Shown here: piece by piece, positions 1-64,000 of the stretch | Layout: the number at the start of each line of letters is the position of its first letter | Numbering within the stretch: the first letter of the stretch is position 1 | Source: Onthophagus taurus | Lineage: Eukaryota > Arthropoda > Insecta > Coleoptera > Scarabaeidae | Length of the DNA: 64,000 nt | NCBI RefSeq assembly: GCF_036711975.1 | Contig: NC_091976.1 | Coordinates: 16,802,001-16,866,000, forward strand | Direction of reading: 5' to 3' | The notes under the pieces: model-generated | Seen by the model: only the letters and a program-made list of their open reading frames with translations | Told to the model about the DNA's origin: nothing | Databases searched by the model: none | Translations under genes and position numbers: made by a program

Positions 1-340
1 ATCTACTATCCACTATAACATGATCAATATGGTTGATTATTCTTTCATCTGGTGACACTTACATTTCTTTGTGGATGCTTTTGTGTGGAAATGAAGTATT
101 TCTTACACGTAGATTGTTACTTGTAGCAAACTGTACTAACTTCTCTCCATTATTATTCGTTTCTTGGTGCAGACTATGTCGACCAACATATTCCAGGCAT
201 ATTCTCTTCCTCTCAATCTACTTATACATTGAGATCTCCGATTATCTATTTGATATCTTTAGCCTGGACTTTACCTAATTCCTTTTCTAGCAGTTCATAA
301 AACTACTCTTTGTCTTCCCCGGTATTCTCCTCAATTGTAC
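1..340 (-). mobile_element. Non-LTR retrotransposon APE-endonuclease fragment
   Basis: On the - strand, in broken frames, I read FYELLEKELGKVQAKDI, then a degenerate IIGDLN, then LVQFATSNNLRVRNTSF and finally ERIINHIDHVIVDSR. This is the order of motifs in the second half of an apurinic-type endonuclease domain of a non-LTR element (GDFNA, then the IDHI/V region). It has stops and frame changes, so it is dead. It runs off the left edge. Part of it (about 120-300) is repeated at about 4680-4850, so it belongs to the block duplicated around the two lipocalin genes. Confidence 0.7.
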
Positions 341-643
341 TTTCGCGTTGACTACAAAAATAAAATTTGCATTTTATTGGTGAAGATCAAATAGAGATAT
401 CGAAAAAGAACTCCTCAATGAGCACTTTTATAGTTTGTCTCATATTTCTCAGCTTCGATCATTCTTTACTTTTAAAACATTCCATGACAAATTTGATTGC
501 TATTATTAAAAATATCAAATACGAACAAATATCAAGATCATTATCAACAACTAATAAGCAAAACCATAAACAACCATAAATATAAAATAAACTGCATATA
601 TGTTCAGTAGTAATTTTTTAGAGATTTTTTTATAATATTCCTT

Positions 644-649
644 TATAAG
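644..649 (+). promoter_or_regulatory. Candidate TATA box of lipocalin 1
   Basis: TATAAG lies 65 bases upstream of the ATG at 709. The same motif sits at the same distance before lipocalin 2 (TATAAATA at 5787). The stretch between box and ATG is strongly conserved between the copies. The position fits a short 5' UTR. The promoter role is inferred from position and conservation only. Confidence 0.4.
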
Positions 650-708
650 TAAGAAACACTGAAAAATTCCACCAGTAGAAAACAAGCTCATTGCTCGATA
701 CCAGCAAC

Positions 709-1477
709 ATGTCTTTTATTTACTGTATTTTCTTGATTATAATTCCAGTTACGTGCAAAAGTATTGACGAGACAAAATGTCTTAACATTCCCTTAATAAA
801 AGATTTTGATATTCGAAAGGTTTATTTATAAATCGCGTTTTTCTCCGAAACATTTTTAAATCATTCTTTTTGTAATAGATGGTTGGTAATTGGGTTTTAC
901 ACGAAGCAGCAGACGAGGAAGAGGTTTTAAAAAAATGTATTTATTACAAAACGAGTCTTGATGCAAACAAAGGGAATACTACATATATAGTAAAACGAAT
1001 TTGGGAGAAGTACGGTGAAAATTATTTTCAAATTTTAAAATTAATACACTTTATTTGTTTGTAGTAACTCAGATTCGTTTAACATGTACCCAGTTAATAA
1101 CACATCAAAATTCGTTACTGAATGGTTGGGGCGTAAGTATATATGTTCAGAGTAATGCGTTCTACTTTAAGGTTAAATATTTTTAGAAATAAGAATGACA
1201 TGGTTGGTTGCTACTGATTACAATAATTATTCTATTTGGTATGTTTGTTATCCAGAAAATCCACAAAACAGTTAAGTACTTATATATTTAATCAACAATA
1301 ATTTTAATCGCTGCTTAATTATTAGGTGCTTTTGGAATTTCTACCAGACTTTTTACAATTAATAATAATGTTATGCAAAAAGCTAAAGAACTTGTAAGAA
1401 AAATTGGATTACATAATTTACTTCCGAGATTACAAAATATTAATCATGAAAATTGTTTTAAGCAATACAAGATTTGA
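709..1477 (+). CDS. Lipocalin (apolipoprotein-D/bilin-binding type), copy 1
   Basis: Five exons: 709-819, 879-1009, 1065-1132, 1187-1270 and 1326-1477. They total 546 bp and encode 181 aa with all phases consistent. The N-terminus is a hydrophobic secretion signal (residues 1 to about 16). G40-N-W42 is the GxW motif of the lipocalin fold. TDYNNYSIWYVC (113-124) is the second conserved lipocalin block, and STR around 137-139 fits the third. The length is typical for a secreted lipocalin. The exon 2 donor at 1010 (AA|GTACG) was chosen over GTGAAA at 1014 because the paralogue lacks the second site and only the first keeps the reading NNSDSFNMYPV. Lipocalins carry small hydrophobic ligands extracellularly; the ligand here is unknown. 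A near-identical paralogue lies 5.1 kb downstream. A poly(A) signal AATAAA is at 1499-1504. Confidence 0.88.
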
Positions 1478-1498
1478 AGTTGTAATCAATGAAAGAAT

Positions 1499-1504
1499 AA
1501 TAAA
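1499..1504 (+). terminator. Poly(A) signal of lipocalin 1
   Basis: AATAAA lies 22 bases after the stop codon. The paralogue has AATAAA at 6665-6670 in the same context. Confidence 0.6.
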
Positions 1505-1539
1505 CAAAAATAATTTGTTATATTTTATTAATTCATGAT

Positions 1540-2060
1540 TAAACATATGTCATTGTACGAATTATATTGTTTCAATCGGAGCTCAAAAGTGTTTGTAGTG
1601 TCCACCGTATTTTTATTGCAATGATACTTGATACAAATTGTTTTTGTCTTTTACCTCACAAAGCACATCTTCGTTGCTCATGTATTAAAATTTTCAAATG
1701 ATGCTTATCGTCAAACTTTAAGTCAAAGCTCACTCATCCACCTAACAGTTTATTCATCCACATTTCCGTTCTTAAGTAATTCAGATACTTAAATGGATCT
1801 GAGAAAATTACACTCACGTATAAGACAACATTATTTCGTAATATTTCCTGCGGCTCAGTTATTTAATTTCATGACAATCTCATAACACGACAAACTGCAC
1901 AAAAAGGATGATTTATCAATATTCTTATTGTACTGTAATAGATTAACTAAATGAGTCTAAATGAATATATTCTTAGTTATTATGACATATGTAACCCGAG
2001 ATGGCTTGCGACCGAGACGTTACTTCAATACTGCTTTGGCATTAAGAGTCAGAATAACAC
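1540..2060. repeat. 3' flank of the lipocalin duplication (copy 1)
   Basis: This non-coding stretch matches about 6700-7240 after the second lipocalin gene, including the motifs ATTGTTTCAATCGGAGC and CCACCT..CAGTTTATTCAT. It is part of the duplicated block and I see no gene in it. Confidence 0.65.
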
Positions 2061-3230
2061 AAGAAACAAAAAGAATTTTGAAAAGACCATAGAGGAAGAA
2101 TAAGAATAAGTAAAGAAAGAAAAATAGAAAAGAAAAGCAGAAAATAATAAAAATAGGAGCCATTCTTCATCGTTCCTGGCTCATTTATTATCATTAAGTT
2201 ATTAAGTAATCTTAAAAGTCTGCTCATTGCAGCAAGGCAGAAAGTATAAAACTATTCAACAGGTTAGGCACACAATACGTAAACGATTTTTTTTAAATCT
2301 CTGGGCGATACTGTGGTATTGTTAGCGTATGTTTTTGCCTAATATTTATGTTGTGAACGTCTGTCCTAAAAGTAATTTTTTTAAACAAATATGGAGGAGA
2401 TTTATTAGTTAAGACCATATGGTAGGAACAAGCAGGTTAGCAGGGATAATTAGTAAAAAAACGTGAAATTGTAAGTAAATTTTTCCAACACCTGCAAAAT
2501 TTTTAATTTTAGTTATATTTACCTGCATTGAGGTTCATATTCTTAGAAAATAAGTTATTAATCTAAAATGAAAAACTTTTTGATACCAGATGAAAATTGA
2601 AATGGCTACACGTCCCGCAATTGGAGAACTCTAGGTACGACGTCCAGCTGACAGCAGAGCATAACTTTGTTATTTTTCGATAAAATCATACAAAAAAAAT
2701 CACAAAAGTTGCTCGAAATATAAACAAAATAATGTTAAAATTTGATTAAATTCTAATTAATTCTTCGTACCCAAAAAAAATCCTAAAAAATCAATGAAAG
2801 TGAGCCTCCTAATGTGGTTTCCCCCCTTAATGTATGAGAGATTTTCTCATATTTTGTTTTTGAACTCTTTGTACTCTTGTTCCGTGGATACTGTCAATAA
2901 ACAGTTCGTACAAAACATCTCCGTAATTATACATTGAGAGAACCACGACATCACATAAACGTATTCAGAGTTTCACCTCCAATAAGTGTCTACTATTCTA
3001 AAGCATTGTTAACGTTATAAATACACGACGCAGAAGATCACCGCATATGTGAACACCAAAATTCCCAACCCAACCTCTCAGCAACTTACAAAATATCACA
3101 GCAATTCATACACTCAAAGTGTCAGTAATCGCACCCAAGACTCTCCGGTTATCAAAGGCCATCACCGATGACTTCGTAAGATTAACAGTTAAGCAGTGCT
3201 TATTAGCCATATCCAAGTGTTTTAGTAATG
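2061..3230. other. AT-rich intergenic stretch with a dispersed repeat
   Basis: No convincing gene. The part at 2255-2440 matches 29370-29520 (AGGCACACAATACGT, GCCTAATATT, GAACGTCT), so it is a dispersed repeat of unknown class. The match resumes on the far side of the 1.5-kb insertion in the second copy, so this copy shows the uninterrupted repeat. The rest is AT-rich without recognisable coding signal. Confidence 0.5.
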
Positions 3231-5000
3231 TTTTAGTCCTGTGCGGTCTCATTGGTCTCATTTACTATGCTTTCCAGATAAATAAAACTTGGAACTGCTT
3301 CAATTTTATCGTCCCCAATCGTCCTGTTTAGTGCTAGCCTGTGTGCTGTCTTCAGGCCCATCTCTTTCTTTTTATATATACTTATACGTAACCCTACACT
3401 ATGTGCAGTCTCCTTCAGTTCGTCATAGCACTCCTTCATTCGTTGTTTGGATCTTCTCGTTATGACGATGTCATCTGCGTATACTGTTGATTTTGTCTCT
3501 TTATACATAGTGCTGCTATTCTGATCTATTTACAACTTATAAAATGATCTTCTGTAGCGGTATATTAAACAATATAGAAGCGAATACATCCGGCTTATCG
3601 TAGGTCTTCCCTGATATCAATACATTCGCTGTACCTACTCTCCACTTTGATTATACCCTTCAAGTTGGTCATCACCATAGTGTCAGATTTACTAATTTAA
3701 AAGGAATTCCTATTTTCTGCATCACCTGCATGACTCTATATAGATAGTGCATCTCAATCAATAGTGTCATAAACTTGCGTAAAGTCTATGAAGATATTAA
3801 ATAGAATGATATCGAATTCTCATGCTTTTTAAATTACCTATCGGCCCGTTAAAAAAAACGATCTGTGGTGGATCTGCCACCTCTAAAGCCACCTTAGTAT
3901 ACCTAAGCCTTAGTATATCGGTTAGGACTTTATATGTGGTTTCGTCAGTTATGCTTATACCCATTTTTATGTAGGCAATCTGTAGGCATCTACTCAGCCT
4001 TCCAGATTTTCACCATAAGTTGATGTATGACCACCATGAGCTCCTCATCTCCATACTACAGTAGCTCTGGTGCCTTATTACGTTTTAGCATCTTTATGCT
4101 ACATTTTACCTCATTCAAGCTGGAAAAAGATTCGCAAAGGAGCCCCTCAAAATACTGCTTCTAGCTATCCAGCAACTAATCTGTATTTACCAATATATCA
4201 TCTTTCACGATCCTACACATGGCTTGGCAATTATTATTTATTATTACTGCCTAGGCTGGTATATGTTACCAGTTTTCTTTATACTACAACATAGAAATTT
4301 CTGTTAGGAGTCTGTTTCTTATCTTAAAATTCTGGTGCTGTGTTTAGTAGTTGTTGCTTTTTCCGCCTGCAAATGTGATTTGGGTCGTTGTATCATTCTT
4401 TGTCGCGCCTTGTTTCATTTGTCATTAGTCACCTTGCTTTCCTTGCCATTCCAATCGTTCCTCTTTACCCCTTCTAGAGTTCCAACTACTTCTTCGACAA
4501 TATATTACAGCATCGTTTGTTTAATGGTTGCCCTGCAAGAATCTATTGACCTCATTTCTTCCTCCTTAACTTCCAGGTTTCGTAGTTGTTCCCTAACTCT
4601 AGGCTTATAATTAAGTTGGGTTTCCAAATACATTTGTTGTATATTGTACTTCTTAGCTTTGTCAGCTGCTTTGTTAGCTTGCAGCAAACTATACTAACTT
4701 CTCTCCACTGTTATTCGTTTCTTGGTACAGACTATATCGGCAAACTATATGGGAGTATTCTTCCTCTCTACCTACTTATGCATTGAGATATCCGATTATC
4801 AATTTGATATCATTAGCTTGCACTTTAGCAAATTCGTATTTATTACCACTTCCATCACGACAATATATTGTATGCTGCCCTGTTGTCAAGGCCATCTTAA
4901 TTCTTGCAAAGCCGTGACATCCAGTCTGTACTTATCATTTCCATAAAGTATGTTTGCGAGCGCTCCAGCTTGGTACAGGATCCGTCTGCCGTAATCGTTT
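3230..5000 (-). mobile_element. Degenerate non-LTR retrotransposon (endonuclease and RT)
   Basis: Read 5' to 3' on the - strand. At 4990-4690 there are endonuclease pieces (KYRLDVTALQELRW, IIGYLNA, ETNNSGEKLV). At 4687-4505 there is a linker with VREQLRNLEVKEEE. At about 4060-3700 there are RT pieces (KIWKAEKMP, LFNIFIDFTQVYDTID, the latter equivalent to IDFxxAYDxI). At 3508-3233 there is the catalytic YADDI box followed by ITRRSKQRMKECYDELK and VGLRIS. Many stops and frameshifts make it non-functional. It sits between the two lipocalin genes and probably belongs to the same family as the fragment at 1-340. Confidence 0.75.
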
Positions 5001-5004
5001 CCGA

Positions 5005-5541
5005 GAAATCCGTCCTGTCCAAGACACATTTGTTGGTCTTATAATTGGTGTTTTTTTTTTGTGGATCGGAGGATCATTTTTCCTGCACTCCATTGCCCTG
5101 ACCTTACCTTTCACCGAGGTTAGTTACTCACTCTACAGAAGTTTATTCAGATTGATAGGTTGAGAGACATTATGCCTCCTCCTTCAAAACTAGCCATTGC
5201 TGAAAATTGAAAAAAAATTTCTCAATGAACAACGTCTCCACCTTTACACGTTGCCTGCCATGTGGCTGGATGTGCCATAAATAATTTTTTGTAGACTTGG
5301 TACAGATATTGTGCCACTGGCAATTTTTGATAAACTATGGTAGTGGTCCAGGAGATCCAAAATATAAATAGACTGTGGCAGTTAATGTGTTAACGAAAGT
5401 TTGTCTCATATTTTAACGTCAAAAACTTCAGTTTCGATCATTCTATACTTTTCTAAAACATTCCATGATGAATTTGATTGCTATTATTAAAAATATCATA
5501 TCAAATACGAACAAATATGTTGTTGTTTACTTTTGTTAGAT
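5005..5541. other. Non-coding stretch before lipocalin 2
   Basis: No gene seen. From about 5400 the sequence matches the 5' flank of lipocalin 1 (about 430-550), so the upstream part of the duplication starts here. The part at 5180-5400 is unexplained. Confidence 0.4.
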
Positions 5542-5840
5542 CATTATCAACAACTAATAAGCAAAAGCATAGAATAAATTGCATATATTTTCAGTACATG
5601 CTCATATTTTTTAGAGATTTTTTATCACATTCCTTTATAAGTAAGAAACACTGAAATATACCACCAGTAGAAAACAAGCTCATTGCTCATTATCAACAAC
5701 TAATAAGAAAAACCATAAATATAGAATAAACTGCATATACTATATATGTTCAGTAATTGTTTAGAGATTTTTTTATCACATTCGTTTATAAATAAGAAAC
5801 ACTGAAAAATTCCGCCAGTAGAAAACAAGCTGATTGCTCG
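5542..5840 (+). repeat. Tandem duplication of the lipocalin 2 promoter region
   Basis: Unit a (5542-5687) and unit b (5688 to about 5840) both begin CATTATCAACAACTAATAAG and both contain the TATA-like TTTATAA, the AAGAAACACTGAAA segment and CCAGTAGAAAACAAGC. Lipocalin 1 has a single copy. Lipocalin 2 therefore has two candidate core promoters, with TATA boxes at 5636 and 5787. Confidence 0.75.
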
Positions 5841-5851
5841 TTACTGCCAAC

Positions 5852-6624
5852 ATGTTTTTTATTTACTATATTTTCATGGTTATAATTACAGTTACGTGCA
5901 AAAGTATTGACGAGAAAAAATGTGTTAACATTCCCTTAATAAAAGATTTTGATATTCGAAAGGTTTGTTTATAAATCACGTTTTTTCTCAGAAACATTTT
6001 TAAATCATTTTTTTATAATAGATGGTTGGTAATTGGATTTTACACGAAATGGCAAACAAGGAAGAAGTTTTAAAAAAATGTATTTATTATAAAGCGAGTC
6101 TTGATGTTAACAAATCGAATACTACATATATGGTAGAACGTATTTGGGAGAAGTACTACGAAAATTATTTTAAAATTTTAAAATTAATACATTTTATTTG
6201 TTTGTAGTAACTCAGATTCGTATAACATGTACCCAGTTAATAACACATCAAAATTCGTTACTGAATGGTTGGGACGTAAGCATATATGTTAAGATTAATA
6301 CGTTCTACTTTAAGGTTAAATATTTTTAGAAATAAGAATTACATGGTTGGTTGCTACTGATTACAATAATTATTCTATTTGGTATGTTTGTTATCCAGAA
6401 AATCCACAAAACAGTTAAGTACTTATATTTAATATCTCTCTTATATTTAATCAATAATATTTTTTATCGCTACTTCATTATTAGGTGTTCTTGGAATCTC
6501 TACCAGACAATTTACAATTAATAATAATGTTATGCAAACAGCTAAAGAAATTGCAAGAAAAATTGGATTACATGATTTACTTCCGAGATTAAAAAATATT
6601 AATCATGAAAATTGTGTTAATTAA
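5852..6624 (+). CDS. Lipocalin (apolipoprotein-D/bilin-binding type), copy 2
   Basis: Five exons: 5852-5962, 6022-6152, 6208-6275, 6330-6413 and 6485-6624. The CDS is 534 bp and encodes 177 aa. Exon lengths and phases match copy 1 except the last exon, which ends earlier (NHENCVN then stop). It has a signal peptide (MFFIYYIFMVIITVTC), the GNW motif, ATDYNNYSIWYVC, and ISTR in the last exon. Every splice site is conserved with copy 1 and there is no disabling change, so it is probably functional. It arose by the same tandem duplication. A poly(A) signal is at 6665-6670. The ligand is unknown. Confidence 0.88.
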
Positions 6625-7194
6625 TAAGTACAATAAGATTTGCAGTTTTAATCAATGAAAGATGAATAAACAAAAATACTTTGTTATATTTTATTAATTC
6701 ATGGTTGTAAACATATTTCGTTGTATTGTTTCAATCGGAGCTTATAAGTGTTTGTGGTGTTCATCATATTTTCATTGCACTGATACTTGATACAAATTCT
6801 TTTTGTCTTTTGCATCACAAAGCACATCTTTGTTGCTCATATATTGAAATTATTATAAAATATTGGTTATCGTCACACTTTAAATCCAAGCTCACTCATC
6901 CACCTTACAGTTTATTCATTCCTATTTCCCTTCTTGTAAGTAATTCAGATGCTTAAATGGATCTGGGAAAATTAGTCACGGAAAGCTACGTAAAAGATAA
7001 CATCATTTCGTAATATTTTCTGCAGGTGAGTTATTTAAATTCATAACACGACAAACTGCACAAGAAGGATGATTTATCAATATTCCTATTGTACTCTAAT
7101 AGATTAACTAAATGAGTTACCTTGATAGCTCTCAATTTTTAACTATCTTTATTGTACCCACTCGGTAACAACAAGAATATAAGCAAGAATATAT

Positions 7195-7560
7195 TCTTAG
7201 TGACCGAGACGCTAAATCAATACTCCTTTGGCATTATGAGTTACCATTGTTGTGGTTCGTCCGCAAGCAACCTCGGGTTGTATTCTTGATTGTTATGAAA
7301 TATCTAAGCCGAGGTCGCTTGCGGCCTAGGCGTTACCTCGGTCATTCTTTGTTTTTAACAGTCACCACTACTTCAAGCACCACACTTGTAGCATCATAGT
7401 AGCAACAAAAATACAACCCAAGACCGCTTGTGGTTAAGATATCCGCAAGCGAGCTTGGCGTATGTTCATAGTTGTCGTAAAAATATAAACCGAGGTTACT
7501 TTTGGACGAGGTGTTGCAATTAATGTTGTATCTGCCCAAAACTGTGGGGAGTGCCACAGG
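7195..7560. repeat. Short GC-richer repeat cluster
   Basis: Several degenerate copies of a motif resembling CCGAGGTCGCTTGCGG occur in both orientations around 7240-7340 and 7420-7510. A related motif is at about 1998-2015. No coding potential is seen. It may be a MITE array or mini-satellite; the class is not determined. Confidence 0.35.
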
Positions 7561-7569
7561 CCTTGCTTT

Positions 7570-8140
7570 CAAGGGCCGACTACTTGGAGAAGTCTAGGTG
7601 ATCATGACTGGAAAATTGATCTAGACTACTACTGAACCATCTTAGCTTTGTGCGCGGCCGCTGAGTTCTGTTGGAATTCCACAGGAATTTCATTAAAGTG
7701 GTTCTGGCAGTTGATCTTGACCCACTGATCCATAAAAATTGCCCAAACCATGACCTGAGCCGCATGTCCCTTTCGGACAACGTTGCGACTACACTAATTC
7801 GCTTTCTGAACCGTTCGCGTGAGAATTCTGTCGTTTTCACTGTTGAATGTTTGCTCAATCGTGAATAACTTCTCGTCAGTGAAGAGGACGTCTTTCAGCT
7901 CTACAGGTGAGAAGTGTTTCACAAGTTCGCTACATCTCTGAACCCAAATGGCCTTCTTCTGTTTCCTCAAAATATAAGATCCAGACACGCTTGACCAGGG
8001 TGGGAGTAATGGCAGTCTTTGGTCTTCCATTTCTGTGACGAACCTCGATGCTATCGGTCCCCCGATCACGACGGATTGTGCATTGCAGTTTTGTTGCATC
8101 CTTAAAGAAGACTCCAAGGGTGTGCTTGTATCATGTAAGT
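7570..8140 (-). pseudogene. Tc1/IS630-like transposase remnant
   Basis: On the - strand I read helix-turn-helix remnants (IEVRHRNGRPKTAITPTLVKRV around 8050-7980), then the first catalytic motif VLFTDEKLF at about 7890, and then EFQQNSAAAHKAKMVQ at about 7680-7630. The usual second catalytic motif is QQDSAPAHK, so the Asp is replaced by Asn. Frame changes and stops separate these pieces. It is dead, and I did not identify terminal repeats. Confidence 0.75.
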
Positions 8141-8659
8141 ATGTTGATACACAAGAAAAGTGTTGTAGTAGTCATAGCAGCAGGACTTTTACTACTGATA
8201 TTATTTGCTTGTCAGCGAAATCGTTTTTTGTTTTTGTTCATTGCAATAGTCATTTGAACATTTTTCATTACCATGTTAAAAAGGCAGCAACTTAGACAAT
8301 GTTTTAAATCTGTAAGAATTTCGGAACGAGTATCACCTAAACTTTCATCATCTAAAACAACATTTCCTAATCTATGTTTCGCGGAACACTAATATTTGGC
8401 AGTTTTTCGAAAAAAATGTGAACAAAACTAATAGCCTATGACCACTATTGCACTTTCTATGCTGGGATTTCTATTGCGTGCATTTTAAACCTATGGATTA
8501 CAATTTGAAACACGATGTAGCAAGTACTTCTAAGTATGTAGTAAATAACCGAAAATATGCATTAACAATATAAATGTCCCAGGTGTACAATAAAATTCTA
8601 GCCAACGAATCACCTTGATTACAAAGTAAAAGTACCAGATTTCTTTAAGATACTAATTA

Positions 8660-9230
8660 ACTCCCTGGAAATCCATCAATTGATGAAAATTACTAAACCA
8701 TGGTTTCGAATTCCTCATCTTCCTGCTAATCTAGAAATATGCCAGAGTGCTACGAATTTGGATGAGTCACTAGATGTTGCAGGTCTTTCGGTTTTACTAG
8801 CATTTGTACACAATGTAAATAACATCAATACAGAGGATGCACAAAAATATCAATATGTTTAAGAAGTATTTTATGGTTATAAAAATGAACCATGTAAAAT
8901 CAAGACCATTACAATCCAGATCATTTAAAATTTTGTAAAGAAAACTTTATTACATACCGAAGTAAGACCCAAATTAATGAATGAAACACACCTGATCTAA
9001 CAGTACTTCGAAATACCTAACAACCAATTGGACACATGTGTGGAAAAGCTGCTGAGGAACGCAAGAAACATTCATAAAAACCGTTCAAAGGATGACAGAA
9101 TAAATCACTGGTCACTTACATCAAATTTTCAAGAAGTCGAAAGAAGGAAGGAATATGGAAAGAATTTAAGACAAGGAAATGTTATGAGATACTTCTTTGT
9201 GTGTGAAACCTGACGTGAACCTGAAAACAT
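8660..9230 (+). pseudogene. hAT-like (ZBED5-type) transposase fragment
   Basis: The segment around 8750-8810 reads ATNLDESLDVAGLSVLLAF, which matches the QLDESTDVAGLSVLLVF block of ZBED5-like hAT-derived proteins. Downstream pieces are in other frames and are less clear. There are several stops. It is a decayed element fragment downstream of the P450 cluster. Confidence 0.5.
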
Positions 9231-9239
9231 TATAAACGA

Positions 9240-9883
9240 ACATGAATTCGAGAATAAGTTACATCTAGTTCAAAATCAGCTTTTCTGATTACATTTCTTT
9301 CTCAGTTACGTTCTATGTATTTCTGTTTGGTTCTACATTACTATGTTACCACAACTGTTTGAATCATTTGATTTTTCAAATAAAAAAAGAACTATTGCCG
9401 CATCTGGAAGTAAAAGTTCTTTATGAAAATAAAAAATTAAGTTTCTTTATATTTTATAAATGGTATAATAATTGAATCAATCTTTTATGCTCTTTTTCTC
9501 CAGGCTCAGATAGATGACTGTTGGAGATTTATGATACGTCGTCAATATGATTTTATAGATTTATCGCCACGTTTTAAGTAAGATTAATTTAATTATGTTT
9601 AGATACATTTCAAACAGGTATAGAAACTTATTTAAGTTGTCGAATAATTCTATTAAAGTCATTAATATCTACTAATAACACTGAAAATTCGCTGTAAATG
9701 TCAAATAAAATTTTATTTTTACAATAATTAAGAATTGTTACACTATCTTTAAAAGTTTATATTGAAAGCGTAGGTACGATGACAAACACAACCCAACCAC
9801 TTTTGCTTCAAAAAGTTTTATAAATAAATCAAATATTTAGTTAATCCTCTTTTTAAAAATAACTGGTAGACCAGTTTTGCTAG
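9240..9883. other. Mostly non-coding, with one exon-like segment
   Basis: A pyrimidine-rich acceptor (TTTTTCTCCAG, ending near 9504) is followed by an open stretch reading AQIDDCWRFMIRRQYDF and then IDLSPRFK, and a good donor (GTAAGATT) near 9577. No partner exons were found, so it is noted only as a possible orphan exon. The remaining sequence is AT-rich and featureless. Confidence 0.25.
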
Positions 9884-11799
9884 TTAAAACAATTTCACCA
9901 CATAAATCAATTTGATGATCATCGATTGGATGCACTGTATAATTTCTGATGATGTAGCTAAGTAAAAATTTCGATTCGACAATTTTATTGCAACTATTTT
10001 ACCTAAAAAATTAATAAAAAAAATAAGATATTAAGTGAATTTTATTATTTCTAATATTCTTACCTATACAATCTCGCGGTCCTAATGAAAAAGGAAAATA
10101 AGCATTTGCTGGGATATTGGAGGCATTTTCTGGAAGAAATCTTTCCGGTTTAAACTCCGCGGGATCATCAAAATTTGAATAGTGGGAATCGATTATTGAA
10201 AATATAATATCGATATCACCAGGAACAATTTTACCACCTATAAAAATAATTAATAAAAGAAATCGTTACTTTTCAATTAATTTACCAATTTCTGTTGAAT
10301 TAAATAGAGCCCTAAAAATAAAGGGAACTGGAGGATAAAGTCTTAAACTTTCTTTTATAACGCATTCAGTAAAAGTCATTTGTTGGATATCCCTAAACTC
10401 TGCACACACATTCTTATCGGTTCCTAAAATGGAAATATATTCCTGGTAAATTTTTTCTTGCAATTCAGGTTTTTTAGCAAGTTCATAAAGAGCAAAACCA
10501 GATGAAGCTGAAACGGTATCGGAACCCTACAACAAAAACGTTTTAAAAAACAAAAATAATAAACCAACAGCAAAATATTACAGCAACGGCTAAAGTCCGA
10601 ATGTTTTCTAAAATCCTATCATAGCTCAAATTAGATTCTAAAAGTAAATCAACAAAATCCTTTCGATCACTTTTTCCCGATGTATTGTTCTTTTTTAATT
10701 CAATAACTTGTTTTAATGTACTTTCAATGAATTTCTTGGATTCAATAGAAGTATTAGTCCAAATTTTATAATTTTCGGTTAATTTAAATATGCTATCAAT
10801 CATTTTCAGAGGAGAGTTAATTCTATCATAATACACCCCAAAAAATGTTCTCAAAGATTTCATGTAACGGTTTACACGATCATCTTGTTTACTAATATCT
10901 TCATTAAGTAATAAATCTAGAAAAAAAATATTTATAAGAAAATAATGAAAAATAAGAATTAAAATTATAAAAATTAGCTTTATTCAGAAATCGATACTAA
11001 AATACTTATATTAATGATGAAAATATTATTAAAAATGTTTCATTCCTAGTCATAAGATAGAGGATAGACTAGTTTCAACTAGATTTTGACCCGAACCACC
11101 AAAGATTAGAGGTTACCAGATCGCAGTTAGAGGCCACTTTACGAATGATGATAATTTGTCTGTCCTAGAGTAGTTTACCATCATGCCTGCACATGCAAGC
11201 CAAAATAGGCGAGGATTCTTCATTATGTAGGGATTCTCGCGTATTAAACATAAGAATGGTGCATACAAAGAAAATTTTCCTTGCCATCGGCTTAGTGCGA
11301 GCATACAACCAAGTCCTTTACTCGAAAAATTCAACCCATCGGAAAATATTCATATCCGAAGTTAACATAAGAATATCAGAATAAATCTTAAGCAACTGTA
11401 CGAAAATTAGCTTAACCTACTTTGCAGGCGTACGCAGCACTAATGTTTCACCTCGCGTAACGACTCCAATTTCGCAGTTGGAGCAGCCATAGAATAATAT
11501 GCTGATAGAGTATGTCAACCACTGGGTTTCTTCTATATAAAGTGCTGGCAGAGAAATATTATGTACAAAAAACGACGATTTGGCAGAATTCTTGGAACCA
11601 GATTCAATTTTCAACCTAAAGAGGGTAACAATCTCAGGAATCAACGATCTTTCATACTTTACATATTCATTCGAACAACATGCAATTCTTGTTATGTGAC
11701 GTATAAAATCGGATTTTAAGAAATGAGACCGGTATGTTTACACGCTTGAATTCGCCTGAAATTTTATGCAAGTATCGTGGTCAAGTACCAAAAATCGTT

Positions 11800-12480
11800 G
11801 GGTGCGAGCTTGTTGGCCTGTCATAGAGTTAAATAAGACTGCTCTATATGACTGTGGTTGGACCTATGACATACGAAGCAGCAGCCTGGTATAGGAAATT
11901 TTGACAGACTTCAGTTATCACTAAACTTTCACGAATTCAACGAGTAGCTGGATTGGAATCTCTGGTGCGATAAGCACAACGCCAACTCCAGCAATGGATG
12001 TTCTGCTTGGCCTATCTCCTTTGCATTTTCATATAAAAAAAGTGGCTAAAACTACCATTTACAGATTTAAGCAATATGCTCAAATCTGTTCCGACATGTC
12101 CTACCAATGAGCTGTGGATGACATCGTAAGCATTGATACTGTGCTATCAATGCCGTCAGATCTGGCGGGATCACTATCAATGATTAATGCACGATACCAG
12201 ATTGGACTGCCGTTCAGGCATAAAAACAAAAATTCTCTGGGTCAGGCAGATATTTGCATGTGCACAGATGGATCAAAAATGCCGGAAGGAGTCGGGGTAA
12301 GAGTATACTGCCAGACACCTCGGATTAAGCAAGCTTACAGCCTTGGTACGTACTGTACTGTATTCCAGGCAAAAGTATTTGCTATTGACATGGGTGCTAA
12401 AATCCTTCTTGAGAGAGGGGTGAAGAACATGACAGTACAATTTTTTCTCCCCAGGCTCTGCAGGCTGTGAAAACGGTGTC
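11800..12480 (+). mobile_element. Non-LTR retrotransposon fragment: RT C-terminus and RNase H
   Basis: On the + strand a broken segment near 11860-12070 carries the TTPT.AMDVLLGLSPLHFHIKKVA signature found just after RT in I/R1-type elements. It is followed by an RNase H domain with CTDGSKMPEGVGVRVYCQ around 12259-12315, then YCTVFQAKVFAI and GAKILLERGVKNMTV. It lies in the enlarged intron 3 of P450 copy A, antisense to the gene. Confidence 0.7.
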
Positions 12481-12699
12481 GGCTCTGGAGAATGACTAAA
12501 AGAACATTAAACATACTGAGTTGTGATAACAGAGTTTCTCTGATCTGTCGCGGTGCAAGGTTGGTCAGTTCGCCTACCTGATATGTAATTTGTGTAATGT
12601 AATGTATTGTAAAAGTCTTAAAAGAGTTGCTAAAAAAGTATCTTTTCATTCAATGCAAAATTGTCATGTTGTATGAGGAAGTTACAAATCATTGCAACG

Positions 12700-13970
12700 T
12701 ATCGCTAAGAATTCGCGTCGCAGTATATTTTGCCTTCGTCCTCTTTTCCTTCTTTCAGGAGGCGTATCCCCTGTTTAGTTTAGCACTTCTTGTGATGTTG
12801 ACTGCCAATTGTCATTGGCTGTCGGAATTCATCCAGTTGACGTGCTGGTTCCATTCTCTCTTTTTCTCCTTATCCATCTTACCACGTCATCTGTTTTGCA
12901 CTTTCTTCTTATGGGTGTATTTCTTTACCTATCGATTAATGTGTATCCCGTTATTACTCTTAGGGTCTTCATCTTGACTGTTCTTAGAATTCTCTTTGTT
13001 ACTGATGTTTCAACTTTTGTTTCCGCACCATATGTCATCACTGGTCGCACACGTGTTTTATATATTCTCGACTTACAATCTACATATACTTAAGTGTTTG
13101 TTTTTCCAAAGCTTGGACTTGTTTTTGTCACTTCATTTTCCTGAAACAATCTTGTGGTTTTGCAAACAGTTTGAATGACCTGGTTCGTTCGATGATGTTA
13201 TTTTCTATTACCAGTTTGCGTTTCCTTTACAATAGTTATGCATTTGATGTTATCTATAGGAATTTTCATAATTAACATGCCGAATTTCCATGCTGGTTTA
13301 CTAAAAGATTGTAACATTCTTTGGAGGTCACCTTCTCATTCCGCAATAAGTACTGCGTCGTCTGTATAACATAGTGTATAATCCTGTATTTTTACAACCT
13401 TTATCAATTCACTGTCACCTTGAAGAATGCCTGTAGCAGTTCGGAGATGTTGTTTAGGGTGAAGTTTATTTGCATACATAAATTCTATGTATTCTTTTGA
13501 CATATTGCTGTTTTCCAGGATCGTGATAACATCTTTTAGTTGCACTCTATCAATTACTGGTTAGATCCACAAAGCAGAAGTCAGCAAGGGTGCTATACTC
13601 TATAGATTTTTCTACCAGTTGTCCAAACATGAACAGTGCATCGATGGTAGATTGCTTTCTTCGCAAACCCTGTTGTTTGTTAGCCATTTGTATTATTGAG
13701 GCCTTCTTGCCCGCAATGAACTTAGTTAAAGGTTTTACGGAGGAGTTTAGTAATGTGATCCTACGGTAGTTTGCTGGATATGTTTTTTTTCTCTTTTTAT
13801 AAAGATGAGGTGTTTTTCCATTCTTCTGGACTCATTGTCTTTTTTATTTTGTGTGGTTTCTATTTCTGCTTTAAATGAGTTTTCCGTATCTGCGTATTTT
13901 CTTCAGTTACTGACTTTAATTGTATTGTTTAGTTTGTTTCTCGTTTCATTGCCCCACAATACTTTCCATA
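12700..13970 (-). mobile_element. Degenerate non-LTR retrotransposon RT in P450-A intron 3
   Basis: Reading the - strand from 13960 I find pieces of RT motifs: PEEWKNTS, KLP/LLNSSVK, QQGLRRKQSTIDALF, VQLKDVITILENSNMSKEYIEF, TATGILQGDS, and LCYTDDAVLIAE, in which YADD has become YTDD. A C-terminal section follows (RILRTVKMKTLRVITGYTLIDR and VVRWIRRKRENG). Stops are frequent. A related fragment lies at 24740-25010. Confidence 0.7.
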
Positions 13971-15389
13971 CACGTTTTGTTTAATTATGCACAAATTGAT
14001 AAATAAAATTGTTATGAACATTATTCTAATAATTGTTCTGAACGGATACCAAGATATCGATTCTTAAACTGAAAATTGAGTTTTGAATTGATGATTGCAA
14101 AATCAACCTTTGATTTAAAGTGAATTTAGAAAATTTAATCCAATTATATTAATATTGTTTTGTTTAAATTATTTTGTGAATTCAAATTAAAGATTATATT
14201 TTTTGCATAAATTTCAACGATAATAACATTATCGTTGAAATATTCTTTGTATATTTAATCAATGCCATGAAAGAAGATTGTGCAACAGAAATTTGCATAC
14301 TTTAATTATAAAACTATTTATCTATCTGATATTGACCTTCTTTCTTTCTGTTCTTAATTCATGTAGATCGCAGGTCCAAAGTTGAATCAATTTTTTTCTC
14401 GATTATCTTTTAAGATTAAGAGATCAACTTAATGGTACATTAATTAAAGTTAAATCTTTAATGAATTTTTAAAAAAATGTACGTGTTATGAACTTTAATA
14501 CTTAAATACTATTTATTTACCGTAAACAATATTTAATCCATGACGTAATATTAGTACTTGCAAATCAACTGGTTTATTTAAATTTTCGTTTATCGCTTCG
14601 CTCAATTTAATAGCGTGTGTTTTGAACGTTGATATATAATCGATGATGAATTGGTTGTTGAAAACGTGTGAAAACGTTTTTCGTTCTTGTCTCCATAAAC
14701 TTACTAAAAATAAATATTTTTAGATTTGTTCTATTCTTAAAACTTAAAGTTATTTAGTGATTGGTATTAATTACTATCGCTCATAAGGGGTAATCCATCT
14801 CCTACAAACGTTCGTAATAAACCAAAATATCCCGTTTTGTTAACGTGTTCTTTCGATAATAAAATGTTCTTAACAAATTTTCCATCGGAAACGAGAAGAG
14901 ATGGTCTAAAAGGTTTTATCCAAATTTTAACAACTGGACCATATTTCTTGCTTAAAGAAACGAAGAATTCATAAGTATCTAAAAAAAATATACCATATTT
15001 AACACCAATAAAACAATTAAAATATAAAATCGAAAACTTACCAGTTGTTGATTTTGGTAATAACATAAATTTGATTAATTCTAAGGGTGTTGGCCCAGGA
15101 TAATCATCAAGTACTTTGTATTTATTTACTTGATAAAAATAATACAGTATTGTAATAAAAAGTAAAAGTGTAAAGGGTATCACAAACATTTTCGCTAAAA
15201 TTTCTATGATTCAATTGAGCAAAGATTAGAAATGAACTGATTATGTCTATCGCTTTTTGGCGATATTATTTCTATTTAGAAAAAGAATTTATTGAGAGTT
15301 ATCAATAGATGCTAAAGTTTGACCTTTTTAATTAAATTTTAAGCGAAAATGTATCAATTTCAAAATGTTTGATTAAAAATAAATTTTAT

Positions 15390-15950
15390 GCAGTCATAAA
15401 ATAAAATATCGTCAGCACATTTGTGTATTTTCTGTTCATCTTGTACTTGCATAAAATTTCCACTTTAACATTCTAGGATAATTAGTGTATCAATTACCGA
15501 ATGTGATACTTCTGTTGATACCAGATACAACACTGACCATGATTGGTGAGATTTCTGGTCACCGGTAAATCATTTCAAACGATAGCACTTAGTTATCGCC
15601 TTGGTCATTCGCGATCGTATAAAAAGTACAAAACTGTAAAACTGAAAGCGATATTGTCAAAAAAAATGGATGTATTGGAATTTCTTTTAGAGATATTGGT
15701 AAACACGTTCAAATCATGGCCCCTCCAAACAACGATCCAAATGTTGACTACAAATCTATTTTTGTTGATTTAGAATCTAAGGAAAAAATATCAATTCTTT
15801 ACCTTTTACCAATTCTCGTTTAGGAGAACGTTTAACAAATGGCACTAAATATTCCCAACCCCACAATATTTCAAAATTCGAATATTACCTCACTATATAA
15901 TGTATAGTTTTATTTAACACAATTATTTGCGGAATATATTACTAGGTTCT
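15390..15950 (+). mobile_element. PIF/Harbinger-like transposase remnant in P450-A 5' flank
   Basis: FQTIALSYRLGHSRSYK, read around 15560-15620, matches the helix-turn-helix region of HARBI1-like transposases. A later piece contains the DYKSIFVDLESKEK region. The same structure is at 27895-28710 and is more complete there (DGKYVKILAPPSSDSDVDY). It is non-functional. The surrounding flank is shared by both sites, so the element predates the P450 block duplication. Confidence 0.65.
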
Positions 15951-16059
15951 CAAACTAATTTCTTCTATCGCCCACTTTGAGAATCAAATAGTTTCTAGCG
16001 TCCGTAGTATATTATATTCTAGTAACGAACTGTTCTATCTGATGCTTTTTAACAAGTTT

Positions 16060-17480
16060 ATTGATATCAGGCTCGAATTTAGTCAAAAATAACCGTAAAT
16101 ACAACCGTTGTAGCAGAGTTGCCACAGCATTAATCGACCACAATCCTGGGTTGTTACAATTGCGGTATTGGCTTTTGTAACCAAAATTGTTGGTAGCCGT
16201 TTTTAAATATGAATTTTATTTCCTCATTTGTTATCAGCTCTATTAGTTCTTCTTCCAGCTGGGATGATCCTGCTGTGTTAACATTTGAAAAAGAACCCAA
16301 CACCCTCTGGTATTTCCAATTTAAAATGTCCTGGAATCGTTCTTGGATATCACTGTGAAGATTTTCCAAATGTTGACAGTAAACAAGCAAATCTTCGTTG
16401 TTAAAAGATGCCACTGATAAATTAGGGAAATTGCGAAACTCACGCCTGCCAATATTTTTCTTATGTAAAAGCAGTTTGGCTACGAAAGCGGCAACGACAT
16501 TTTTTGTTTTAATCAAGTTTAAGTCATCACTTCGAAGTTAGAGATTGATATCATTAAACAATTTACACAAGTCTGCCAAGTAAAATATTATTCTTTGATG
16601 TGATGAGGTTGTCGTGTCACTCTGTGTCTTTGTTTTCCAAAAACACTATCACAGGGTTAAACCGATTGTAAATACGAGTCAAACAAGTACCTGTTCATAG
16701 ACAACGCACTTCTGTGTAAACAACACCGGTTAAAATCTTCGTCAATACCAACACAAAGCTGTTTAAATAATCTGTCATTTAAAGAGCTGTTTCGGATTTT
16801 ATTGACTGCTTTGATGACATGTTGCGGTGATTGAGACAGCCATTCACTCAAATTCCTCGCAACCAAATGTTACCGATAGATAACGCATTGTACAGCGAGC
16901 ACTTCTAGCACTTTATTTTTTAAGTATGCTATGAACCATTTATGACACCATGACACCCATCCATAGCAGCTGATATAATATTCTGATATATTATAAGGGA
17001 ATTTCCTTCTCACCATAAAACTTTTCTAGTGTATTAAATATTGTCACTCCTTTTGTATCTGTCTCTAAATTTCTAGCAAACAATAGTTCTTGAGATGTTT
17101 CTTGACATCGATCGGTAAAGTGGGCACATCCAACTGAATTGAAAATTGACTAGTCTTCATATGGTTGCACAATGACTCTTCGATCTTTTCAGCCATCTCA
17201 TCAACTGGTCTTGTGTGTGCTTTTCCTGTTTGAGCAATTAACAAAGAGATTTTGTACGAAACTCTAAGGGCGTCATTGTCTTGATTAAAAGCCGCTGAAA
17301 AATGTTTTGAGACAGTTGGGTGATTTGCGTACTTGTTTTTCAGTTCTTGAAAAAAGACCACATTCTAATCTTTTTTATCAAAATGCATTTTGTTCAAATG
17401 ATCTTGTAACCTCGAAGGTTTCATCGCCTCATTTGAAAACGTTTTTTGGCAAACTAGGAACTTAAGCGAAGAGGGATTTG
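16060..17480 (-). pseudogene. ZBED5-like hAT-derived transposase pseudogene
   Basis: On the - strand the order is as follows. A zinc-finger-like start (QKTFSNEAMKPSRLQDHL, about 17450-17390). Then HFSAAFNQDNDALRVSYKISLLIAQTGKAHT (the SYKIALLIAKAGKPHT block). Then QFSIQLD. The C-terminal dimerisation-like part around 16516-16154 has FPNLSVASFNNEDLL, HSDIQERFQDIL, EEELIELITNEEIKF and QQFWLQK. Stops and frameshifts separate these parts. It is one component of about 3.2 kb of mobile DNA between the Harbinger remnant and P450-B that is absent from the duplicate block at 28710-28850. Confidence 0.75.
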
Positions 17481-17499
17481 TGGGATTTTCTAAAAATCA

Positions 17500-18490
17500 C
17501 CAATAGAATGGGTTACCTAGCATTTTCCATGTGCGGCTGATTTGTCATAATGTTCCCATGTCGATTGATCCCTATCTATGAAATCTATGTAGTGTTCCTT
17601 TTTATAGCAATGCTCTGCGACTGCCGATTGCTCGATCTTATATAGTCGGATATGCTCCTTGATGCGGCACTAGATGTTCGATCACTGACCTCTTTTGTTA
17701 TGGAATATGATGGGACGTAGCTTGTAGATACCTGTTAGTGTGTCTGCTTCCGATACACTCCCAGTTCCATGCCTCTATCTGTCTTCATTGTGACCAAAAC
17801 TTCCAGGAAAGATAACTGTTCGCAGCAGATTCGGTGTCCATAATTTATTTATTTTATTTATTTATTCATATTCGGGACAAGTACAGAAAAAAATCCTAAA
17901 AAAGTGTCCACTACAATAATATAAAAGAAGGCTACCTTGAGGTACACCAGATGTAACAGGAGTAAAACTAGATATGAAATTATTTACTTTCACTGCTTGA
18001 AATCTCTTAGATATATAGGACGAAATCCATAGAGACAGCCCGTTAGATAGGTTAAGCTTGTTCAGCTTATCCATAAGAATTGGACGATAGTTGCACACAA
18101 AATGTCTGCTACCCGATTTAAAGACTGGAGTTATGAAGGCTTTTTTCCATTCAGAGGGAAAGACTGAATTTTCAATAAATATATAATAAAATAATAAATA
18201 ATATAATAAATTTGATCATGGGGTATTGCAAGGTTAGGTGGTCTAAGACTTCCTGGAGACACTCTTTTCCATGGTGCCAGATCACAAAGGTGTCATCCAT
18301 ATAACGAAGCTAGAAGAAGACACCCCTTCACATTGCTTGTAGAACTCTCCCTTCCACCTAAAATATGTGAATACTAAACAGTACTCCACTCGCCCAGGAA
18401 CATACTTTGGTAAGCCTTCCAGGATGAGTTTCTGGCGAAAATCATCAATGGCATATTTGACTGGTACTTTGATAAATGGAGATTCCATAT
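17500..18490 (-). mobile_element. Penelope-like element (RT and C-terminal region), interrupted
   Basis: The 5' part on the - strand (18490-18200) reads VKYAIDDFRQKL, LVFTYFRWKGEFYKQCEGV (family pattern TYFxWxGxFYEQxxGVAMGS) and LRYMDDTFVIWHHGKECL, which is the catalytic YMDD box of Penelope RT. The 3' part (17830-17500) has the region where relatives read FLDVLVT...HTNRYL, here in broken frames (HTNRYLQATSHH, QKRSVIEHL). An unrelated RT fragment with an ATTT-rich end is inserted at about 17840-18190. Confidence 0.75.
17840..18190 (-). mobile_element. Non-LTR RT fragment nested in the Penelope-like element
   Basis: On the - strand it reads ILMDKLNKLNLSNGLSLWI and then SSYISKRFQAVKVNNF, followed by VTSGVPQGS, the conserved Jockey-type RT motif. 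The low-coordinate end has an ATTT-rich run at about 17841-17866, like a non-LTR 3' tail in antisense. Penelope sequence continues on both sides, so this is a later insertion. Confidence 0.7.
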
Positions 18491-18619
18491 CGAAATTTAA
18501 TTATCAGGATATCCTCGGATCTAACTTCATACTTTTGATTGATTCCACTCTATTTCTACTGTGATTTTTGAGGTTCTTGTAGGTTGAATTTCTCGTGTTT
18601 TTGCCCTGTTGTACTTTTC

Positions 18620-19150
18620 TCATTCGCTATTTTTGCTCCGAGTGGTCGAAATCGTCGTTAATACCTCGTCTACTTTTGACCTCTATTATATGAGGTTGAA
18701 GTTTTACATCAACAATGAAGTGATCTGGCATGTTAAGTCTGTGATCATCTGGATGATCTATCAGGATAATCTTAATATTATATTTTCGAGTGGATAAATT
18801 GAAGTTCCCTTTCATATTTAAGAACATAATGTGCACATGAAACTGTAATTAAACAATTGAGCATCAGCTTACATAATCCAGGATTGTATGCTCTAAAGTC
18901 TCCTATGAGGATTTTTATTGTATTCTCTATAAACAAGAAGCCTGTGCCCAGTGTGTGTTCCGATGGGCTACACTTATAAATGTTTATATGATTGCGCTTC
19001 TCCATCGTTCCAGATTCCGTACATCTCGTCTCTTGGAGGACGATGACGTAAAGTGCATCCTTGTCAGTTTGTCTTACTAGGTTCCGTAGTGCACCCAGGC
19101 TGCGCAGAGTCCTTATATTCCAAGTCGCAATTCGAGTTTCCTCAATATAT
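18620..19150 (-). mobile_element. Non-LTR retrotransposon APE-endonuclease fragment
   Basis: The - strand reads TRIATWNIRTLRSLGALRNL, then VIVLQETR (the catalytic QET/QExR motif of AP-like endonucleases), then INIYKCSPSEHTLGTGFLFI, a degenerate DFRAYNPGL and ISAHAP-like residues. This is the N-terminal half of an endonuclease domain. No intact RT follows it. Confidence 0.7.
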
Positions 19151-19159
19151 GATGTATCT

Positions 19160-19530
19160 TTTTAATAAAAAGATTTCCTTACTAGTGTCTTTTACAATGA
19201 ATGGTAAAGCTTTCAACTGGTATAACTTAGCGTAAGCTATTGAATGTAGTTCATTTCTAAGTTTGGGGAGAAATTTGTACCTTTTGGTTATGAATGAACG
19301 GTTTTCGAGAAAATCAACCAGTACACTAAAGGTGTCGATGAATTAATTGGAATAAACATATAGGTATACTGTTATGAACTTACTATGGGCATCGTCTAGC
19401 GATTGCAGAGTTTAAGATGTTGGAAAATCTTTGATATACTACAAGCAGTTTGCATTTTCGTTTGATTGTGAAGGTTGTCAGGAATTTGACTTATTCAGAG
19501 GAAAAATGACTTAGGTGATTTACTTTAATC
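19160..19530 (+). repeat. Block shared by P450-B and P450-C 3' flanks (copy 1)
   Basis: It matches 28850-29215 closely (AGTGTCTTTTACAATG, GATGTTGGAAAATCTT, ACTACAAGCAGTTTGCATTT). Both copies end at AAAAATGACTTAGGTGA, where the second copy is interrupted by other DNA. It has no coding content. It marks the 3' part of the duplicated P450 block. Confidence 0.7.
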
Positions 19531-19692
19531 AGTTTTTGATCCCAGTTATTTAGAAACATGATGCCTTCAAATATTCCTTGAAACATCCAATTTTATTGGT
19601 TAGATAAGAATATTATAAAGATTTTTATTGTTTTATTAATAAATTTTTTATAACAGCATGTCATAAATTGAAGTGAACATTTAAAATTCCGA

Positions 19693-21493
19693 TTATTCGA
19701 TTATTCTTCTTTTAAAAATAACTGGTAATCCATTTTTGCTTGTTAAAACCACTTCACCAGCTATATCTGCTTTATGATCATTGATTGGATGTAATGTAAA
19801 ATGCCTCACAATATAGCTAATTAAAAATTTAACTTCAGCAACTGCAACTATTTTACCTAAAAATGTTAACGAAAAATTATAAATAAATATTTAGTGAATA
19901 TGTGAATTGGTTACCTATGCAATCTCTTGGTCCCAACGAAAATGGTAAATAAGCATTTGCTGGGATTTTGGTGGAATTTTCTGGAAGAAATCTTTCGGGT
20001 TTAAACTTTGTGGGGTCTTCAAAATTTAAATAATGAGACCCGATTATTGAAAAGGTTACATCGATGTCACCCGGAAGAACTTTATCATCTAAAAAAATTT
20101 TTATTAAAAAGCTGATCTGCTAGAGAATTAATTTACCGATTTCTGCCGGTTTAATTAAAGTTCTAAATATAAATGGAACTGGAGGATAAAGTCTTAAACT
20201 TTCTTTCATAACGCAATCAGCAAAACTCATTTGTTGAATATCCCTAAATTCTGCAAAAACCTTTTCGTCGAACCCTACAATCGAAATGTATTCCTGAAAA
20301 ATTTTTTCTTGTAATTCAGGTTGTTTAGCAAGTTCATAAAGAGCAAAACCAGTTGCAGCTGAAACTGTATCGGAACCCTTCAAAAAATAATTAAAAACTA
20401 ATATAATGTAACAAGAGCAAATAATTACAGCAACAACAAATGTTCGAAGATGCGCTAAAATTCTATCATAACTCAAACCAGATTCTAAAAGTAAATCAAT
20501 AAAATCTTTTCGAAAACTTTCATTCGGCGATTTATTTTTTAATTCGACAACTGTTTTTAAAGTACTTTCAATAAATTCCGTAGCTTCCTCAGAACATTTG
20601 TTCCAAATTTTATAATTATTGGTTAATTTAAATATGTTATCGTTCATTTTCAATGGGGAATTGATTCTATCAAAATAAACTTCGAAAAATGTTTTCAAAG
20701 CTGTGCTATAACGATTTACACGATCATCTTGGTTACTAATATCTTCATTAAGTAATATTTCTAGAAAAAAAAATTTTTTTGATGCATAAATACTTATTGT
20801 ATTTTTTACCATAAACAATGTTTAATCCATGTCTTAATAACAACATTTGCAAATCAACGGGTTGATTTAAATTTTCATTAATCGCATCGCGCAGTTTAAT
20901 GGCGTGTGTTTTAATTGTTGATATATAATCGATGTTGAATTGATTATTAAATACGTGTGAAATCGTTTTTCGTTCTTGTCTCCATAAATTTACTAAAAAA
21001 AAAATTTTTGACTTCAATATCTAAATAACAATAAGAGATGTTAAGAGGTTATTTAGAATTTTAGATAACTCAGTGTAAAACGTAATTACTATCGCTCATA
21101 ATGGGTAATCCGTTTCCTATAAATGCTTCCAATAATTCAAATAAACTCGCTTTATTAACATGTTCTTTCGATAATAAAATATGTTTAATAAATTTTTCAT
21201 CGGAAACGAGGAGAGTTGGTTTAAAAGGTTTGATCCATATTTTAACAACTGGTCCATATTTGTTGTTTAAAGAAACGAAGAATTTATAAGAGTCTAAAAA
21301 GAATATGTTTCAAAATAAAATTAAATCACAAAATTAAGAACTTACCAACAGTCGATTTCGGTAATAATACAAATTTTAATAACTCTAATGGAGTTGGTCC
21401 AGGATAATCATCAATTATCTTGTACTTACTTACTTGATAAAAGCAATAAAGGCTAATAAAAAATATTAAACCCATAACAAGTATCAACAACAT
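19693..21493 (-). CDS. Cytochrome P450, clan-4 type, copy B (intact)
   Basis: Seven exons on the - strand: 21493-21346, 21293-21090, 20992-20810, 20760-20429, 20377-20137, 20088-19915 and 19856-19693. They total 1446 bp and encode 481 aa with every phase consistent and GT/AG ends. It has an N-terminal signal anchor (about residues 2-20), then DYPGPTPLELLKF, an I-helix oxygen-binding motif GSDTVSA (290-296, with the acid-alcohol pair D-T), ExxR in KESLRLYPP (348-351), PERF (about 400-403) and haem-binding [10 protein letters not shown], with the thiolate Cys near 426. This is the pattern of an ER-bound microsomal monooxygenase that takes electrons from NADPH-P450 reductase. The CYP4-clan assignment is by overall pattern; family and substrate are unknown. 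It is very close to copy C, including in its introns. Confidence 0.9.
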
Positions 21494-21762
21494 TTCGGAT
21501 ATATTTGTTAAAACACAACTGAGGAAAGATTAAATTTCAAGTATTTTTGATATCATATATACAACTGATCAGAGTTATTAATAGCAAATTGTTTGACCTT
21601 AACATTTTATCATATTTAAAACTACCTTTGAATTTTAATTAAATATAAATCGCCTTGATAATTTGCAAGACTAGTTTTAAGCTAATTTAATTTTAATTAA
21701 TTCAAATGAAAACAAATAAAATGAAATTCATCTTCTTTCGCAAAATAGTTCGTTTTATGAAG

Positions 21763-22968
21763 TGTACACTCGTGATCTTTTTAAATGAAAATTAAAGAAT
21801 GATGGCTAGCTCGAAGTCGGGTTGGTTTACTTTGAAACCCTGCGCAAGGCTAAGGGGCCGGAGTAATCACGACGGCCAAAGCAGGTAGAGAAGGAGTAAT
21901 TTAGAATTTGTCACTACGGGATTTTTAAATAGGTTTATTGTAATAGAAACCAGCTAAATATTCGATTAAATTATCAAAAATAGCATAATAAATTATTTAA
22001 TGTATTATGTCTTATTAAAAAATGATTTTTGGAAAACAAATAAAAATTAAATCAATTAAAAGGTCTCTTTATTATTATTAATTTAAAAATAGTCTCTTTA
22101 TTTCGAGGGTTGTAAAATGACACAAAGGCGGCATTTTTACTTATTTGCGGGAACGAGCGCAAGACAAAATATAAATAAAATAAAATAAAAAAATAGTTAA
22201 CTGGTTTGTATACAAAATACTGACATTTATTATTAAACAAATCTTAATACTTTATAATGTTCAGGTGGTGTGTTTTGAAGCCGTATGTTTTCATTCAGAT
22301 TTGGTAGAGATACCATAATTTAATTGGTTGAAATATAGAAAAAATTAAAACGGAGCAAAAAAACAAAAAACTTTTAGTGACAAAACGTTCTACGTTTTTT
22401 AACTTTTGATAAAAGACGTTTTGAATCACACTGTAATAATATTAATAATTAATCAGTATTAATATCTTAATATATTATCATCATGAAATTGATTTAAATT
22501 AGAAACAATAATTGAAACACATTAAATAATTGAAACTGCACAATCAATACAATCGAATCAATTGTTCGAAAATCATCTAAATTAAGTTTTACTGTAATAA
22601 TATTATCATTTAATATTTTTTCTGTATTTATATTTTAATAGTTATCATCATAAAATTGATTTAAATTAGGAACAATTTTTATTTGTTTTCCAAAAATCAT
22701 TTTTTAATAAGACATAATACATTAAATAATTTATTATGCTATTTTCGATAATTTAATCGAATATTTAGCTGGTTTCTATTACAATAAACCTATTTAAAAA
22801 TCCCGTAGTGACAAATTCTAAATTACTCCTTCTCTACCTGCTTTGGCCGTCATGATTACTCCGGCCCCTTAGCCTTGCGCAGGGTTTCAAAGTAAACCAA
22901 CCCGACCTTCCCCGACTTCGAGCTAGCCATCCTTCTTTAATTTTCAATTAAAAAGATCACGAGTGTAC
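21763..22968. mobile_element. Foldback element with about 290-bp terminal inverted repeats
   Basis: 21763-22048 is repeated in inverted orientation at 22674-22968. Both ends start TGTACACTCGTGATCTTTTT. The arms share GGCTAGCTCGAAGTCGG, CCCTGCGCAAGGCTAAGG and the CGTAGTGACAAATTC region with few differences. The 625-bp centre is AT-rich, has no credible ORF and holds its own imperfect tandem duplication (22432-22510 and 22591-22676). It is a non-autonomous DNA transposon of uncertain superfamily. I could not define a target-site duplication. It lies just upstream of P450-B. Confidence 0.85.
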
Positions 22969-22971
22969 ATA

Positions 22972-23190
22972 TCGTTAAGAGGCAAAACATAATTTTTATA
23001 TTTAACTTGTTGAGTTCTCACATGTACGTATGTACGTACATAATTATAATACAATTCAATCGAATTAAAAATGACCAAATCATGCCAGACTAGTTCTGAT
23101 ACAGTCGCAGAATAATAATAATGACGTTTATTCTGCACAAATATACATATGATACGATAAATATATATAAACACTTGGATAACCTCATAT
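22972..23190. repeat. Dispersed repeat, copy 1 (partner at 37338-37558)
   Basis: GTTAAGAGGCAAAACATAAT, the TGTACGTACATAATTATAAT region, ATGCCAGACTAGTTCTGATA and ATACATATGATACGATAAAT all recur in the same order at 37338-37558. It has no coding content. It abuts the foldback element at one end and a Tc1-like end at the other. Confidence 0.7.
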
Positions 23191-23399
23191 ACCGGGTGAT
23201 TCAGACCACCCGTACCAGGGATTTTTCTCAAAAACGTGATTACCTAAGAAGTTGCAATAAAAAATATGATAATAAAATAGTATATGAAGAATCCAATGCA
23301 CCAGTTTTTATCGTGCTAGTAACACCGGAAGTTGGTGGTATGACATCAACTTAAAAATATTCCAAGTTGTCATATAAATTAGCTAAAATTTTGCTTTAA

Positions 23400-24690
23400 C
23401 TCTTCTTAGACTTAATGCAATGTTTAAGTGCTATTGATGATTACAGAACAGAAACGAACGTAAAGAAACTTTAACGTTCAAAAATGTTGCCATCAACAGC
23501 CACACACCTTCTTGCTCGCCTCCTTACAGCATTAACTGCACGACGAATTTCGTTAGCGCTAATGCTTAGATCACACGTAACGAGTGCAGTGGCGAGACAG
23601 TAAAATGACACTAGGCCGAGAGAGTAGCGTGGCACTCGGTCCAGTAAATAGAATAGGGTCCGGATAGGGTCCGAATAGGACCTAGGCTTAAAGCTTAGGT
23701 CACACGTAACGAGTACAGTGGCGAGACAGTGTACTCGGCCGAGTCCTCGGTTGGTATTAACATATTACCGAGTGCTCGGCCGAGCGCTCGACCTAGTACC
23801 AGGGCGAGACAGTCACTCGGACCCTATTCTATTTACTGGACCGAGTGCCACGCTACTCTCTCGGTCTAGTGTCATTTTACTGTCTCGCCACTGTACTCGT
23901 TACGTGTGACCTAGGCTTAATGGGCTGGCATGGTCGACGAATTCGGAGTTTCATATTCTCCCTTGTTGTAGGCGGTTCCATGTTGACTATTTCTTTTATT
24001 CGGTTCCACAGGAAAAAGTCCAGTGGAGTTAAATCACGTGATCGAGGTGGCTATTCCACAGAACCCCCACGACCAATCCAACGCATGGGACAATGCCGGT
24101 CAATTACCCTACGTGCAACAACTGCAAAACGTGAAGGACACCCATGGTGTTGATACCACATTGTTGTCCCTGCAAGTAAGGACACATCGTCCAAATAGTA
24201 AATGTTCAGCACATTTTGTACAAATTGGGCGTATGTTTCTCCATTTAGAGCCGTATCAAAGAAATGTGGACCAATTATTTACTCTCCTATAATACTACAC
24301 CACGTGTTGAGGATCCATAAGTGTTGATTGTCAACATATCTCACCCAATACGGATTTTCCCTTGCCCAGTTGTGGGTGTTATGAAGATTTACCTCTCCAT
24401 TACTTTTAAAAAGCGATTCATCGGTCCAAAGAACAAGTCTAGGAAAATCGTCGGCTTGATCCAAAATCCAATTACAAAATGCCAGCCTTCTTTCAAAATC
24501 TCGTCCACCAAGAGTGTGATGGACACTAAGATGGTATGGATGCAAACGATTTTCCTTTAATATTCTCCATACTGTTGATTGGCTTAAGTCTATCGAAATC
24601 CGGCATGTAGAAACGTGTGGATTCAAGTTCACCGCTTCCAGAACGTCAGCAGTACTTTCCTCTCTTCTGACTCTTCGAATCAGCAAGCCT
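23400..24690 (-). pseudogene. Tc1/mariner-like transposase pseudogene (carrying a MITE)
   Basis: On the - strand, 24686-24279 reads a nearly clean transposase segment: STADVLEAVNLNPHVSTCRI, STVWRILKENRLHPYHL, LVLWTDESLFKSNGEVNLHN (first catalytic Asp) and LWILNTWC. Further on, in other frames, are GPHFFDTALNGETYAQFV and the AGTTMWYQHDGCP region (second Asp), and then the C-terminal end near 23470-23560, which is split off by the palindromic element at 23567-23915. A possible element end is GGGTGATTCAGACCACCCGT at about 23195. It is inactive. Confidence 0.75.
23567..23915. mobile_element. Palindromic MITE
   Basis: About 95 bp at 23570-23670 (CACACGTAACGAGTGCAGTG, GGCACTCGGTCCAGTAAATA) recur as the reverse complement at 23820-23915. 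A third copy of the outer motif (TAGGTCACACGTAACGAGTA) sits in the middle at about 23697, as if two elements were fused or nested. It is GC-richer than its surroundings and has no ORF. It interrupts the Tc1-like transposase. The target-site duplication was not resolved. Confidence 0.8.
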
Positions 24691-24739
24691 TTGTTCTGAG
24701 TTAACAGTGACCTTTATAAATTCATCCATGATTATGATG

Positions 24740-25010
24740 CACAACAGAGTACTGAGACCGTCACCTTGACGAATGTTTGTTGTAGTTCGGAGATGTTGTC
24801 TTAGAGTGAAGTTTCGTATTTGTATAGTTTGTGTTTAGGTTCTTAATAAGTTCTATGTATTCTTTCGACATATTATGGTTTTCCAGGGTCGTGATATCAT
24901 CTTTTAGTTATACTCTGTCGAAAGTCTCGATTAGAAAACCTATACTTTATAGGTATTTCTACCAGTTGTCTAAGAATGAACAGTGCATCACAGTGGTGTG
25001 GTATAGTGGC
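24740..25010 (-). mobile_element. Non-LTR RT fragment
   Basis: This short relative of the element at 12700-13970 contains, in antisense, the same GTGATATCATCTTTTAGTT, TCGACATATT and TTGTCTAAGAATGAACAGTG blocks and the LRT-QGD equivalent region. It is heavily mutated. It truncates the Tc1-like element on its left. Confidence 0.6.
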
Positions 25011-25039
25011 GGCGACAGGGGCGCCTTTTAGGGGACAAC

Positions 25040-26395
25040 AAACTTTCACAATAAATAATATCTTGTAAAAATTTGAACCATTTGAAGTTTTACGTACTTG
25101 GATGATCTCCTTCCAAAGTCAATACACCCAATGGATCAAAGCTTTGCTCATCTGATGGATGTAATACTTGATGGAAATTAAATCCTAAGGTTTCAAGTCA
25201 CGAGTCTAGTGGACTACACAACCAAAATTATTGTAAATGGAAGGAGTTGGAGACCAAACATAAAAAAAGAACAGACTATTGACAAAATAGAAAAAAAACT
25301 TAGTGGCAGAGGAAATAAAAAATGGTAAGAAATTCTTATCAAAATGTTTGATATTATAAAATTCCTTGCTAAATAAAATTTGGTTTTACATGGCCGTAGA
25401 GAAAACTATACCATTACTAATAGAGGAAACTTTGTGCATTTAATTACAAAGTATTATCCTGTACTTCGTAAACATCTGTAAGATCAAAAATGTGTGCAAA
25501 ATTTCAATAACGAATATGTCTCCAGAAATCTAAAATGAATTTATAGCAATTTTGGGAAGTAAAGTTCGCCAAGATCTCATTGGACAAATAAAAAAGGACA
25601 AGGATAATTCGATTATATTCGACAGCACTCCACATATTTCTCATAAAGACCAAACAAGTCAGGTATTAAGAAACATAGTAATTGAAAATCAGGAAGTAAA
25701 AGTAATGGAATCATTTATAAGTAGATTTCATTGAAACACAACTGTAGAGATAAAACATATGATAATACTACTATTATGGCTGGAAGGTATTGAGGAGTTT
25801 AGCGAAGAATTAAAGAAAAAATCCCAAAGGTGAATTTGTATCTTGCTCAAATCATTCATTAAACTTGGTTTGATTACACACTACCTCCGTTAAGGCAAGT
25901 TCAATAACTTTTTTCGGTACATTAGAATTGCATTTTTTTCCATATCCACACATCGTTGGGAAGTTCTGATAGCAGCTGCAGGCAAAAGTTTAAAAAGGGT
26001 TCAAGATACACGGTGGCGTGGAAGAGGCGATACTGTATATGAATATCATTGCATCATTCTCGTCGCTTTAGAAAAACTGAGAGATACAGGTGAAAGCTTA
26101 CACAACAACAGATGCAGGAAGGTAGCTATTTACGATAGCGTCATTTTAATTTATTTGTTTGGCGCGCCTCTGGGAACCGGTGTTACATGAAGTAAATGAT
26201 GCACAAAAATATTTACAAAGAAAGGGTTTTGACATAATATTGTGCGCTCAGAAAGTAAATTCTTTGCAGATGACGCTGATAGAGAAACGAGAGGAATGGG
26301 CAGATGGCATTGTAAGTTATGCAAATATATGTGACGATCTTCACATTTCCATAGAACCGCAGCATAACCGGCGCATAACGAGAAGGCGCATTATC
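25040..26395 (+). pseudogene. hAT-like (TTF/ZMYM-type) transposase pseudogene
   Basis: On the + strand the pieces are, in order: IKKEQTIDKIEKKL, MFDIIKFLAK (25345-25375), YYPVLRKHL, GSKVRQDLIGQIKKDKDNSI (25552 on), SHKDQTSQVLRNIVIENQ, STHRWEVLIAAAGKSLK, TRWRGRGD, DAQKYLQRKGFDIILCAQKV and EPQHNRRITRRR. This is the domain order of TTF-type zinc-finger hAT-derived proteins, but in several frames and with stops. It is non-functional. Confidence 0.75.
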
Positions 26396-26489
26396 TAGGT
26401 CTCTGGTTCTGTTTTCGGTAGATAGATTGCTTAGTAATGTTATCCATGGGTAGCTTTTTGTTTTTTTTATTTTGCTTGAAATATTTTAA

Positions 26490-26650
26490 AATATTAGAGA
26501 TCATATTTTTTTTGCATAAATTTCAACAATAATGTTATTTTTTTTATATTTAATCAACGCCGAATGAGATTGTACAACAGATATTTGCATACATTAATTA
26601 TAAAACTATTTATCTATCTGATATTATTGACCTTCTTACTTTCTGTTGAG
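26490..26650. repeat. Relic of a fourth P450 copy: intron-3 fragment
   Basis: It matches 14195-14355 in intron 3 of P450-A (TTTTTGCATAAATTTCAAC, TAATTATAAAACTATTTATC, TGACCTTCTT.CTTTCTGTT). No P450 exon is attached. With the shared flank at 27895-28710 it marks the position of a lost duplicate, here called A'. Confidence 0.65.
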
Positions 26651-26677
26651 CAATAATTGATGATTCCAGAATAATTT

Positions 26678-27848
26678 GTCCCGCAACGATTGTACAATAC
26701 TGCATCAGCATATTCTATGATCGAAAATAAACAAAAAAAGCCTATGTATTGTTACACCATATCCACAAGGCCTGTGGAATTAGAAGAAGCAGTTTTGAGA
26801 AGAGTTGATGAAAAGGCCTCAACCAGCATTAGAAAAAATTCTGCACAAGAAACATTAACAAAACAACCGTTCACCGCATTTTAGGGGAGCAGTTGCTTTA
26901 TCCTTACAAGACCATTCAAGCTCTAACAGAAAATGATGGCGAAAAAAGAGAGATTTTTTGTAGGTGAGCCATATAGGAAGAGGTAGTAAACGTCGACTTT
27001 CCCATAAACATTGTATTTACAGATGAAGTAACATTTACTTAAAGCGGAATTTTTAATATTCATAATGCGCATGTTTGGAATGATGAAAATTCAGTGTTGA
27101 TGTATGGGCTCGAATTATAGGTGATCAGTTATTAGGTCCATTTTTTCTTTCAAAGAGATTGACAGCCGATGCTTACATACATTTTTTACAAAATGACCTT
27201 ACAGAGGCATTTGATGAATTACCTCAACAAATTCTAGAAGATTGCTACTTTATGCACGATGAAGCACCAGCACATTATCCACGCGCTACTCGAGCATACT
27301 TAAATAACAGATTTGGCAATAAGTAGATTGGTCGAGGAGGTCCTGTCCCGTGGCCACATCGTTCACCAGATTTAAATCCGTTAGATTTTTGGTTTTGGGG
27401 ATATTTAAAACAAATATTTTATTCTGAAGACGTTCAAATTGTTTAGGATTTGGAAAATAAAAATAGTAATGCATTTGACACAGTAAAACAAATTATGACA
27501 TGAATCTTTTCCAATTTGTTAAATATTCGTTGTTTTTATGCTGGTTGAAATATTTTCTTCGACAGTCTTTGTTACTTGTTTTGTTAAATTATTAATGAAC
27601 TGTATTAATTAACTTAATATTATCTTATTATTTATTAAATTTTATCTTAACCATGGTAACCATGGTAATCATATAATTACTGCATCTAAATCGTTACAAT
27701 TAATGATGTTAACAATTGGTCAACTTATGAAACTAAAACTTTGAATATCTCGAAATAGTCCATTTTCAGACCTGTGTTTATTAGACTTTTTTTGTCTATT
27801 TTCGATCAGAGAATACGCTGATGCAGTCTTGCACAATCGTTGCGGGAC
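26678..27848 (+). mobile_element. Tc1/IS630-like transposon with both 52-bp TIRs, dead transposase
   Basis: Inverted repeats at 26678-26729 and 27797-27848 (GTCCCGCAACGATTGT, CTGCATCAGC and GATCGAAAATA) flank a degenerate + strand transposase. Readable parts are VELEEAVLRRVDEKASTSIR, FSVDVWARIIGDQLLGPFFL, LPQQILEDCYFMHDEAPAH (second catalytic Asp in HDEAPAH) and PWPHRSPDLNPLDFWFWGYL (third catalytic region). Stops lie between them. The flanking bases TA at about 26672 and 27855 are compatible with TA insertion. It sits inside the relic P450 A' block. Confidence 0.8.
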
Positions 27849-27894
27849 GCGCTGTATAGCAGAGAGCTCGTGAATAAGTGACGTCAAGGTTAGA

Positions 27895-28710
27895 AGCACA
27901 TTTTTGTGATTTTTTGTTCATCTTGTACTTGCATAAAATTTCCACCAACGTTAGCTCATAATCTTTTAGAAACTTTAACATTCTAGATTAATAACATTGA
28001 TAGCTCTATTGATATCAAATTCAAAATTGACCATGATCTGGAAATTCCACCGTGATATCTCATGTAAATAAACTGCTAAATAATGTACTGAATGACAGAA
28101 CATTCCGAGTTGTTATGGAGTCCAATATGAGCTCACTAAGAAAGCTCAATAACCGAAAGACAAAATTGACGTGCATCTTCGTATTTCCATTTTGGAGTAT
28201 ATGTGGCAGCATGGCCATCTTTTGTTTTTAGTAACTTTAATTTGTTTTTGTAATTCTAGCTCTAAGTTATAGATTCCTGGTCATCGGAAATTCATTTCAA
28301 ACGATAGGTAGCATTTAGTTATCGCCTATCGTACAAAAAGTATGTGAAGCAATTGCAAAAGAATTATTTGTGACATGCATTCCAGTGTGAACTGAAAGCA
28401 AATGTCACGATACTACCAAAAAAATTTTGATGTATTGGAACTTCCTTTGGAGATATTGGATGGTAAATACGTTAAAATCTTGGCTCCTCCAAGCAGCGAC
28501 TCAGATGTTGACTACAAATCTATTTTTGTTGATTTGGAATCTAAGGAAAAAATAGCAATGGCGATTTTTTGCCAATTCTCGTTTAGGAAAACGTTTAACA
28601 AATAGCTCTAAATATTCCCAACCGTACAATATTTCCAAATTCAAATATTACCTCACCATATTAATGTAAGGTTTTATTCAACACAATTATTTGCGGAATA
28701 ATAACCTGTC
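27895..28710 (+). mobile_element. PIF/Harbinger-like remnant in the relic P450 A' flank
   Basis: 27895-28050 matches the 5' flank of P450-A (TTCATCTTGTACTTGCATAA). 28265-28610 matches the Harbinger remnant at 15540-15860 and shows more of it: ELPLEILDGKYVKILAPPSS corresponds to the catalytic DGKHVxIxAPxxSGS segment. The tail (AAATATTCCCAACC, CACAATTATTTGCGGAATA) also matches. It is dead in both places. Confidence 0.65.
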
Positions 28711-28849
28711 ACACCAGCGAATGTACAAAGCATTTCAAACTTATATTAGTACGACGACTTTCACGGCTGGTGTTAATTGAATTGCACTAAAGTAATTATA
28801 CCACCATACAACTTATTTCATCAATATATGATTTATCATATATTGATTA

Positions 28850-29215
28850 TTAGTGTCTTTTACAATGGAAAGGTAAAGCTTTGAACTGGTATGAAACTTC
28901 GCGTAAGATATTGAATGTGGTTCGTGGGAAAAGTTTCTACCTTTTGATTATGAACGGACGGTTTTCAACAAAATCAAGAAGTCTACTCACTGTATCGATG
29001 TATCTATTGAGATGTATTTGCAATTATGAACTTATTATAGGCATCATCTGCCCCTTGCAGAGCTTAAGATGTTGGAAAATCTTCGATATACTACAAGCAG
29101 TTTGCATTTTCGTTTGATTGTGAAAGTTAGATCGTCTTTGCCAGTGGTTGTTTCATCTAGGGATCATGAAACGGTCAGTAAGTTGCCTTATTTAAAGGAA
29201 AAATGACTTAGGTGA
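28850..29215 (+). repeat. Block shared by P450-B and P450-C 3' flanks (copy 2)
   Basis: Duplicate of 19160-19530. In copy B this block runs into the P450 3' end within about 180 bp. Here an extra 2 kb (29216-31110) intervenes before the shared TTGGTTAGATAAGAACATTA sequence resumes. Confidence 0.7.
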
Positions 29216-29502
29216 CATAGAGAGAAAAAAAAACGAAAGAGAAAGAGAAAAAGAGATAATCATATGTCATCACAATTCTGTTCATTCAACAACTTAGACC
29301 TATATATCACCCTGAAAACCGCTCAGTTTCCTGCAAGACCGAAAGTGGACAGTTATTTAACAAATTAGGCACACAATACGTGAAAGATCTTTTAAAAATG
29401 TTCGGTCGATGCTGGGGTATTGTTAACGTATGTCTGTGCCTAATATTAATATTATGAACGTCTATTCGAAATTGAATTTTGTTATATAAATATGGTGGAT
29501 AT

Positions 29503-31010
29503 TGTAACGGTCCGAAATTTAAATTTATTTCTTTTGTTTAGTATTGTTTATTTGTGTTGTCAATAGGAGTTATGGGTTGCATAATTTCGGATTTGTTGAT
29601 TAAAACGTTTATGTTTTTTTATTTACATTGTGTTTATTAATTAAGATTTTTTTTACAGCAGCATACATCTGGTAATCCTACACTTTTTTTCCTGTTTTTC
29701 CTTTTCTTTTAAAATTTCCTTTATAAATATGAATTTCTTCCTTTCATTTCAAGAGGGTGCTATGACTTTATTTTTGCGCAGGTGTAATTCTTTTATTAAT
29801 CTCTTTGGTATAAAAGTCTTTTTGAAAAGTCTTCTCGTTCTTTTTCGAAACCAGATTAGAAACACGAATCACGTTTGATTTTGGAATTTTGGTTCGCCAT
29901 TTTTGGGGTGTTTTGTGTTATTTCCAATCCAAGTCTTTAGGATTTATCTTTTGTGATTAATTGCGAGAAAAGTGATTTTCTGGTTTTAATTCTACAAAAA
30001 AAATGAAAAAAAGGTATCCTAACATCTATTCCTCATTCATTCTTTTTAATTTTTTTTACTGTTCTTCTTTAATTTCATAACCAGGTTTTATTGTGAGGAG
30101 CAATTTTGGGCAATTCCTTTTGGGGAATAATTTAATTCCATTACCTCTTCGATTATTCGGAGACAACTTTGGTCTGAGAGGATCTTCTATTTTCGTTCTT
30201 ACCTGGAAACAACTTTATCAATAACCTCTTAAGAAGATTTATTCAATTGAGATACCTTTCCTATACCTTACCAGAAGTTGCTGCAGTGGAAAACTTCCTT
30301 CAGATCAGTTTGGAAGAGTCACCGAACATAGGGTCAGATAACTCTACAACTTATTTCTGCCGGAGAACCGGAAAATAATTTTGATCTCAATAATAGATTC
30401 ATTTTGTTCATTCAATCAAATTTTAATCTTTAATTAAAGGTAATTTAGAATAAATTAGGTTCATTTTTAATATTCTTTGTGAATTTTTGTTGGCGAGTTT
30501 TTTTTTATTGATTTTTTTTTGCTATATCTTATTTTTTTGATAATTTTTTTAAGGACTTTAGGTTGAGCTCAACTCTACGGAGTCTAAACGCGGTTTTTCA
30601 TTAATTTCATTTTTCATTTACTATTTTGGTTAATTTTATTTATGTGTTCAGTAAAGTCCAGTTTTTCCCCTTCTCGCTAACATCAATATTTTCTTTTCTT
30701 GTTTTGCGAACTTTGGATAAAACCTATTAAAAATGTTTTGGTATATTATCTTAGAAGTACATTATTTATTTACTTACCTGTACTATTATCTTTTTTTACG
30801 AGTATTTTTTTTTAAATAAAATTATTGCAACTCATAATTCCCTGATAGCTTTCTGTTGTGTTGTGTTATATGTTTTCATCACCACCTTTTCATCACACGT
30901 CGCAGTTCGTGAACTCGTGGGTATCATTAAGTGTAAACTTATAATTGTTTTCTTTAAATTTTATTATTGATTTTCCGTTATTATATTTAAAAGGTTTGGC
31001 GTCACAACAT
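29503..31010. mobile_element. 1.5-kb insertion, candidate solo LTR
   Basis: Comparison with 2380-2450 shows an uninterrupted site there: ATATGGAGGAGATTT...AAGACCATATGGTAGGAACAAG. Here the site is split after GGTGGATAT by sequence starting TGTAACGGTCC and ending GGCGTCACAACA, so the insert has TG..CA-like ends. Inside are a TATA-like GTATAAAAG near 29808 and long T-rich tracts, with no ORF above noise. A solo LTR is the best guess. The site duplication is at most 3 bases (ATT), which does not settle the class. Confidence 0.4.
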
Positions 31011-31141
31011 TTGCTAGTCAAAACCTTATGGTAGAGGCAAGCAGAGTGAAGGGCCCTACGACGTGACATATTCAACCAGCCCACCCATTTTAAAGTGTAT
31101 GAGATACTCGCATTATTGGTTAGATAAGAACATTATAAAGC

Positions 31142-31448
31142 TTTTTATCTGCAACTATTGAATTATCTATTCGTTATACACTTGATTTTTGACGGGTAAT
31201 GACACGCATTACTCATGACTCATGACTGACAAAGTGTTCAATAATGAAGCCATTATTCCACAGTTCTGACACGACCTACTAATATAAAGTTTTTTGAAGT
31301 CTATCAAGTTTTTTTTTCTTTTTTTGATTTTTTTTTTCAAAATTAAATATTTGTAGATAAAGTATAGTTTTCAAGTTGCGTATAATGGATGTCAGCCGCC
31401 ATTATACGCTTGTTGAATAATATACTATTAATGTTTTATTATATTTAT
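31142..31448. mobile_element. Short insertion (about 300 bp) flanked by TTTTTAT
   Basis: Copy B runs ATTATAAAGATTTTTATTGTT without interruption (19613-19633). In the copy C flank the same point holds about 300 extra bases bounded by TTTTTAT on both sides. The insert ends in a TTATTATATTTATTATGA tail and contains an inverted GCGTATAATGG/CCATTATACGC pair at about 31379-31410. Size, direct repeats and simple tail suggest a SINE-like or MITE insertion. Confidence 0.5.
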
Positions 31449-31524
31449 TATGATTTTTATTGTTTTATTAATAAATTTCTTATAACAGCATGTCATAAAT
31501 TGAATTGAACATTTAAAATTCCGA

Positions 31525-33334
31525 TTATTCGATTATTCTTTTTTTAAAAATAACTGGTAAACCATTTTTGCTTGTTAAAACCACTTCACCAGCTATATCT
31601 GCTTTATGATCATTGATTGGATGTAATGTAAAATGCCTCATTATGTAACTAATTAAAAATTTAACTTCGGCAATTGCAACTATTTTACCTAAAAATGTTA
31701 ATGAAAAATTATAAATAAATATTTAGTGACTATATATTGGTTACCTATGCAATCTCTTGGTCCCAACGAAAATGGTAAATAAGCATTTGCTGGGATTTTG
31801 GTGGCATTTTCTGGAAGAAATCTTTCGGGTTTAAACTTTGTGGGTTCTTCAAAATTTAAATAATGAGACCCGATTATTGAAAAGACTAAATCGGTGTCAC
31901 CCGGAAAAACTTTATCACCTAAAAAATTTTTATTAAAAAGCTAATCTGTTATAGAATTAATTTACCGATTTCTGCCGATTTAATTAAAGTTCTAGAAATA
32001 AATGGAAATGGAGGATAAAGTCTTAAAGTTTCTTTCATAACGCAATCAGCAAAACTCATTTGTTGAATATCGCTAAATTCTGCAAAAACGTTTTCGTCAA
32101 CACCTACAATCGAAATGTATTCCTGATAAATTCTTTCTTGTAATTCTGGGTGTTTAGCAAGTTCATAAAGAGCAAAACCAGTTGCAGCTGAAACTGTATC
32201 GGAACCCTTCAAAAAAATGATTAAGAACTAAAATAATGTAACATGAGCAAATAATTACAGCAACAACTAATGTTCGAAGCTGCGCTAAAATTCTATCATA
32301 ACTCAAACCAGATTCTAAAAGTAAATCAATAAAATCTTTTCGATCATTTTTATTCGGCGATTTCTTTTTTAATTCGATAACTGTTTTTAAAGTACTTTCA
32401 ATAAATTCTTTAGCTTCTTCAGAACATTTCGTCCAAATTTTATAATTATTGGTTAATTTAAATATGATATCGTTAATCTTCAATGGGGAATTAATTCTAT
32501 CGAAATAAACTTCGAAAAATGTTTTCAAAGCTGTGCTATAACGATTTACACGATCATCTTGGTTGCTAATATCTTCATTAAGTAATAAATCTACAAAAAA
32601 AATGTTTCTTTGATGCGTAAATACTTATTATATTTTTTACCATAAACGATGTTTAATCCATGTCTTAATAACAACATTTGCAAATCAACAGGTTGATTTA
32701 AATTTTTATTAATCGCATCGCGCAGTTTAATGGCGTGTGTTTTAAATGTTGATATATAATCGATGTTGAATTGATTATTAAGTACGTGCGAAATCATTTT
32801 TCGTTCTTGTCTCCATAAATTAACTAAAAAAATTTTTTGATTTCAATTTCTAAATAACTATCTAAATAACAACAAGAAATGTTAAGAGGTTATTCAGGAT
32901 TTTAGATAACTCAGGGTAAAAAGTAATTACTATCGCTCATCATGGGTAATCCGCTTCCTACAAATGCTTCCAATAACTGAAATAAACTTCGTTTATTAAC
33001 ATGTTCTTTCGATAATAAAATATGTTTAATAAATTTTTCATCGGAAACGAGGAGTGTTGGTTTAAAAGGTCTAATCCATATTTTAACAACTGGCCCATAT
33101 TTTTTATTTAAAGAAACGACGAATTTATAAGAATCTAAAAAGAAAATGTTTCAAAATAAAATTAAATCACAAAATTAAAAACTTACCAACAGTCGATTTC
33201 GGTAATAATACAAATTTTAATAACTCTAATGGAGTTGGTCCAGGATAATCATCAATTATCTTGTACTTATTTGTTTGATAAAAGTAATAAAATGTAAAAA
33301 AAGATATTAAACCCATAAAAAGTATCAACAACAT
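31525..33334 (-). CDS. Cytochrome P450, clan-4 type, copy C (intact)
   Basis: Seven exons on the - strand: 33334-33187, 33134-32931, 32823-32641, 32590-32259, 32206-31966, 31918-31745 and 31688-31525. The CDS is 1446 bp and encodes 481 aa, with exon lengths identical to copy B. It keeps the membrane anchor, DDYPGPTPLELLKF, GSDTVSA, KETLRLYPP (copy B has KESLRLYPP), [14 protein letters not shown] and a C-terminus on the B pattern (HPINDHKAD). There are no stops or frameshifts. It differs from B by scattered substitutions, for example KRSLFQLLEAF for KASLFELLEAF and PFPFISRTL for PVPFIFRTL, near likely substrate-recognition regions. That suggests recent duplication with possible divergence of substrate range. 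Substrate unknown. Confidence 0.9.
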
Positions 33335-33599
33335 TTCGGATATGTTTGTTTAACACAACTATGGAAAGATTAAATTTAAAGTATTTTTGATATTGTTTGA
33401 CCTTAACATTTTATCATATTTAAACCTTTGAATTTTACCTTGATCACCTTGATAGTTTAGAAGACTAATTTTAAGGTAATTTAATTTTAATTAATTCAAA
33501 AGAAAACGAATAAAATGAAATTACAAGCAAAGCAAAAAATATAGTAAAATATAATATATAAAATATTACACGTAACATTTACCTAAAAACAAATACACA

Positions 33600-36500
33600 G
33601 TCATAATAATCCGTGTCAGAACAGTAGTGGCCGGGAAAAAAAAGTTAATCTGTTCTTATACTAAACACATTCAAAGGCCATGCTCTACGCAATAAAACTT
33701 CCTTAATCCTAGTTACAAAAGCTTTAAATGTTAAATTCCTATAACTACCAGGCAGACTATTAAAAAATTTTACTCCATAATAATTATACCCCCCCTCCTA
33801 GTTTTGTAATTGTGAAAATCACCATTTTTTTTTTAGTTGACTATGAAGTAATATTGTAAACTTCAAACATTCAAAGATATATAATGAAGGCAGTGTCAAA
33901 ATTTTTTAATTGATAAAAGAAGAGCGGCAGTCTTCAGTATAGTTTAATTTGACGATATTTCTAATGGCTCTTCTTTGTATACTAAATATTCTTTTATTAT
34001 ATTCTTTATTATGACTCTGAAAAGCACAAAATCGTGCGCAATACCTCCGTAGAAGAAAATTCAGAAAGACGTCTTAACAAAAAGGCTGTGGAGCTTAAAC
34101 GAGAAGTTAAAGCTTCGCCATGAAAACTCCAGGTAAGTCCGCAGTCTCAACATGCACACTCAGAAATCTGAAACTATCATCAGAATCCAAACTTGTACTA
34201 TGTGCTTCAGTAAAAAGGTCATTGATACTATTTTATCATTATTCAACCTTAGCTGATTACTTGCACAAATGTCTAGCCGAAATAGACATTAAATTATTAT
34301 TTTCGGTAGCTTTTGCTTTAGATGAATGTTTATTTAATAAACTTGTGTCATCGGCATACAAAATTGATTTTGCAGGATTCAAAAATGACGGCAACTAATT
34401 GACCAATGGGGAACCCACTATCAATTTCTATTTGTAAGATATGATGATAGAAGTTTACATGCCTCTGGGGTGACATTATACGCGTACAATTTACGAATTA
34501 AAATTGAATGAGATACACAATCAAAAGCTTTTGTGAGATCCAAGAAACTTGCTTCGGTGTATTGTGAAGTCTCGAAACCATCGACTGCATACTCAATAAA
34601 GCTTTGTATAGCTGTAGCGGTTGGACTTTCTCTTTCTAAAACCAAATTGTTGTTTATTAAAAATATTACTATCTTCAAAATATAGATATAGATACAAAAT
34701 ATAGATAGCAGAAGAGGAGATGGAAGCAGTGCTTAGGGGATTGAAGAAGGGAAAGGTGTCAGGGGAAGATGGCATCCAGAACGAGGCATGGTTGGAAGCA
34801 TCAAGGGTGGTGAGAGTGAAGTTGTTAGAGGGGATGAATAGCGTATGGAGACGGGGGGGATTCCGGAGGGATGGAAAGTGGGGGTAATTTGCCCAGTATA
34901 TAAAAAGGGTAATAAGGGAAGGGAAGAAAGCTACAGAGGAATTAACCTACTAGACTCGGCATACAAGATATACACGAAGATACTGCTGGGAAGACTGGAG
35001 GAGGAGATGGAGTTGGGGGGAATTTTTCCGGATGGGCAGGCAGGCTTTCGGAAGGGAAGGGCATCTGGCGGATAGAGAGCTGGATAAGAAGGGAGAGAAA
35101 TTGTACGCCCTGTTTATAGATTTGAAGGCGGCTTTTGATAAGGTGGATAGGGGAAAGTTGTGGGAGGAGATGGGGAGGAGGGGGATCACGGAACATCTAA
35201 TTGCGAGAGTGAAGGAAATATACATGGAGGCTATGGCTAGGATAAAAGTGGGAGATAAGCTGAGCGACGTGTTTTGGACGACGAAGGGACTGAGGCAGGG
35301 ATGTCCGCTGAGCCCAAGTCTGTTTGCACTGTATACGGCGGACCTGGAGGATAGATTGGGGAAGGGGCAAATGGGAGGGTTGGTGGTGGGAGGTAGAAAG
35401 GTGCATATGTTAGCATACGCGGATGACATCGTGGTCATGGCGAGAGAAGCGGCGGAGATGAAAGATATGATAAAGACATTGGAAAGATATTTTAGGGGGA
35501 AGGGGCTGGAAGTAAATGTGGGGAAGACAAGGATGATGAAGTTTTGTAAGGGGGGGAGAAAAAGAACAGAAAACTGGAGATGGGAGGGAAAAGAGATCGA
35601 GGAGGTTAGGGAGGATACTTACTTGGGGTATGTGTTCAGGGAGAACAACAGGGAGGGGTCGCATGTGATAGCTATGGCAAAAAAGGCGAATAAGGTGATG
35701 GGACAAGTATGGGGTTGGGGGAAGAGAGTCTTTGGAAGGAATGTTTCAGCGAGGAAGATTATGTTTGAAGGTCTGGTTAGCAGTGTGATGATGTATGGAG
35801 CAGAGGTATGGGGATGGAGAGAGCAGGCAATGCTGGAGGACGTGCAAGCTAGATACTGGAGATGGGTGCTTGGGGTAGCGAGAGAAACGCCGGGGTATAT
35901 AGTGAGGGAAGAGGTAAAGGTGGATAAAGTCAGAGTGGAGGGGGGCAGGAGAGCAGTGAAATATGAAGAAAGAATAGAAGGGAGGCCAAACTGCGGGATC
36001 TTGGGGGAGTGTTGGGGGGAAATTAGAGAGGGAAAGATCAAATATGGGAAAGGAGACAGAGACAACTATTATAGACGAGCGGGCTACTCGGTAACTGAGA
36101 TAAATAGTAGACGAAGGGTGAGTAGGGAGATGTGGAGGGAGTTGAGAGATAGGGACCGAGATGTGCAGAGACAGGAAAGAAGGACACAAATAAAAGAGGG
36201 GAGGTATAACGAAAGGTACAGGGACATAATTACGGAGGGGCTGCCTAGATACTTGTTATTGGAAGGAGATGAGGAAAGGAAGAAGTTGGTGGCTAGGTTC
36301 CGTTGTGGAAACGAGGAGAGAGCGAACAGATACTGGATGGCCGATGAGGAGAGGTAGTGTAGGCTATGCAGGGAGAAATGGGAAACGTTGGAACATATGT
36401 TGAATGGGTGCAGTGAGTTGAGGGAGGAGGAGTGGGACCGAGGGCAGATCTTAGGAGAGGGGGGAGAGGGGAAACGATGGATGAGAATGGTTGTGGGGGT

Positions 36501-37330
36501 GAGGAGACAAAGGGATGGATGAGGGGAGGATTGGGCCGAGGAGCCGAGGGTATGGAAATGGAGGAAGAGGGTGGAGGGTGAAAATAATATACTAATGACA
36601 TATATTATATTAGGATGTATTAAGGGGAAAATTGTAATTATCAAAAACAATAAATGCTTATTATTATTATTAATTAATACTATCTTCAAAATATTTGATT
36701 AATTGATTTTTTAATAGTTTTTCCAAAAATTTTGATAGTACAGATAATATACTAATTGGTCTGTAGTTCGAAGCCTCATTAATATCACCTTTCTTGAATA
36801 ACGGTATGACATTTGCAATCTTAAACTCGTCAGGAAAGTAGCCAGCGGATAGTCAATACTGGAATCAGACAATTTTTAACTTTTTTTAACATTATTGAAT
36901 TTAGACCAAAGAAATCAGTACTTTTTCCAAATTTGAGGGCATCGAAGGAGTCCCAGACTCCACTTGAGAAAAAGGTTGAAATGTAAAATAATTATTATTA
37001 ACACAATTAACATGTTTAATAAATAATGACAAAGGATCAGCACCACCACTTATATTTTTTAAGCTAATTTACCAGGGACATTCAAAAAGAAATTATTAAG
37101 TTGATTGGCATCTAAATTACTATCCATTTCGTTGACTCTTTGAGAGGCTTTATTAGTATTGATTATTTTCCAAATAGCAGAAGACTGATTTTTGTGATTC
37201 AAAATAAATTTGTCAATATCATTTCTTTTAGCTTGCTAACTGCTAACTTATAAGATTTACGACATTTGTTACGTTCAGCAAGTGTGTACGAATTTTTATT
37301 GAATCTGTATAGATCACAAAGAAAACTAAG
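33600..37330 (-). mobile_element. Jockey-like non-LTR retrotransposon, split by a later insertion
   Basis: Skipping 34684-36677, the - strand reads NKNSYTLAERNKCRKSYKLA, SAIWKIINTNKASQRVNEMD, AGYFPDEFKIANVIPLFKKG, SNYRPISILSVLSKFLEKLL and LIKYFEDSNIFNKQQFGFR (RT motifs 0-2), then SFLDLTKAFDCVSHSILIRK (catalytic region A), LLSSYLTNR, and the fingers/thumb pieces shared with the copy at 39020-39840. The segment with SGVPQGS and YADD is partly deleted near 34430. The QLIKYF/EDSNIF reading continues across the insertion point. It is dead. Confidence 0.75.
34684..36677 (+). mobile_element. 5'-truncated GC-rich non-LTR retrotransposon with 17-bp TSD
   Basis: An insertion of about 2 kb is bounded by a perfect 17-bp direct repeat TACTATCTTCAAAATAT at 34667-34683 and 36678-36694. 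It ends with a TTATTATTATTA tail, typical of target-primed reverse transcription. The + strand encodes RT. At 34700-35085 in two frames are LRGLKKGKVSGEDGI, GVICPVYKKGNKGREE and SYRGINLLDSAYKIYTKILL. The main 441-aa ORF (35032-36357) carries LYALFIDLKAAFDKVDRGKL, GLRQGCPLSPSLFALYTADL and MLAYADDIVVMAREA. After one stop there is a C-terminal CxxC...H...C motif (CRLCREKWETLEHMLNGC). Purine-rich, GC-rich composition sets it apart from its surroundings. Frameshifts near 34850 and 35090 and the stop at 36357 make it inactive. The large - strand ORFs over it are shadows. Confidence 0.85.
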
Positions 37331-37337
37331 TTTTAGC

Positions 37338-37558
37338 TAAGTTAAGAGGCAAAACATAATTTTTATATTTAACTTGTTGAGTTCTTACATGTATGTACGT
37401 ACATAATTATAATCCAATTGAAACCAATTAAGTTACCAAATCATGCCAGACTAGTTCTGATACAGTCGAAGAATAATAATAATAATAATAGCGTTTATTC
37501 TCCATAAATATACATATGATACGATAAATAAAAATATATATATAAAAACACTTGGGGA
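37338..37558. repeat. Dispersed repeat, copy 2
   Basis: Partner of 22972-23190, in the same orientation. Here AATAATAATAATAATAATAG forms a longer simple repeat inside it. No coding content. Confidence 0.7.
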
Positions 37559-37689
37559 ACCTTAGGGTCCAGCTGAGCTGAGTGTATACACACAAATTAT
37601 ATACAAAAAACTTAAAATGAAACTTCTGCCTATAACGGAATATATGTCCGCAAACAAAATAATAAAAGAAATTCGCCAAAAAATTACAA

Positions 37690-38420
37690 AAGAAAGCCTA
37701 TTTTAAGTATACATTAATCCACTCGCCGAAGAAGCAATCGCTACAACCCAAGCCCAAGCATTGCTTCTTAAAAAGCATTTCAAAAACTGCACATTTGTAC
37801 GCCGCCACGCTTTTTGACCACCGGAAGAGGGTTATAATAGGCATAAATGTTGTAGCTAAACGATCTTTCAAGTAAAGAGGTCCTATCAGCAGAAGAGGCA
37901 ATCAAATTCCTATTTCTAATATTGATGGAATGAATATCACCCCTAAATCTTACTTTCCTTAAAAAATAATAAGGCGCCCCCGATAGCAGTGTTTGATGAA
38001 AGAGCACATCGGTTCCTCATATTCAACTAATTTAAATCCTTCAATTTGTGCGAAATTCTATCAAACTTTCGGATGCCATATATCTCATAGAGGCACTCTG
38101 GACTCCCTGACCTCTACGCGCGCACAGAATACAAACAAGGGCAATAAATAGGCAAGCAGTACAAAGACAGAACCATACTTTCACACAAAGTAATTTTAAG
38201 TTTTATATTAAAAATGTTGGCGTAAGGATAAAGCACTTCAAATTGCAAAAAGCGGTTCCAATTTTTTTTAAATATATGAACAAAACCGAAAGCTATAACG
38301 TTATCAATGCCAAGATTTTTCGTTACTGAGGTAATTGATATGATAAGTTTGCTAGATCAGTATTAATCTTATCTACAGCATCTTCCAGATCATCCCGTTC
38401 AAAACTCAAATACAACTGCG
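37690..38420. other. Unassigned, probably retroelement-derived
   Basis: No gene can be supported. Short open stretches on the - strand (for example 38007-37780) show no family motif that I recognise. The surroundings are retroelement copies, so decayed element sequence is the likeliest content. Confidence 0.3.
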
Positions 38421-38429
38421 TATCGTTTG

Positions 38430-38996
38430 CATACATATGTACATTACAAAAGTTAATAGTTTTAGGTAAAAACGCAGTACACAAAACAGTAACGATCCCA
38501 ATATAGAGCCCTGCGGCACACCCCTCTCCAGGAGTAAGGGTGCGGAAATGGCATTTGACAATTTAACCGATTATTGACGATTAGCTAAGTAAGAGTTTAC
38601 TTTAAGTATTACAACCAGAAGGGCGAGAGCAGTAAATTTATTGTCATCTTTAGCATAAATGATATCGTAAGTAATCTTTAGTAAAGCAGTAGTGCAACTA
38701 CGTTTGAGGACAAAACCGGATTGACACTAAAACAACCAAAACCAAAACAAGAAAAGCGATACAAAGATAAACTTAATTATTTATTATACTTCCTACCGTC
38801 TTCTCCGTCTCCTTCTCGTTACCTTTCTCCCCAACCCTATTCCTCACCAGCTTGTCAAGATCATCTAGATCGCTGATTTCAACAATTTGTCCTTGCTTGT
38901 CTCTGGTTAATATATTAATATGAATTAAAATTGTTACTCTGGTTACTTAGTGAATGGGTTTTCGCAATGGATGTGCACAGTGTTGTTATGGCTCCA
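38430..38996. repeat. Direct repeat X, copy 1
   Basis: It starts AAAAACGCAGTACACAAAACAG and ends TCAGCTGCCATTGA. It repeats at about 39733-40345 with small indels and nearly the same sequence. The two copies flank the Jockey-like fragment at 39020-39720. Shared segments include CACCCCTCTCCAGGAGTAAG and CTTCCTACCGTCTTCTCCGT. Confidence 0.75.
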
Positions 38997-39019
38997 ATCA
39001 CCAACGTCTCAGCTGCCAT

Positions 39020-39840
39020 TGATGTTAAATTCCTATAACTACCAGGCAGACCATTAAAAAATTTAACTCCACAATAATTATACCCCCCCTCCTAGTTTTG
39101 TAATTGTGAAAATCACCATTTTTTTTTAGTTGACTATGAAGTAATATTGTAAACTTCAAACATTCAAAGATATATAATGAAGGCAGTGTCATTTTTTTTT
39201 AATTAATAAAAGAAGAGCGGCAGTCTTCAGTATAGTTTAATTTGGCGATATTTCTAATGGCTCTTCTTTGTATACTAAATATTCTTTTATTATATTCTTT
39301 ATTATGACTCTGAAAAAGCACAAAATCGTGCGCAATACCTCCGTAGAAGAAAATTCAGAAAGACGTCTTAACAAAAAGGCTGTGGAGCTTAAACGAGAAG
39401 TTAAAGTTTCGCCATGAAAACTCCAGGTAAGTCCGGAGTCCACATGCACACCCAGAAATCTGAAACTATCATCAGAATCCAAACTTTTATCTATGTGTTT
39501 CAGTGAAAAGGTCATTGATACTGTTTTATCATTATTCAACGTTAGCTGATTACTTGCACACCAATGTCTAGCCGAAATAGACACTAAATTATTATTTTCG
39601 GTAGCTTTTGCTTTAGATGAATGTTTATTTAACAAACTTGTGTCATCGGCATACAAAGTTGATTTTGCAGAATTCAAAAATGACGGCAACTGATTGACCA
39701 ATGGGGAACCCACTATCAATTTCTATTTGTAAAAAACGCAGTACACAAAACAGTAACGGTCCCAATATAGAGCCCTGCGGCACACCCCTCTCCAGGAGTA
39801 AGGGTGCGGAAATGGCATTTGACAATTTAACCGATTATTG
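39020..39840 (-). mobile_element. Jockey-like RT fragment, second copy
   Basis: On the - strand it carries LLERGVPQGSILGPLLF (39800-39745) and, after a frame change, VNQLPSFLNSAKSTLYADDT (catalytic YADD at about 39645), SLLNKHSSKAKATENNN, WCASNQLTLNNDKTVSMTF, FRFLGVHVDSGLTW and RLSSTAFLLRRLSEF. The part 39020-39735 is nearly the same as 33685-34430, so they are copies of one family. It is broken at both ends. Confidence 0.8.
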
Positions 39841-40345
39841 ACGATTAGCTACATAAGTAAGAGATTATAAATTTTACAAAGGAAGTATTACAACCAGAAG
39901 GACGAGAGCAGTAAATTTATTGTCATCTTTAGCATAAATGATATCGTAAGTAATCTTTAGTAAAGCAGTAGTGCAACTACGTTTGAGGACAAAACCGGAT
40001 TGACACTAAAACAACCAAAACCAAAACAAGAAAAGCGATACAAAGATAAACTTAATTATTTATTATACTTCCTACCGTCTTCTCCGTCTCCTTCTCGTTA
40101 GCTTTCTCCCCAACCCTATTCCTCACCAGCTTGTCAAGATCATCTAGATCGCTGATTTCAACAATTTTATTGCCACTCTTGGTGTAAATGTGGCAGTTGT
40201 TTGTCCAAGAAATGTTTATAAGAATTTACATGTTAATATATTAATATGAATTAAAATTGTTACTCTGGTTACTTAGTGAATGGGTTTTCGCAATGGATGT
40301 GCACAGTGTTGTTATGGCTCCAATCACCAACGTCTCAGCTGCCAT
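39733..40345. repeat. Direct repeat X, copy 2
   Basis: Second copy of 38430-38996. It differs by small indels, including an added TTATTGCCACTCTTGGTGTA segment at about 40167. It continues past the end of copy 1 into a short open reading on the + strand. Confidence 0.7.
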
Positions 40346-40440
40346 TGAAAATAATAATACACAAGAAACTGCAAGACCCTCCACGCCTACTTTTGCAGAA
40401 GTCATAAAAAGTCTAATAACAAACGAGTTGATGTAAAAAC
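40292..40440 (+). pseudogene. Possible retroelement ORF1 start
   Basis: The + strand reads MDVHSVVMAPITNVSAAIEN followed by NNTQETARPSTPTFAEVIKS and a stop at about 40436. PTFAEVIKS-like strings occur near the start of some non-LTR ORF1 proteins, but the match is short. Its beginning is duplicated at about 38970 within repeat X. Confidence 0.3.
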
Positions 40441-40559
40441 GCAGAAATGCGGAGCTAGCGAGCCAACTATCTTCAATGTAATGAAGATAATCAGCGAATT
40501 TCACACTGGAATGAGACACAATTTCAGTATATTAACAAACGCGGTGGAACAACTGAAAA

Positions 40560-41620
40560 AATCCTAAGAGCCCCAAAGAATTGTTTACAAAACTTAGGCC
40601 CAAGGTATATTATTGGATATATTGGATATAGATTATAAACTAATATTAAACTAATACAAAACAATATCTTTTATTGCTTCTAATTTGGTTAGTAAATCAA
40701 ATCCAAACATATAAACAAATAACATATATTAACAAATAACAAAAAAAAAGTAGTGTATAGGCGTGATGAGATGGGTAGAAATTAAAAGACAATTCAATGA
40801 TAAAATTGAAAAAAGTTTTTGGTAAGAGTCATATTCTACATATTGTGGTTTAGGTGTAATAAATGTTTTCATTGTAAAATAATTGTAGTTACGTAAATCA
40901 TTGAATTGTTGTTTCTTTAGATGACAAAAATTATTAAACCTGATGATGGAAATAGTCCCGAAACATCCTTTGTAATGATTTAGAAATAAATAGTTAAAGG
41001 AGGAAATGGTGTAATGATTTTATAATAAAATAATCATTCTATATTAAATTGTTTGTTTATATTGAAATTTTTCGCTATAAAAAACTTACTAAAAATTAAT
41101 AACGATAATGATGTACATAATTATATTAAACACATATACGTGTAGTATGAAGCTTAAGTTACGCTCCAACCTCTTCCAGAATCATTATTATAAGAGAATT
41201 AAAACACACATTGTGTAAAATAAATTTGTAGTAAATTTGAAAAATTGAACTGAGTAATTTAGAAAAAAATTTATAATTAAAGCTGTTGCACTGATGCTTT
41301 AAAATTATTCACTCAATTATCGAGATTTTATTTATTTTAAATGGAATTCGAGAACACAAAATAACGAACAAAATAAAATAAAATAAAGGTTTTCTTGGAA
41401 TAACTGAACATTATTACAGTTAAAATAAAACTTTATTTTGTTACATTCTTGGAATTTAATCCATAAATTATCAATAATTTTGTTATTAATAATTTCATTT
41501 TATAATATTTCTCTAAATTGTTTTTAAAATTTTTCCTCAAATTCGAGATAATTTTACTCGCCCGTAAATGTGATATATTTATTTAAATATATATTTCGCA
41601 AGTTATTTATGGTTAGTTAA
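40560..41620. other. AT-rich intergenic stretch
   Basis: No gene seen. At about 40938-40975 the string CTGATGATGGAAATAGTCCC followed by GAAACAT resembles the end motif of Penelope-like elements, where a GATGG..GAAACAT pattern is common. That is only a weak suggestion. Confidence 0.35.
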
Positions 41621-41622
41621 AC

Positions 41623-42300
41623 CAATATCAACCTAATTTCATTTTTACATCATTTTCCGACATTATTTTCTAACAAACTTTATGTATCATTTTAAAGATG
41701 ACATTTTAATCCTTCTTATAAGATACAAGTCATCTTTTAACTATCAGAAATAAATCGGAAGTGATTTTTTAAAAATTGTCGTTTATCAAATAAACTTCGT
41801 GTTACAGTATCTTGTTCAAAAAAGATTTTCTCAAGTTTTTTATAATTAACATATAAGTTATTTTACATTTTTAATGATATAAATCATTACTTCATTTTCA
41901 AAAATAATCCGAAAGTGATATTTTAAAGATTACTCAACATCAACCTAAATTCATTTTTATAACATAATTTTCAAAAATTACTTTCTAACAAACTTTATGT
42001 ATCACAGTAGGTTATCATATATTATTTTAAAAAGGATATTTCAATCTTTCATACAAGATACAAGTCATCTTTCATCTATCAGAAATAAAACCGGAAATGA
42101 TTTTTAAAAAATTCTTGTCTATCAAATAAACTTCGTTTTACAGTCATTTTTTCAAAAAATGTTTTCTCCAAATTTGTATTATTAATACATAGGTTATTTT
42201 ACATCACCTTGAACAGGACAGTTTAATGTTTAATTAATGATATAAATCATTACTTCGTTTTCAAAAATAACCTTAAAGTGATGTTTTAAAGAAACAATCT
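41623..42300. repeat. Tandem duplication, about 320-bp unit
   Basis: Unit 1 (about 41623-41937) and unit 2 (about 41938-42300) share CTAACAAACTTTATGTATCA, AGATACAAGTCATCTTT, CTATCAGAAATAAA, TATCAAATAAACTTCGT and AATGATATAAATCATTACTT in the same order. They are diverged and AT-rich, with no ORF. Confidence 0.75.
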
Positions 42301-43500
42301 AAACTATGATTTCACTACAATAGGAACAATATCTTAGTAGCAAAACATTAAGTATGCATTCTGCATAAGTGGAAATTTAGTCGAGAACTTTCGTGCAATT
42401 ACATCTAAAACATCATATGGAGTAGCAAAATATTTGGCAGAATAAATTCCATCCAAATGAAAAATCTTGTTGAAATAAACGTGGGGTGGATTTAAAAAAA
42501 ATTAAAAAGACTTGGAAAGATTTCCCATTTGAAACTAGTTTGAACTACTAAATGAACAAATGTATTATTGTGGATGCGCATACAACAATGGACGCATAAT
42601 GTTCAAATCCTTTTTGAACGCAGGCAGAATTTCATATTACATAGAAAGAGCAAATTCAAAAGGGGAAATATAAATCCGCTTACGAATAAACGGGAATACA
42701 TACATGAAGGATAGTTATATGTGCTTAGTGATCAAAATAATTACCTAGAAAGAAAATTAATGAATTCGTAGTATTCAAGTTGGATAACGTTTTTCGGAAT
42801 TCAACCCGAGTCTACCTCTAATTAATCTATTTTGTGCTTCTACAGCTTGTAATTAATGTAATGATTGTGAGCAGAATTAACGATCTAATAATTTATAAAT
42901 ATTGAATGACTTTTTTTATTTAGACGTTAAATTCACAAAATCTAATAAAGTTGAAAACTGTCTGAAAGGATTTAAAGTCGACCGAAAAGGTATCATCATA
43001 AACTCTCTTCCAGATGTTGTCTGGAACATAACGTTGAAAGAAAACGTTTTTATTAAGAACTTAAATCTAACTCAACTTATAAGATAATGTTTTATGGCTA
43101 TCTGTGTTCCTTTTCGATTTCTTTACAACAACGTCGTTGAACATGTTAATCTCTTATTGTTTGGATTAATCAAAATGTCGTTTACCCATAAGCTCTTAGA
43201 ATTATAAGGTGATGAGGGTTTCAAATTATTTCGGATTAAGATGGATTAGGTTGTTTATGTCTCCACCTTATAATTCTTTAATTCTATTTTTTATATACAC
43301 GTCTTTAAATTTCTATTAGGTATGTATATTTAGAAATAAAAAACATTTTAGTCCCTTCATAATCCGCTCTCTTTAACTACGTTACTTTTATGTAAATGCG
43401 ATAAAGAAGGACTGTGGGGACATAAAAACAGAAAACCTTAGAAGAATATTGAGTATTACCGAATTTTCTTTGCGTTTGACTTTGTATTATCTTCAAAATA
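42301..43500. other. AT-rich intergenic stretch
   Basis: A 61-codon open stretch at 42902-43087 (+) shows no recognisable family and no clear splice partners, so I do not call it a gene. Nothing else can be supported here. Confidence 0.35.
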
Positions 43501-43519
43501 TTCACATAGAACTAGAATC

Positions 43520-43690
43520 AGGTCGGTTTAGCCGTGCGTCTTTCAATACGGCTAAACCCGAATGTTTCTAGTTTCAGATCAGTGATATCATTAGTATTAG
43601 ATCACTAGAACTAACACTAGACTTGGAACAGCTAAACCTTAATGTTTCTAGGTTTAGGTCTATTGTCAGTTTCACTTTTAGTTCTATAAA
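43520..43690. repeat. Hairpin and repeated CTAAACC..AATGTTTCTAG motif
   Basis: GGTTTAGCCGT (43525-43535) and ACGGCTAAACC (43548-43558) form a perfect 11-bp inverted pair. CTAAACCxxAATGTTTCTAG occurs at about 43552 and 43640 and again at about 50494. The motif therefore brackets the nested elements between 43.7 and 50.5 kb and may be part of an older host element. Confidence 0.45.
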
Positions 43691-43952
43691 GATATACAAC
43701 AAACTAAAAGTTTGCTTTTGATTTTTTGGCGGTTTTCATATTGGCTCCTCAACCTTCTCTTTAGTACTATCACTGGTGTCAATTTGCTGTGCATCACTAT
43801 TTGTTGTTTCTTAACTGCCGCTTCCTTGTCGTGTATTATCCACGATTTATCTGTAATAAAAAACGCATGTGTACCTAAATAATTCTATTTGTTTTTTACA
43901 ATTGCCACAAACTGATACAGATTGGTTGCATATAGATAAGTAGTTTGAGGAA

Positions 43953-44526
43953 TTATGGAATTTTCCTTATTGTGTTGGCGCACTAAGAAAGAGTGGAAGT
44001 GCATTTTATAATTATAAAATAACCTTTAGTATAGTTTTGATGGCTGTTGTTGAAGCAGAGTATTGTTTTACTTATGCTGATGTTGGGTGTCAGGGAAGAA
44101 TATCAGACGGCGGTGTTATAAGAAATACATCATTTTTCAAAAAGTTACAAGAAGATACTCTATTTTCCTCCATACAATGTTTTATCTAATACAGATCTAT
44201 CACTACCTTTCGCATTTGCTCAAGATGATTCATTTCCTCTGCACAACCAAATTTTAAAACCATACCCTGGGGTAAGCGAGAAAGGCTCTATTCAACGAAT
44301 ATTCAATTAACAATCGATAATGGCTAAATAATGAACAAGGGCTAGAAGAATAGTTAAAAACGTGATCGGTACTATATCAGCAATCTTAAGAGTTTTGAGA
44401 AAGCCGATTTTGCTAGAACCAGAAAAAGTTCAAAAAATTGTGTTAGCTTGTATGTATTTACATAATTACTTAAGAAGGAGTAAATCCTCTCATAATATCT
44501 ACACACCAAGGAAATATAGACTCTAA
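43953..44526 (+). pseudogene. PIF/Harbinger transposase pseudogene
   Basis: The + strand reads LWNFPYCVGALRKSGSAFYN (the usual GAIDGKHV segment is deleted), YKITFSIVLMAVVEAEYCFT, YADVGCQGRISDGGVI, FAQDDSFPLHNQILKPYPG, ARRIVKNVIGTISAILRVLR and LACMYLHNYLRR. The order and motifs are those of HARBI1-like nucleases. At least one frameshift (near 44165) and internal stops near 44310 disable it. Confidence 0.8.
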
Positions 44527-44639
44527 AGAAACCTTGGCAAGATTTATATGCATAATGTTTATAAATAAAAAATAATTTAAAATGTACAAAACTTACTTAC
44601 CACACTTCCTTTTCTTTCGCAAACCATTTCGTGTTATAC

Positions 44640-44925
44640 AGGATGGTCCATTTAACGTGAGATAAGCGATTATCTCGAAACCGGTTCATTTTACATAAAA
44701 ATCTGAATCTATGAATAAAAGTAAAATAATTAAAAAACAAAATTACCGTGTGGTTTTGCCAGTACGACGGCGAAATACCTTTTGTAGACAAAATACAGGG
44801 TAAACGACAATAATAAATGACAGAATTGTTCTGTGGCAACTTTTCTGCCACTTTCTCCATAAATAAAAATCGTTTCGACTTTTTCTGCCACACTTAGAGT
44901 ATCCATGATTACTTAGTTTAAACAC
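44640..44925. repeat. Dispersed repeat, inverted partner at 52930-53190
   Basis: GGATGGTCCATTTAACGTGA, TATCTCGAAACCGGTTCATT and ACCGTGTGGTTTTGCCAGTA occur here. The same strings occur as reverse complement at 53190-52930. Both look like copies of one DNA-element family. No ORF is supported. Confidence 0.6.
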
Positions 44926-45228
44926 TTTGCCTTAATGTAAAACGATGGAATGAATTCAGAATTTGTTGCCAAGCAGGTTTTTGCAAATTTAGTTTTACCT
45001 GTTACATTTTAAAACTATTCAATCAATTAAGTCTCTGAAAGCGATATTCTGAAAATGCCGACATAAGCAGTTCCATGAACTCTTGTTTTTTATGCGTTAT
45101 TCTATTACCAAATTGACAAAGGCGGAGAAATGTCGGAACCTTTTAGACCTCTCTCCTAAGGTATTTCCGACGATTTTTTGAATTACTATACTTTTATCCA
45201 CATATTCAGATTTTACAATAAAATATAC
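44926..45228. other. Short unassigned stretch
   Basis: Nothing that I can assign lies between the repeat above and the Tc1-like end at 45229. Confidence 0.3.
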
Positions 45229-46690
45229 AGGGTGACTGGTACATAAACATGAATATTGAAATACGTTGTTCTAGAGCTCACTTGTAATTGATTAAGCTAA
45301 ATATGCCTTATAGAAAAGTGAATAATTTAGAAAATATGTCAATTTTTTGCTTTTTGTACAAGTTCAGTACATAATCTTACAAATCTTGAAATTTAGAGAG
45401 TAATAATAGTGTCTTTGGCAATGTGTCGACTTCTCTGGATAGATTACATCCTAATACACATTTAAAGTCAAGAAATACTGTAAATATTTCGATGGTTTCA
45501 AAATACAGGAAGTGAAATATTCGGTTTTTAAGTTAATTGTCAAACAAAGTGTTTATTCATGAGCGTCTATTTCAAAATATCGATGATACATTCAGCATAC
45601 AAATTATTGTAAAAACTTCTCTGTTTTATTACCTTTCGAATGAGGTATGAAGCATGGCAAAATGTCTTTCCAATTAGCCAATAATAAGATAACGATTGGC
45701 GCGAGCACAATTTTGACAACCTATCCAATGTGAATAAAATTCTAAATCGATTACACCTGCGGTTGAAATTCAATTCATTAATGGTTAACAACCATCGGTT
45801 AAACAATTTTTTTACGTTTTGGTAGTAAGCCATGGAATTTAGACAGTTTTTTCGTTAATATTGTTTATTTTTATTTGAATAAAATTTTGGTTAAAATGTC
45901 ATTGTTTACAAATGATGAGTATGCCGACATCCTATTTATTTACGGTTTCTGTGACGGAAACGCATCAGCCGCTCATCGAGAATATCAGCAACGCTATCCA
46001 AATCGACGAATTCCTCATATTAGTGTATTTGGCGCCACTTATCGACGTTTAGCTGAGATTGGCAATTTAGTGTAGGACGTGCTGGATTTAATGTGGAAGA
46101 AGACATTTTGGAAACATTCGATGAAGCATCCACATGCAGTACAAGAAACGTCGCTGCTAATTTGGGGATATCACAATAAAAGTCTGGTCAACTCTTCGAC
46201 AAATGGGCAACCATCCTTATCATTATACACCTGTCCAGGCACTTGAAGACGGCGATCCTGAACGGAGGATTCAATTTTGCCGGTTTCTTTTAAATGCTGA
46301 CATTCAGGATGAATATTTCTTGAGAACGATTTTATGGACCGACGAATCGAAGTTTAACAGAGGAGGTATAACAAATCTTCATAATTTACATTATTGGACT
46401 GACGAAAATCCTTATCTAATGAAGGAAACGAGCAACCAAAGAAAATTTAGTGTGAATGTGTGGATAGGGCTCATTGGAAATAATTTGATTGGTCCTCATT
46501 TTTTTCCAGATCATTTAAATGGCGCAACGTATGGTGATTTTTTACATAATAATTTAATAGAAATGCTGGACCGTGTACCTTAAAAAACAGGAATAACTTG
46601 GTTTTCCAACATGATGGATGCCCTGCGCACTATTCGCAAAATTTGCGAAATTCATTAAATGAATTATTTCCTAACCATTCCTGATTTCGT
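45229..46690 (+). pseudogene. Tc1/mariner-like element (DUF4817-type), 3'-truncated
   Basis: A terminal-repeat-like ACAGGGTGACTGGTACATAA lies at 45229. The + strand ORF begins at 45896 and reads MSLFTNDEYADILFIYGFCD, GNASAAHREYQQRYPNRRIP and ISVFGATYRRLAEIGN, the N-terminal helix-turn-helix of DUF4817-type transposases. After stops come MGNHPYHYTPVQALEDGDPE, RTILWTDESKFNRGG (first catalytic Asp), FSVNVWIGLIGNNLIGPHFF and VFQHDGCPAHYSQNL (second Asp). It breaks off at about 46690, where a non-LTR fragment begins, so the third catalytic residue is missing. Confidence 0.8.
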
Positions 46691-46704
46691 TTTTTGCTTC
46701 TTCC

Positions 46705-47575
46705 TCCTAAATTATACTACAATATGCTGATGACACACAATTTTTAAATTACAATGTTACAGAAGAAGGTCTACACAGAAAAACTGTAATCTCAATGCAA
46801 GACGCAGAAATTTGGTTTAAAAGCAATGAAGTCATGCTAACTAGAGAGAAAACACAGATTATGAAGTTTTGTACGCGACTTGAAGGGAAAACAGAAACCG
46901 TAACACTTCTGGGAAGTATATTAAATAATACTCTTACCATTCAAAACAATGTCCTATACATGTCCAGTAAATTAAGTTCAATAATCTACACTATCAGTAT
47001 TAAATAGAACAGCAATGTATGAAGCGGCTCGCCAAGCTTATTTTTTAATGTTTCATAGTGCTGCAACATACGGAATCCTTCTGTGGGGTGCATATCCTCA
47101 TGCACGAAAAATATTTATAAAACAAAAAGAAGCAGTAAGAGCTCTTTATAAATTAAATTCTAAGGAAAGCTATAGGAATATATTCAAAAGTAATATACTT
47201 ACCATCCCAGCAAAATATATATTTGTGTGTATTTTGTAAATACTTACACGACAGAAAGGAGCAGAAACGCAGAAGTGTTTCGACCACCTAAACATCGTTT
47301 ACGGAAAACTCAACATGGTATCAACTATATATTGGAGTTCATCTGTATAATAAATTACCGGAAAATATCAAACTAGTGACACAGAAGACGTTCAAGAAAA
47401 AGTGAAATGTTTACTGCTAAATGGTGGGTTTTATTCTGTAGAAGAATATTTGGACGCTAAATTGTACTAAATTGTATTATTGTATGTTGTACCTATTATA
47501 TGTATAGAATGTGGCGAGCCGTATATTTCTTGTATGAATTAATTAGGCAATAAAGGATTTATTATTATTTATTAT
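46705..47575 (+). mobile_element. Non-LTR RT fragment with TTATTA 3' end
   Basis: The + strand reads LQYADDTQFLNYNVTEEGLH (YADD at about 46724), KSNEVMLTREKTQIMKF and LLGSILNNTLTI. In another frame it then reads YEAARQAYFLMFHSAATYGI, LLWGAYPHARKIF and KQKEAVRALYKL, the thumb and C-terminal region of Jockey-type RT. It ends with AATAAAGGATTTATTATTAT. It truncates the Tc1-like transposase on its left and is 5'-truncated. Confidence 0.8.
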
Positions 47576-47744
47576 AGTAAAAGTGACTGCATTATTTTTT
47601 TTAATTTCGGAAATATCAGTTTAAAACATTTTAGCTAGTTCCGTCCAACAATCGATTTTCGATTTTTATTTTTATGATAATTATTAGAGTGATCCCATAA
47701 ATAAGTAGTTTCCTATACGATGAATAACAATTAAAACTAGAACT
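47576..47744. other. Spacer before the Mutator-like element
   Basis: Short AT-rich spacer. Its end (AAAACTAGAACTAGCATTAG) and the sequence after 50417 share ACTAG-rich repeats that were split by the Mutator-like insertion. Confidence 0.4.
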
Positions 47745-47753
47745 AGCATTAGA
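47745..47753. repeat. 9-bp target-site duplication, left
   Basis: AGCATTAGA directly abuts the left terminal inverted repeat. It is identical to 50418-50426, directly after the right repeat. Confidence 0.85.
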
Positions 47754-50417
47754 ACCTCTCTTAAGCTGGCAGGACCATAATAGCAGAACCGATTGAGACC
47801 TATTGGATTATTTAGTACTTATTTTGTACTAATTTGTAGTTGTAATTTGACTTTTTGTCATTAAAGAGAAACTCGTGGCGCTGCTAGCTTAATATTAAGC
47901 TAGCAGGACCACTTCAAAAAAAAGACGTAAAAAAATAAAACAAAGGTGGATTTGAGAAGAGCTGAATTTGTACTAATTCGTACCACCGATAAAAAGTGTG
48001 TACTATGTACCGTTAAAGAGAAACGCGTGGCGCTGCTAGCTTAATGTTAAGCTAGCAGGACCACTTTTAAAAAAACTTAAAAAAATAAAAGAAAGGTGGA
48101 TTTAAGAAGATCTGAATTTGTACTAATTTGTACCACCGATAAAAAATGTGTACTATATGCAGTTAATAAAATGCGGGGGCGGTAGTTTAATACTAAAACC
48201 TACCAGCTTCAAGTGCACCAGTGGAAAGTGAGTTTAATAAATTAAAAACATTATTACTAAAAAATTGTTCATTACTGCGCATTGATGATTTTATACAGAA
48301 ACACGTACAATATTTACGTGGTGCACTGAAAATTGTCGACGCGGAAAGCAATATTAACAATACATATATATATCGCCTGCAGATTCGGAAGATTCTAACG
48401 TCAGTTTAATATCAGATCTGAATAATTCATGTCCTGCATTCAAAAATAATAGTAAACCGTCCGGTACATACCTTTGTCAAATCTGTAAGAAATCTGTCCA
48501 TGCATTACCTCAATGCTCCACATCGTATGACAATTTTGAAGATGGCTATGGTCAATGTCGTATATGCATAATGTGCAGAGATAATGTGCAAAATGCGAAA
48601 GTCATAATCGGAAGCCGCCAACAAGAAAATTGGCGTGGGCAGATAAAACAAAATAAAAATAAGAATTTATGCCTTGGAAAAATCCACATAAGATAATAGA
48701 CGCTCTTACAGCAAAAAAGGCTGCAAAATTACCAATTTTAAAAAAAGGTATAATATTTCTTTAAATGCAGTGAAAATTGAAAGCGGCAGTTACACCGTTA
48801 GTAACACTTGTGCATTTGATAGCATATTATTAATTTTATTTGCAGCGGGGCATGATTTGCCTAATAATTGTTTTTCAAATTAATTATTTATGCGATAAAG
48901 AACGGCATTAGCCAGTATGTTTATAAATTGCGCGCGCAAATTTTATTGGAAACATATCCGGTATCTGATATAGGAGGGTGTAAAAACATAAATTCTGAAA
49001 CGAATGTAGGGTATTTAGCTGGCATATTATTTAAAGAAACACCCAGTTTTAAAGAAACAACTCAATGTAACTATGATCGCGCCACGATATAAAAAGTTGT
49101 CAGTGATTCAAATAGAAGACACAAAAATTATGGACGATACTAACTTTAATAAAGTTATCGCGCAAAGTTTACACCTACCCGACCACCGTTGCTGCACAGA
49201 ATTCTGTGTTGGAATTGAAAAAACCACGCTGTCTGAAACAGGCGAGTATTTTACATTTTAAAAATAAATATCAACATTACAATAGCATGTAAAGTTTCTG
49301 AAACGAAAGATATTGGACGTTAAATCATATTTATTGAATATACCTGCTAGCGTTGTCTCTGTTTCCATCGACTATGAATAAGGACGTACTCCTTACTTAG
49401 TCAACACTGACTGGATCGGTTAGTTAGCGGTTAATTTGTTTCAGAAACCAGCCGTAGTTCTGTTTCTTCGTTTACTAAAAAAATAACTTAATTACTTATT
49501 TTAATTGCGCTGGTTATATTGTTTCAGGAGACATTATAATTTTCGAAATATTCACAACAAGTACAGGTATTCAAATAAGGATTGCGGATATTAATAAAAC
49601 CTGCAGCAATCCCCAAAACGGAAACACTTATAGTTTAATTGGAATAGTTTCTTATAAAGAGCCCGTGATAACAAGGCTAAATGAAAGTATAGTGTTAAAA
49701 CAAATGGGACACTACACGGGAGTATATTTAAGAGACTTTAACAGACCTTAACAAAAAAGAAATAATTCTTAAAAACAATGCAAAAATAACACCAGCATTA
49801 TTAATATACGCCAAGCAGAATAGTTGTTAATTTTATTTGTGCAATATATTTAAGCAGTCATTATTATTTCTTGTTGATTGTTATTATAAATGACATGTAA
49901 AGGTTTTGTCATTGTATTAATATATACAATAAATATTAATATATTTATTGTTTTACATTGTTACAATAAAGATTCTTTTATAAATAATATTTTTTTACGC
50001 AGTGCATTTGTTATATTTTCCGTCCCCGCATATTCTTAAGTGCATATAGTACACATTTTTTATGGTTGGTACAAATTAGTACAAATTCAGATCTTCTTAA
50101 ATCCACCTTTCTTTTATTTTTTTAAGTTTTTTTTTAAGTGGTCCTGCTGGCTTAATATTAAGCTAGCAGCGCCACGTGTTTCTCTTTAACGGTACATAGT
50201 ATACACTTTTTATCGGTGGTACAAATTCAGCTCTTCTCAAATCCACCTTTGTTTTATTTTTATACGTCTTTTTTTTGAAGTGGTCCTGCTAGCTTAATAT
50301 TAAGCTAGCAGCGCCATGAGTTTCTCTTTAATGGCAAATTAGTACAAAATAAGTACTAAATAATCCAATAGGTCTCAATCGGTTCTGCCATTATGGTCCT
50401 GCCAGCTTAAGAGAGGT
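47754..50417 (+). mobile_element. Mutator-like transposon (MULE), complete ends, decayed coding region
   Basis: 2,664 bp. The TIRs start ACCTCTCTTAAGCTGGCAGG: left at 47754 to about 48185, right about 50019-50417. A 9-bp TSD and long TIRs are the hallmark of the Mutator superfamily. The + strand coding pieces, in order, are these. SSAPVESEFNKLKTLLLKN and LRIDDFIQKHVQYLRG, at 48206-48409, possibly the end of a transposase. A Cys-rich segment LCQICKKSVHALPQCSTSYD..YGQCRICIMC at about 48472-48580. A box SYTVSNTCAFDSILLILFAA at 48788-48847. ISQYVYKLRAQILLETYPVS, DIGGCKNINSETNVGYL, and TPSFKETTQC. Then NTYSLIGIVSYKEP, MGHYTGVYLRDF and ITPALLIYAKQ at 49628-49828. Stops and shifts make it inactive. 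The DDE catalytic core is not seen and is probably deleted, so this may be an internally deleted copy. Confidence 0.8.
47881..47906. repeat. 26-bp palindrome within the MULE inverted repeat
   Basis: A perfect palindrome: CTGCTAGCTTAAT followed by its own reverse complement. It recurs at 48033-48058 (central mismatch), 50144-50169 (one arm mismatch) and 50286-50311 (perfect), each within a repeat of about 150 bp. Four spaced palindromes at the element ends suggest transposase-binding or structure-forming sites. Confidence 0.8.
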
Positions 50418-50426
50418 AGCATTAGA
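50418..50426. repeat. 9-bp target-site duplication, right
   Basis: AGCATTAGA, identical to 47745-47753. Confidence 0.85.
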
Positions 50427-50894
50427 ACTAGCACTAGATCTGGAACTAGAAAGATTCGGATTTAACCATCTTAAGACACGTACTTACATCTAAACCCCAA
50501 TGTTTCTAGTTCTAGAGTAAGTTTTACTTTTCGTTCAATAAAAATATACAACAACCTAGCGTTAAATAACAATTAAAACTAGAATTACCGTCCTTAATTT
50601 ATACATCGTACAGACAATTCAGGGAATACCCCGAGTTTATCTATGAAAATGGACAGAGCAACTTAGGGAATAACCCGAGTTAGATTCTATCTATGAGAGC
50701 TAACATTTATATTTAAATATACTTATGTATTAAATAGATAATATTAATAGATTTTACTGTTTTTAAATTTAAAATTTTCTTGCATGAAATTTTCAATTTT
50801 GTTGTCATTAATAGATGGCGCTATAAAACGTCAAAAGTCAAAACTTTTATCTGTCACAACAAACTAAAACATAATTTTATAAAAACCTTTAAAA
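50427..50894. other. Spacer and presumed promoter region of Dim1
   Basis: ACTAG-rich repeat remains run to about 50560 (including CTAAACCCCAATGTTTCTAG at about 50494). AT-rich sequence without a recognisable TATA box then runs up to the Dim1 start. The MULE lies less than 500 bp from the gene. Confidence 0.4.
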
Positions 50895-51437
50895 ATGTCG
50901 TATATGTTAGCACATTTACACAATGGTTGGCAAGTAGACCAAGCCATACTATCAGAAGAAGATAGAGTTGTTGTAAGTAATCGTCTATAATCCGTTTTAA
51001 AATTTTAACCTACATTTCAATTTTTTTGAGGTTAGGTGATACGTTTTGGTCACGATTGGGACCCTTCTTGTATGAAAATGGATGAAGTTCTTTATAGTAT
51101 TGCAGATAAAGTGAAGAATTTTGCCGTGATTTATTTAGTAGATATAACGGAAGTCCCTGATTTTAATAAAATGTAAAAATGATTTTGAGGTTATGATAGA
51201 TTTTTTTTAAACCTTTTTTTTAGGTATGAATTGTATGATCCATGCACTGTGATGTTTTTCTTTCGGAATAAACACATTATGATCGATTTGGGTACTGGTA
51301 ATAACAATAAAATTAATTGGCCTTTGGAGGATAAACAAGAAATGATTGATATCATTGAAACTGTTTACCGAGGGGCTAGAAAAGGACGAGGTTTAGTGGT
51401 TTCCCCGAAAGATTACTCTACCAAATATAGATATTAA
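50895..51437 (+). CDS. Dim1: Dim1/TXNL4A, U5 snRNP thioredoxin-like protein
   Basis: Three exons: 50895-50972, 51036-51172 and 51224-51437. They total 429 bp and encode 142 aa, the standard length of this highly conserved family. The protein starts MSYMLAHLHNGWQVDQAILS and contains VIRFGHDWDPSCMKMDEVL, YLVDITEVPDFNKMYELYDP, CTVMFFFRNKHIMIDLGTGN, NNKINW and the C-terminal GLVVSPKDYSTKYRY. It has a thioredoxin fold without the CxxC redox pair (WDPSC occupies that region). It works in the nucleus as a component of the U5 and U4/U6.U5 particles needed for pre-mRNA splicing. The reading is clean, with canonical introns of 63 and 51 bp. It is convergent with syndapin: 474 bp separate the stop codons. 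Confidence 0.97.
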
Positions 51438-51911
51438 TTTATTATAATTGTATTAGAATAAGGATTAAATTAAAGTCGAGTTTTAAAATAACTGAAATTT
51501 CTTCATTTATGTACAGAAACAAATATTTAATCAAAGTAGTACTCCTATTATAAATAATTTACACATATATCAACGTTAACTTGTATGTTTTTTAAATGTT
51601 ATTGGTTTTTTATTCCACTATTTCTCGTATGTGTTTATTTATATACATACATATCATGTTCTAAAACATATAATAGGCCTATTTCCTTCTACTTTTTCAA
51701 TTTTATAACCAATATTAATGGGTATATTTCATAAATTATCTTGGTGTTCCTTATACCTACTTAATACATTTGTACAATACTCTAAAATAAAAGAAACCTT
51801 TTTTAATTTTTTCGTTTTTCTAAATATTTCGTTTCATTTCCTCTCCATATTGTTTTTAAATTTTGAGCAAAGCTCCTTTTTATTTTTAAAACTTTTTATT
51901 AATAATTAAAA
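51438..51911. other. Convergent 3' region between Dim1 and syndapin
   Basis: It holds the 3' UTRs of both genes. TTTATT at 51895-51900 is AATAAA on the - strand, 12 bases after the syndapin stop, and may be its poly(A) signal. The Dim1 side has only AATAAG-like variants. Confidence 0.5.
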
Positions 51912-59083
<7,172 letters not shown>

Positions 59084-60489
59084 CTAAAAATAACGAAAAA
59101 AAAAATGCATAAAAAAAAATTGAATTTTTGATTTTCTTTTTAACCAAATCATAAAAAATCATCGAATACGTAACGCTTCGTTTCTTCTATAAATAACGAT
59201 TGTAACACCGAAAATAATTTGCATTTCATTGTTATTTGTGATTCATGACAACAGAATGAATGGTTTTGTTTATTTACGATAGCATAAAAAGACGCAAAAA
59301 GTTTCTTTGCGTAACTCTTTAAAGTATTCACGTGATTTAAAATTATTGGGTGTTTGTTTTATCGAAAAAGGTTTAAAAAATTTAATGTTTATTAATTTAT
59401 GATCTAGATTAAATTATCTGTTTAAAGTATGACCTAAATACATTAGATTTTACTTCGAATACAACCAAAATATCTAGAACTCTGGTCATGCTGGTTTTAA
59501 TTGCCTCTTACATATTCAATTTTATTTTTAATGCACAGATCGTGTTTAAAGTATGTTTAAGGAGTGTTTATTATTTTTATTAAAAAAACAATAAAGGAGA
59601 CTTGCAATTTTGTGAACAAATTTCTGAATTAATTGAAATTTTAACTTAACATTACTAACTCATGGACAATTAAATAAAAAAAAATAATTAATTAAGTGGA
59701 ATGGTGGCCCGAAGTGACAGCAGAGTGTATCTATATTTTCTAAGTAAAGGAAAATTAAAGATAGCTGATGCCTACAAGATTACAAAGGCGTGATGGATAT
59801 CTAAACCTGTGACACAATCGATGAGAAAACCAATTACATTTTCCTAGCATTTTTGGCAAAAATTTCGCAAGATAAGTTATTTTAGACACACGCGCCAGAT
59901 ATTTAACCAAGAGATTTCTTGTTGGGCAAGTTTTGACAATGAAAAAATGTTCTGAAGACATGAAAGTAAGACTAGTTAATGTTAATAGGTTCTCACAAAA
60001 ACAGAGTGAAGATCCAGCTGTTTATAAAAAAATAAGTCTCCTAAATGAAAAATTATAAATACCTTTTGAAGCGATTATAAGAGGCTGCAGCTCCCCAATT
60101 CTACCCAATTCTGACTCTCACCTCCAAAGTGATGGTCCCTGGATACCTAAGCAACCCTACGGAAGACTGTGGAAATCATCCCCAAGAGAAAGCAGGTCAT
60201 GACTAATGAGAGCGGAAGAAATGGTCTTCCGAAAATGGGATAGGTGAACTACCCGCTACTGTAAAAATTATACCAGTTAGAGAACCCAAACGATTGTCTC
60301 CGAACGAAGGATGGATTCTCCGAAATAGACCTATGCTATTGAACGTGAAATATGTTTTTGGAACGTAAGAAAGCAAGAACGCAAAAGACGAATGTTCAGA
60401 ATGCAATACTAAAAGAACAAGTTCGTGACCAGAACGTGTGGAGGATGAGGTACAACAGTGAGATATATCAGTTTTTAAAATATATCATC
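59084..60489. other. Presumed syndapin 5' intron or upstream region
   Basis: A good acceptor for the 59083 exon shows that an upstream exon exists, but none of the expected F-BAR N-terminal sequence is readable here on the - strand. No element motif is recognised either. Confidence 0.4.
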
Positions 60490-61210
60490 TTTATATCATT
60501 TATATACAGGTGTCTCACGTAACTGGTTCGTCAGAACTTTCTTTAGAGGTTTTTCTTTTGGCTTTTCGAGTGCCAAGTTATACTCCGTTAGCGATTTCCC
60601 ATAGAGATCCCATGTATGTTCGAGTTTAGAATGACGAACTTTATTATACATGGAATTTGGATAGCAATTTATGTGTTATGGGTCAATTGGGGGTGGATTA
60701 ATTAGGGTATCTCACGTAACTGGTTCGTTAGAACTTTTTAGGTTCCACTATTCGTAGTTTTGAAATTTTGGTAGCATCATTTCGATCTAAAATATTTTCA
60801 AGATGGCCGCCACTTCCGGTCTACCGGAACTAGACCATAACTTCGTTATTTTAAATGGAATGCCATAGTTTTTATTACACCCTTTAATTGTACGTAAAAA
60901 AATAGGTTGACTTTGATAAAAGTTATTGGTACCTAGCGTTTTTTGTTTTCGAGCTATTTTGGTTTCAACCTTTTTTTGATAAATTTCAACATGCTCTTTA
61001 AAACTCCATATCTCAGCCAACGTTCATTCAAAAAAGATCTATATTGGCACGATTACTCTTCAGATGCTATCAAATATATTGTTATTTGTTGTATTGGAGT
61101 ATCTGATACAGGCTGGTCAAAAATTGAATTACTGTTTCTCCATATTCAATGGCGAGAAAGTCTAAAATGTTAAATGGAATGCCCCATATTTTTTTAGCCT
61201 ATCAGAAAGG
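60490..61210. repeat. Two element ends with CTCACGTAACTGGTTCGT
   Basis: CTCACGTAACTGGTTCGTCA (about 60514) and CTCACGTAACTGGTTCGTTA (about 60713) are in the same orientation, each preceded by a GGTGT/GGTAT step and followed by AGAACTTT. Downstream are AATGGAATGCCATAGTTTTT and ATGGAATGCCCCATATTTTT, and CAAGATGGCCGCCACTTCCG. This looks like a non-autonomous DNA-element family with two ends or two copies. The class is unknown. Confidence 0.5.
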
Positions 61211-61369
61211 GAATTTAATTCTCTACAAATTATCTATAAACATTCCTATACCTATTTATTGTAGTTACTCTCGTATTGGGAAATCTATCAAAACATGCAA
61301 GAATTGCAGGAAACCGTATGTATTTTTATTAGAAGGCCATGACATTTTGAAAGTTTTTTGTTTAATTTA

Positions 61370-61455
61370 TTTATCGGACAGGGGGAAGTAGAGGCAAAGG
61401 TTAAGGGAGGCCAAGGCCCGACTTCGGCTGTAGAACCTCAAAAGAAGTAGAAGTA
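61370..61455 (+). mobile_element. C-terminus of a non-LTR retrotransposon ORF2
   Basis: The + strand reads SDRGK then, after a stop, RQRLREAKARLRL and NLKRSR. This follows the C-terminal pattern DRGxWRxxVREAKARxGL seen in some non-LTR ORF2 proteins and is followed by an AAGAAGTAGAAG tail. Only the last few dozen codons are present. Confidence 0.45.
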
Positions 61456-62930
61456 TTATAGAGGAAAGGGAAAGTTAGTAGCTATGTCATTATTGGTTAA
61501 AAGAAAAATCATTTGGGAAAATTAATATCTCAGTTGCGAAGGAGAGACGATCCAATATTTCCTTGTTTCATTTCATACAAAGTTTCTATCAGTGACAATC
61601 TATAATGGAGAAACATAAGAAATAAACAGAAATACTGAACAATATAGATAACAAACTCTGGAGTACCATAAAGCCCAGTTTTAGACCTACTGTGGAATAT
61701 TTCTTAAGCCAAACATCTTGCTGCAAATGTTGACGATTGGATGTAACGAGGAAGTTGTAAACCATGAGTTTAAGCATAAGGTACGGCATGAAAATGAACC
61801 CGCAAATGAGCGATGAGGAAAGTAGTCATATAAATATATTAGTGTTACATTTACAACTCATAGAATGCTGTTGGTGCTAGTTTGCCAATATTAAAGGAAA
61901 TGTTAGTACTTCAAAGAAATAATTAAGCATATCTATACGGGAAGGGATGCGTTGATTTCCCCACCTAACACGATCCATTTCGGAAGACGAGAATGAGGAA
62001 GTTTAGAGCGAACTTACAATCAAGAAAAAAAGGAACCTTTCATAGAGAACATTTGTTTCTTTACATGACTAGTGATAGAAGCAACGAAGAAACATAAGAT
62101 TGATATGTATATACAGTCTCCGCTAATGACGGCTAATTTTATTTTTTTAAATGGTTCACAATGGATATATGATATATTATGGACATCTCACAATTAAATA
62201 TTGATTAATTTTTATTATTTGATTAAATAAAAATTTGTGACGCGCATAGCGTTCAGGAATGGAATTCTTGCTGACCAAACCTACAAATTTAAAACAGCAA
62301 TTTACAAATGAAAAAGGAGTGAGCAGCATCACACACAAAGTGTCATAAAAGCAATCTCGATTTAGTTTAATGCGTCTTTTAGGAGCAAAGGTCAATTAAA
62401 AGCATCGAGTACTGAAAGTTTAGCTCAGTGACATCAATACATTCACAAAACAATTAAAAAAAAGTATTTTAAATTAGGAGACACTACTTAATAAAAAATG
62501 GAAAGAACGCGGTCGAGGTTATCGAAAATTTATGTATTGTATATGTAGCGCAGCACAATTTCTATGAGTAGTACAAAAATAAATAAATCACGTATTGGGA
62601 TTATAAAAGCTTATCTTATTTCACAGACAACAGATTATCGAAACTTTTACCAAATTGGTATAGAAAAAAATATCATCTAGGAACATCTTCTCACTACTGC
62701 AGACTCAACAAATTCGAATTTTATAAATAAACTACTTAATGGGCCTTTATATTTAAAAGAAATCTTGCAGCTAATGTTTGCGTCAATCAAGGACAATAAT
62801 TGAGAATTGAGTGTGACATGAAGTTGCACAAATCTCACTTATATCCTATATCATATATCAAAGTCAATGTTCGGATGACTTCCAAAACCGACTAACGTTT
62901 TATCAATAAGCAGTTTAGGCATATATGAAT
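61456..62930. other. No assigned feature
   Basis: Mixed AT-rich sequence. No gene, terminal repeat or family motif can be supported. Confidence 0.35.
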
Positions 62931-62939
62931 AAGTCAAAG

Positions 62940-63060
62940 CTATTTTGCTGATCTGTTTTCTGATGAATCAACATTTATGAACAACGGAGACGAAAACTCT
63001 CGCCGGGCTCGTGAATGTCGCAGTGAAATTTAGTACGCGACTAATATCGAAATTTTTTTG
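62940..63060 (+). pseudogene. Possible Tc1/mariner-type transposase scrap
   Basis: The + strand reads LFSDESTFMNNGDENSRRAR, resembling the FSDEATFxxNGxVN block around the first catalytic Asp of Tc1/mariner-type transposases. Nothing else of the protein is readable. Confidence 0.35.
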
Positions 63061-63479
63061 AGTGAGAACTACCACGATTTTTGAAGATGTAAGGAGACTT
63101 GTTGATGTGCGAGAAAGCAGCTTGTTTCAATGCGATGGCTGCTCTGCACATTAGACACTAAAACTTTTGTCAAAGCGTATCAATAGGAGATGGAATGTTG
63201 CATTTTAAAAAGTACAGAAATTGCAAATACCACTGAATCTTCAAGGTTCCACTTTTCATTAATTTGCTGTCATTAATTCATTAATTTCAAATGTCTATTT
63301 CAAATGTATATTGGTATATATGAAAGGAACACAAGATTTGAATACACAACTTATATGAAACAACTTCAATATGTGTTTAGTGCTACTTGCTTGACGCAAA
63401 GAGTTAAAATGTTGTTTATGATAACAGATATCAAATAGTAAATTCTGGTTCATAAACGCAGTCGGTACAAGAAGTCCTA

Positions 63480-64000
63480 ATCTAAAGATGTAGAGATGTA
63501 AACTATGATTTATATGTGTGTCTAATAGATTACGAAAAAGCGACCAAGTGAGTTCATCATCTAAAGATGATCAACATTCAAATGCCAACTTGGATGACAA
63601 ATAGAGAAAATGAAGATATTGCGTTAAGTTAGTCAATGCTGTATTCGCTCGTCGTTAATATTCAATATGTATTCACAAAGAATCTTTAAGAATTTCAAGG
63701 AGTAAATGAGGGTATCCTCTTGAACGTAGTCAGAATAAATGATATGGTGATGGCAAGTAACATAGAGGGATTACCAATTAGTTAGTAGATCGAATCAAAC
63801 ACTTCAGCCAGGAATATGGACTTAATATAAATGTCCAAAAAACAAAACGAATGATAATCATCAAAGAATATATCAATGGGACTCATCTCCGTATTACCTG
63901 GGAACTATAATAAATGAGCAATGGAGCAATGCACAAGAAATAAAATGACGTATAGGAAAAACGAAGGCAGTTTTCAATAAAATGAGCAAAATTTTCAAGT
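63480..64000 (+). mobile_element. Non-LTR RT fragment running off the right edge
   Basis: The + strand reads DLYVCLIDYEKATK (RT motif LCFIDYEKAFD), MINIQMPTWM, and later QGVNEGILLNVVRINDMVMA, SNIEGLPIS, LINQ-like stretches and MDLI*MSKKQNE (relatives: YGLxINxxKTKxM). It carries several stops. It continues beyond 64000. Confidence 0.6.

Follow-up and report, generated by a model that had tools for sequence, protein, structure and literature searches.

The terminal-inverted-repeat (TIR) element at positions 47754-50417 of a 64,000-nucleotide stretch of the Onthophagus taurus genome (hereafter the window, meaning that whole stretch) raises the question of whether an animal DNA transposon can encode its own ubiquitin-specific-protease (USP)-like domain of peptidase family C19. 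We examined the element together with its relatives in the same genome, grouped as families A, B and C. The best explanation, to which we assign a probability of roughly 0.85 from sequence comparison, is that the element in the window is a defunct copy of a cut-and-paste DNA transposon, family A, whose better-preserved relatives encode a putative DDE-type transposase and a C-terminal C19/USP-like peptidase in one protein.

The element is bounded by TIRs of about 400-430 bp, built from three pairs of inverted arms that are 99% (47754-47836/50335-50417), 89% (47824-47973/50219-50368) and 94% (47975-48182/50020-50227) complementary. Its ends are as follows.

47745..47753, no strand: left target-site duplication (TSD) AGCATTAGA, read from the sequence
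47754..48182, plus: left TIR, starting ACCTCTCTTAAGC and containing 150-bp tandem units, from inverted-repeat comparison
47861..48156, plus: tandem array inside the left TIR, 2.0 copies of the 150-bp unit
50020..50417, plus: right TIR, from inverted-repeat comparison
50418..50426, no strand: right TSD AGCATTAGA, read from the sequence

The target site lies inside a 12-bp tandem repeat and the string common to both flanks is 12 bp long; because the target is itself a repeat, the window copy alone does not fix the length of the TSD. Nine base pairs are backed by copy L026, with the 9-bp ACCGTATTG directly outside both ends, and by the family C element L073, with the 9-bp TSD TGGTTTCAG. A TSD was thus present in three of the six element copies checked (the window copy, L026 and L073) and was not seen in L027/29, L035 and L036, the last two of which have one or both ends poorly defined. 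A preliminary description had taken this locus for a whole element with long TIRs and a 9-bp TSD, and so it proved. MULE TSDs span 8-11 bp and accompany long TIRs; here we find 9 bp in those three copies and TIRs of about 400-913 bp.

Several other features lie in the window. Two cytochrome P450 gene pieces (20120-20821 and 32163-32624, minus strand; Pfam p450) and two frames that look alike by eye and have no Pfam match (10543-10983 and 14767-15210, the second resembling a P450 N terminus) perhaps form a P450 gene cluster. A 467-amino-acid frame with a reverse transcriptase domain (34954-36357, plus strand; RVT_1, E = 5.2e-26) is perhaps a non-LTR-type element. Tc1/mariner-like transposase pieces occur at 24279-24713 (minus strand; a Tc3_2 helix-turn-helix below the cut-off) and at 46161-46583 (plus strand; recognized by eye only, with no Pfam match).

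Between the TIRs, the translated open reading frames are short and change phase, and transposase motifs D1 and D2 were not seen in this coding part. The window copy is a dead relic of family A, internally deleted or 5'-deleted. Its parts run in the order transposase remnant, Cys-rich finger, Cys box, middle part, likely GC-AG intron and His box, with the E-motif remnant SSAPVESEFNKLK adjoining the left TIR on its inner side.

48197..48409, plus: transposase C-terminal remnant with putative E motif SSAPVESEFNKLK, homologous to a 575-amino-acid frame in L065
48358..48696, plus: Cys-rich zinc finger (Pfam Znf_SCAND3, E = 8.5e-6); the frame continues to the ENWRG motif
48797..48823, plus: USP-like Cys box VSNTCAFDS, Cys codon 48809-48811, from translation with relatives aligned
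48868..49092, plus: middle part of the USP-like domain, with 31-36% identity to 22 places of family B
49019..49241, plus: continuation of the USP-like domain up to a predicted splice donor, from translation with the splice site predicted
49242..49527, plus: predicted GC-AG intron CAG|GCGAGT ... TTTCAG|GA, frame-preserving
49528..49751, plus: exon with the USP-like His box YSLIGIVSY..MGHYTGVYLR, His codon 49710-49712, from translation
49732..49830, plus: C-terminal strand ..NKKEIIL..ITPALLIYAK in a different frame (relic), from translation

The codons named for the candidate catalytic residues read as claimed, TGT for Cys (48809-48811) and CAC for His (49710-49712), and the Cys-rich segment reported ahead of the boxes is the zinc finger at 48358-48696, nearest to Znf_SCAND3 at 26.1 bits, just below the curated cut-off of 27. 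The claimed gap of about 300 codons between Cys and His holds for the DNA and not for the protein, where the spacing is about 200 amino acids because a likely 286-bp GC-AG intron, predicted from its borders, sits inside the gap. The predicted intron stretch recurs in L034 and, by its 3' end, in L028.

A DNA search of the genome with the window element returned 40 matching pieces in roughly ten places. The middle piece, used as a protein query, returned 25 matches, comprising three family A places (91-99% identity) and 22 family B places (31-36% identity). The family A TIR element L036 contains a D2 region that matches the family C protein, and upstream of family A copy L034 there is a match to the same protein that takes in both D1 and D2, which argues that family A, too, was once a transposase-plus-peptidase element. 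Family A has altered finger cysteines, and its copy L028 carries Tyr in place of His (GYY), where the window copy keeps GHY.

Family B provides an uninterrupted 575-amino-acid frame (L058/L065) that runs from transposase through SSAVESDFNDLK to the USP-like domain at its end. In L065 the D1/D2 part lies further upstream, cut off by an insertion (L065 1307-3690) that splits the family B transposase gene. The inserted element has inverted arms of 457 nt, 95% identical, and its frames appear mariner-like by eye. A genome search with the family B protein gave at least 78 matches, a lower bound from scoring 76 of 385 candidates; all but two are confined to residue 304 onward, and many of these 3'-part pieces are partial or contain stops. 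In some family B copies, L041 and L049, part of the USP-like coding sequence is also present upstream in inverted orientation (about 206 nt, 86-87%), as if the foldback arms had extended into the gene.

Family C was found as a match to the family B protein, with 28% identity over residues 7-560. Its representative, L073, is a complete element of 6486 bp (411-6896) with 913-bp TIRs that contain 162-bp tandem units and are 99.3% identical to each other, a minisatellite between TIR and gene, and a 917-amino-acid frame free of stops. An additional 151-amino-acid frame overlaps the 5' end of the long frame and is perhaps joined to it by splicing or separated from it through a frameshift. Along the family C protein we located DATGS at 240, DFSKA at 310, SVEAAF at 526, TCAFDS at 654, CSHC at 758, CKKC at 802, GHYTAY at 876 and WMLYDD at 888. 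Searching the genome with this protein gave at least 45 matches (50 of 234 candidates scored); among the matches listed were a second family C copy, interrupted by stops, of which three parts match at 97, 95 and 83%, and other transposase relatives at 35-45%. In both B and C, transposase sequence runs into the USP-like domain in one frame, and no finger was seen between the E motif and the Cys box. The putative transposase motifs of these better-preserved relatives are D1 IDATGS, D2 DFSKA and E SSSVEAAF.

The order of motifs in the B and C domains is Cys, CxxC, CxxC, His, Asp/Asn. C19 peptidases have the order Cys, CxxC, CxxC, His, Asp, and the two-CxxC fingers between the boxes do not occur in every USP. 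The Cys box reads NTCAFDS in family A, N[TI]CGFDS in B and ETCAFDS in C; the intervening fingers are CNNC/CKKC in B and CSHC/CKKC in C. Both families have the His box YxLxG...GHYxA followed by W..[FY][DN]D, a motif that places Asp or Asn 15 residues after the His; family B has Asn at this third catalytic position. Identity between families in this domain is 24-28%. Across the aligned rows F-D-S is invariant and Cys is retained in all eight (A, B and C); His is retained in all seven B and C rows, the family A row (L028) having Tyr.

We compared profiles of the domain by hhalign with seven USP domains of the same genome, taken from seven of the loci among its 45 Pfam UCH matches. The B+C profile matched them at 95.5% (E = 1.6e-8, score 62.6), the A+B+C profile at 94.6% (score 58.8) and family C alone at 32.6% (score 33.3; best of 100 shuffles, 22.5). 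An earlier A+B profile had reached 91.2% (score 50.9), against 21.4 for the best of 200 column shuffles and 16.4 for the profile read in reverse; family A alone scored 19.7 (1.0%). The match spans the fingers to the C terminus, with the Cys box outside it. Compared with the genome's own segments of other families, the same profiles reached at most 0.5% for OTU (four segments), 0.5% for C48/Ulp1 (five) and 0.2% for MULE (nine). In a search of 177635 distinct PDB sequences, profile A2, built from four sequences, gave two matches up to E = 10, both to USP8 at E = 0.015 and both aligning the Cys and His boxes with their counterparts; this match is weak, as 0.015 applies to the whole sequence, the His-box stretch alone giving 0.27-0.3 and the Cys box 2.1 bits.

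Single sequences are less telling. No single family B or C protein reached the curated cut-off of Pfam UCH, family B and C places are absent among the genome's 45 UCH matches, and an HMM of the seven host USPs had no match in families B and C. Profile A1 gave no PDB matches; single-protein PDB searches, in one of which the query started just after the Cys, returned only a coronavirus spike (E = 0.86) and MreC (E = 0.3), both of which we regard as chance matches. An NCBIfam search gave chance-like matches only (E = 0.075 and 0.2), and no relative was found in the viral contigs and phage records searched. Scanned alone, the His box picks out the best site in both C and B, with a score that, among 2000 shuffles, 1 reached for C and 24 for B; the Cys box likewise picks out the best site in B and C, where its score is not significant (reached by 357 and 457 of 2000 shuffles). 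A chance motif match is rejected by the shuffles and by conservation in relatives. Together the comparisons support reading the domain as a distant C19 homologue. The preliminary description had suggested C19 likeness and named its absence, or loss of the Cys and His, as counter-evidence; we instead find the USP match at 95% with OTU and Ulp1 at background, Cys in 8/8 rows and His in 7/7 B and C rows, with Tyr in the family A row.

The coding sequences also bear on whether the domain mattered to the element. Comparing L058 with nine other family B copies over single-frame parts of the domain (150-251 codons), we obtained dN/dS values of 0.22-0.35; these values contrast family B subgroups and sample 10 of 22 family B loci, and a single long branch is common to all nine, which are not independent of each other. 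When non-autonomous or broken copies were paired with one another, three such pairs (two in B, one in A) gave 0.72-0.74. The USP-like domain in family B has been under past purifying selection. Such low values, together with the kept Cys, F-D-S and His, would not be expected of a chance passenger. MULEs are known to capture gene pieces (PMC6446971, PMC8277862, as far as the available text goes), and one could picture the peptidase as a host gene fragment caught by chance in the manner of a Pack-MULE; that nearly all of the family B matches, many of them broken, fall in the 3' part would suit such passenger DNA. We consider this quite improbable, since B and C share order and frame behind the E motif while having diverged to 28% identity over residues 7-560, and since dN/dS is low. 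Recent capture of a host gene is rejected on the same frame and order in two families and on the low dN/dS. More improbable still is a likeness to a different papain-like peptidase family, be it OTU, Ulp1 or the Helitron VTD, in place of C19: these are the families described in transposons (PMC2836005 and PMC9741609, in the parts available), but OTU and Ulp1 profiles score at background, on which ground both identities are rejected, and VTD is set apart by an active site described as Asp-x-His (PMC9741609, in part), against Asp or Asn 15 residues after the His here.

What the domain does is a finer question, and DDE catalysis, peptidase activity, substrate and benefit to transposition are all what we infer from sequence. 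In the mechanism we propose, the transposase would bind the long, repeat-rich TIRs, excise the element and insert it through a 9-bp staggered cut. The attached peptidase, most likely acting in cis on the transposase complex, would take off ubiquitin, or a ubiquitin-like protein, attached to the transposase or to local chromatin or repair proteins, letting the complex survive or repair go ahead. The preliminary description had suggested, as a possible purpose, that transposase is protected from host turnover. We tentatively suggest, at somewhat worse than even odds, that family C has been mobile recently and makes a single-chain transposase-deubiquitinase with a catalytically active USP-like domain, and that efficient transposition depends on this domain to keep the transposase or repair machinery ubiquitin-free. 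Rather unlikely, in our judgement, is a descendant of the USP fold that no longer cuts ubiquitin and instead binds ubiquitin or chromatin, or, in the manner of USPL1, has SUMO or a different ubiquitin-like protein as its substrate. The strong divergence from USPs, the failure of single sequences to reach Pfam UCH, the altered finger cysteines of family A and the Asn of family B would all fit such a descendant; yet the same Asn occurs in a host USP (L068), and Cys in 8/8 rows and His in 7/7 B and C rows persist despite 24-28% identity between families.

As to the transposon class, the element had been called Mutator-like. Its TSD and TIR anatomy agrees, and the DDE part matches MULE segments by hhalign weakly (9%, score 22.9) but above all of 100 shuffles (at most 19.4); against this, hmmscan of the family B and C proteins gave no match to Pfam MULE (PF10551), and the places of families A-C are absent among the genome's 18 PF10551 matches. 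Because Pfam MULE is silent and the MULE profile match weak, whereas TSD, TIRs and minisatellite fit Rehavkus and foldback elements, the element is best read from its sequence as foldback-type and Rehavkus/MULE-like, assigned as a member of neither group. Rehavkus, a Repbase group and MULE outgroup, is described, in the part of PMC6446971 available, with a 9-bp TSD, TIRs of 26-400 bp, one ORF, a minisatellite near the TIR and a zinc finger. By that description our families resemble it in the 9-bp TSD, TIRs of about 400-913 bp and, in family C, the minisatellite between TIR and gene; the window element differs in having tandem units only within its TIRs, and the family A Cys-rich finger is nearest Znf_SCAND3, not the PHD finger listed for Rehavkus (PMC6446971). 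The main texts of that paper and of an arthropod MULE survey (PMC13359780) mention neither ubiquitin nor protease nor peptidase. Foldback elements such as Tetris, mostly thought to be Mutator-related, have long TIRs with internal tandem repeats and 8-10-bp TSDs (PMC4079207, in part). Our families share long, repeat-rich TIRs and TSD size with Tetris and the Drosophila Foldback (FB) elements; unlike them, Tetris has no apparent coding capacity, and the main text of PMC4079207 does not mention a protease.

Several unrelated transposons carry peptidases that act on ubiquitin or SUMO (Ulp1, OTU, VTD). Proposed roles include action on repair factors and protection of proteins needed for transposition (PMC2836005, PMC9741609, in the parts available). 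A further example, in which a foldback-type transposase is joined to a USP-class domain retained by purifying selection, would suggest that control by ubiquitin is an obstacle to transposition in general, and family C offers a testable pair of domains in a single frame. The O. taurus genome also gave 48 matches to Ulp1-type (C48) peptidases; some of these sit in frames as long as 1436 amino acids and may represent a separate group of peptidase-bearing transposons, unrelated to the one described here. None of the titles and abstract openings listed in searches of the open-licence literature, which excludes Repbase reports, presents a C19 domain on an animal TIR transposon. According to the available part of PMC2836005, Ginger1 and Mutator elements carry OTU or Ulp1 domains; they share with our families a transposon protein bearing a deubiquitinase- or deSUMOylase-type peptidase domain, and differ in peptidase family and, for Ginger, in an integrase-like transposase. 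The same source lists a Trichomonas protein, XP_001314237.1, that joins transposase_11 to Peptidase C19, which shares the transposase-C19 pairing but belongs to another transposase family and to a protist, and is described there with no element boundaries. Helitrons carry VTD or OTU deubiquitinases, with activity demonstrated for VTDs (PMC9741609, in part); they too have a deubiquitinase on a transposon, but are rolling-circle elements, and VTD has the Asp-x-His active site. The principle is thus already known, and the combination of a C19 domain with an animal TIR transposon appears, within the reach of these searches, to be new.
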